From an uncultured Gammaproteobacteria bacterium (lineage in GTDB: Bacteria; Pseudomonadota; Gammaproteobacteria; Arenicellales; CALHMG01), in assembly GCA_938034705.1 (NCBI GenBank), contig CALHMG010000105.1, forward strand, positions 1-41,188: a DNA stretch of 41,188 bases, in the 5' to 3' direction. Below are positions 1-41,188 of this stretch, in pieces. The position numbers and the translations under genes are program-made. The first letter of the stretch is position 1, and every line of letters begins with the position of its first letter. Below the pieces are notes generated by a model. The model had not been told where the DNA came from. It worked only from the letters and a program-made list of their open reading frames with translations, and made no database searches.

Positions 1-28
1 GTTGTTTTCTGAATCAGAACTAGGAAGC

Positions 29-1012
29 CTAGCGATCCGATTCAGCATGGTCAAGCAAGCTCGCGATCTCAGGGATTGAACCTGTATACACAAGGCGCTC
101 GACACGATAGTCCCGTTCTGGGCACTTTAAATATCTAATCAAATCAAATAGTTCCGTAGAAGTCTTAAAGTCGTTTTGAGTGATGAAATATGAAATTAAC
201 CTGACAAGCGGTTCTGCCCGGTGAGGTTTGACGTTAAAAGCCTCCTGATAGCTCTCGATGACCTGATTTACCGGCCCGCCGAGCCGTTCGAGTATTAAGC
301 CAACCTTATAAAACGAGAACCAGATCGCGTCCTCATCGCCACCCATTGTGGTGCGAAGTCGGTATAGATCGAGCGCTCTAGTTAGATTTTCTGAGGTCAT
401 GTGGCTCTGGGCGAGCATGAACACCGTGCGCGGGTCGTCGGGGTTGGCGGCAAACTCCTCTTCCAGAATGATGGCGTCACGTCGGGTTTTCTCGGCGTGG
501 CCAAGCTGATTGCGTGCGCTGTCCTGTTGCGGGAAGTTGATAACGCCAGGCAGATCGGCGTCGGTGTAGGGCTCATCCAGGTCAAGCAGCTCGTGTACGC
601 GGCCGGTGTAACGCCAGTTGCGTGACGATTTGACGAGCTGTCGTCGCCAGTACTCGATGCCGTCGAAGCAGGTTTTGATGTTGTACGACTCATAGCTCAG
701 GGGCGGCAGCTCGAACGCATCGTCAAACACCAGAATCTCGTCGGCATCGATGATCAGACAGTAGTCGGCGTGCTGGCGTGCAAGTTCAAGACTGCGATTG
801 CGGCTCGCGGCAAAACCGTCCCAGGGGATATCGATCATGGTGCCGGGAATGTCGGCCAGAAAAGCCTCAACGAGTTCGCGCGTGTTGTCGGTGGAGCCCG
901 TATCGGCGATCACCCAGAAATCGATCAGCGGCTTCACGGTTGCCAGACATCGTTCAATGACGTGGGATTCGTCTTTGACGATCATCGAAAGTGCGATTGT
1001 GGGTGTGGGCAT
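29..1012 (-). CDS. Family 2 glycosyltransferase with C-terminal TPR-like helices
   Basis: A cytoplasmic GT-A fold glycosyltransferase of 327 aa. The N-terminus has the family 2 signature: MIVKDE at residues 10-15, the IADTGSTDNT nucleotide-binding segment near 35-44, and a DAD metal motif at 89-91 followed by E92. From about residue 170 the protein is helical with repeats resembling TPR units, as in GT2 proteins that couple sugar transfer to protein-protein contact. There is no signal peptide or membrane segment. It is divergent from the next glycosyltransferase with 79 bp between the starts, so the two probably share a promoter region and act on the same glycan or glycoprotein. Acceptor and sugar are unknown. 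The start is the ATG directly before the conserved first beta strand. Confidence 0.88.
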   Translation of the reverse strand: MPTPTIALSMIVKDESHVIERCLATVKPLIDFWVIADTGSTDNTRELVEAFLADIPGTMIDIPWDGFAASRNRSLELARQHADYCLIIDADEILVFDDAFELPPLSYESYNIKTCFDGIEYWRRQLVKSSRNWRYTGRVHELLDLDEPYTDADLPGVINFPQQDSARNQLGHAEKTRRDAIILEEEFAANPDDPRTVFMLAQSHMTSENLTRALDLYRLRTTMGGDEDAIWFSFYKVGLILERLGGPVNQVIESYQEAFNVKPHRAEPLVRLISYFITQNDFKTSTELFDLIRYLKCPERDYRVERLVYTGSIPEIASLLDHAESDR

Positions 1013-1091
1013 CTGCGGCTTCGTGGGCGTCAGGCATTAACTCTTGATAGTATGCCGGGGTGGGCTGACTAACTAAAGGGACTTACCGGCC

Positions 1092-3017
1092 ATGACCGCA
1101 GACGACGGCAGCAGTGACACGGCGTTACAGCGGCGACGTATCGAAGAGCTGGAGCAGGAGCTTGCGCAAACTCGCGAGCAGTTGCGGTCGGCCACGCGTA
1201 ACAGACTCGAAGCAGCGCTGCTTACGCAAAACGTCCAGAGCCTTAAAAAAGAAAGCATTCGTTTAAAGCAGCGCATTCGATACCTGCGTGCACAGCTCGA
1301 CGCCGAAGATTCAGTCCCGGTACGTCTGCCCGATGGCGCGGGGCTGCCCGCGGAAAAAGCTTTTTCGAGGGCGCTGGCCCAGGGTCAGGCGACGTACAGT
1401 TTCAGGTTTTCCGAAAACTATCCGGAACATGATGAAATCGCGGCAACGGGCAATTCACGCGATGACGCTATCGATGACAGCGCCGCATGGCGGTCGACTG
1501 AAATAAAGCCCGGAGAGATCCCGGGTAACGACTGGACGCGGGCGAACGCGACAGGCTACAGCGAGGCGTTTGTTGCGAGTCGATCTGTCAGCGTCATCAT
1601 CCCCGTGTACAACGGCCAGGAGCAGCTCAACAATACGCTCGCGCTTCTCAGTTTTCAGGACTACCCCAAGGCGTTGACCGAAATCGTGATCGCCGACGAC
1701 GGGTCCAGTCCGGCGGCGAAGGTTCCCGAGATAGATAACCTTCCGGCAACTCGCGTCGTCGCCCAGGAAGATCTCGGGTTCCGGCTTGCCGCCGCGCGCA
1801 ACCTCGGCGCCGCGGCCGCAACGGGTGAGATTCTGCTGTTTCTCGATTGCGACATGCTGCCTGATCCGCAGTGGATTTCGCGTCACGCCTGCTGGCATCA
1901 CGGCAGTGACATCATGGTGACACCCGGATCGCGCCGGCACATGCAAACCGAGGACGTCGCCGACTTTATCGGTCAGGTCAAAGCGCAGCCGGGCAGGCCG
2001 TTCACGGAAACCGACTGGCTTGCCAATACGCGAGCGCCGCGCTGGATCGAGGAGTACTACGCGATGACCAGCGACCTGCGCGATGAAACACCTGAAATCA
2101 TCTACGTCGTGTGCGGTGGCAACATGGGCGTATCGCGCGCGTTGTTCGAGGCCGTGGGCGGTTTCAGCGAGGCGTTTTCAGGCTGGGGTGGCGAAGACGC
2201 GGAACTGACCTATCGACTGTACAGTCAGGGCGCCGTGATCGTTCCCAATACCGACGCGCTTTGTGTGCATCAGGGCATGGACGGTGTTGCCGGCGCCGAC
2301 GGTGATGAGAGTCTCGAGTTTGCGCACCAGAAGGTGCTGCTCCAGGACCTGATACCGGTACCTCCCTTTCGACGCCACGAAAGCAAGGCGATTTCCACCA
2401 GGCCGACGCTGGCGGTTACCGTACTGGCGAGCTACGAGCCCGCGGCCCAGATCATCGAATGCGTCGAATCGATTTTGCGCGCACCGCTGACGGACCTCGT
2501 GATCGATGTCAGCGTCCCCGATGACCATGCCGAACGGCGTTCACTTGAATTTCGATTTGGTTCGGATCCGCGCATCGACTGCAGTGGCGAGGCCGACGTT
2601 GACGAGTTCATTCCGTACATGGCGGTGGTTGCGCCTTATGTTGGTCTGTCACCCGATACGCTGATGTTGATGATGGAGAGTCTCAACGACAACGGTTACG
2701 GCATGGCGACCGCCGTCGATGCAGCCATCGGCTCGACGCCTGCCGTTGTCATGTATAGACAGCGTGCGCTGCAGCGTGCGCTGCTGACGGCTGACAGTCA
2801 GGCCGACGTCGCCACAACGATCGATCGACTGTTTGGTGTTGACAGTTATGATTTTCACAGCGTCGGCATCACGCAGCTTTTTGATGCCGCCGTGCTGCCG
2901 CCTTTTCACGATCCCGCCGGGCACGAGCCGCGTTCTGCGAGCGGTTCCGTTGATGCGTCCGGTCCGCTGGTAACGCGACTGCTGACGGATCTTGGTCTGA
3001 CGACAACGCAATCCTGA
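1092..3017 (+). CDS. Large family 2 glycosyltransferase with N-terminal coiled coil
   Basis: A 641-aa protein. Residues about 12-72 form a charged heptad-rich coiled coil (many E, Q, R, L). Residues about 165-395 are a GT-A domain with VIIPVYNG (168-175), ADDGSS (201-206), the DCD metal motif (252-254) and a galactosyltransferase-type WGGED (365-369), with a conserved His at 393. This arrangement resembles chondroitin or polysaccharide polymerase-type GT2 modules. The C-terminal 220 residues are not recognised and may be a second, degenerate transferase domain: they include TLAVTVLASYEP, a typical first-strand pattern. It precedes another GT2 gene by 19 bp on the same strand and they are probably co-transcribed. 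An AAAGGGA sequence lies about 11 nt before the ATG. Confidence 0.87.
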   Translation: MTADDGSSDTALQRRRIEELEQELAQTREQLRSATRNRLEAALLTQNVQSLKKESIRLKQRIRYLRAQLDAEDSVPVRLPDGAGLPAEKAFSRALAQGQATYSFRFSENYPEHDEIAATGNSRDDAIDDSAAWRSTEIKPGEIPGNDWTRANATGYSEAFVASRSVSVIIPVYNGQEQLNNTLALLSFQDYPKALTEIVIADDGSSPAAKVPEIDNLPATRVVAQEDLGFRLAAARNLGAAAATGEILLFLDCDMLPDPQWISRHACWHHGSDIMVTPGSRRHMQTEDVADFIGQVKAQPGRPFTETDWLANTRAPRWIEEYYAMTSDLRDETPEIIYVVCGGNMGVSRALFEAVGGFSEAFSGWGGEDAELTYRLYSQGAVIVPNTDALCVHQGMDGVAGADGDESLEFAHQKVLLQDLIPVPPFRRHESKAISTRPTLAVTVLASYEPAAQIIECVESILRAPLTDLVIDVSVPDDHAERRSLEFRFGSDPRIDCSGEADVDEFIPYMAVVAPYVGLSPDTLMLMMESLNDNGYGMATAVDAAIGSTPAVVMYRQRALQRALLTADSQADVATTIDRLFGVDSYDFHSVGITQLFDAAVLPPFHDPAGHEPRSASGSVDASGPLVTRLLTDLGLTTTQS

Positions 3018-3036
3018 CGCACGGCAGTTTATTCAC

Positions 3037-4494
3037 ATGAGCCACGACCAAAAGATGCCGCGCGTTTTCGCGTTTGAACATGGCGCAGGTGGCGTCGACG
3101 CGTTTAACGCATTGCGCGCCCGGGCCGACGCAGCGTCCGCGCCGCTGGTCACCTTTCGAGGGCGAAACGGCGAAGGATGGGATGAAACCTGCGACCGGGC
3201 GGATGTGGTTGTCGGCCTTGATGTTGACCATCCGGAGCGATGTGATCTTGTAACTGCAGAACCGTTTTCGCTGTCCGACTACAATCCGCTGGGCTGGCGA
3301 AGCGCTTCAAGCGCGAGTTTTGTCATGATCGATCAGATCGGCAACTCGGCTACCCCCGAAGCGCTGGCATCGTTTATTCGCTACTCCGGCAGGTCCGTCA
3401 CGCTCTACAGTCATGACCCGAACGCGGCAGCGGCCGGCGCGGAGCATGGTTATACGGTGAGGCCGTTTGTTGACGATGCCACGCAGACCGCCCGGCAGAT
3501 GCGTCAGTATCGCGCGGTCATCGACCACGCCAATCTTTATTCGACCCCGGGTCAGCGTGCGTCCTGGCTCGTGCGGCTCGCGGCCGCGGGCGTGCCGGTG
3601 GTTTTGCTTGATGATGCGAGCGACATCAGCGAGCTGATAAGTCCGGAACTGATGGCTTGCTTCAGGGAGACGACGTTTGATGTGGTCCGCGACGCCGGCC
3701 TGCGACGGGCTATCGCGTTCAGAACGGCGCGTGCGAGCATGAAACATCACAGCTTCGCGGCGCTGTGGCGTGAGGTTGAATCCATCACCGGCGTTGAACT
3801 GCTGGCTCCTGAAACCATCAGCGTTCTGGCCGTGACACGGCGGCCGGAGCTGATCGAACATATCGCACACCAGCTGAGCATGCAGACCTATCCTCACCTG
3901 GAAACCGTGCTGGTAACTCACGGACGTGAGGAAGAGTTCAACGCCGCTCTGGCGACTGTCTCGTCGCCGCTGCCGAACTGCAAGCTGATTCGCGCGCCCG
4001 AAGACCTCAACCTCGGGGAGTGTCTCAATCTGGCACTGGACCAGGCGACGGGTACGTTCGTATCAAAGTTCGACGACGACGATATCTATGATCAGGATCA
4101 TTTCTGGGATCTGGTGCTGGCGCACGAATATTCAGGCGCAACGCTGGTCGGCAAGCCGGCGGAATACATCTACTTCGGTGACGTGGACGTCACCGTGCGC
4201 CGGGCTCTGGATGGCGTCGAGGGGTACGACGACAAGCAGGCGGGTGGCACGCTGTTTTTGCTGCGTGACGACGCGCTCAAGGTCGGTGGCTGGCACAACG
4301 ATCCCCGGGAGATCGATCGACGACTGATCGGCGATGTCTACTACGCCGGCGGAAACTGCTATCGGATTCAGGGCCTGGGCTTTGTTCTGAACCGACACGG
4401 TCAGGGTCATACCTGGGATGTCGGTCAAAGCTTTTTTGTGCCGATCGAGCCCAACATGAAAGGGCTCGCGCTGGATCAGGCTGGATTCTCCTGA
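3037..4494 (+). CDS. Two-part glycosyltransferase: GT-B-like N-terminus, GT2 C-terminus
   Basis: A 485-aa protein. The C-terminal part from about residue 260 is a family 2 domain: ISVLAVTRRP opens it, LNLGECLNLAL and a DDDD metal cluster at 346-349 follow, then a substrate loop with GGWHND. The N-terminal 250 residues look like the end of a GT-B (group 1 or CgeB-like) transferase: an acidic or polar segment, then ASWLVRLAAAGVPVVLLDD near 175-193 and a helical tail ending in WREVESITG, which matches how such domains usually finish. It follows the coiled-coil GT2 gene closely. Its last 19 bases overlap the end of the convergent P-loop gene. It probably adds sugars to the same polymer; donor and acceptor cannot be deduced. 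Confidence 0.85.
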   Translation: MSHDQKMPRVFAFEHGAGGVDAFNALRARADAASAPLVTFRGRNGEGWDETCDRADVVVGLDVDHPERCDLVTAEPFSLSDYNPLGWRSASSASFVMIDQIGNSATPEALASFIRYSGRSVTLYSHDPNAAAAGAEHGYTVRPFVDDATQTARQMRQYRAVIDHANLYSTPGQRASWLVRLAAAGVPVVLLDDASDISELISPELMACFRETTFDVVRDAGLRRAIAFRTARASMKHHSFAALWREVESITGVELLAPETISVLAVTRRPELIEHIAHQLSMQTYPHLETVLVTHGREEEFNAALATVSSPLPNCKLIRAPEDLNLGECLNLALDQATGTFVSKFDDDDIYDQDHFWDLVLAHEYSGATLVGKPAEYIYFGDVDVTVRRALDGVEGYDDKQAGGTLFLLRDDALKVGGWHNDPREIDRRLIGDVYYAGGNCYRIQGLGFVLNRHGQGHTWDVGQSFFVPIEPNMKGLALDQAGFS

Positions 4495-5036
4495 GCGACG
4501 TCGTCGTGATCTTCGGGTTCTGAAAGCAGGGGAAGGTAGGCGGCGAGATCTTCGTTCAGCCGAAAGAGCTCCAGTGCGCCCTTCAGATTGCCCTCGGCAC
4601 CAATCCTCTCCCAGAGTGTTGTGAAGTCGGCCGCCCGCGTAGTCGAACGGATAGCCAGGTGATGCTTTCGCGTAGCGATCGCCGAACGAATTCCGGCGGC
4701 TACGCAATCGACGTACTCGAGGCAGGCGGCAGCGTCAGACTCTCCAGGCTGCACGCTGAGTCGACCTTTCACCAGCGGTGTCCAGTGCGCAACGGTCGCT
4801 TCATCAAAGCCAAAACGATGATAGGCCGATGCGGTATGACTGCGGTCGGCCTCCAGATGGACAAACATTGCGCTGTCATTAAGCTGGTTCAGGGACCATG
4901 CAAGGTGCCTGTCGAAAGCGATGTAATTGTCCTTGTGGGGCCGGTCTTGTCCAAACGTGTAGTTGCTCATGAAGCCGCAGGCGCTGGCGAGAGTTTTCTC
5001 GCCAGACCGACCCGGGCTCAGGATGTAAACCAGCAT
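4476..5036 (-). CDS. Small P-loop protein, probable sulfotransferase relative
   Basis: A 186-aa soluble protein starting with a hydrophobic strand and SPGRSGEKTL (residues 7-16). This resembles the 5'-phosphosulfate loop of PAPS-dependent sulfotransferases (GxxRSGTT). Residues 58-66 (VHLEADRSH) resemble a second strand with a polar edge. The protein is much shorter than typical sulfotransferases (250-300 aa), so it may be a minimal or atypical member, or another P-loop kinase-like family. Its start lies 15 bp after the stop of the upstream DUF3604 gene, indicating one transcript. Its 3' end overlaps the convergent glycosyltransferase by 19 bp. Sulfation of the glycan built by the neighbouring transferases is a reasonable guess but not shown. 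Confidence 0.6.
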   Translation of the reverse strand: MLVYILSPGRSGEKTLASACGFMSNYTFGQDRPHKDNYIAFDRHLAWSLNQLNDSAMFVHLEADRSHTASAYHRFGFDEATVAHWTPLVKGRLSVQPGESDAAACLEYVDCVAAGIRSAIATRKHHLAIRSTTRAADFTTLWERIGAEGNLKGALELFRLNEDLAAYLPLLSEPEDHDDVAQENPA

Positions 5037-5051
5037 CGTTCGTTCGATCTC

Positions 5052-7346
5052 TTATTTGAACACAAAGATCGGGCTGCTCCATGCCTGGAAGCCGTCTTCT
5101 GTTGTGACCGCAATCCACAGCGGGTTGTCGCCAGTTGCGCTGACGGGTATGCGAACCACGTGCTCAACTTCACGATGCGTATTTTCCTCAGGCAGCCTGA
5201 ACACCTTGATCTTGCGCTCGAGTCCACCGGCATCAAGAACCGTATCTTCAAGCCCGATTTCCGACAGCGCGCATTTGATCTCACCGTGATTGCAGGTGAG
5301 GTCAATGGATCCGCCAGCTTCTGCGTCAAGCCACGCGTCAAAGCCACCAAAGTTGCCAGTCGTGATCGCGTCGAACTCCACCGTATTCATGCCGGTCTGC
5401 TCCAGCAGTCGCTCGTGGTTCCAGGCATTGATCTTGCTCATCTTCGTGATCCGGCAGCCGTTAAAGCGTGCGCGGCCGGTCCACGTGGACTGTCGACCGC
5501 GACCGCGATACTCGGAGCCGCTCCATACAACCCGAATTCTGTCGCCAAGCTCGGATTCTGAATAGGGTCGTACGGTGGTCAGTACGTCTGTGCCGTTGCG
5601 TACCTCGATGCGTTCAATCGGCGACGGTGACTTTACGGTGAAACGAAGCTCGACCTCGTCGCTGTCGGTTTTGACGATGTCGCCCATCATGACGTCAGTC
5701 ACCTGGTGTGACTTCGGGTTGTCGAATGCGTTGGGGTCGCGTTCGTACAGCGTAGCGGGTGAATCAAAGTGCGCGGTCACGTCCATGTGCAGTCTGCAGC
5801 CTGTCGTACCGTAGTGGTGGCGTCTGCGCATCGCCTCGAATATACCGTCGCGCGTCAGCTCCTTCGCGATAAAGCACGTCAGCCCGCCGTAGGCTCCAAA
5901 CATGGACGTGCCGGGATAGCTCGCCCCGGGGCGACCCTTGTGTCCGTCGCTGTTGCAAACTACGCCCGATCGATGGCCTTCGGGAAATCCGTCGGTGAGC
6001 AGCCACTCAAAGGTGCCCCACGCAGAGTGAATCTCCATCGCCGTTTCGAGTTTCGGATCGTGCGCGTATTTAATGTCAGCATACCGACCCCCGACGTGAG
6101 CGTAGATCGTGCAGTCTTCATCCTTGAGTGCTTCGAAAAGATCGTTGGCCGTTGTCGCATCCGTATTGATGTCGGATCGATCAACGAGAAGGGCGTGGGA
6201 TGATCGTCGAATCTGACGTCCTTCGGTCTTGAAAAAGACGTTGCGATCGCCACCGACGCTGGTGTTGCCAGACCATTCGTAGCCGGGGAAAACCACAAAC
6301 CGATGATCCTCCTGAAATTCTGCCGTCAGCTCGTTCAGGTACTTCCAGAATGCGTTGTTGACCTGAAAATCGTTGGCCTGATGTCCCGAGACTTCGAGAA
6401 AGGAAAGATTGCGTGCAAAGTTAAAGTAGTCGCGTGATGTTGTGATGCCGATCGACTCACCACTTTGTCCGTGCAGATCGCCCCAGTAGCCGGCGACGTC
6501 GCCGTCGCGAATGATCATCGGGCCGGCTTGCGCAATCTCGTTGCCGGCCTGATCGACTACGCGAATGCGAAGCTCGCCTTCGGCGTCCACCGTCAGGCCT
6601 TCGAGAACCAGTGCTTTTTCTCCGTGTGGAAATTCGACAGTCGACGGCAGCCCGTTTACGGGCAGCGTCGTCTCCAGACTGAAGGTTCCGCTTGCGTGGG
6701 GTGTCGGATTGCCCCAGAGGTCTTCGGCCTTGAGACCAAACTCGAACTTTTCACCCGGGCGACGCAACGTCGAGATGACGGCCTTCCAGCGCGCTGGAGA
6801 TCCGGGCACGACCTCGATGGATGGGCTCTTGGTCAGTGGCACAAAATGTCCGGTTGCGCACACGTCCGCGAGCACTTTGAATTCAAATCCGCGTTCAACC
6901 ATGGTCTGCATCTGCAGCCCCGGTGATCCGCCGGACGTGTCGCCGATGTTGACGGTGATGGTGTCGCCTTCGCGAAGGTAGCCGCCGTGCAGCTGAATGG
7001 TCAGTGAGCGCAGCCACGGACGCTGGCCGGCGGTTTTGCCGTAGGACAGTCTGAGTCTTGAGTTGTTGCTGGGCTCGGCGGTGACGTAGTTGTAGGCCTT
7101 GGGGTCGTGGGTTTGAAGATCACCCTGATCGCCCATGTATCGCCATACGATTCTGATGGCGCCGGTATCGTCGATGCCATAACGGCCGACGTGGTACACG
7201 AGCTTGAAACTCTGGGCGCTTCGAACCTCTACCGGGTCGCTGGGGTCCAGCGTCACGTGGCCGTAGGTGACCGGGTCTTCGGCGGGGTGCGATGCGGGCC
7301 AAAGAGCACCAACGAGTTCGTCTGCAACTGTCTTATTCGATGTCAT
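5052..7346 (-). CDS. DUF3604 / PHP-like hydrolase-fold protein
   Basis: A 764-aa protein with beta-rich N-terminal regions (to about residue 280) and then a DUF3604 domain that opens with GYWGDLHGQSGES (287-298). This corresponds to the first metal-binding motif of the PHP superfamily, although the usual H-x-H reads H-G-Q here. Further family hallmarks are EVSGHQANDFQ (318-328), FPGYEW (353-358), AHVGG and VCNSDGHKGRPG. DUF3604 proteins are commonly found beside sulfatases, as here: a sulfatase is divergently transcribed 175 bp away. The enzymatic reaction of the family is not established; a phosphoesterase or hydrolase acting on modified sugars is plausible. No signal peptide is visible. An AAGG lies about 9-12 nt before the ATG. 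Confidence 0.85.
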   Translation of the reverse strand: MTSNKTVADELVGALWPASHPAEDPVTYGHVTLDPSDPVEVRSAQSFKLVYHVGRYGIDDTGAIRIVWRYMGDQGDLQTHDPKAYNYVTAEPSNNSRLRLSYGKTAGQRPWLRSLTIQLHGGYLREGDTITVNIGDTSGGSPGLQMQTMVERGFEFKVLADVCATGHFVPLTKSPSIEVVPGSPARWKAVISTLRRPGEKFEFGLKAEDLWGNPTPHASGTFSLETTLPVNGLPSTVEFPHGEKALVLEGLTVDAEGELRIRVVDQAGNEIAQAGPMIIRDGDVAGYWGDLHGQSGESIGITTSRDYFNFARNLSFLEVSGHQANDFQVNNAFWKYLNELTAEFQEDHRFVVFPGYEWSGNTSVGGDRNVFFKTEGRQIRRSSHALLVDRSDINTDATTANDLFEALKDEDCTIYAHVGGRYADIKYAHDPKLETAMEIHSAWGTFEWLLTDGFPEGHRSGVVCNSDGHKGRPGASYPGTSMFGAYGGLTCFIAKELTRDGIFEAMRRRHHYGTTGCRLHMDVTAHFDSPATLYERDPNAFDNPKSHQVTDVMMGDIVKTDSDEVELRFTVKSPSPIERIEVRNGTDVLTTVRPYSESELGDRIRVVWSGSEYRGRGRQSTWTGRARFNGCRITKMSKINAWNHERLLEQTGMNTVEFDAITTGNFGGFDAWLDAEAGGSIDLTCNHGEIKCALSEIGLEDTVLDAGGLERKIKVFRLPEENTHREVEHVVRIPVSATGDNPLWIAVTTEDGFQAWSSPIFVFK

Positions 7347-7521
7347 GGATCAGTGCCTTGAATGTTCGGGGCTGAATCGGTTCAGATTCTAACAACTTCA
7401 TGGTCGCAACCTGCTAACTCTGCGCCGTCTAATCACCCAGCAAAATGACAGGACCGGTTGCATCGGCCCGAGAGCGCCCCGTATGGTCTACCAGAGGATC
7501 GATTCTTAAAGGGCATTCTCA

Positions 7522-8985
7522 GTGACAACACGCAAACCCAATTTCCTTTTTCTGTTTTCGGATGAGCATGACCCGAGACACATGGGTGTTTCCGGGTCTG
7601 GACTGGTCAAAACGCCTCACCTGGACGCGCTTGCGGCACGCGGAACGCGATTTGAGAACGCGACGACACCCTGCCCGATCTGCGTGCCGGCAAGAGGGTC
7701 CCTCGCAACCGGACTCCACGTTCACGAGTGCGGTTACTGGGACAATGCGATTGCCTATGAAGGCAAAATCAAAGGCTGGTGCCATGCACTTTCAGAGGCC
7801 GGACACCGCGTCGAGTCCATCGGCAAGCTGCACTACACCAAAACCGAGGACCCGACGGGGTTTGATGTAGAGCATGCCCCGATGCATATCTGGGAAGGCA
7901 TTGGCATGGTCTGGGGGTCGATTCGTGATCCCCTGCCCAAAACCCAGGTGATGAAGCAGATGCTCAAGGATGTCGGCCCGGGGACCTGCAGCTATAACGA
8001 ATACGATCTGGACGTCACAACGCGCACTGAAAAATGGCTCCACGACCGTGGCGCCGCGCCAGACGACAAGCCATGGGCGCTTTTTGTCGGAATGGTGTCC
8101 CCGCACTTTCCTCTGGTAGCCCCGGAGCGATTTTTTGAACACTACCCGCTGCACAAGATCGAACATTCCAAGCTGCTTCCGAGCGATGGCTATGAATGGC
8201 ACCCGTGGATAGCCGCCCGGGAAGCGTTCATGGGTCAGGATCATTTTTTCGATGGTCAGCCCGAGCGTCGCAAGCTCGCGATCGCATCCTATTTTGCGCT
8301 GTGCTCTTTCATGGACGAGAACATGGGCCGCGTCCTCAAAGCGCTTGAAGCCTCGGGACAGCTCGACAACACCATCGTTGTCTATACATCAGATCATGGC
8401 GACAACATCGGACAGCGCGCCCTCTGGGGCAAGTCGAATCTGTACAAGGAGTCCGTCGACGTGCCGATGATTGTGGCCGGTCCGGGTATTGCCAAAGGCG
8501 AAGTTAACTCCACGCCCGTCGGCCTCACTGACATTCACGCCACGGCTCTGGACTGTATGGGCGTCGCCGATATCGATGACGAACACGAGCGGCCGTCAAA
8601 GTCGCTGCTGCAGATGCTCGGATCGAATCAGGAGCGCATGATGCTGTCCCAGTATCACGCGGCCGGTGCCCCAACCGGTGCGTTCATGATTGACGACGGT
8701 CGCCACAAGTATCACTACTACGTCGACTACCCATCGGAGCTGTTTGATACGCAGTCCGATCCCGAAGAAACCACCAACCTCGCGGGCTACGCAGATTACG
8801 TGAACGTTGAACAGCGACTTCATCAGGAACTCGTTCGCCAGCTTGGCGGCAAAACGCCCGAGGCCGTCGACGCCATGGCGAAGCGGGATCAGAACGCGCT
8901 GATTGCAAAGTACGGCGGACCCGAGAAAGCGATGACTGTCGGTACACCGGGAGCGACACCGGCTCCAGGCAAGGGTCACGAGTAG
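7522..8985 (+). CDS. Cytoplasmic type I sulfatase (arylsulfatase / choline-sulfatase type)
   Basis: A 487-aa alkaline-phosphatase-superfamily hydrolase that cleaves sulfate esters. The start is GTG, preceded by AAAGGG at 8 nt spacing. Visible active-site elements: D14-E15 in SDEHD, the maturation motif C54-V-P-A-R58 where C54 would become formylglycine, IGKLHY with Lys and His near 101-105, and the C-terminal metal-site segment TSDHGDNIGQ with WGKSNLYKES. There is no export signal, unlike many periplasmic sulfatases, so a small imported sulfate ester is the likely substrate. It is followed 63 bp later by a TIM-barrel isomerase-like gene and is divergent from the DUF3604 gene. A maturase (FGE or anSME) is required; none is convincingly present in this window. 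Confidence 0.93.
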   Translation: MTTRKPNFLFLFSDEHDPRHMGVSGSGLVKTPHLDALAARGTRFENATTPCPICVPARGSLATGLHVHECGYWDNAIAYEGKIKGWCHALSEAGHRVESIGKLHYTKTEDPTGFDVEHAPMHIWEGIGMVWGSIRDPLPKTQVMKQMLKDVGPGTCSYNEYDLDVTTRTEKWLHDRGAAPDDKPWALFVGMVSPHFPLVAPERFFEHYPLHKIEHSKLLPSDGYEWHPWIAAREAFMGQDHFFDGQPERRKLAIASYFALCSFMDENMGRVLKALEASGQLDNTIVVYTSDHGDNIGQRALWGKSNLYKESVDVPMIVAGPGIAKGEVNSTPVGLTDIHATALDCMGVADIDDEHERPSKSLLQMLGSNQERMMLSQYHAAGAPTGAFMIDDGRHKYHYYVDYPSELFDTQSDPEETTNLAGYADYVNVEQRLHQELVRQLGGKTPEAVDAMAKRDQNALIAKYGGPEKAMTVGTPGATPAPGKGHE

Positions 8986-9048
8986 ATGCGAACCTGAACG
9001 CTTCGCGATTCGCCACGCTGACGCCCAACGACGAGGATTTCGACGCAA

Positions 9049-10050
9049 ATGACGAATCGCAAACCGCTGCTGGTAGGAATAACCGAACTCGGCATCATGC
9101 ATACCGATCGCGATCCCACGCCGGATCTGGAGACGCGTTTTGCGATGGTGGCGGAGTCGGGGGTGTACGACTACTACGATAAAACGCCGGAAAACCCGGC
9201 AGATGTGGACGCCTACCTGGCCGCGAGCGAAAAGTATCAATTGCCGATTCGAGCCGGCGGCTGGTTTTATACGCTCGGTCGCGACGAGTCTCTGTTAAAG
9301 GAGAAACTCGAACTCAGCGCACGGCTAGGCAGTCACATGCACAACACCCAGGTGATGTGGGATCACGCGGACGGGCGCGCCGTGACGAATGAAGAGGTGG
9401 CGCAGCTTTATCTCGAGGCGAGCGAGTGGGGTGACAAATGTGGATGTCACCCGACCTTCGAGGTACACATAAACATGTGGTCCGAGGACTTCACGCGCGT
9501 CAACGAGGTAGCAGATCTTGTCGAGAAGCGCGGGGTGCCCTATCGCATGACGCTTGATCATTCTCATGTGATGTTCAAGATCGACAACCCTCACGAACAG
9601 AAGATTCGCGACATTACGCCCGCGCTTGCGGACGGCTCACTGATACTTGAGCCGGACCGACCGGGAAACGTCTGTTCCCAGTGGATTGATCGCGGCCTTG
9701 TCTTTCACTGTCACGCGCGCGCAGCGGTGCCCAACAATCCGAAAAATACTTTTGCCTCGCACCCTGACGGAACCACAGGCCGGGGCGTGCAGTATCCGTT
9801 TATCCGTCCTGAGCCCGGTCAGTATGTGGCGCCATGGGATGAGAGTCGTCTTGAGCCCTTCAAACTCGTGCTGCGCAATCTGATGAAGCATCACGCCACC
9901 CATGACGACAGCGGCCTTGGACAGATTTCGACAGAATTCATTCCGCGTCCCGACTACGGCGGCGGTCACGGCTATTCGATATTCGAAAACTCGGTAGCGT
10001 GCGCGAAATGGATCAAGTCAACATGGCAGGAAATATCCGCCTCGACCTAG
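9049..10050 (+). CDS. TIM-barrel sugar isomerase/epimerase-like protein
   Basis: A 333-aa protein resembling the xylose isomerase-like / AP endonuclease 2 superfamily. Typical metal-binding strand ends are visible: FEVHINMW near residue 140, TLDHSHVMF near 168, FHCHARAA near 219 and ISTEF near 311, giving the expected Glu, Asp/His, His and Glu ligands of a divalent metal site. A GAGGA sequence lies upstream of the ATG. It is co-directional with the sulfatase and probably processes the desulfated product. The specific sugar or polyol is unknown. Its stop shares a CTAG with the stop of the convergent membrane protein gene (4-bp overlap). Confidence 0.8.
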   Translation: MTNRKPLLVGITELGIMHTDRDPTPDLETRFAMVAESGVYDYYDKTPENPADVDAYLAASEKYQLPIRAGGWFYTLGRDESLLKEKLELSARLGSHMHNTQVMWDHADGRAVTNEEVAQLYLEASEWGDKCGCHPTFEVHINMWSEDFTRVNEVADLVEKRGVPYRMTLDHSHVMFKIDNPHEQKIRDITPALADGSLILEPDRPGNVCSQWIDRGLVFHCHARAAVPNNPKNTFASHPDGTTGRGVQYPFIRPEPGQYVAPWDESRLEPFKLVLRNLMKHHATHDDSGLGQISTEFIPRPDYGGGHGYSIFENSVACAKWIKSTWQEISAST

Positions 10051-10607
10051 CTCGATTTTGATCCGGGCAGCAGCCTTCGGAGTCCGCGCTTTTCGATACG
10101 CGGGGCGGCGTCCTCGTCCATGAGCAGTCTGTTCCGGCCGCGCAGCCTGAACGCGTAGCCACCGAGAAGCGCGCCGGCGCCGCCAAGCAGCAGCAGGCCC
10201 GTCAACGCAAACTGGGTGAAGGTCATGAAGATCCCGAACGCGACTACACCGGTGACGGCAGCTCCAACCTTGAAACTGGCTTTAGCCTGGCTGCGCCTGG
10301 CCTGTCGGGTGATTTCTTTCTGACTCTTCTGTATGACTCTGGTCTTGGTGCGCTCGGCGGCAACTTTGAGTTTCTCGCGTTCCTGTGCAAATTCGGCCTG
10401 CATCGCCGCGATCCGCTCATCGGCGGCATGACGAGACAGCGCCCCGAACCAGAATGCCGTAACCAGAGCTACCACCAGCACCGGAATCAGAAACCGAGCC
10501 CACGTCATCAGCGACTGACTCTGAGCGCTGATCGCGTCGAGATTCAGCCAAAGCAGCGCACAGGCCACGATCTGAACAAGCAGTACACCGGGGAGAAACC
10601 TGAACAT
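10047..10607 (-). CDS. Small inner-membrane protein with cytoplasmic coiled coil
   Basis: A 186-aa protein not assigned to a family. Hydrophobic segments lie at about residues 5-24 and 38-57, then a charged helical stretch at about 62-106 (DERIAAMQAEFAQEREKLK and following, rich in E, K, R and Q), then two adjoining hydrophobic segments at about 110-152 rich in Gly and Ala. The C-terminal tail is basic (RGRNR, KRGLRRLLPGSK). The pattern suggests four membrane helices with a coiled coil between the two pairs. It sits alone between convergent and co-directional genes, so context gives no role. Confidence 0.7.
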   Translation of the reverse strand: MFRFLPGVLLVQIVACALLWLNLDAISAQSQSLMTWARFLIPVLVVALVTAFWFGALSRHAADERIAAMQAEFAQEREKLKVAAERTKTRVIQKSQKEITRQARRSQAKASFKVGAAVTGVVAFGIFMTFTQFALTGLLLLGGAGALLGGYAFRLRGRNRLLMDEDAAPRIEKRGLRRLLPGSKSS

Positions 10608-10717
10608 GTCACCGGGAATCCACAGGCTAACGGGTCACCCAGTTTACTGCACAATCAACGTTTGCGGTTTGGCAAACTGTGTCGATGTCCGAGGCACAAA
10701 CCGTTTCCGCGTTTACG

Positions 10718-11545
10718 TTACTGGGTCCGGGATGAGTCTCCATGGCCCAGGCCGCTGGGGTAGGTCAGCGCCCTTTCCAGAGCGCTCAACGCGCTGTCAT
10801 CGAAATCAACGTCAACACGAGGTTCATAGACGAACTGATCGTGCAGCATTTCACCCTGTATGTATGTCACCGAATCAACGCCGGTAAAGCTGAAGACATC
10901 GGATGAGATATAGCGCATGACAAAAGTAATCGAGTCGTGGCGCGTGAGGTTTGGGCTTGAAGCGTAGGCAAGATTGCCGTGGTGAAGACAAAACTCCCCG
11001 GGGGCGAGTTCCACGCACAGTGACTTTGCCGGTGTTTCACCGGCGTAAAGATCATGATGAGTACCCGGTACGACGCGCAGTGCGCCGGACTGATGCGTAA
11101 GCGGGGTAATGGCCAGAACGACGTTGACTACTTTGCGATTGGACAGATTCCAGAAAGGCAGATCCTGGTGGAAGTTTAAATCGCGCAGCGGTCGCACGCT
11201 TCTTGCTTCATTGTCCCCTGAGGACCTGCGGGCAAGATTGAGCGCCTGTCGACCCCGGGTTCTCGCTGGATTGATTCTGAAATCAGACTCCCAGAGCACA
11301 AAGTGTGCCCCGAGAACGGCCTCAACCTGTTCGACAATCTGCGGGTGATGCACGATTTCGTCCAGCCACTTGCAGACAAGATGGGGTTTGACGAGCACGC
11401 TGCTGTCAACGCGCTCGTTCATCTGTTGTCTGAACGTTCTGTAGTTTTCGTAAAGCTGATCGACTTCGTCGTTGTCGAACAGGCGGGTTGGCGAACCAAC
11501 TCCTTCTACAGAAAACTGCTCGGAATCAAACTCTGTTTTTAACAC
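10718..11545 (-). CDS. PhyH-type Fe(II)/2-oxoglutarate dioxygenase
   Basis: A 275-aa phytanoyl-CoA dioxygenase family protein, expected to hydroxylate a small organic substrate using O2 and 2-oxoglutarate. The iron ligands are visible: H126-x-D128 in NFHQDLPFW, and the distal His at 188 or 189 in CLHHGNLAYAS. R211 (VMRY) is positioned to bind 2-oxoglutarate. GALRVVPGTHH (155-164) is typical of the family. The start codon is GTG at 11545. The AhpD-like gene lies upstream, with 42 bp between its stop and this start, so both are probably on one transcript. Substrate unknown. Confidence 0.85.
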   Translation of the reverse strand: MLKTEFDSEQFSVEGVGSPTRLFDNDEVDQLYENYRTFRQQMNERVDSSVLVKPHLVCKWLDEIVHHPQIVEQVEAVLGAHFVLWESDFRINPARTRGRQALNLARRSSGDNEARSVRPLRDLNFHQDLPFWNLSNRKVVNVVLAITPLTHQSGALRVVPGTHHDLYAGETPAKSLCVELAPGEFCLHHGNLAYASSPNLTRHDSITFVMRYISSDVFSFTGVDSVTYIQGEMLHDQFVYEPRVDVDFDDSALSALERALTYPSGLGHGDSSRTQ

Positions 11546-11587
11546 AACCGGGTACCACGAAACGCTGGCCCGTCCGGTTACGTGTCC

Positions 11588-12184
11588 TTACGCGGCGGGC
11601 TTTTGCGCATGGGGCAGATCATCTTCGCTGCCACCCAACGCCAGTAAATCTTCGACAACGCCGTCTTCCATACTGATCTGCATTGCATCGTTAAATCGGT
11701 TAAAAAACCCACAAAGCGCCGTGCGCAGTGTCAGCTCTACAATCTGTTCTTCGGTGAAGTGCTCACGCAGTCGTTCGAAAATGTCATCCCGGATGTAGTT
11801 CCAGTTGTTTGTTACTTCGACCGCATAGTCACGAACCAGATGATCCACGTCGTCAAACCCCGGCACTTCCTTCTCAAGAATTGCCGCCACGGAATCGTTC
11901 GCAAGGCCTTGCTCGATAAGTCGAGGTGCATGATGGGCAACGCAGTACTTGCACTCGTTAAGTTTCGACACGACTACCAAAGCGATCTCAAGATAACGTT
12001 TGTCGAGAACAGCCTCGTCGGCAAAGTCGAGCAGCAGTCCCATGATGTGCTTCAGAGCGGGCGGGCGGTGAGCGAACACTCGCGCCTGATTCAGAAACGG
12101 CCCATACTGAGTAGCAAAACGTTCGTACACCGGGCGAACATCTTCGGGTACTTCGTGAACCTCTATGTCTCTAACTCTTGCCAT
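11588..12184 (-). CDS. AhpD-like / carboxymuconolactone decarboxylase family protein
   Basis: A 198-aa helical protein with the AhpD core E77-C-K-Y-C81-V-A-H84-H85, the CxxC-x3-H arrangement used for peroxidase or alkylhydroperoxidase activity. LEIALVVVSKLNECKYCVAHH is the conserved helix pair. I chose the ATG at 12184 because it begins MARVRDIEVHEVPED and has GAAG upstream; the open frame continues 58 codons further 5' but that part is Ala/Arg/Gly-rich and looks non-coding. It is upstream of the PhyH-type dioxygenase on the same strand. Possible roles are protection from peroxides or a decarboxylase step in an aromatic pathway; the former fits the CxxC better. Confidence 0.83.
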   Translation of the reverse strand: MARVRDIEVHEVPEDVRPVYERFATQYGPFLNQARVFAHRPPALKHIMGLLLDFADEAVLDKRYLEIALVVVSKLNECKYCVAHHAPRLIEQGLANDSVAAILEKEVPGFDDVDHLVRDYAVEVTNNWNYIRDDIFERLREHFTEEQIVELTLRTALCGFFNRFNDAMQISMEDGVVEDLLALGGSEDDLPHAQKPAA

Positions 12185-12570
12185 GATCTTCAAGTCCTCA
12201 AGTTGCTGTCGGTGGATTCCGGTAATCATACAAAAAGGTATCCGGGCAGCGACTTTACCGGAGAATGCCGCGAATGCCGGCGCCCATGCTGCGACGTAGT
12301 AGACGTTACGTTCCCGACCAAAGCGGGAAATTCTCCCCGAACCTGTGGCTGTGGCCATTTTGTTGCGGAATTTCCGTCGGTGTCGGGGTGGTCCCGCGTT
12401 GGCGTGGAAACAGGGGGACTGTTAACTTCGTAAACCCTGTCAGGCCGTGATCACCAGTCCCTGCATTCCCGGTCACTGACCCATGTTAAAAGAGACTTTT
12501 AATTGGGACTTGAACCGGACCTGAACTCTACCGCCATCAACCGCCCAACCTGCAGGCCAATCACAGCGAC
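12185..12570. other. Divergent intergenic region between AhpD-like gene and molybdenum hydroxylase operon
   Basis: 386 bp without a convincing gene. It must hold promoters for both directions. The clearest element is a perfect inverted repeat at 12486-12502. I saw no strong sigma-70 or sigma-54 promoter. Confidence 0.6.
12486..12502. promoter_or_regulatory. Perfect 7-3-7 inverted repeat, candidate operator
   Basis: TTAAAAG-AGA-CTTTTAA is an exact dyad with 3-nt spacer, lying 68 bp before the GTG of the molybdenum hydroxylase large subunit. Its AT content stands out from the GC-rich surroundings. Size and spacing fit a dimeric repressor or activator site. No regulator gene is adjacent, so the cognate protein is unknown. 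Confidence 0.45.
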
Positions 12571-15555
12571 GTGAACAGCGACACATTGAATTCAGACAGC
12601 CCAAGGATCGAAGACGGCCCGCTGGTCACAGGGCGCGGTCGGTTTATGGATGATCTGCCGGTGAGTGTTCGAACCGCGCAGATGGCGGTTTTCAGATCCA
12701 GCGTTGCCCATGCGCGGATAGCGCGTCTCAACGTCGACGAGGCACGTCTTCTGCCCGGCGTTCTTGCGGTGATTACGTCTCGGGAAGTCATGGCGCACAC
12801 GGCGCCACTGGCGGTTGGTATTCGTGTACCCGTTGAGTGTTGGCCGGTAGCCGTTGACCGGGTGCGCTACGTTGGAGAACCCGTGGCGGTGGTGGTGGCG
12901 GAAAGTCGTTATATCGCCGAAGACGCCGTGGATCTGATCGAGGTCGATTACGAACCGTACGAACCCGTCATGAGCATTGATCACGCGCTCAAGGCGGACG
13001 CCGCGATATTGCACGACAAGCTGGGCAGTAATCTGTGCAGCGACAGAAGCTTCTGTTACGGCGAACCCGATGCCGCCTTTGAACAGAGTGACCACACCGT
13101 AAGCGTTGACGTACTTTACCCGCGCAACTCCTGCACGCCGATTGAAACCTACGGGATCGTTGCCGACTACGATGCGCACACGAACACCTATGAAGCGCTG
13201 ACCAATTTTCAGGGTCCGTTTTCCATTCATACGGTTGTCGCGCGAGCCCTGAAGGTGGCGGGTACGCAACTTCGACTGAAGACGCCGCCGGATTCCGGCG
13301 GCAGCTTTGGAGTGAAGCAGGCTCAGTTTCCCTATGTGGTCCTGGCCTGTGTCGCCGCGCGGGTAGCCGGTGTGCCGGTAAAGTGGATTGAGGATCGCGT
13401 CGAGCATCTCACGGCGTCGGTGTCGGCAACTTCGCGTCAGACGACCCTTCGTGCTGCCGTGTCTTCCGAGGGCAGAGTGCTCGCACTCGACTGGTCCCAG
13501 GTTGAAGACGTTGGCGCCTTTATCCGCGCGCCGGAGCCTGCGACGCTGTATCGAATGATGGGCAACATGTGCGGCGCGTACGATATTCAGAATCTGCGAA
13601 TTCGTAATCGCATCGTGATGACCAACCGTACACCCACCGGACTTAATCGTGGTTTCGGCGGCCCTCAGGTTTACTACGCGCTTGAACGTCTGATGCAGCG
13701 CATCGCCGTCGAGCTCAAGCTGGATCCGGTCGATGTCATCAGGACGAATCTGATCAGATCCGAACAGTTCCCGTACCGGACCGCCAGCGGCGGCCTGTAT
13801 GACTCAGGCGACTACCAGTTAAGCGTTGACGAGGCGTTGCGCCAGGGTGGATTCGGCGAACTCGTTACGCGGCGCAACGCCGCCCGTCGAGAGGGAAAGC
13901 GCTACGGCATCGGCACGACGGCCTGCGTTGAGCCCTCCGTTTCAAACATGGGTTACATCACCGCCGTTCTGACTCCCGAAGAACGCGCCAAAGCCGGCCC
14001 GAAAAACGGCGCCATATCAACCGCAACGGTTTCCGTCGACCCGAGCGGGTCGGTGGCGGTGCACGTTGCGTCAGTGCCCCAGGGGCAGGGTCATCGCACC
14101 GTCCTTGCCAACGTGGTGGGCGATGAGCTCGGACTGGATGCGGCTGAAATCACCGTCGTTACGGAGCTCGATACAACGCGCGATGGCTGGTCGATAGCGT
14201 CAGGCAACTATTCGAGCAGATTTGCGGCTGCGGTATGTGGCGCGGCCTCGATCGCGGCGGATCGCCTCAGGCTTCGATTGACAGAAGTGGCAGCGTCGCA
14301 GCTGAACGTTCGCGTGGACGAGGTCAGGCTTATCAAAGGGGCTTTCAGCTGCGCCGATGACGCGACACGGGCGATCAGTTTCAAAAGGGTTGCTTCGACA
14401 GGTCACTGGGCGCCCGGGACAATCACTGGCGACGGGCCACCGCCGCTTCGCGAAACCGTTTTCTGGACGCCGCCGGAACTCGCCGCGCCGGACGCTGACG
14501 ATCGCGTCAATTCATCGCTGTGCCACGGTTTTATTTTCGACTTCTGTGGCGTCGAGGTTGATGTCGATACCGGTCAGGTCACTATCGACAAGTACGTAAC
14601 GATGCACGACTGCGGGCGCGTGCTGCATCAGGGCATGGTCGACGGGCAGATCACAGGCGGTTTCGCCCACGCGGTTGGCGCCGCGATTTATGAGGAGCTC
14701 GCTTATGCGCAGGACGGGTCTTTCGTCGCCGGCACGTTTGCCGACTACCCGGTCCCGACGAGTATGGAGATCCCCGACCCCGTCATACTGCACACCTGTA
14801 CGCCATCACCCTTTACGCCACTTGGGGCCAAGGGGGTTGGTGAGGGTAATACGATGTCGACACCCGTTTGTCTTGCCAATGCCGTTGCCGACGCGCTTGA
14901 TGTAGACGACGTGCAGCTACCGCTGTCACCGACGAACATCCTGAAAATGATGAACGTCGCCGAACCTGAGACGTCGACGCCTGCCGCTTCGCCAGGAGCC
15001 TTCGCCTCTCGACCGATACACGGTGGCGGATCGGTAACGGTCAACGCGACGCCTCTGAAAATCTGGCTGATGCTGCTTGATCCGCAGACGCTTCGCGAGA
15101 TTGTGCCGGGCTGTCACAGCGTTGACCGCGTCTCGGGCACCGACTTTGTTGCCCATGTCCGTTTTGGGGTGGGACCGGTATCAGGCGACTACAAAGTTGA
15201 GATCGGTCTGTTCGATCTTGACGAACCTCACAGCGCGTCGCTGGTGGGTAACGCGACCGGTGCCCTTGGCAACGGTTCGGGTGAAGGACGTATCGAGCTC
15301 AAGCCGGTGGACAAAACACAGACCGAGATCGTATGGGAGTACGGCGCACACGCCGGTGGACGCGTGGCTTCGGTAGGCTCGCGTTTGCTGAACGGCGCGA
15401 CGCGCATTGTGATGAATCGATTTTTTGAGGCACTGGGTCGCCAGGCGCAGGATGAAGGTTCACCTTCAGGCGCCGAGCCTGGTTCGGACAACGAACCAGA
15501 AACGGGTCTCATAGGCCGCGCGCTGGATCGTCTTCTGAAGCGGGGCGATTCATGA
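12571..15555 (+). CDS. Xanthine dehydrogenase/CoxL-family molybdopterin subunit fused to a CoxG-like domain
   Basis: A 994-aa catalytic subunit of a molybdenum hydroxylase, starting with GTG. Residues about 10-790 match the Mo-binding subunit: VTGRGRFMDD near 19-28, PPDSGGSFGVKQ, NRTPTGLNRGFGGPQ, GQGHRT, and the catalytic Glu in AKGVGEGNT at 758. It lacks the AYxCSFR motif of true CO dehydrogenase, so it is probably a hydroxylase of an aromatic or heterocyclic compound or a thioester. Residues about 813-956 are an additional SRPBCC/CoxG-like domain (GGGSVTVNATPLKIWLMLLD start), normally a separate protein that helps recruit or anchor the complex. The last 4 bases overlap the FAD subunit gene (ATGA). 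Confidence 0.93.
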   Translation: MNSDTLNSDSPRIEDGPLVTGRGRFMDDLPVSVRTAQMAVFRSSVAHARIARLNVDEARLLPGVLAVITSREVMAHTAPLAVGIRVPVECWPVAVDRVRYVGEPVAVVVAESRYIAEDAVDLIEVDYEPYEPVMSIDHALKADAAILHDKLGSNLCSDRSFCYGEPDAAFEQSDHTVSVDVLYPRNSCTPIETYGIVADYDAHTNTYEALTNFQGPFSIHTVVARALKVAGTQLRLKTPPDSGGSFGVKQAQFPYVVLACVAARVAGVPVKWIEDRVEHLTASVSATSRQTTLRAAVSSEGRVLALDWSQVEDVGAFIRAPEPATLYRMMGNMCGAYDIQNLRIRNRIVMTNRTPTGLNRGFGGPQVYYALERLMQRIAVELKLDPVDVIRTNLIRSEQFPYRTASGGLYDSGDYQLSVDEALRQGGFGELVTRRNAARREGKRYGIGTTACVEPSVSNMGYITAVLTPEERAKAGPKNGAISTATVSVDPSGSVAVHVASVPQGQGHRTVLANVVGDELGLDAAEITVVTELDTTRDGWSIASGNYSSRFAAAVCGAASIAADRLRLRLTEVAASQLNVRVDEVRLIKGAFSCADDATRAISFKRVASTGHWAPGTITGDGPPPLRETVFWTPPELAAPDADDRVNSSLCHGFIFDFCGVEVDVDTGQVTIDKYVTMHDCGRVLHQGMVDGQITGGFAHAVGAAIYEELAYAQDGSFVAGTFADYPVPTSMEIPDPVILHTCTPSPFTPLGAKGVGEGNTMSTPVCLANAVADALDVDDVQLPLSPTNILKMMNVAEPETSTPAASPGAFASRPIHGGGSVTVNATPLKIWLMLLDPQTLREIVPGCHSVDRVSGTDFVAHVRFGVGPVSGDYKVEIGLFDLDEPHSASLVGNATGALGNGSGEGRIELKPVDKTQTEIVWEYGAHAGGRVASVGSRLLNGATRIVMNRFFEALGRQAQDEGSPSGAEPGSDNEPETGLIGRALDRLLKRGDS

Positions 15556-16370
15556 AACCGGCAAAGTTCGACTATATCTGCGCCGCGACGGTTGAGGACG
15601 TTGCCGAGGTGCTTGGCGAACACGGCGCCGATGCGCGTGTGCTTGCCGGCGGTCAATCGCTGATGCCAATGCTGTCGATGCGTCTGTCGCGTCCTCAGGT
15701 TGTTGTTGACATCACGAGAGTCCCGCACCTCGACGGGATGCGAATCGAGGACGACCATCTGTTTGTGGGCGCGGTCGCACGTCAGCAGTCGCTGGCCGGT
15801 GTTGCGGACCTTGCAACAAGGTTTCCGCTGCTCAGTCAGGCGCTTCCCTGGATAGGTCATTACCAGACTCGCGTGCGCGGAACCGTTGTGGGCTCACTCG
15901 CCCACGCGGATCCGAGTGCGGAGCTCCCGCTTTGTCTGGTCGCAATGAATGGCGAGATAAATTTGCGATCTCCACGCGGCTCGCGTCGCGTGAGGGCCGA
16001 AGACTTCTTTAAAGGCACCATGCTGACCGACATGGCAGACGACGAATTTATCCAGTCAGCGCGATTCCCTGTGGCCAAACCCACGGACCGATTTGCGTTC
16101 AGGGAGGTCGGACGACGCCATGGTGATTTCGCAATCGTGGCCGCGGCGGCGGTTCGTGATGACACCGGCATCCACGTCACCGTTGGCGGCGTAAACGATG
16201 TGCCATTCAGACGCCGCTTCGACGGTCTTGAAGTTCACGACATTGGCGACGCCGTCAGCGAGCTCGCGGCTGAGCTGGATACTCGATCGGATCTTCATGC
16301 CAGCGCGGCACTTCGGCGTCAGCTGGTCCGGTCCCTGGCGTCAGATACCCTGAAAGAGGTGTTGTCATGA
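15552..16370 (+). CDS. FAD-binding middle subunit of the molybdenum hydroxylase (CoxM-like)
   Basis: A 272-aa flavoprotein subunit that takes electrons from the 2Fe-2S subunit. It shows the FAD pyrophosphate motif AGGQSLMPML (32-41) and the second motif TVVGSLAHADPSAELP around 110-125. Domain length and order match CoxM/CutM. It overlaps its neighbours at both ends by ATGA (15552-15555 and 16367-16370), showing translational coupling with a 1:1:1 complex. Confidence 0.95.
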   Translation: MKPAKFDYICAATVEDVAEVLGEHGADARVLAGGQSLMPMLSMRLSRPQVVVDITRVPHLDGMRIEDDHLFVGAVARQQSLAGVADLATRFPLLSQALPWIGHYQTRVRGTVVGSLAHADPSAELPLCLVAMNGEINLRSPRGSRRVRAEDFFKGTMLTDMADDEFIQSARFPVAKPTDRFAFREVGRRHGDFAIVAAAAVRDDTGIHVTVGGVNDVPFRRRFDGLEVHDIGDAVSELAAELDTRSDLHASAALRRQLVRSLASDTLKEVLS

Positions 16371-16867
16371 GACGAATCCCGGCGAATGAGCAGGTTCGAG
16401 TGAGCGTCGAAGTCAACGGCCGCGTCGTTACGGGGCAGGCCGAGTCACGGACACTGCTCAGCGATTTCCTGCGACACGAGCTCGGGCTCACCGGGACACA
16501 TGTGGGTTGTGAACACGGCGTCTGCGGTGCGTGCACGATCCGAATTGACGGCGACATCGCACGATCCTGCCTGAAGCTCGCCGTGCAGGTTGAAGGTGCA
16601 TCGATCGAAACGATAGAGGGGCTTGCGCCCGCGCCTGATTCGCTCTCGGTTCTGCAGCAGGCGTTCGTCGAACATCACGGACTGCAGTGCGGATTCTGTA
16701 CGCCGGGAATCCTGATCAGTCTGGATACACTCCTGCGAAACGAACCGAACGCTGACGAGATGCGGATTCGCGAAGTTCTTTCGGGACACTTGTGTCGGTG
16801 CACGGGCTACACGCCAATTGTCAAAGCCGCTCTGGCGGCACGAGATCGATTGAAGGAACTGGACTAA
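16367..16867 (+). CDS. 2Fe-2S small subunit of the molybdenum hydroxylase (CoxS-like)
   Basis: A 166-aa iron-sulfur subunit. The plant-type cluster is bound by C48, C53, C56 and C68 (CEHGVCGAC and the following Cys) and the proximal cluster by C108, C111, C143 and C145 (QCGFCTPG and HLCRCTGY). All eight ligands are present. Gene order L-M-S differs from the M-S-L order of classical carbon monoxide dehydrogenase. The stop TAA is immediately followed by the ATG of the acyl-CoA ligase, so all four genes form one operon. Confidence 0.96.
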   Translation: MRRIPANEQVRVSVEVNGRVVTGQAESRTLLSDFLRHELGLTGTHVGCEHGVCGACTIRIDGDIARSCLKLAVQVEGASIETIEGLAPAPDSLSVLQQAFVEHHGLQCGFCTPGILISLDTLLRNEPNADEMRIREVLSGHLCRCTGYTPIVKAALAARDRLKELD

Positions 16868-18409
16868 ATGCTCGATCTGGGTACGAGCTTTCTCGCAAGC
16901 GCTGACAGAGACCCGCATCAGACCGCTATCGTTGACGGTGACCTGAGACTGACGTACGTGCAGTGGCTGTCAAAAATTCTTGCACTGGCGAACGCGCTGG
17001 AACAGTCAGGTGTCCAGCGAGGCGAGCATCTGGTTACCGTTTTGCAAAACAACTGGCAGGCCGCGACGGTTCACTGGGCCTGCCAGTTCGCGGGCATCAT
17101 CGTCACGCCGGTTAACTGGCGAGCCACTGCCGATGACGTGGCGTTTACTCTTGAAAACTCCGACGCGCGCGGGATTGTCTGGCAGGACGTCGCCAACCCT
17201 TCCATCGACGGTGCAGCCGGTGCTCGCAAACTGACAAGAATCTGTATCGATGACTCCGGCGACAACGCGCTGTCCTTCGACGAGATGGTCGCGACTGACG
17301 GTTCCGCAACCGTTACGCAAGCCGCTGATCGTTCACGCTCGAACGCAGACGACTGGTCGCTGATGCTCTACACCTCAGGTACAACGGCACGTCCCAAGGG
17401 TGTGCCGCGTCGTCATCGCGCCGAGCGGGCCGCCGCGATCGCCCACGTCGCGCAAAACGCCTATCTGCCGGGTGAAATCACCCTCGGCGTCATGCCGCTT
17501 TATCACACCATGGGCGTGCGCTCGCTGCTCGCGATGTCGCTGGTAGGAGGAACGTTTGTGTGCCTGCCGACGTACTCGTCTGCAGCGGCGCTGGCGTTGA
17601 TCGAGCGCGAGCGAATTTCCAATCTGTATCTGGTTCCCACGCTCTACCATGACTTGCTGCATCACCCGGACTTTTCCTCCACAGATGTCAGTTCCGTGAC
17701 CAAGCTCGGCTTTGCGGGTGCGTCGATGACCGACGACCTGTTAAAGCGCCTGGATCAGGCCTTCAGACCAGAGCTTTTTGTAAATCACTATGGCTCGTCG
17801 GAGATTTACACGTTCACGATCAAGGTTGACGCACCGTCCAAACCCGGTTGTGCCGGCAAGGCGGGCATCAATCAGATGATTCGTGTGGTCAGACTTGGCG
17901 CCGACATACCGGAGGATCTGGCGGACGTTGGTGAGGAAGGTGAGATCATCGCCAGTCTCGCCGGAGACGAATCATTTGAGGGCTACTGGCGGCGACCCGA
18001 GGCAGACGAAAAATCTCTGAAGCAGGGCTGGTACTTCACAGGAGACAGCGGCTATGTCGACGAAGACGGTGAGCTCTATGTGACGGGTCGTGTTGATGAC
18101 ATGATCATCACGGGTGGCGAAAACGTATCTCCGGTAGACATCGAAAGCTGCCTGTCCCTGCACCCGGGCGTTGACGAAGTCGCCGTCGTCGGACTGCCGG
18201 ATGAGAAGTGGGGAAAAATTGTCGTAGCGTTTGTTAAGCGCAACGACTCGGTCACCTCAGACGAACTGGACGCTCACTGTCTGGATTCAGATCTTGCCCG
18301 GTTTAAACGGCCGCGGCGCTACGTCTTTGTCAACGAAATCCCCAAAAGCCCGGTAGGCAAGCTGCTTCGTCGTCTGCTGATCGCAGGCGAGTACGAGCCC
18401 GAGCGGTGA
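16868..18409 (+). CDS. AMP-forming acyl-CoA synthetase / acid-CoA ligase
   Basis: A 513-aa ANL-superfamily ligase that would activate a carboxylic acid to its CoA thioester through an adenylate. Motifs: YTSGTTARPKGVP at about 168-180 (P-loop), NHYGSSEIYTF (A5 region), GWYFTGDSGYVDEDGELYVTGR (hinge and ATP-ribose Asp) and the catalytic Lys in KSPVGKLLRR near the C-terminus. It starts directly after the CoxS-like stop. Its place in the operon suggests that the molybdenum hydroxylase works on this acid or on its CoA ester, as in aromatic acid pathways. The exact acid is unknown. Confidence 0.93.
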   Translation: MLDLGTSFLASADRDPHQTAIVDGDLRLTYVQWLSKILALANALEQSGVQRGEHLVTVLQNNWQAATVHWACQFAGIIVTPVNWRATADDVAFTLENSDARGIVWQDVANPSIDGAAGARKLTRICIDDSGDNALSFDEMVATDGSATVTQAADRSRSNADDWSLMLYTSGTTARPKGVPRRHRAERAAAIAHVAQNAYLPGEITLGVMPLYHTMGVRSLLAMSLVGGTFVCLPTYSSAAALALIERERISNLYLVPTLYHDLLHHPDFSSTDVSSVTKLGFAGASMTDDLLKRLDQAFRPELFVNHYGSSEIYTFTIKVDAPSKPGCAGKAGINQMIRVVRLGADIPEDLADVGEEGEIIASLAGDESFEGYWRRPEADEKSLKQGWYFTGDSGYVDEDGELYVTGRVDDMIITGGENVSPVDIESCLSLHPGVDEVAVVGLPDEKWGKIVVAFVKRNDSVTSDELDAHCLDSDLARFKRPRRYVFVNEIPKSPVGKLLRRLLIAGEYEPER

Positions 18410-18504
18410 TCCGTTAAACGCTGAACCCACAGGACACGTCTTGCGCGTCGACGAAGAAAAAACAGATATACAAGCACACCCCAATCAAGCAGAGATCTTC
18501 ACCC

Positions 18505-19299
18505 ATGAGCGTAATCAGAAAAATTCCCGACACCCTTGATGGATTTCGTGTTGAGGTTGACGCGTCCCGACAACGTGCCGACATCATCCTCGATCGCCCG
18601 CCGATGAATGTCATAAACATGGGGCAGCGCGACGAACTTCGCGCGACGTTCGAGGCGCTTGATGACAATGATGCGGTTCGCATTATTGTGCTGCGAGCCG
18701 AGGGCGAAAACTTTTCGTCGGGCGGTTACATCAAGGGGTTCCTTGAGGCTTCGCCGGAACATGTGTCCAAGCTCGCGTGGAATATCGCCGCGCCGACTCG
18801 TTGCAGCAAACCCGTGATTGCGGCCAATCGTGGCTATACCTTTGGTGTTGGCTTTGAAATTTCGCTCGCCTGTGATTTCAGAGTGGCGTCCGAAACAACT
18901 CAATATGCGCTGCCCGAGCAGCGTCTTGGACAAATACCGGGCTCCGGTGGGTCTGCGCGTCTGCAGAAGATCATCGGGATCACGCGCACCAAAGACATGG
19001 TCATGCGATCGCGGCGTATCAAAGGCCAGCAGGCTTACGACTGGGGTATCGCGACCGAGTGTGTTGCAGACGATCAGCTGGAGCAAACGGTCGACGCGTT
19101 GTGCGATGAGCTGATCGGTTTTTCGCCGCTTGCCCAGCGAACGGCCAAGCGACTGCTTAACGATACCGAAGATGCTTTGCTGACCACGGCGATAGAACTC
19201 GAAGGCTACAACTATTCGCGCTTACGCCAGTCCGAAGATTTTGCTGAGGGAGTCGCCGCGTTTCACGAAAAACGCAAACCGAACTTCAAAGGATCCTGA
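18505..19299 (+). CDS. Enoyl-CoA hydratase/isomerase family protein
   Basis: A 264-aa crotonase-fold enzyme. Both catalytic glutamates of true hydratases are present: E118 in VGFEISLACD and E138 in LPEQRLGQIPGSGG. The oxyanion-hole region is SSGG (71-74) and GYTFGVG (110-116). It probably adds water to an unsaturated acyl-CoA made by the upstream ligase and hydroxylase. The 95-bp gap before it may contain its own promoter or processing site. It converges with the DddP-like gene, the two stops being 19 bp apart. Confidence 0.92.
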   Translation: MSVIRKIPDTLDGFRVEVDASRQRADIILDRPPMNVINMGQRDELRATFEALDDNDAVRIIVLRAEGENFSSGGYIKGFLEASPEHVSKLAWNIAAPTRCSKPVIAANRGYTFGVGFEISLACDFRVASETTQYALPEQRLGQIPGSGGSARLQKIIGITRTKDMVMRSRRIKGQQAYDWGIATECVADDQLEQTVDALCDELIGFSPLAQRTAKRLLNDTEDALLTTAIELEGYNYSRLRQSEDFAEGVAAFHEKRKPNFKGS

Positions 19300-19318
19300 G
19301 GCGACATCAGATCTCGGT

Positions 19319-20515
19319 CTACAGCCAGTCGGTTTCAAGCGGATAGTCTGACAGAAGCTGTGGACCGTCTGCCCTGATCCAGACTGGCTGCTCGAGTTTT
19401 ACACCCTCGCTGCCGCCCGCCTCGCCAACGTAACACTCAAGGCAAACGACCATATTCTCCTCAAACATGCCGTCGTAGGCGCCCCACTGTTCGTCCTCGC
19501 GATACCAGATCAATGGATACTCGACGTCCATGCCGCAGCCATGGGCGACGTCGGCGTAGCGGTTAGGGATGCATTGGGTCGGCAGCTGATAAGCCTGATC
19601 TGAATATTCGAGGAAACTGATGCCGGGTTTCAGCAGGCGCATATTGTGCTCAAGCTGCTCGTGGGCCAACGTGTAGAGCCGACGCTGCTGGTCGGTAGGC
19701 GTGGTCTCACCAATCGTCCAGCTTCGGGATATGTCGTTGTAAAAGCCGCCCGGGCCTATCAGGTCCGTATCGAATGCGAGCAGTTCACCCTGCTCCATGA
19801 CGCGATCCGATGTTTCCTGGAACCACGGATTGGTCCGTGGCCCGCTTGTAAGCAGACGTGTTTCAGGATATTCACCACCCAGCGCGATGCTTTCACCGAT
19901 GAGAATTGCCAGCGCTTGCGATTCACGCATCCCCGGCTGGATCGACTCACGCATTTTCGTTACGGCGACCTCAGCCGTTGCAAGGGATCTCTTCAGCGCG
20001 CCGACTTCTTCGTTGGACTTGATACTTCTCGCGTGCTGCATGACATTTTTGCCGTCGGTGATCTCGAAGTCGAGGGCGTTGATGGCGTTTAGATAAAGCG
20101 TGTCCGCTCGATCAACCGCGATGCGTCTGTTTCCATCACAGTGTGTGGCCACAACGTCCGCGATCTCGGCAGCCCATCGAGTTGCCATCTCGTCGCCACG
20201 CTCGCCAACCATCATGTAGTCGACGGCCAGAGAGGGCCGGACTTCGTCGATGAGCTCCAGCTCATCGCTGAGGTGTGACGAGCTTGGAAGATCAAACAGG
20301 ATCGTCGGGCCGTCGGTGACCACCAGCGCGTAGCGACACACGTTGTGCATCGTCCAGACCTGCATGTTGCGGCTGCCCGTTGTGTATCGAATATTGATCG
20401 GATCAAACAGAACGATCGCGCCGATGTCGCGTTGTGCCAGTTGTGCCTGAACCCGACCGTGACGCCACTGTCGAATAGACGCTGTATCGAATGCGGAGTC
20501 CGCTTTGCTGATCAA
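19319..20515 (-). CDS. M24-fold metalloprotein related to DMSP lyase DddP
   Basis: A 398-aa pita-bread-fold protein. All six M24 metal ligands are present: D249, D251, D261, H325, E360 and E375. Compared with DddP as I remember it, each ligand keeps a constant offset of 46 (D295, D297, D307, H371, E406, E421), and long segments match, such as FDPINIRY (37-44), ETRLLTSGPRTNPWFQE (218-234) and DISRSW (261-266). Y320 corresponds to the conserved Tyr366. The catalytic Asp377 position is V331 here, with an Asp at 330. It may therefore be a DMSP lyase variant or a related lyase or peptidase. It starts with TTG, overlapping the upstream stop as TTGA. Confidence 0.82.
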   Translation of the reverse strand: MISKADSAFDTASIRQWRHGRVQAQLAQRDIGAIVLFDPINIRYTTGSRNMQVWTMHNVCRYALVVTDGPTILFDLPSSSHLSDELELIDEVRPSLAVDYMMVGERGDEMATRWAAEIADVVATHCDGNRRIAVDRADTLYLNAINALDFEITDGKNVMQHARSIKSNEEVGALKRSLATAEVAVTKMRESIQPGMRESQALAILIGESIALGGEYPETRLLTSGPRTNPWFQETSDRVMEQGELLAFDTDLIGPGGFYNDISRSWTIGETTPTDQQRRLYTLAHEQLEHNMRLLKPGISFLEYSDQAYQLPTQCIPNRYADVAHGCGMDVEYPLIWYREDEQWGAYDGMFEENMVVCLECYVGEAGGSEGVKLEQPVWIRADGPQLLSDYPLETDWL

Positions 20516-21972
20516 TTACCGAGGCCTGCGGCATCAAGACCGGCAAGTCGCCCGGTTACGGCGCCTCTCAGGACGGATGTCGCTCCCGGGTAGACGTCGT
20601 AATAAAGACCGACGGTTTCCCCGGCCGCGTACAGCCCCGGAATTTCGTCGCCTGCGGTGTTAACCACTCTGGAGTGCGCGTTGACCTTCAGTCCGCCAAA
20701 CGTAAAGCAGTTTGCGGCCACGATCGGCCAGGCTCTGAACGGGCCACGCTCGATCGTGCGTGCCCAGTTCGACTTGCGCGGCTTAATACCGCTTGTGGCA
20801 AGACCATCGGTCTTCAGCGGATCGAAACCGTCCGGGTGAGGGCAGGCGTTGTTATAGCTGTCGACGGTTTCAGCAAGGACCTCGGGGATGATATCGAGTT
20901 TTGCCGCGAGTTCGTCGAGGGTGTCGGCTTCAACGGGTGCGATCCGGCTTCTTACGGTGACAGGCCAGTTGTCGACATCGTCGAGCGTGGCATCGTGAAT
21001 CGACCAGGCAAGTCCGTGGGGCTCCATCATGATGCGTCGCGAAATCACCTCGTACACGGCGTCCGTCATCGCAGGCGCCTCGTCCGTAAATCGCTCGCCG
21101 TTTTCGTTAACAAGGATCCCGAGTGCGTAGTTGAGCACGACAGGCTCCCAGTCTTCGCTGCGTGGATCTACCGGCTGGGCATGGAAGCTGCCGAAATTTC
21201 CGCAGGGCGCAGCGCCGATATCGAGCGCCATTCGCACGCCTTCACCGCGGTTGTAATAGCCACCGCGAGCCACCGGGCGCGTGTACGCGGACTGTGGACC
21301 GATGTAGTGTGCGAGCATTTCCTGATTGCCCTCAAAGCCGCCGCAGCCGAGGACCACACCACGTCCGATGAAATTGACCGGCCGGTTTCCGGCTTCCCGT
21401 GCGCCTATTCCGATGACCTCTCCTCGGTCGTTGCGCAGCAGTTCGTTGGCAGTGGTTTCGTAGAAAAAGGTGATGTTGTCGCTGGCGTCAGCGTGGGCGC
21501 CAAGCGCCTCAATCAGCGCCAGCCCGCCGCCAACCGGCGCGATGCGCGTTGTGGACTGGCTGAGGAAGTAGGTTGGAATTTCATCGAATTTTACGCCGAA
21601 CGATTTCAGCCACTTCAACACCTTTGGGGCGTTGTCGGCGAGCGCCGCAACAAGATTCGGATCCGCCATCCCGGCGGCTTTGAGCAGCCCGGGCCAGTTG
21701 TCGTAATCAAGAACCGCGTCTTTGATCAGCTCGGGGTCAGGGTGCAGCACACCATTCGCACCCAGCTTGTCCTCGAAGTCATCCGAAACTTCATCTTCAG
21801 ACTTCATGCGCCACAGCGACTCGGTGTAGCGCGTGTTGCCTCCACGCTCTTCGGCGACAGATCTTTCCAGGACGGCGACCCTCGCGCCGGCCTGTTCTGC
21901 AGAGACGGCGGCCGACATGCCCGCGATACCGCAGCCGACTACGATGACGTCAAATTCATGTTGGGTGGTCAT
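20512..21972 (-). CDS. FAD-dependent dehydrogenase, TcuA / fumarate-reductase flavoprotein family
   Basis: A 486-aa flavoprotein. The FAD dinucleotide motif VGCGIAGMSAA starts about 12 residues from the N-terminus, followed by GGNTRYTES, VLGCGGFEGN and the C-terminal GLYAAGE...VYPGATSVLRGAVTGRLAG. This pattern is typical of tricarballylate dehydrogenase TcuA and related succinate/fumarate-type enzymes. I chose the ATG at 21972, which places MTTQHEFDVIVVG next to the FAD strand; an in-frame GTG at 21990 is less likely. It lies between the hydroxyacid dehydrogenase gene and the DddP-like gene on one strand, and its TGA overlaps the next TTG start. Probable substrate is a small di- or tricarboxylate or an unsaturated acid. 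Confidence 0.88.
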   Translation of the reverse strand: MTTQHEFDVIVVGCGIAGMSAAVSAEQAGARVAVLERSVAEERGGNTRYTESLWRMKSEDEVSDDFEDKLGANGVLHPDPELIKDAVLDYDNWPGLLKAAGMADPNLVAALADNAPKVLKWLKSFGVKFDEIPTYFLSQSTTRIAPVGGGLALIEALGAHADASDNITFFYETTANELLRNDRGEVIGIGAREAGNRPVNFIGRGVVLGCGGFEGNQEMLAHYIGPQSAYTRPVARGGYYNRGEGVRMALDIGAAPCGNFGSFHAQPVDPRSEDWEPVVLNYALGILVNENGERFTDEAPAMTDAVYEVISRRIMMEPHGLAWSIHDATLDDVDNWPVTVRSRIAPVEADTLDELAAKLDIIPEVLAETVDSYNNACPHPDGFDPLKTDGLATSGIKPRKSNWARTIERGPFRAWPIVAANCFTFGGLKVNAHSRVVNTAGDEIPGLYAAGETVGLYYDVYPGATSVLRGAVTGRLAGLDAAGLGN

Positions 21973-22078
21973 GGTCTGAAAACAAATCACAAGGTGAACG
22001 TGTCTTGAGGCTACCTGTGGTCACGCGCTGGTGCAGCCGGCTGTCCACACCTTGGAAGTTTGATCGCCGGTTTTCGAC

Positions 22079-23041
22079 TCAGACTGTGCGACCTGCCGGA
22101 ACCACCTCATACCCGGGTTCCTCCGGTTCGTCATCGACAATTTCAGCGGGAAAACCCGGTGCGGTGACGCTCACGTTGCACGCTTCTTCAAGCCGCTTGA
22201 TGATGTTGGGTGAGTGTTCGTCAGGGCCGTATCGCTTCTCGCCATCTTTGAAAATATCGATCATCACCGGATTCATCTCGAGCGGTACGCCCGCTCGGTC
22301 CGCGACTTCCTGAAACAGTCCAATATCCTTGCTCACCAGGCCCATCGTGAAATTAATGTCGCGGCTGCCGTTGAGGATGATCTGACTTTCCGTCTCGTGC
22401 ACAAACGAATTTCCTGAAGAAATTTTGAACGCTTCGTATGTAGTTCCGAGATCCATACCGGCCTGCTTCATCGTTGTCAGCGCTTCAGCAAGCGTGATGA
22501 GATTGGCTGTCGCAAGAAAATTGGTTGCGACTTTGAGTATTGAAGCTGAACCGAGTTCACCGGTGTGCAGAATGCGACGGCCCATTTTTGTCAGCAGGGG
22601 CAACATGCGCTCAAACGTGTCTCGCTCACAGCCGGCAAAAATCGCTATGTTGCCGGTTGCGGCGCGGTGACAGCCACCCGAAACCGGGCAGTCAACGGGC
22701 TCGCCACCGGCCGCCTTGACCTTGTCACCGAGTCGTTTGACTTCGGCTTCATCGGTGGTGCTCATTTCAGCCCAGATTTTCCCCGGCGTCATTCCGGCAA
22801 GTATGCCGTCATCAGCTTCCATGACGGCGGCGCTGGCGGCTGGTGACGGTAGACATGTAATAACGACATCGCATGCCTGCGCCATTGCTTTCGGGCTGTC
22901 GGCAAACGTAGCGCCTTTTTCTACCAGGGGCTGTGCGGCCGCTGGATCAAGATCGCGGATCATGAGATCTACGTTGTTCCGAAGAAGACTGCCGGCAAGT
23001 TTTCCACCGACATTGCCGAGTCCAATAAATCCAACTTTCAT
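22079..23041 (-). CDS. NAD(P)-dependent 3-hydroxyisobutyrate dehydrogenase family protein
   Basis: A 320-aa beta-hydroxyacid dehydrogenase. The Rossmann motif GFIGLGNVGG is at 4-13, the substrate-binding DCPVSGG is at 117-123, and the catalytic Lys170 with N174 is in LKVATNFL. Related enzymes oxidise 3-hydroxyisobutyrate or 3-hydroxypropionate, or reduce tartronate semialdehyde. The open frame extends 54 codons upstream, but the conserved first strand MKVGFIG begins at the ATG at 23041, so I use that start. It is the first gene of a three-gene minus-strand run with the TcuA-like and DddP-like genes, 106 bp before the former. A role with C3 acids would fit a DMSP or acrylate-type pathway, but this is inference. 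Confidence 0.9.
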   Translation of the reverse strand: MKVGFIGLGNVGGKLAGSLLRNNVDLMIRDLDPAAAQPLVEKGATFADSPKAMAQACDVVITCLPSPAASAAVMEADDGILAGMTPGKIWAEMSTTDEAEVKRLGDKVKAAGGEPVDCPVSGGCHRAATGNIAIFAGCERDTFERMLPLLTKMGRRILHTGELGSASILKVATNFLATANLITLAEALTTMKQAGMDLGTTYEAFKISSGNSFVHETESQIILNGSRDINFTMGLVSKDIGLFQEVADRAGVPLEMNPVMIDIFKDGEKRYGPDEHSPNIIKRLEEACNVSVTAPGFPAEIVDDEPEEPGYEVVPAGRTV

Positions 23042-23505
23042 AGTCAGGCACCGTTGTTGCGGGAGTGGTTGTGTGGTTGCGACCAAGTTTGCCTCAAGCC
23101 TCCACAACGCGGGGATGCGCGACGTGCTGGGCCGCGCGGTCAAATTACGTCTGAGCGTCAGTCTCTCTGGATGCACGGGCCGGGTTGTCGGGGACAAAGC
23201 CACTCTGTTCGTCGGCGGTCACGGGCCTGAAAACGCCGAAGTCTCCTGATTTTGGTCCCGGGCGGGTGAAATCGGCGTTTCGAGCAGCCTTGCAACTATA
23301 TGAATTTAAAGGGAAAAAGATCTGTGAGGATTCGGATGACCTTTTTCGGGATAAATCATCGCTCGCCATGGTCCAAATCCATGTACGAACCCGGCCGCGA
23401 TGCCTGAACTGGTCGTCTGTCCGGAACCCTGCCGTCGAGTGTCGGCAACCAACTAAAACGAGTGAAGGCTAGAGATACCCCTGCCGACCCGACTCAAGAG
23501 AGAGT
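23042..23505. other. Divergent intergenic region upstream of the CNPC-repeat gene
   Basis: 464 bp without a convincing gene. A locally AT-rich patch near 23285-23325 (ACTATATGAATTTAAAGGG) stands out and could hold a promoter for the rightward gene, but no spacing to a good -35 box could be settled. AAGAGAGAG at about 23493-23501 is the likely ribosome binding site. I found no tRNA, terminator or sigma-54 site here. Confidence 0.5.
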
Positions 23506-24417
23506 GTGATGAACAATAACGATTTCCAATTCAAACTGAAGCCGTTGCACCTTGCGGTTGCAACAGCACTGGTTGGCGTAACCAGCGGCCCGATTATGGC
23601 GACCGAGACGTCGACGTTTACCGCTGAACGCATTATCGTCGCCAGCTGCAACCCCTGTGCGGCAGCGAAGTGCAATCCATGCGCGGCCAAATGCAACCCC
23701 TGCGCGGCTGCCAAGTGCAATCCGTGTGCGGCTAAATGCAATCCTTGTGCCGCAAAGAAAAAGAAGTGCAATCCCTGTGGAGCGTGTAATCCGTGCGCTG
23801 CCAAATGCAATCCGTGCGCAGCCAAGAAGTGCAATCCGTGTGCGGCAAGCGCGTGTAACCCTTGCAACCCCTGCAATCCCTGTGGCGCTGCTGCTGCCGT
23901 AAACCCCTGCGCGGTCAAGCGTAACCCCTGTCACCCAACCTACAAGTGCACACCCTGTGGCCTCGCCGAGCTGGGCAAAGCGCTGTGGGCCGATCCAAAG
24001 TTCAGCACTAACGGGCTGGCTTGCGCGACGTGCCACGTCGGCGGACAGGCTGCTTTCCTTCCGACTTTTGCCCAGGCCTACCCGCACCCGGTTGCGATGG
24101 CCACCGCGATTGGCATCAAGGAAATGACGGCAGAAGAGATGGTGCAGTTCTGTCTCGTTCAGCCGATGGCTTCCAAGACACTGGCGTGGGACTCGAAAGA
24201 GCTCGCTGCACTTACCGCATACACGCTTGAAGTTCAGAAGGGCTTTAACCCCTGTGCGGCTACAGGCGGCGGCTGTAATCCGTGTGCTGCCAAATGCAAC
24301 CCATGCGCGGCCAAGTGCAATCCGTGTGCGGCCAAGAAGTGCAACCCATGCGCCGCCAAGTGCAATCCTTGTGGTGCCAAGTGCAACCCATGCGCGGCTA
24401 AGAAGACAACAGGCTGA
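23506..24417 (+). CDS. Exported CNPC-repeat protein with an embedded c-type haem motif
   Basis: A 303-aa protein with about 42 cysteines (14%). A signal peptide spans residues 1 to about 32 (lysines at 10 and 12, hydrophobic core, cleavage probably after IMA). Residues 48-151 carry 12 CNPC motifs, mostly as CNPCAAK or CNPCAAAK, plus NPC and CTPC variants. Residues about 152-245 form a small cytochrome-like domain: [12 protein letters not shown], then CATCH at 173-177, similar to the N-terminal haem segment of MauG/CcpA-type proteins; M221 or another downstream Met may be the axial ligand. Residues 257-299 carry 6 more CNPC units. The periplasmic location would permit haem attachment. Binding of Cu, Zn or other soft metals by the repeats is plausible. 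Function unknown. Confidence 0.88.
23647..23958 (+). repeat. Coding tandem repeat array 1 (CNPC units)
   Basis: Twelve CNPC motifs (three of them overlapping in [10 protein letters not shown]) encoded by units of mainly 21 or 24 bp. Units differ at synonymous positions (AAC/AAT, CCC/CCA/CCG/CCT, TGT/TGC, GCC/GCT/GCA) while the amino acids stay fixed, pointing to selection on the protein rather than recent duplication alone. Confidence 0.9.
24274..24405 (+). repeat. Coding tandem repeat array 2 (CNPC units)
   Basis: Six [14 protein letters not shown] units after the haem domain, again 21-24 bp long and varied at third positions. A single NPC (residues 248-250) leads into the array. The same motif on both sides of the haem domain makes a repeat-haem-repeat architecture. 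Confidence 0.9.
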
Positions 24418-24453
24418 GTGCCTTCTGACTGATCTTCAGTCAAACAGATCGAG

Positions 24454-24490
24454 CGGTGAGAGCGGCAACGCTCTCACCGTTTGTCGTTTT
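24454..24490 (+). terminator. Intrinsic terminator after the CNPC-repeat gene
   Basis: A perfect 11-bp stem (CGGTGAGAGCG at 24454-24464 with its complement at 24469-24479) is closed by a GCAA tetraloop and followed by TTTGTCGTTTT. It lies 36 bp after the CNPC gene stop and just before the best start of the SUMF1-like gene. It probably reduces, without fully blocking, transcription into the downstream gene. Confidence 0.85.
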
Positions 24491-24493
24491 GCA

Positions 24494-25333
24494 TTGGTGA
24501 TTTTGTCCGCACTGATAGCGCCCGCCGAAGCTGGCGTGAATGCGGCGGAGCCTGAAACCGTGACCGTTCCTGCGGGTGCGTTCATAGCGGGGTCAACCCG
24601 CGCGGAACGAGAGGCCGCCTATTTGCTCGACGAAGCCGCCTACGGGCACCGGATCACACGGGAACAGCGTTGGTATGAATCCGAGCGTGACGTCACGTCT
24701 GTGACGACGGGGACGTACAGCATCATGAAGAATCTGGTGACCAATGCGCAGTACGAAAAGTTTGTGGCAGATACCGGGCACCGCGTACCGGACGTGACGC
24801 GTGATCTCTGGGAGAGTTACGGGCTGATCCATCCGTTTGAGAGAACCAGGCGACACGCGTGGTCGGACATGAAGCCGCCCGCCGGGCGAGAGCTTCATCC
24901 CGTGGTGCTGGTGAGCATCAACGATGCCCGCTCATACGCAAAGTGGCTTTCGACCAGGACCGGCGACTTATGGCGCCTGCCTTCTCAGGAGGAGTGGGAG
25001 AAGGCAGCGCGGGGTGTTGACGGTCGATGGTTCCCATGGGGCAACGCGTACGACCCAAAGCGCCTTAACAGTCACGATCTTGGTCCCTTCGACACGGTCC
25101 CCACAGGCCAATTTGCCAAGGGTGTCAGTCCTTTCGGTATGAATGATGCAGCCGGTCAGGTGTTTGAGTGGACGGGAACTCCATCCGGTCCGGATCGTCA
25201 TACGGTGAAGGGCGGATCGTGGGATGATAAGGGTTGCGGTGTTTGCCGCCCGGCCGCGCAACATGGTCGACCGAGCGATATCAAACACATTCTGATCGGC
25301 TTCAGGCTGGTCAGAGAGCTGGCTGACCATTGA
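24494..25333 (+). CDS. Exported SUMF1/FGE-fold protein with non-canonical cysteines
   Basis: A protein of about 279 aa with the SUMF1 (formylglycine-generating enzyme/EgtB/PvdO) fold: ETVTVPAGAFIAGS opening, WRLPSQEEWEKAARG, FPWGNAYD, GMNDAAGQVFEWT, and a C-terminal KGGSWDD...GFRLVRE. Canonical FGE has two active-site cysteines 3 and 8 residues after GGS; here the cysteines are 6 and 9 after (C-G-V-C), so classic FGE activity is doubtful. The N-terminus has a hydrophobic stretch ending APAEA, a probable signal peptide. There is no in-frame ATG between the previous stop and the domain: TTG at 24494 is the best start, with GTG at 24497 or an upstream CTG as alternatives. Likely acts in the periplasm with the CNPC-repeat protein. 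Confidence 0.78.
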   Translation: MVILSALIAPAEAGVNAAEPETVTVPAGAFIAGSTRAEREAAYLLDEAAYGHRITREQRWYESERDVTSVTTGTYSIMKNLVTNAQYEKFVADTGHRVPDVTRDLWESYGLIHPFERTRRHAWSDMKPPAGRELHPVVLVSINDARSYAKWLSTRTGDLWRLPSQEEWEKAARGVDGRWFPWGNAYDPKRLNSHDLGPFDTVPTGQFAKGVSPFGMNDAAGQVFEWTGTPSGPDRHTVKGGSWDDKGCGVCRPAAQHGRPSDIKHILIGFRLVRELADH

Positions 25334-25384
25334 GTTTTAACCCGACGTTGACGCTACCGAAACACTACCGAACGAGTTCAGGCC

Positions 25385-26101
25385 ATGGCAGAAATTAAAG
25401 TACCGGACATTCAGACGCTGTCGCGCGACCGCCTTGAGGAGATGCGGGCCGCCGGCCTTGAGATCAAAGAGTGCTATCGCGTCCTGGAAAAGGCCGACAT
25501 GAATATCGTGGGTGAATGCCTGCGAGGTCAGGGCACCTTCTACGAAATGGATCATTACCCCCAGGGCGATGTCTATGACGGCGAAACGTTCTGTCAGTAC
25601 TACTATCACAATCACCGTGGGCTGGCCGGGGAACACGGTCACTTCCACACTTTCGTCCGCGCGAAGGGTATGCCGGAGGGTGTTGAGCCCGTCGACTATC
25701 AGGGTCCGGAAAAGTGGCCTGAAGGTGACGATCGACTCGCGCATATCGCGGCGATTTCGATGGATCCGCGGGGCTACCCCACGGGGATGTTTGCCACCAA
25801 TCGATGGGTGACGGACGAAAACATGTATCCGGCTTCAGACGTTGAAAAAATGATCGACAACTTCAAAATCGATCACGCCAGCCCTAACTGGCCTGTCAAT
25901 CGATGGCTGACGGCGATGTTCAGACTGTTTCGCCCTCAGGTTGTTGCGTTGCTTGAGCATCGCGATATCGTTATTGACGAGTGGGCGAAATCAAAGCCGG
26001 ATGTCGACGTCTATGAAGATCGTGAACTCGAAACAACGGGTGAACTGATTCTGTCTGTGGACAGTCAGATCAGAGCGGTGGAACAAGCGCTCGGCGCCTG
26101 A
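25385..26101 (+). CDS. His-rich protein of unknown function (possibly DUF6969 family)
   Basis: A 238-aa soluble protein without signal peptide or membrane segment. The conserved-looking core holds clustered potential metal ligands: MDHYPQGDVYD (55-65), YYYHNHRG (72-79) and GEHGHFHTF (82-90). The layout resembles a family I remember as DUF6969, but I cannot confirm this. It follows the SUMF1-like gene by 51 bp on the same strand and probably belongs to the same transcript. A metal-dependent enzyme or metallochaperone that serves the CNPC-repeat protein is possible; nothing in the sequence proves it. Confidence 0.72.
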   Translation: MAEIKVPDIQTLSRDRLEEMRAAGLEIKECYRVLEKADMNIVGECLRGQGTFYEMDHYPQGDVYDGETFCQYYYHNHRGLAGEHGHFHTFVRAKGMPEGVEPVDYQGPEKWPEGDDRLAHIAAISMDPRGYPTGMFATNRWVTDENMYPASDVEKMIDNFKIDHASPNWPVNRWLTAMFRLFRPQVVALLEHRDIVIDEWAKSKPDVDVYEDRELETTGELILSVDSQIRAVEQALGA

Positions 26102-26121
26102 CGGCAGAAATTTGCGCCGTC
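26100..26121. terminator. Short hairpin between convergent genes
   Basis: GACGGC (26100-26105) and GCCGTC (26116-26121) form a 6-bp stem with a 10-nt loop, spanning the 20-bp gap between the convergent stops of the His-rich gene and the SDR gene. It lacks a long T tract on either strand, so it may be a weak bidirectional terminator. Confidence 0.4.
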
Positions 26122-26898
26122 TTAAGTCAGATACTGTCCGCCGTTGACATGCAGCGTCTGTCCGGTGATGTGACGTGACGACTCACTGGCGAGAAATACC
26201 GCCAGGTCTGCGATGTCCTCAGGTTCGGCAATGCGACCGAGTGGGTTGTCTTCACCAGCCTGATTGATTTCGTCCTCGGTCATGCCGAATCTGGGCTGGG
26301 CAGTATCGGTCAGCCCTGGTGCAATGGCGTTCGCCCGAATATCGTATTCGGCAAGTTCAAGAGACAGTGCTCGCGTCATGCCGACGATGCCGGCCTTGCT
26401 GGTCACGTAGTGCACGCCTCGAGGTGAGCTTCTGAATGCAGCACCCGATGTCAGATTGATAATCGATCCTGCTCGAGATTCATCGACGCAGGCACGAGCG
26501 AACAAGCGGGAAAGCCGGAAGCTTGCCCGAAGATTGATATCCATCAGGCCGTCCCAGTCTTCATCGCTCATCTCAAGAAAAGGCACGCGCGGAAAGACAG
26601 CGGCATTGTTCACCAGCACATTGGCGCCGCCAAAATCGTCGGCGGCCGCCATCAGTGACTCAAGGTTGCTGATACTGGTCACGTCGCCGTGGACGGTTGC
26701 TATTGTGGGTTGATCGCCGTTGGAGAATTCTTCGGCGAGCGACATTGCAGCATCGCCATTGTCGAGCCAGTTAAGCACGACGTTGGCACCGGCCGCGGCG
26801 AACGAGCGGGATATCGCAAATCCGATGCCCTGCTGGGCACCGGTGACGATAGCGGTTTTTCCTGCCAGAGCAGCATTGGAAAATGCGGAGTCAGGCAT
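26122..26898 (-). CDS. Short-chain dehydrogenase/reductase (FabG-like)
   Basis: A 258-aa classical SDR. The cofactor motif TGAQQGIG has glycines at 20, 24 and 26, NNAA is at 97-100, and the catalytic residues are S151, Y164 and K168 (YVTSK). The C-terminal GQTLHVNGGQYL is typical. It oxidises or reduces a hydroxyl/keto group with NAD(P)H; the substrate is unknown. I chose the ATG at 26898; a TTG 21 bp upstream is in frame but weaker. It stands alone, convergent with the CNPC locus. Confidence 0.92.
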   Translation of the reverse strand: MPDSAFSNAALAGKTAIVTGAQQGIGFAISRSFAAAGANVVLNWLDNGDAAMSLAEEFSNGDQPTIATVHGDVTSISNLESLMAAADDFGGANVLVNNAAVFPRVPFLEMSDEDWDGLMDINLRASFRLSRLFARACVDESRAGSIINLTSGAAFRSSPRGVHYVTSKAGIVGMTRALSLELAEYDIRANAIAPGLTDTAQPRFGMTEDEINQAGEDNPLGRIAEPEDIADLAVFLASESSRHITGQTLHVNGGQYLT

Positions 26899-26947
26899 TG
26901 GCTTTCGCTCATGAATCAAGACGGCACCAGTCTATCGATGCCGTGAC

Positions 26948-27475
26948 TCAATGCACAGCCAAAGTACGGTTAACGGCCACCCACTGGTGTCGCTGGGCTC
27001 CTACCCGAGCGCTTTGGGAATAGCTTTCGGCCTCGTAGTACTGCGACAGCTTGCTTGCGGAATATGGCTCTGGATAGCGGTTGTCAAACACCCAGTCTTC
27101 ACCATTGTGGTCAGTTGCGACAGCGACAACGTGTTCTCTGGGTGCAACCGGAGCCAGAACATTTCTGTATCGGACTGAATACCCCAGTGAGGTGAGTCGA
27201 TCGTGAATAATTCGCGAGTACGTCATGCAGTTGCCGATCGCTTTGCCGAAGATGTCAACGCGTGGCGGCCACGTCGGCTTGGTCTTGTTGTCATATCGAA
27301 AGTGTTTTTTGACATCTTTGGAGACATGAACAAAGGTCTGTGGCGCCTGGCCAGCGGCGAGGTTCGACAGTGATATCGCTGCATCGCTGTTCCTGTGGGT
27401 GTGGGCGCAGCCGGTTGAAAAAATGATAACTACAAAAGAAAGTTGAAGACGGGCGAGACGATTAGTCAGGGTCAT
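26948..27475 (-). CDS. Transglutaminase-like cysteine peptidase (C93/BTLCP type) lipoprotein
   Basis: A 175-aa putative lipoprotein. Residues 1-23 form a signal peptide ending FSTGC23, an acceptable though not ideal lipobox. A Cys-His-Asp triad typical of bacterial transglutaminase-like peptidases is visible: C83 in IGNCMTYSR, H115 in PREHVVAVA and D131 in DWVFDNRY. LapG, the c-di-GMP-controlled periplasmic protease that clips adhesins, belongs to the same family, but no LapD or adhesin gene lies nearby. It precedes no obvious partner on its strand. Most likely periplasmic and membrane-anchored. Confidence 0.8.
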   Translation of the reverse strand: MTLTNRLARLQLSFVVIIFSTGCAHTHRNSDAAISLSNLAAGQAPQTFVHVSKDVKKHFRYDNKTKPTWPPRVDIFGKAIGNCMTYSRIIHDRLTSLGYSVRYRNVLAPVAPREHVVAVATDHNGEDWVFDNRYPEPYSASKLSQYYEAESYSQSARVGAQRHQWVAVNRTLAVH

Positions 27476-27687
27476 TATTTACGGGTGCTCAGTTTCCGCA
27501 GGCCTGCGTTCGCAGGTCCGCAAAACATAGGTATTTCAGGGAGTGCCCTGTCTATCGTGGGTCAGGCCGGCGACGCAAAACGCAGGCGAGTTTCAGGTGA
27601 TAGAGGGCGGGGTATGTGGCACCCGAGACCATCCGTGGCCTCGGTTACCAGCAGTCAGGCAGGCTAGTACCTGGGGGAGAGAGATGA
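27476..27687. other. Intergenic region with alternative CGCAGG/CCTGCG hairpins
   Basis: 212 bp upstream of the C93-type lipoprotein gene (read on the minus strand) and downstream of the pseudo-receiver gene. Around 27498-27517 the motif CGCAGG/CCTGCG/CGCAGG occurs in alternating orientation, so two mutually exclusive hairpins can form in the leader, one with a 5-bp stem and 4-nt loop. I found no match to a riboswitch I know and no sigma-54 promoter. Confidence 0.4.
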
Positions 27688-28482
27688 TCAGGCCGTCGCG
27701 ACGAACTTTTGCAGATCGGTCGTTTCGAGCGACTTCTTGAATCTGGATACGGCACGACCCAACTCCGCAAGAAGCTTTACCAGATCGTCGTCGGAGGCAC
27801 CAAATCGGCAAGCGGTTTCCAGGTCTTCGGCAGACTGGGCAATACGTGCAGCTCCTAGAGCCTTCGCGCAACCCTTGATCGAGTGTGCGCCCATCGCAAT
27901 ATCCTCGGAACCGGTACCGATGGATGTCTGAATCCATCCATGATTGTTTTCGAGTTCGTTCCGAAACAGTGTCATCGCTTCCTTGGTGTTTTCGGCACCA
28001 ATGTCAGAGATGAGCTGTTTTACAGTCTCGGCATCGAGTTCACCGTCCTGGTCTTCTTCGCCAAAATTGAATGTCATTTTGAACGTAGAGCCTGACGCAG
28101 AACTGGAGCCGACGTCTTGACCGGTGATGACGGCCTTGAGCCGATCGGAGGAAATAGGTCGGGTCAAAATCTGATCGACGCCAGCCTTGAGGAACTGTTC
28201 GTGCTCACCCATCAAAGCGCTGGTGGTAACGCCGACGATTCGTGCGGAGTTCGCGACTCCTGTTGAACCGCGCAGGGCCGCTATGAACTCAAGACCGTCC
28301 ATGTCCGCAGGCCGCAGATTTACGATCAGCGTGCTGAATGACTCGGTCTCGAGTATTTTCAGCGCCTGCATCGCTGTTACGACGGTTTGAATTTCTACAT
28401 CGAGTCCGTCGAGAATGGACTCGAGCAGGTGAACATTGCTGTGACTGTGATCGACGCACAGTACTTTTCGAAGTGTGGTCAT
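27688..28482 (-). CDS. Pseudo-receiver-HPt phosphotransfer protein
   Basis: A 264-aa two-domain signalling protein. Residues about 5-120 have a CheY-like receiver fold, but the phospho-acceptor Asp is Asn55 (LIVNLRP), the acidic pair is D11-H12 rather than DD/ED, and the conserved Lys is R108 (TRPIS). It therefore probably cannot be phosphorylated normally. Residues about 150-255 form a histidine phosphotransfer domain with the active His200 in GAHSIKGCAKALGA. The C-terminal HPt could accept or donate phosphate in the LuxO relay while the pseudo-receiver mediates contacts. It has GAGGGG 8 nt before the ATG and its own sigma-54 promoter 22 nt upstream. Confidence 0.86.
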   Translation of the reverse strand: MTTLRKVLCVDHSHSNVHLLESILDGLDVEIQTVVTAMQALKILETESFSTLIVNLRPADMDGLEFIAALRGSTGVANSARIVGVTTSALMGEHEQFLKAGVDQILTRPISSDRLKAVITGQDVGSSSASGSTFKMTFNFGEEDQDGELDAETVKQLISDIGAENTKEAMTLFRNELENNHGWIQTSIGTGSEDIAMGAHSIKGCAKALGAARIAQSAEDLETACRFGASDDDLVKLLAELGRAVSRFKKSLETTDLQKFVATA

Positions 28483-28511
28483 TGTGTATTCCCCTCAGAT
28501 TACAACTGGGG

Positions 28512-28532
28512 TGATGCAATGACCGTGCCAAC
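28512..28532 (-). promoter_or_regulatory. Sigma-54 promoter for the pseudo-receiver-HPt gene
   Basis: Read on the minus strand, TTGGCACGGTCATTGCAT matches the consensus YTGGCACG-N4-TTGCW completely. The -24 GG is at 28529-28528 and the -12 GC at 28517-28516, with the required 10 bases between. The predicted start near 28504 gives a leader of about 22 nt containing the GAGGGG ribosome binding site. Confidence 0.85.
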
Positions 28533-28590
28533 ATCGAAAACCGCGGCGTTTCAGGGCGCCTGTGTTGTCGGGTGTCGAATATCCCGGGTC

Positions 28591-28623
28591 TGATTCGCAA
28601 ATCGCGTTGCAGATTGCGAATCA
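28591..28623. promoter_or_regulatory. LuxO-box-like dyad, candidate enhancer for the sigma-54 promoter
   Basis: Perfect 10-bp arms TGATTCGCAA and TTGCGAATCA are separated by 13 nt. Within it TTGCA-GAT-TGCGA (28607-28619) matches the LuxO site TTGCA-N3-TGCAA at 9 of 10 positions, and a weaker copy is centred 12 bp away. The site is 84 bp upstream of the -24 element, the usual distance for a sigma-54 activator. The luxO-like gene itself lies 0.5 kb away. Confidence 0.65.
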
Positions 28624-28630
28624 AATTGAT

Positions 28631-29017
28631 TCAAATTGTTTCATGATTAAGAAAGGTGCTGGAATTCAGCGCCTCTATATAACGAGTCGCCTCCTGGCGT
28701 GCGAGGTTGATCTCGGCTTTGAGCTGATCGGGCGTTGCTTTGTTCAGGATGGCCAGCTCGATTTCGTGACAGGCATCAGCGAGCGCCAGCGCGCCGAACG
28801 TTGCGGCTTCACTCTTTAAGACATGGGCCTCGGCACTCACCTCCGAGGGATCAGATACGCAACCTGCAAGTTGTCCAAAACGAGCCTCAACGCCCCCGGC
28901 AAATTCGCGCAAGAGGATGTCGAGGATTTCGGGCGACAGTTCACGCTGCAGCGTTTCGACGGTATCAAGATCCAGAGACACCGGGTTTCGCTGCGGCGCT
29001 AATTGGGTATTGGACAT
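28631..29017 (-). CDS. Histidine phosphotransfer (HPt) protein, LuxU-like
   Basis: A single-domain HPt protein of 128 aa. The active His65 lies in EAHVLKSEAATFGA, followed by the amphipathic helix LADACHEIELA, as in LuxU and other four-helix-bundle phosphotransferases. It would pass phosphate from sensor kinases to the LuxO-like regulator encoded divergently 159 bp away. I use the ATG at 29017 (MSNTQLAPQ); the frame stays open for 31 codons upstream. Downstream on the same strand is the pseudo-receiver-HPt gene with its own promoter. No hybrid kinase is in the window. Confidence 0.85.
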   Translation of the reverse strand: MSNTQLAPQRNPVSLDLDTVETLQRELSPEILDILLREFAGGVEARFGQLAGCVSDPSEVSAEAHVLKSEAATFGALALADACHEIELAILNKATPDQLKAEINLARQEATRYIEALNSSTFLNHETI

Positions 29018-29160
29018 GGTTTCAGTCTGCTCGAAGGGCTTTTGTTCAGAATAGCCTTGCCGTCCTTCACCCGGGGTTGCCCGCCGTATCGGGAGTAAGT
29101 CCCAATCCATGTCACGGCCATCGGCTTAATCGACATTAGGCCTGCGGGCGCAGTATTTGC

Positions 29161-29174
29161 TCTTAAGATTAAGA
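29161..29174. promoter_or_regulatory. Inverted repeat at the luxO-like gene start
   Basis: TCTTAA-GA-TTAAGA is a perfect 6-2-6 dyad ending 2 bp before the luxO-like ATG and covering its probable ribosome binding site. Just upstream, GGCGCAGTATTTGC (29147-29160) has GG and GC at sigma-54 spacing but a poor -24 match. Autoregulation is possible, unproven. Confidence 0.35.
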
Positions 29175-29176
29175 GT

Positions 29177-30607
29177 ATGGAGAACAACGTTTCACAACAG
29201 ACGGACGTCCTGCTGGTTGAAGACAGCGGAGCACTCACCCGTGTGTACATGGAGTATCTGCGTCCGCTCGATATTAATGTCCGTCAGGTATCGACGGGTC
29301 AGGACGCACTCGATCTGCTCAACCAGGGCGGTCTCGGTGTCGTGCTGCTGGACATCCAGCTACCGGACATGAGCGGTCTGGATATTCTCAAACATATTCA
29401 GGAAAACGACATTCCAACGTCGGTTGTGATTATCACAGCACACGGTTCCGCGGATATTGCGAAGCAGTCTCTGGACCTTGGCGCCGTCGACTTTCTGGAA
29501 AAGCCTTTCTCCGCGGATCGCCTGAGAACGACGGTTAACAACGTTCTTGATCAGCGCAAGCTGCGCTCTATCGTCGAAAGTTTTGAGATAATCACTCGCC
29601 GTGAGTACTGCGGATTTATCGGCAGCTCCATGGCAATGCAAAGTGTCTATCAGATGATTGAAAGTGCTGCCGGCAGTGGCGCTTCAATCTTCGTTACTGG
29701 TGAAAGCGGTACGGGTAAAGAGGTCTGTGCTGAAGCAATTCACACCAAGAGTAAGCGGCGTGACAAGAATTTTGTCGCGCTGAACTGTGCTGCGATTCCG
29801 CGTGACTTGATCGAGAGCGAAATATTCGGCCACGTGAAAGGCGCCTTTACCGGCGCGGTGACAGCGCGCGAGGGCGCCGCAAGTCGCGCTGATGGCGGTA
29901 CGCTCTTTCTCGACGAAATTGCCGAGATGGATATCGACCTGCAGGCAAAGTTGCTTCGATTTATTCAGACAGGAACGTTTCAGAAAGTTGGTGGGTCTAC
30001 GACCGAGAAAGTCGATGTTCGGTTTGTCTGTGCCACCAACCGTAGTCCTCTCGCTGAGGTAGAGGCGGGCCGATTTCGCGAAGACCTTTATTATCGCCTT
30101 CACGTAATTCCGATTGAACTTCCGCCGTTGCGCAGTCGAGATGCAGACGTTCTTGAAATTGGACAGAAGTTTCTGCAGAAGTTCGCGAGTGAAGAGAACA
30201 AGCGCTTTGAAGGGTTTGATGCGCAGGTCAGCGGGATCATGATGTCTTACGGCTGGCCCGGTAACGTTCGGGAACTGCAGAACGTGGTTCGAAACATTGT
30301 CGTCCTTCAGGACGGCGAACTTGTGGAGACCAAACATCTGCCGCCGGCGTTGCAGAAGCAGCAGCCCGACTCGTCCAGGGCTCCCCGGGTTACGGCCCCT
30401 GCAGTGGTCGCGCATAACAGCGCCATGGTCGCCCACGCCGCTTCCGATACCCTCGGCCAAATCAAGCCTCTGTGGCTTGTTGAGCGTGAGGCGATTGAGA
30501 GCGCGATCGACATTTGTGACGGCAATGTACCCAAGGCGGCCGCAATGCTCGGCGTCAGCCCGTCGACGGTTTACCGCAAGCGTCAGGCCTGGGCCGACGC
30601 CAGCTGA
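29177..30607 (+). CDS. luxO: LuxO-type sigma-54-dependent response regulator
   Basis: A 476-aa NtrC-family activator. The receiver has phospho-Asp59 (LLDIQLPD), acidic E15-D16 and K109. The AAA+ domain has Walker A GESGTGKE (175-182), GAFTGA (222-227) for sigma-54 contact, Walker B LFLDE (243-247) and the REDLYYRL arginine region. The C-terminal Fis-type helix-turn-helix is GNVPKAAAMLGVSPSTVYRK. Long segments match Vibrio LuxO as I remember it, such as GFIGSS near 146, ITGESGTGKEVCAEAIH-like sequence, and PLWxxExxAIExAI near the C-terminus, which makes LuxO more likely than NtrC. In vibrios LuxO-P activates Qrr small RNAs; here a sigma-54 promoter with a LuxO-like box lies before the neighbouring phosphotransfer gene. 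Confidence 0.92.
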   Translation: MENNVSQQTDVLLVEDSGALTRVYMEYLRPLDINVRQVSTGQDALDLLNQGGLGVVLLDIQLPDMSGLDILKHIQENDIPTSVVIITAHGSADIAKQSLDLGAVDFLEKPFSADRLRTTVNNVLDQRKLRSIVESFEIITRREYCGFIGSSMAMQSVYQMIESAAGSGASIFVTGESGTGKEVCAEAIHTKSKRRDKNFVALNCAAIPRDLIESEIFGHVKGAFTGAVTAREGAASRADGGTLFLDEIAEMDIDLQAKLLRFIQTGTFQKVGGSTTEKVDVRFVCATNRSPLAEVEAGRFREDLYYRLHVIPIELPPLRSRDADVLEIGQKFLQKFASEENKRFEGFDAQVSGIMMSYGWPGNVRELQNVVRNIVVLQDGELVETKHLPPALQKQQPDSSRAPRVTAPAVVAHNSAMVAHAASDTLGQIKPLWLVEREAIESAIDICDGNVPKAAAMLGVSPSTVYRKRQAWADAS

Positions 30608-30642
30608 TACATCTCCAGAAGCATTTCAGACTGTCGCTGCGC

Positions 30643-31875
30643 TCAGCGCTCGAGCTCGTTTTCGCGCATGCCGATAAGGTAAAGAATCCCGTCAAGGCCA
30701 ACGGTTCCGAACGCGGTCTCCGCACGCTCGCGTACCGCAGGTTTGGCATGAAAGGCGATGCCAAGACCGGCGAGTGACAGCATGGGGATGTCGTTTGCGC
30801 CATCTCCGACAGCGATGACCTGCTCCAGTCGGATCCCTTCTGTCGCGGCGATAGACTTAATCAACGACGCCTTTTTTGCTTCATCAACGATGTCTCCGAC
30901 AACCTCACCCGTCAGCCTGCCGTCCTTGATTTCGAGTTCGTTTGCGAAGACATGATCGATACCCAGTCGCTGCTGCAGTCGACGGGCAAACCACGTAAAG
31001 CCACCGGAGAGGATCGCCGTTTTGTAACCCATCTGATTGAGGTGGGTTATGAGATCTTCTGCGCCCTCGGTGATTTCGATTTTTTCATCGATGGACGCCA
31101 GGGCGCTTTCCGGCAGGCCCTTGAGCAAGGCGAGTCGCCGCTTGAAACTCTCCCGAAAGTCGATTTCTCCATTCATCGCCTGCGCCGTTATTGCGGAGAC
31201 TTCATCGCCAACCCCTGCGGCTTCCGCCATCAGGTCGATCGCTTCGCCCTGTATCAGCGTTGAATCCATGTCAAAACATACGAGCCGTCGATTGCGACGC
31301 CAGATGTTGTCTTCCTGGATGGCGATGTCGGCGTCGGTTTGACTTGAGAGCTTCAGGCACGCGTCACGCAGTTTGTTGACGTCGCCGCCCTGGCGACTCA
31401 CCGTGAGCTGTACCGCGATCAGTCTGCGCGTCTGGGAGTTGCCGGGCGCGAGGCGTGGCGATACGCGCTTGATACCCGCGATGTTCCATCCGTGTTCGCT
31501 CACGAGATCGGCAATCGACGCAACATGATCAGCGCCGAGCCGCCGGGCGAGGATGGTGATGATGTAGCGATACTGGCCGCCGCGGGCGAACCACGCTTCG
31601 TATTCCTGGAGATCGACCGGCGTGAATCGAATATCGAGATTCAGCTCATTGGCCTTGAACAGAAGTTCCTTGAACAGCGCGTCGCTTGATGACCTGCCGC
31701 TGTCGTCTTGATCGCCGTCAACGTCGACCAGCATTCCCCAGGCAAGATTGTTGTGAATGACGGCCTGATCTATATCAAGAACCGTAACGTCATGACGCGC
31801 GAGAATGGAGGCCAACCCGGCGGTGATGCCGGGTCGATCTCGTCCCGAAACGTTGATCAGAACAATTTCGCTCAA
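30643..31875 (-). CDS. serB: Phosphoserine phosphatase with N-terminal ACT domains
   Basis: A 410-aa SerB that makes L-serine from O-phosphoserine in the cytoplasm. Residues about 1-185 are two ACT-like domains ([17 protein letters not shown] at the start; a second from [11 protein letters not shown]), and residues about 196-400 are a HAD phosphatase with nucleophile D202 in [15 protein letters not shown] (289-296) and [11 protein letters not shown]. The long ACT-bearing form is common in gammaproteobacteria and actinobacteria. The start is TTG, overlapping the fumarase stop as TTGA, so the two are translationally coupled. It converges with luxO, 35 bp apart. Confidence 0.95.
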
Positions 31876-33503
31876 CTTGAGATCGCAAATTCCGCGAAGA
31901 AATCGTTGCCCTTGTCATCCATGACAATAAAGGCCGGGAAGTCTTCGACCTCAATTCGCCAGATTGCTTCCATGCCGAGGTCTTCGAACTCAATGCACTC
32001 AACCTTTTTGATGCAGTCCTGGGCAAGGCGTGCCGCCGGTCCGCCAATCGAGCCGAGGTAGAATCCGCCGTGTTTTTTGCACGCGTCCTTGACCTGTTTG
32101 CTGCGATTGCCCTTCGCGAGCATCATCATCGAGCCACCGGCTTCCTGAAACTGATCTACAAAGCCGTCCATTCGACCGGCCGTTGTCGGACCAAATGATC
32201 CCGAGGCATAGCCCTCAGGGGTTTTGGCCGGACCCGCGTAGTAGATGGGGTGGTTTTTAAAATAATCCGGAAGCGGCTCGCCCTTGTCCAGACGCTCGCG
32301 CAGTCGTGCATGGGCAGCATCTCGAGCGACGATGACGGGGCCCGTGAGTGACAGCCGTGTTTTCACAGGGTACTTGCTCAGCGTTTCTCGCATTGCGTCC
32401 ATCGACTGTGTGAGGTCAACCTTGACGACCTCACCTGACAGATCATCTTCGGCAATTTCCGGCAGGTATCTGGCGGGATGGGTTTCAAGCTGTTCGAGAA
32501 AGACACCGTCTTTGGTGATTTTGCCGAGCGCCTGGCGATCGGCGGAGCACGAAACGCCGATACCGATCGGCAGGCTGGCGCCGTGTCGCGGCAGACGGAT
32601 AACGCGAACATCGTGGGCAAAGTACTTACCACCAAACTGGGCACCGATGCCGATTTCCTGGGTCATCTTGTGAATCGCGGCTTCCATTTCAAGATCGCGC
32701 CAGCCGCTGCCGTCGGTGCTGCCCGAGGTTGGCAGACTGTCGAGGTAGTGACATGACGCAAGCTTCACCGCTTTCATGTTGAACTCGGCGCTGGTGCCGC
32801 CAACGACTATGGCGAGGTGATACGGCGGACAGGCAGCGGTGCCGATGCTGGTGATTTTCTCCTTCAGAAACGCCATCAGCTTTTCCGGATTGAGCATCGA
32901 AGGCGTGCCCTGATACAGCGCGGACTTGTTTGCGGAGCCGCCGCCTTTTGCGATGAACAGAAATTTGTACGCATCATCGCCATCGGCGTAAATCTCGATC
33001 TGCGCTGGCAGATTGGTGCGAGTGTTCTTTTCTTCGAAAAAACCAACCGGCGACACCTGGCTGTAACGCAGGTTGTGTTTTTCGTAGGCATCCTGCACGC
33101 CCTGGCCAATCGCGCTGGCGTCGTGGCCGCTTGTCCAGATACGGCGACCCTTTTTGCCCATAACGATCGCGGTGCCGGTGTCCTGACACATCGGAAGGAT
33201 GCCGCCGGCGGCGATGTTGGCATTTTTCAAAAGGTCGTAGGCGACGAAACGATCGTTGTCCGACGCTTCGGGATCATCGAGGATACGGGTGAGCTGCGCG
33301 AGATGCTCAGGTCGCAACAGATGATTGATGTCGACAAAAGCCTGCTCTGACAGAGCCCGGATTGCCTCGGCCGGAACGCTGAGAATTTCTTCGCCTGCCA
33401 GTGTCGTGGTGTCGATGCCACCGTCGGGGAGGTCGATATCCAGTTTCTTGTAAGGCGTATCGACGTCGGCAACGGGAAGGAGTTCGGTATGTTGGTAACT
33501 CAT
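31872..33503 (-). CDS. fumA: Class I fumarate hydratase, single-chain 4Fe-4S type
   Basis: A 543-aa iron-sulfur fumarase of the TCA cycle (fumarate + H2O to L-malate). Cluster cysteines are seen as C106 in PMCQDTGT, a second in GTAACPPYH and a third in GVSCSADRQ. The C-terminal half holds the beta domain ([45 protein letters not shown]). Length matches E. coli FumA/FumB (548 aa). It is the first gene of a two-gene run with serB. It is divergent from a TauD-like dioxygenase with 126 bp between. Confidence 0.96.
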
Positions 33504-33629
33504 TTTTGATTTCTTCAGTTTCGCCAGATGTTTAAAGGCTTGATCTTGATTCCGGCCGCCGGCCAGCTCTCTTGACGGTCTCAGGCGTTGTCGAGACAGT
33601 CGAGAGGTCTAGTTTATCGTGTAATTCTC

Positions 33630-34457
33630 ATGCCGGGCATCAAACCGCTCAACGCCGCACTTGGCGCACAAATCACCGACATCGACCTGAACACAGAGCT
33701 TAGCGCGGAGCAGGTTCAATTCGTGCGCGATGCGTTTCATGAGCACATTGTGCTGCTGTTTCGGGGTCAGGATCTGGATCCCGCAGCCCAGATGCGGTTT
33801 ACCGAGATTTTTGGCGAAGTCAAAGGGCACCCGCTGAAAACACGACGTACGGTGGACGGATTCCCGGGTGTGCTGATCATCGAGAATCAGCCGGGCAAGC
33901 CCGGCGCGCGCAACGACTACTGGCATTCGGACATCTCGCACTCACCGCAGCCGCCTCTGGGTTCAATCCTGCACGCGAAAGTTGTGCCCGAGGGTAAAGG
34001 TGACACGATGTTCTGCAACATGTACGCCGCCTGGGAGTCCCTGTCGGATGGCATGCGCGACATGCTGGATGGCATGAAGGCCTGGCACGATGGCGCCGCA
34101 ACCATGGCGCGCAACAACAACGAACAAAACGACGGTCTGGAAATACGCGAAGTACCGCCACCGCATCTTCACCCGGTCGCACGCACGCATCCGGAGACGG
34201 GCAGGAAGGCGTTGTTCGTCAACCCGCACTTCGTGACGCACTTCGAGGATATGACCGCGGCGGAAAGCAGACCGCTGATTGATTTTCTTGAGAAGCACTC
34301 CGGGCGCCACGAAAATATTTACCGCCACAGCTGGCGCGCCGGTGACGTTCTCATGTGGGACAACCGCGCGGCCATGCATTACGCCGTGCTCGATTACACC
34401 CCTGAAGATCGCCGCCTCATGCATCGCACCACAGCGGCTGGCGACACGCCTTACTAA
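33630..34457 (+). CDS. TauD/TfdA-family 2-oxoglutarate dioxygenase
   Basis: A 275-aa Fe(II)/2-oxoglutarate oxygenase. Iron ligands are H99 and D101 in YWHSDIS and H250 in AAMHYAV; Arg261/262 or R266 near RRLMHRT would bind 2-oxoglutarate. Family members release sulfite from taurine or sulfonates, cleave aryloxyacetates or hydroxylate quaternary amines. I chose the ATG at 33630, where the conserved MPGIKPLNAALGAQITDIDL begins, rather than a TTG 42 bp upstream. It precedes the LLM oxidoreductase by 30 bp and both are likely co-transcribed. Confidence 0.93.
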   Translation: MPGIKPLNAALGAQITDIDLNTELSAEQVQFVRDAFHEHIVLLFRGQDLDPAAQMRFTEIFGEVKGHPLKTRRTVDGFPGVLIIENQPGKPGARNDYWHSDISHSPQPPLGSILHAKVVPEGKGDTMFCNMYAAWESLSDGMRDMLDGMKAWHDGAATMARNNNEQNDGLEIREVPPPHLHPVARTHPETGRKALFVNPHFVTHFEDMTAAESRPLIDFLEKHSGRHENIYRHSWRAGDVLMWDNRAAMHYAVLDYTPEDRRLMHRTTAAGDTPY

Positions 34458-34487
34458 AACCTCGTACCTCAATCCGGCCAGACGGCA

Positions 34488-35516
34488 ATGTCAAAAATAG
34501 ACTTTGGGATTCTCATCAGAACCCAGTACGAAGCCCGGGACGACATGTCGGTGCGCTTTGACGAGATCTGCGAACAGGCTCGCGCGGCAGATCGTCTTGG
34601 CTTCGCTTCCATCGTCAAAGGTTCGCACTTCGCGGGTGCCCCGCTGCAGGATATCCAGCAGCTGCCGTTTTTGTCGCGCATCAGCGCCGAGGCCCCCAAC
34701 GTTCGACTGGTTGCGGGTATTGTTCTGCTGTCCCTGCACAAGCCGATAGATATCGCTGAACAGATCGCTAGTCTTGACGTGATGAGCAAGGGCAAGGCTG
34801 TCTTTGGGTGTGGCCTCGGTTACCGCGAGGTCGAGTTCAAGGCGTTTGGAACGACCCAGAAAGAACGCGTTAAACGCTTTGAAGAAAATCTCGAAGCGAT
34901 CAAGCGTCTCTGGGCCGAAGACGCCGTCACCATGAAGGGCTCACACTTCGAGCTTGATAACGCGTCTCTTGGAATCAGACCCGTTCAGCAACCGCGACCA
35001 CCGATCTGGATCGGCGCCAACGCCAATCCGGGCATCCGCCGTGCGGCGAGACTTGGCGACTGCTGGTACATCCCGGCGCACAACCGGGTCGACACGATCC
35101 TCGAGCAGCTGGGTATCTATCATGCGGAGCTTGAAAAGCAGGGTCGGGATCTTCCCGCCGAACAGCCGATACGGCGAGAGGTGTTCGTGGCCCCAACGCG
35201 AGAGGAGGCGTGGGCCCGCGCGGCGCCGTCTCTGGCGCTTAAGTACAGGACCTATCACGAATGGGGCCAGGACAAGGCCATGCCCAAAGGCGATGACAAT
35301 CTCGGTCAGGAAGATTTTGATGAACTGGCGCGAGATCGATTTTTCATTGGAACCCCGGATGAGGTTTCGGAAAAGCTGATTAATTTCTGCAAGCCTACCG
35401 GCGCCAATCACATCATTGTCAGCCTGCACTGGCCTGGTATGGAGCTGAACGTGACGCTCGATGCGATGCAGCTTTTTGCCGAAGAGGTCATGCCGGCGGT
35501 CAGGCAGGGGCTTTAA
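34488..35516 (+). CDS. LLM-class flavin-dependent oxidoreductase (luciferase-like)
   Basis: A 342-aa TIM-barrel protein of the bacterial luciferase/F420 family. Typical elements are FGILIRTQY at the first strand, VRLVAGIVLLSLHKPIDIAEQIASLDVMSKGKAVFGCGLGYREVEF around 71-115, and PPIWIGANANPGIRRAARLGD in the second half. These enzymes use FMNH2 or F420, often for oxygenolytic cleavage such as desulfonation. A TauD-like dioxygenase lies directly upstream, so an oxidative pathway for a sulfonate or similar compound is possible. No flavin reductase gene is nearby. Confidence 0.9.
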   Translation: MSKIDFGILIRTQYEARDDMSVRFDEICEQARAADRLGFASIVKGSHFAGAPLQDIQQLPFLSRISAEAPNVRLVAGIVLLSLHKPIDIAEQIASLDVMSKGKAVFGCGLGYREVEFKAFGTTQKERVKRFEENLEAIKRLWAEDAVTMKGSHFELDNASLGIRPVQQPRPPIWIGANANPGIRRAARLGDCWYIPAHNRVDTILEQLGIYHAELEKQGRDLPAEQPIRREVFVAPTREEAWARAAPSLALKYRTYHEWGQDKAMPKGDDNLGQEDFDELARDRFFIGTPDEVSEKLINFCKPTGANHIIVSLHWPGMELNVTLDAMQLFAEEVMPAVRQGL

Positions 35517-35572
35517 CTTCGCGTCACCACGCGCAGGCCGGCCACAGGACATGAACCATCATTTCACAGGGA

Positions 35573-37129
35573 TCAGGCGTCGTCCCATGGCCTTTGTGCG
35601 GCGGCATGTTGCGCAGCCGCGCGGCCGGAGATAAAGCATTCCGACAGATTGCCACCGGCGAGATAGACGCTGCCCCACAGACTGCCGAGTTCGCCGGCCT
35701 CGTAGAGACCCGCAATCGGTTCGCCAAATGTGTTGAGCACGCGTTGATTGACGTCGTGCACCGGACCACCCTGGGTATTTGAAATGACGGGCCAGATCTG
35801 TGCGGTATAAAACGGTGGCTGTGTTATCGGCAGCATCGTGTTCGGATGTCGCCCGTGATCGTCGTCACGCTGCTGTTCGCAAAAACGGTTCCACTTCTTC
35901 AGTTCCTCCTCGACGGTACTGACATCGGCGCCGATGTGACTGGCGAGTTCTTCAACGGAGTCTGCTTTTGTCAGAATGCCGTTTTCGACTTCTTTAAGGT
36001 TGTCAGGACTCCACTCATAGATGCTGGCATTGCGATCGTTGAAGATAGGATCTCCGAGCGGATACAGCTCGCGCCCGGCCTCGTCGATCACCAGCCATGA
36101 CGGCACCCGTGGGTGCTTCATGTTGATCGAATCATAAAACTCCATGTGCCTCTGGCCGGTGTCCTGGGAGTAGGGCGGTGACTCGTCCATATAACGTCGC
36201 CCGTTCTGATCGAGCAGGATCCAGGACTGCCTGACTGTCGGTTCGCGATAGTCGGGTGTCCAGTGGGGCAGGATTTTCATGCGAATCCCGCAGTGATAAT
36301 CCGGATCTGGATGCCTGAAGCCGTGACTGCCGTGAAAGTGCCACATGTGCCAGAGCTCGGCGCCGGCGTCCTGGGCCATGCGGATGCCGTCACCCGTGTT
36401 GCCCCGGGAGCCTGCGGGGAAAACCGGCTGCAGCTGCCAGTACTGTTCCTGCATTTTTGGATCTGCTTCAAATCCACCGCAGCTCAGGATCACGCCATGG
36501 CGCGCCTTGATGCGGCGGACATTACCGTTCTCGTCCGCACACGCGACGCCACGCACCGCGCCGTCAGGTCCCAGGATCAGGCGGCTCGCGGCAAAGCTGG
36601 TGCGTACCTCGATGTTGTCACGTTGTTCAACCTGCATCTGCACAACACGAAAAAGGTGCGGTCCTCTCGTTCTCACCCTGATCCACGGATAGTCTCGCTT
36701 GACGTCAAACCCGGGGACGTCGGCGATTTCAACAAAACCAAATGTGTCTGCCCCCGGGAACGGGTAGTTGCCTTCCCGGGTGATGTAGGTGACTTGCGCG
36801 TCGAATGGAGCCGCGAGTTCTTCGATCCACTGCGAGATGGTTGTCATCTCCTGCGCGAAGTTCTCGAGTATGTCTTCGGGCGTCCGATCTTCGTTGGTCG
36901 CTTTCAGGTACGCGAATGCCTTGTCTTTATCGTCGGCGATTCGAAGTCCGCCGCCTGCGGTGATGGATATGCCGCCCGGGTCAGGCATCTTTTCAGCGAG
37001 CAGCACCGAACACCCGGCGTCTGCGGCCGTGATTGCCGCGGCGCCACCGGCGAAACCAAAGCCCGCGACGACGACGTCGAATGTTTCATCAAACTGATCT
37101 GCGTATTTGTCCGGAATAGTGTGTGACAT
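35573..37129 (-). CDS. FAD-dependent fumarate-reductase/succinate-dehydrogenase-like flavoprotein
   Basis: A 518-aa flavoprotein. The FAD motif VVAGFGFAGGAAA starts near residue 20 with AEKMPDPGGIS after it; VILSCGGFEAD and GLYEAGELGSLWGSVYLAGGNLSECFISGRAAAQHAA complete the FAD-binding pattern. The family includes KstD-type 3-ketosteroid dehydrogenases, TcuA and fumarate reductases. It is the second such protein in the window and is only distantly similar to the 486-aa one. It is divergent from the second TauD-like gene and convergent with the LLM gene. Substrate unknown. Confidence 0.88.
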   Translation of the reverse strand: MSHTIPDKYADQFDETFDVVVAGFGFAGGAAAITAADAGCSVLLAEKMPDPGGISITAGGGLRIADDKDKAFAYLKATNEDRTPEDILENFAQEMTTISQWIEELAAPFDAQVTYITREGNYPFPGADTFGFVEIADVPGFDVKRDYPWIRVRTRGPHLFRVVQMQVEQRDNIEVRTSFAASRLILGPDGAVRGVACADENGNVRRIKARHGVILSCGGFEADPKMQEQYWQLQPVFPAGSRGNTGDGIRMAQDAGAELWHMWHFHGSHGFRHPDPDYHCGIRMKILPHWTPDYREPTVRQSWILLDQNGRRYMDESPPYSQDTGQRHMEFYDSINMKHPRVPSWLVIDEAGRELYPLGDPIFNDRNASIYEWSPDNLKEVENGILTKADSVEELASHIGADVSTVEEELKKWNRFCEQQRDDDHGRHPNTMLPITQPPFYTAQIWPVISNTQGGPVHDVNQRVLNTFGEPIAGLYEAGELGSLWGSVYLAGGNLSECFISGRAAAQHAAAQRPWDDA

Positions 37130-37342
37130 GATTCGGCCTGGCTATGAAATCCACCTTTCGATTCTAGATTGAGCCACCGGCACGAGACCTGTTCGCGCGC
37201 GCCATGCGAGACGAATTCAGACCGTCCAGGCGCCAGAAAACCGGAAAATCGGTCACGGCGGTTTGAAGTGTGAAGTCCCTCGTGGTTTCCGGATTTTCAT
37301 TTCCATACAATCAACCGCCGCCACACCCACTGGACAGTCCCC

Positions 37343-38194
37343 ATGCTCGCCAACACCCCCTTAAGCAAGGAAATCGGTTCCGAGGTCAGTGGAATCAATC
37401 TGGCCGATGATCTTGACGCGGCGACCGTTAACGCCATTCGTGATCTCTGGTCCGAGCGCCTCGTGCTGATCTTCAGAGGTCAGCATCTGGACGACGATGC
37501 ACTGATTCGTTTCAGCAAGAATTTTGGCGAGCTCGATCCGCCGGGGCCGAACCCGTATGGCAAGCCGATAAATCCGGACAACCCGCTGATCAACATCATC
37601 TCCAACATCAAAAAGGGTGATGAACCGATCGGTAATCTGGGTGACGGCGAGGCGGTCTGGCATGCCGACATGACCTACGTTGACACACCACCGAAAGGTG
37701 CGGTGCTCCACGCGCACGAGCTGCCGCCGAGTGGTGGCAATACCTATTTTGCGAATATGTATGCGGCCTACGCGGCGCTTGATGACGAAACCAAAGCGCT
37801 GATTGAAGGCAAGAAAGCGATTCACGACGGTTCACGCAACAGCGCGGGCATGTTGCGCAAAGGCTATGAGGTCATCACCGATGTGACCCAGACGCCGGGT
37901 GCACGTCAGCCGCTGGTAAGAACAGATCCAAAAACCGGTAAGCGATGTCTGTTCCTCGGGCGTCGTCCCTACAGCTACATCCTCGGGATGGACGTTGACG
38001 AGAGCGAGGCTCTGCTCGACAAACTCTGGGCACACGCAAGCGACATGCGCTTTGCGATGACCCATGTGTGGGAGATGGGGGACGTGCTGATGTGGGACAA
38101 CCTGTCCGTGCTGCACAAACGTGATGCCTTTGATCCGACAACACGACGACGTCTGCATCGAACGCAGCTTCGGGGTGACGAGGTCATCGCGTGA
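37343..38194 (+). CDS. TauD/TfdA-family 2-oxoglutarate dioxygenase, second copy
   Basis: A 283-aa Fe(II)/2-oxoglutarate oxygenase with iron ligands H107 and D109 (VWHADMTY) and H258 (VLHKRDAF), and R268-R270/R273 for 2-oxoglutarate. It is clearly distinct from the copy at 33.6 kb (different spacing and substrate loop). Its stop overlaps the next start as GTGA, so translation of the enolase-superfamily enzyme is coupled. A TACAAT hexamer at 37306-37311 may be the -10 box, but no good -35 is apparent. Confidence 0.93.
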   Translation: MLANTPLSKEIGSEVSGINLADDLDAATVNAIRDLWSERLVLIFRGQHLDDDALIRFSKNFGELDPPGPNPYGKPINPDNPLINIISNIKKGDEPIGNLGDGEAVWHADMTYVDTPPKGAVLHAHELPPSGGNTYFANMYAAYAALDDETKALIEGKKAIHDGSRNSAGMLRKGYEVITDVTQTPGARQPLVRTDPKTGKRCLFLGRRPYSYILGMDVDESEALLDKLWAHASDMRFAMTHVWEMGDVLMWDNLSVLHKRDAFDPTTRRRLHRTQLRGDEVIA

Positions 38195-39264
38195 CGCGCA
38201 TTGCCGAAGTTGAAATTCGCAAACTCGCGCTACCGCTTCACGTTCCCTACAAGCTTTCCTACAGAACCTTCACCGAGTTTGAACCCTACATAACTATCGT
38301 CAGAACCGACGACGGCGTTGAGGGGTTTGGGGAAGGGCACGTTTCGCCAGGCTCAAGCAGCGAGACCCGTGAGGGGGCGTGGGAGTACATGACCGCCCAC
38401 GCCGCGGCTCTCGTGGGTCTGGATCTTGAAGACGCTATTGCCCGAATTGACCGCGACATCAATGCGAGCCCCGTTGCGGCGACGTCAATGATGGTAGCAA
38501 TGGAGATGATTCAGGGTCACCCGCAACTGCTCGACCCGTCGCCACTTTCGATGCCGCTGCTGTCGCCGGTCAGCGGGTCTACCCGAGAAGAACTTGAACC
38601 TGAACTCGAGGGCCGCCTTGATGATGGCTTCAGGACGTTCAAGGTCAAAGTGGGTAAAGACGTTGGCAGTGACCTCGATCGACTGGCGCTGATTCAGTCC
38701 ATCGTGGGAGAGCGGGCCAGCCTGCGTACGGATGCCAATCGCGCGTACAGCGTCGACGATGCCATTACCTTTGCAACTTCAATAAACCCGGATGGAGTAG
38801 AGCTCTTTGAGCAACCCTGTCACGCCGATGACTGGGACGCGAACAGCGCCGTGGCAGAAAAATCCAGAGTTCCCGTCATGCTGGATGAGCCCATCTGCAC
38901 CGCCGCTGATATTGATCGCGCGGCAGATATCACCGGCGTCGGCTACTGCAAGGTCAAGCTCAAGCGGTTCGGCAGCATCAGTCGCCTGCACCAGGCCCTG
39001 TTGCAAATTCGTGATCGAGGCATGAGCCCGGTACTGGGCGACGGGCTTGGCGCTGAGGTGGCCTGCTGGATGGAGGCCTGTATCGCGCGCACGACCATCG
39101 ACAACGCGGGCGAGTTCAATGGTTATCTCAAGCCGGTAGATCGAATCTTTGACCTGCCGCTGGGTTTTGCAGACGGCGCGCTTGAATTTCCTGAACGCTA
39201 CGCGCCGCGTTTTGATCTGAGCCGACTCAACGACCTTTGCTCGCAGAAATTTGTCGCCTCCTGA
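38191..39264 (+). CDS. Mandelate racemase/muconate lactonizing (enolase superfamily) enzyme
   Basis: A 357-aa enolase-superfamily enzyme starting with GTG. Catalytic elements of the MLE subgroup are visible: K151-V-K153 on the second strand (TFKVKVG), metal ligands D181 (TDANRAY), E207 (LFEQP) and D232 (LDEPICT), then a Lys on the sixth strand (KVKLKRFGS, K256 or K258). The two opposing lysines fit dipeptide epimerase, N-succinylamino acid racemase or cycloisomerase activity. It is translationally coupled to the TauD-like gene. The exact substrate cannot be deduced. Confidence 0.9.
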   Translation: MTRIAEVEIRKLALPLHVPYKLSYRTFTEFEPYITIVRTDDGVEGFGEGHVSPGSSSETREGAWEYMTAHAAALVGLDLEDAIARIDRDINASPVAATSMMVAMEMIQGHPQLLDPSPLSMPLLSPVSGSTREELEPELEGRLDDGFRTFKVKVGKDVGSDLDRLALIQSIVGERASLRTDANRAYSVDDAITFATSINPDGVELFEQPCHADDWDANSAVAEKSRVPVMLDEPICTAADIDRAADITGVGYCKVKLKRFGSISRLHQALLQIRDRGMSPVLGDGLGAEVACWMEACIARTTIDNAGEFNGYLKPVDRIFDLPLGFADGALEFPERYAPRFDLSRLNDLCSQKFVAS

Positions 39265-39678
39265 ATGCAGGAGCCGTAGCTGAGGGCGCCGGGGGCGTGT
39301 TCAGACGCCGTTGCGGTTCATTTGTGATGCTTGACGTCCGCAGCCGACGTCGAAATTCACCATCCTGGAGGTGAAGCGGGTGCGCCGTGCCGGCTTCCCG
39401 ATCGTCAGGATCACACATAAGACAGTGATTAGTGGACGGGTCACGTTGGCGCCGGGTTGCTGTCTGGTGGATTGACGCGGGTTTCGCGCTGAAAACACGA
39501 TGTGAAACAGCGAACCGGGGACCAAATGGGGTTGCGGGCGGCGCACCTATAGCCAGCGCCGGGCGATAGTGATACATCTACCGGCCTGTCGATTGTCAAT
39601 CTGCGAGCCGGCTGTTCCCGAGCGAATCGGTCGCCGCGATCCCACACCTTTTTCTCGCAATAACCTGAGGAGCAACCT
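39265..39678. other. Intergenic region before the aldehyde dehydrogenase gene
   Basis: 414 bp without a convincing gene on either strand. GAGGAG at 39667-39672 with a 6-nt spacer is a strong ribosome binding site for the aldehyde dehydrogenase. I saw no terminator, riboswitch or clear promoter, though a promoter for the downstream gene should lie here. Confidence 0.55.
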
Positions 39679-41124
39679 ATGGCATTGCCTGCATACGAAA
39701 AACTTGAACTCCTGATTGATGGAGAGTTCAGACAAGGATCTACCGGAATTACAGAGCCGGTTATCAACCCTGCGACGGGCGAAAAGCTCGGCGATCTTCC
39801 CCACGCCAGTGCGGCGGACCTCGATCGTGCGATCGAATCCAGCGCTGAGGGTTTCAAAATCTGGCGATCCATGACGGCTTACCAGCGTCAGGACATCATG
39901 GAAAAGGCCGCGCGTATTCTTGAGGACAACCTCGAGACTCACGCTATCAACCTGACTCGTGAAATGGGCAAGCCGCTTGCCGAATCTCGAATCGAAATCG
40001 GCTTTGTGATTAACGCATTTCGCTGGTACGGCGAAGAGGGCAAACGCGCCTACGGTCGTATTGTCCCGTCTCGTGTTCCCGGCATGCGTCAGATGGTGTT
40101 CAAAGAGCCCGTCGGGCCTTCCTGCGCATTTGTGGCCTGGAACTTTCCAGGCGTCAACGTAGTACGCAAGGTAGCCGGCGCTCTTGGCGCGGGTTGTTCA
40201 ATGCTGATCAAGGCCAGCGAAGAGACACCCGGTACGTGCATCTCGATCGCGCGTGCGCTGCAGGAAGCGGGGCTTCCGGCCGGTGTACTCAACTGCGTGT
40301 TTGGCGTGCCTGCAGAAGTTTCCGAGCGCGTGCTGGGATCATGGATTCCGCGCAAGGTGTCCTTTACGGGTAGTGTTCCTGTCGGTAAGCATCTCGCGAA
40401 GCTGTCGGCTGACACCTTGAAGAAGTGCACCATGGAACTCGGCGGTCACTCACCGTTTATTGTCTTTGATGACTACGACATCGATAACGCTGCCGCGACG
40501 GCCGCAATGGGCAAGTTTCGCAACGCCGGCCAGGTCTGCGTTTCGCCAACGCGCTTTTACATTCAGGACAACGTGTACGATGAGTTCACGGAGAAGTTTG
40601 CCGAGAAGGCTTCCCAGCTCAAAGTCGGCAACGGTCTGGATGAGGGCGTAGAGATGGGGCCCCTGATTGAGGGTCGCCGCGTCGCCTGGATGAACAAGCT
40701 GATGGACGATGCGCGTTCTCATGGAGCCGAAGTGCTCACGGGCGGCGAAGCTCTGGAGCCCGAGGGCAATTTCTACGCCCCGACAGTTCTGAAGAACGTC
40801 CCTGAAGAATCGCTCATGATGAACGAAGAGCCTTTCGGTCCGGTTGCGCCATGCAACTCGTTCAGCAGTTTTGATGAAGTTGTCGAACGCACCAACCGTT
40901 TGCCGGTGGCGCTGTCTGGCTATGCGTTTACCTCAAGTGGTTCAAAGGCTGCGAAACTGGCTGAAGAAATCCACGCGGGCACCTTCGCGATTAACAGTCT
41001 TGCCGTATCAAGTCCGGAAACGCCTTTTGGCGGAGTAAACGAAAGCGGATACGGGTCAGAAGGCGGTATCGAAGGGCTGGAAGCATTCCAGCGCGTAAAG
41101 TTTGTCAGCGAGACCGGCCTCTAG
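39679..41124 (+). CDS. NAD(P)-dependent aldehyde dehydrogenase (succinate-semialdehyde dehydrogenase type)
   Basis: A 481-aa ALDH-superfamily enzyme that oxidises an aldehyde to its acid. All key residues are visible: N155 in AWNFPGVN, K178 in IKASEETP, the general base E253 in ELGGHSP and the catalytic C287 in NAGQVCVSP. The length and the FGGVNESGYGSEGG ending match the succinate/glutarate semialdehyde group. It has its own strong ribosome binding site and a strong terminator right after, so it is probably monocistronic. Confidence 0.94.
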   Translation: MALPAYEKLELLIDGEFRQGSTGITEPVINPATGEKLGDLPHASAADLDRAIESSAEGFKIWRSMTAYQRQDIMEKAARILEDNLETHAINLTREMGKPLAESRIEIGFVINAFRWYGEEGKRAYGRIVPSRVPGMRQMVFKEPVGPSCAFVAWNFPGVNVVRKVAGALGAGCSMLIKASEETPGTCISIARALQEAGLPAGVLNCVFGVPAEVSERVLGSWIPRKVSFTGSVPVGKHLAKLSADTLKKCTMELGGHSPFIVFDDYDIDNAAATAAMGKFRNAGQVCVSPTRFYIQDNVYDEFTEKFAEKASQLKVGNGLDEGVEMGPLIEGRRVAWMNKLMDDARSHGAEVLTGGEALEPEGNFYAPTVLKNVPEESLMMNEEPFGPVAPCNSFSSFDEVVERTNRLPVALSGYAFTSSGSKAAKLAEEIHAGTFAINSLAVSSPETPFGGVNESGYGSEGGIEGLEAFQRVKFVSETGL

Positions 41125-41150
41125 CCTGAGCGCCAGCCAAGCTGATCGAA

Positions 41151-41180
41151 AGCCCCGGCCGCGCGCCGGGACTTTTTTTT
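41151..41180 (+). terminator. Intrinsic terminator after the aldehyde dehydrogenase gene
   Basis: AGCCCCGGC (41151-41159) pairs with GCCGGGACT (41165-41173) with one mismatch around a 5-nt loop, followed by eight T residues. It lies 26 bp after the stop. Confidence 0.92.
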
Positions 41181-41188
41181 ACACCGGA

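Follow-up and report, generated by a model that had tools for sequence, protein, structure and literature searches.

A pseudo-receiver–HPt protein with a predicted LuxO-type sigma-54 promoter, and its possible role in feedback on a LuxO-type phosphorelay

The 41,188-nucleotide stretch of DNA analyzed here (the window) encodes a 264-aa protein in which a receiver domain that has lost key catalytic residues is joined to an HPt domain that has kept its phospho-histidine. Judged from its sequence the protein is real and unusual, and it comes with a strong regulatory lead: its gene is preceded by a predicted sigma-54 promoter of the LuxO type, and a LuxO-family activator is encoded close by. We propose an inducible accessory role for it, with feedback on the LuxO-type phosphorelay, and regard this proposal as evenly poised. 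A more specific version is more tentative, and we put it somewhat short of an even chance: the clearest sigma-54 target of the LuxO-family regulator might be a protein that brakes or rewires the regulator's own phosphorelay, the dead receiver offering an unchanging docking face and the live HPt draining phosphate. Vibrio uses the same promoter type for its Qrr RNAs; here it would drive a feedback arm made of protein. The features concerned are these:

27688–28482, minus strand: pseudo-receiver–HPt gene, 264 aa, with its ATG at the 28482 end
28491–28496, minus strand: Shine–Dalgarno-like GAGGGG, separated from the ATG by 8 nt, read from the sequence
28515–28530, minus strand: sigma-54 −24/−12 element TGGCACGGTCATTGCA, 48 nt from element start to ATG
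28591–28623, no strand assigned: inverted repeat TGATTCGCAA…TTGCGAATCA, overlapping the LuxO-type box, a possible second half-site, read from the sequence
28607–28619, minus strand: LuxO-type enhancer box TCGCAATCTGCAA, differing from TTGCANNNTGCAA at one position and lying 89 nt upstream of the sigma-54 element
28631–29017, minus strand: stand-alone HPt protein, LuxU-like in its presumed role, 128 aa if started at the ATG at 29017 (a longer ORF starts at 29110), His and Lys kept
29177–30607, plus strand, divergent: LuxO-family sigma-54 activator with intact receiver, AAA+ domain and Fis-type HTH

Pfam recognizes a receiver at residues 7–119 (Response_reg, PF00072; 50.9 bits against a cutoff of 30.2) and an HPt domain at residues 170–246 (Hpt, PF01627; 32.8 bits against 24.6), with a linker at about 120–150 between them. 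An AlphaFold2 model made from an input of 55 sequences (mean pLDDT 88.5, pTM 0.83) has a (beta-alpha)5 domain and a helical HPt domain, both confident, and a low-confidence linker. Among the 50 matches listed in a search of PDB folds, good superpositions are limited to the receiver half. The first-pass annotation had described just such a fusion, which both Pfam scores and the two modeled folds bear out, and had singled out D11-H12, N55, R108 and HPt His200; read from the translation and the alignment, every one of these residues is correct. The codon-position GC of the ORF, 0.59/0.42/0.59, resembles that of neighboring genes.

The receiver has D11 and keeps T86, and H12 occupies the position of a Mg ligand, N55 that of the phospho-Asp and R108 that of the Lys. 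A domain recognized by PF00072 with at least one of the five catalytic residues missing, as here, is a pseudo-receiver, a class that makes up about 6% of bacterial receivers according to a review (PMC12632262). The other half of the protein is an HPt domain proper, a PF01627 match with its phospho-histidine, H200, and with K203 also kept. Of 54 REC–HPt tails aligned over both domains—a set picked by similarity (E ≤ 1e-4, alignment spanning the receiver to beyond the HPt histidine) and therefore no census of all receivers—every one has the five catalytic positions intact, and only the 264-aa protein departs from this. A looser set of 103 BLAST hits, which admitted matches to the receiver alone, has D at position 55 in 101 cases and K at position 108 in 101. 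Substitutions in the catalytic pocket affect D12, D55 and K108, plus M58, P59 and A87; outside the pocket G28 and G37 are replaced too. The protein keeps L8, N16, G63, P109 and H200, none of which varies in the comparison set. On these alignments the alteration of the pocket exceeds chance and, because every one of the aligned tails is intact, we regard this receiver as an outlier, very probably one that cannot be phosphorylated. The earlier reading, of a receiver incapable of taking phosphate attached to a working HPt, is thus supported by sequence and model, with the qualification that the HPt is an apparently working one.

The gap between the stand-alone HPt gene and the 264-aa ORF holds a perfect sigma-54 core, TGGCACG-N4-TTGCA. 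The core, at 28530–28515, was recognized by eye from the sigma-54 consensus, and the LuxO-type box lies at 28619–28607. The LuxO box consensus is given as TTGCAWWWTGCAA in PMC10162802, and LuxO ChIP sites in PMC10328515 agree with it. A −24/−12 element with a TTGCAWWWTGCAA-like box upstream constitutes, by sequence, a predicted LuxO-type sigma-54 promoter. The strict core matches once in the 41 kb window, against 0.04 expected, and for a pair of box and core the expectation is 0.03 per 41 kb, a value simulated from the window's own dinucleotides and approximate for other loci. Two gapped patterns drawn up after this promoter had been seen, one of box plus core and one with a half-box, each match once in the 5.03 Mb host genome, at this promoter, and their reversed-pattern controls score 0. 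The half-box pattern, run across 18 genomes, returned 14 rows and its control 2; three of the 14 represent a single site (G242 C36), which leaves 12 distinct sites, 6 of them with a box of at most one mismatch. A link through this promoter to the neighboring LuxO-type sigma-54 activator is, by sequence, well supported, and the gene is the clearest predicted LuxO-type target found in the host genome. The bare strict core was dropped as evidence, as it matches 3 times genome-wide and 5 times in the reversed control. A second strict sigma-54 element, with a LuxO-like box of two mismatches 98 nt upstream, occurs on another host contig (G000 C155:183–198, L175); it points towards the contig end, and no clear gene was seen there. 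An Rfam scan of the 41 kb window found nothing.

The two neighbors named in the list are less easily labeled. The stand-alone HPt gene, which sits upstream of the 264-aa ORF on the same strand, reaches 25.7 bits with the NCBIfam LuxU model against a cutoff of 140, so that the name 'LuxU-like' given to its product at first pass is a weak one. For the activator the best NCBIfam model is LuxO, at 657.5 bits, with the next model at 390.7; the equivalog cutoff of 800 is not reached, and we therefore call the protein LuxO-family rather than LuxO.

Relatives of the LuxO-type protein, the host genome included, number 2 among 60 genomes at E ≤ 1e-100 and 17 among 369 genomes at E ≤ 1e-105. At seven of the 17 loci (L093, L112, L114, L115, L116, L118 and L121) a neighboring kinase aligns with the 264-aa protein through H200, the alignment beginning within the receiver in L093 and L116; in L120 the HPt query finds a match, and in L117 luxO has a separate HPt gene next to it. 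Pairs of box and sigma-54 element occur at six loci. They precede a PhnD plus hybrid-kinase operon in L093, a STAS-like protein (judged by eye) in L112, luxO itself in L113 and L121, and a protein taken by eye for a polysaccharide exporter in L120; the pair in L116, located where an ORF begins, is doubtful. L125 has two boxes, with a weaker sigma-54 core, before H-NOX and luxO. Given the genes that lie behind them—hybrid kinase, luxO, H-NOX with luxO—LuxO-type promoters at these loci would often seem to drive parts of the relay. In L118 the PhnD-like, hybrid-kinase and luxO genes are directly preceded by a small gene for an intact single receiver (3640–4026), which itself has a weak sigma-54 element and a LuxO-type box upstream.

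No orthologue of the 264-aa protein was found among relatives (60 genomes), the class (369), the order (109), or the genome-contig, viral-contig and plasmid sets, which yielded receivers and REC–HPt tails of about 20–35% identity; its H/N/R pocket and promoter are known from this one genome. Six short REC–HPt candidates were examined. Five run into a contig end and are therefore probably kinase fragments; L162, which starts 87 nt from a contig end and has an intact receiver, may, to go by its sequence, be a real stand-alone REC–HPt protein. A quick tree placed the 264-aa protein within a nine-row set that includes the tail of a host kinase on C83; a careful tree, with four rows left out (L020, L034, L066 and L040), placed it outside that set. 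AU tests reject neither grouping, with p 0.431 for the C83 set and 0.114 for the LuxO-linked set, both groups having been named after the first tree was seen. The protein sits on a very long branch, and the trees do not tie it to the kinases of LuxO-type loci. Its receiver is similarly distant from LuxO-type and hybrid-kinase receivers (18–25% identity, except 14% to REC1 of C293). The 'DRL' that follows the R/K-P motif is common to this protein and LuxO-type receivers and occurs in 0 of the 54 tails; as a sign of relation to LuxO-type receivers it is only a lead.

The host genome assembly comprises 5.03 Mb in 380 contigs and is 85% complete, so further targets, or the cognate kinase, may be missing from it. 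It encodes more HPt domains, on contigs C110, C121, C83 and C30, and has 22 HisKA matches, 21 of them above the Pfam cutoff. The HK–REC kinases on C140 and C293 have no HPt of their own. The C140 kinase gene follows a gene for H-NOX (HNOB; G000 C140:194–2130, L171), and its product shares 43% identity, over 415 columns, with the kinase adjoining a luxO relative in G211. The H-NOX-associated kinase HqsK of Vibrio feeds LuxU, according to PMC6759604, and input of NO to the LuxO-type relay through the C140 pair is possible.

How might the parts work together? Phosphorylated LuxO-type protein would switch the 264-aa gene on. Since the gene looks like a LuxO-type sigma-54 target, its product would be made whenever the regulator is active and would form a feedback arm. 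With its receiver fold and its hybrid-kinase-type N16 both retained, the fixed-state receiver would dock on the kinase, the HPt or the LuxO receiver and take no phosphate. H200 would swap phosphate with the receivers of HPt-less HK–REC kinases, one of them the C140 kinase beside H-NOX, and with the LuxO-type receiver, and the net effect would be feedback on the relay. The first-pass annotation had imagined a docking module or a phosphate sink that competes with the LuxU-like protein. That idea is plausible, and the promoter, which lies outside the coordinates then considered and was missed, lends it a mechanism.

The same histidine could also work in the opposite sense. As a second HPt, the protein might supply the LuxO-type receiver with phosphate taken from HPt-less hybrid kinases, in positive feedback, and its pseudo-receiver would then be a passive docking surface or a folding leftover. 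The retained HPt histidine and lysine would suit such an additional branch, as would the HPt-less HK–REC kinases of the host and the hybrid kinases that align through H200 at 7 of the 17 LuxO-type loci. But the stand-alone HPt that adjoins the LuxO-type gene already suits the donor role, and an extra donor induced by LuxO would tend to hold the relay in its on state. We think this alternative unlikely, and a brake that acts by competition more likely, because a protein of this kind can compete both for partners and for phosphate.

Two other accounts do away with feedback. The protein might be an effector of the LuxO-type regulator that relays phosphate or binding signals to another pathway rather than back to its own relay. 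Its gene is, after all, the clearest LuxO-type target found in the host genome, and the C155 element with its two-mismatch box is one further candidate site; yet the gene adjoins relay genes and no partner pathway was identified, and we consider this account quite unlikely. Alternatively, the protein might be a decaying relic, the broken-off tail of a hybrid kinase with a degenerated receiver. NCBIfam matches it best to the REC–HPt tail of ArcB (its residues 6–244 against ArcB 527–761, E 2.7e-22), its branch in the tree is long, and the conserved receiver positions that it has lost extend beyond the catalytic ones. A relic would hardly be expected, though, to combine an open frame, a ribosome site and neighbor-like codon-position composition with a predicted sigma-54 promoter and enhancer box, an intact HPt site and a high-confidence fold, and we hold decay to be very unlikely.

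The REC–HPt tails of the tripartite hybrid kinases ArcB, BarA and TorS have the same domain order as the 264-aa protein, which differs in having no kinase part and in having lost the receiver catalytic residues that are intact in all 54 tails. VieB of Vibrio cholerae is a related precedent and is not known to have an HPt. Its likeness is that of a receiver protein with an auxiliary part in a relay (PMC4352251), but its Asp is intact and used and, by keywords, it has a TPR domain. For feedback the nearest precedent is Osp of Rhodobacter sphaeroides, a receiver-like protein without Mg ligands and Lys that CtrA activates, that inhibits CckA, and that works as D51N (PMC9430884). The 264-aa protein is likewise receiver-like, with Mg-ligand and Lys positions lost, and may, to go by its predicted promoter, be made under the relay's own regulator; Osp is thus a precedent for a feedback logic. 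Osp differs in being a single domain with its Asp kept and no HPt, and the kinase inhibition that was shown for Osp can only be supposed for the 264-aa protein.

With the LuxU/LuxO relay and its H-NOX/HqsK branch (PMC6759604) the host shares an HPt and a LuxO-family activator, as well as an H-NOX-linked HK–REC kinase, but both host neighbors fall below the curated LuxO and LuxU cutoffs, and the available part of that paper names no pseudo-receiver–HPt member. The pseudo-receivers of the review cited above resemble ours in being PF00072 domains without key residues and with a non-acidic second Mg ligand; the part of the review at hand makes no mention of fusion to an intact HPt or of LuxO/sigma-54 control, and it describes how bacterial pseudo-receivers are switched on and off as a mystery (PMC12632262). 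A partial search of the literature found no published description of a stand-alone pseudo-receiver–HPt protein. Here a natural fusion has put a dead receiver beside a live HPt, and the predicted promoter points to its likely controller. The system is small and testable, with a single promoter, a single His, a single dead pocket and few candidate partners and, if we are right, it adds feedback at the level of protein to a LuxO-type circuit.

The other ORFs scanned in the window are mostly metabolic. At 26948–27475, adjoining the 264-aa ORF, lies the gene for a 175-aa secreted-looking protein with no Pfam or NCBIfam match, and at 23506–24417 one for a protein, without an NCBIfam match, that consists largely of CNPCAAK-type repeats. 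Elsewhere, in G397 (contig C75, L178), a perfect LuxO box and a sigma-54-like element stand at the start of a secreted-looking protein of about 500 aa.
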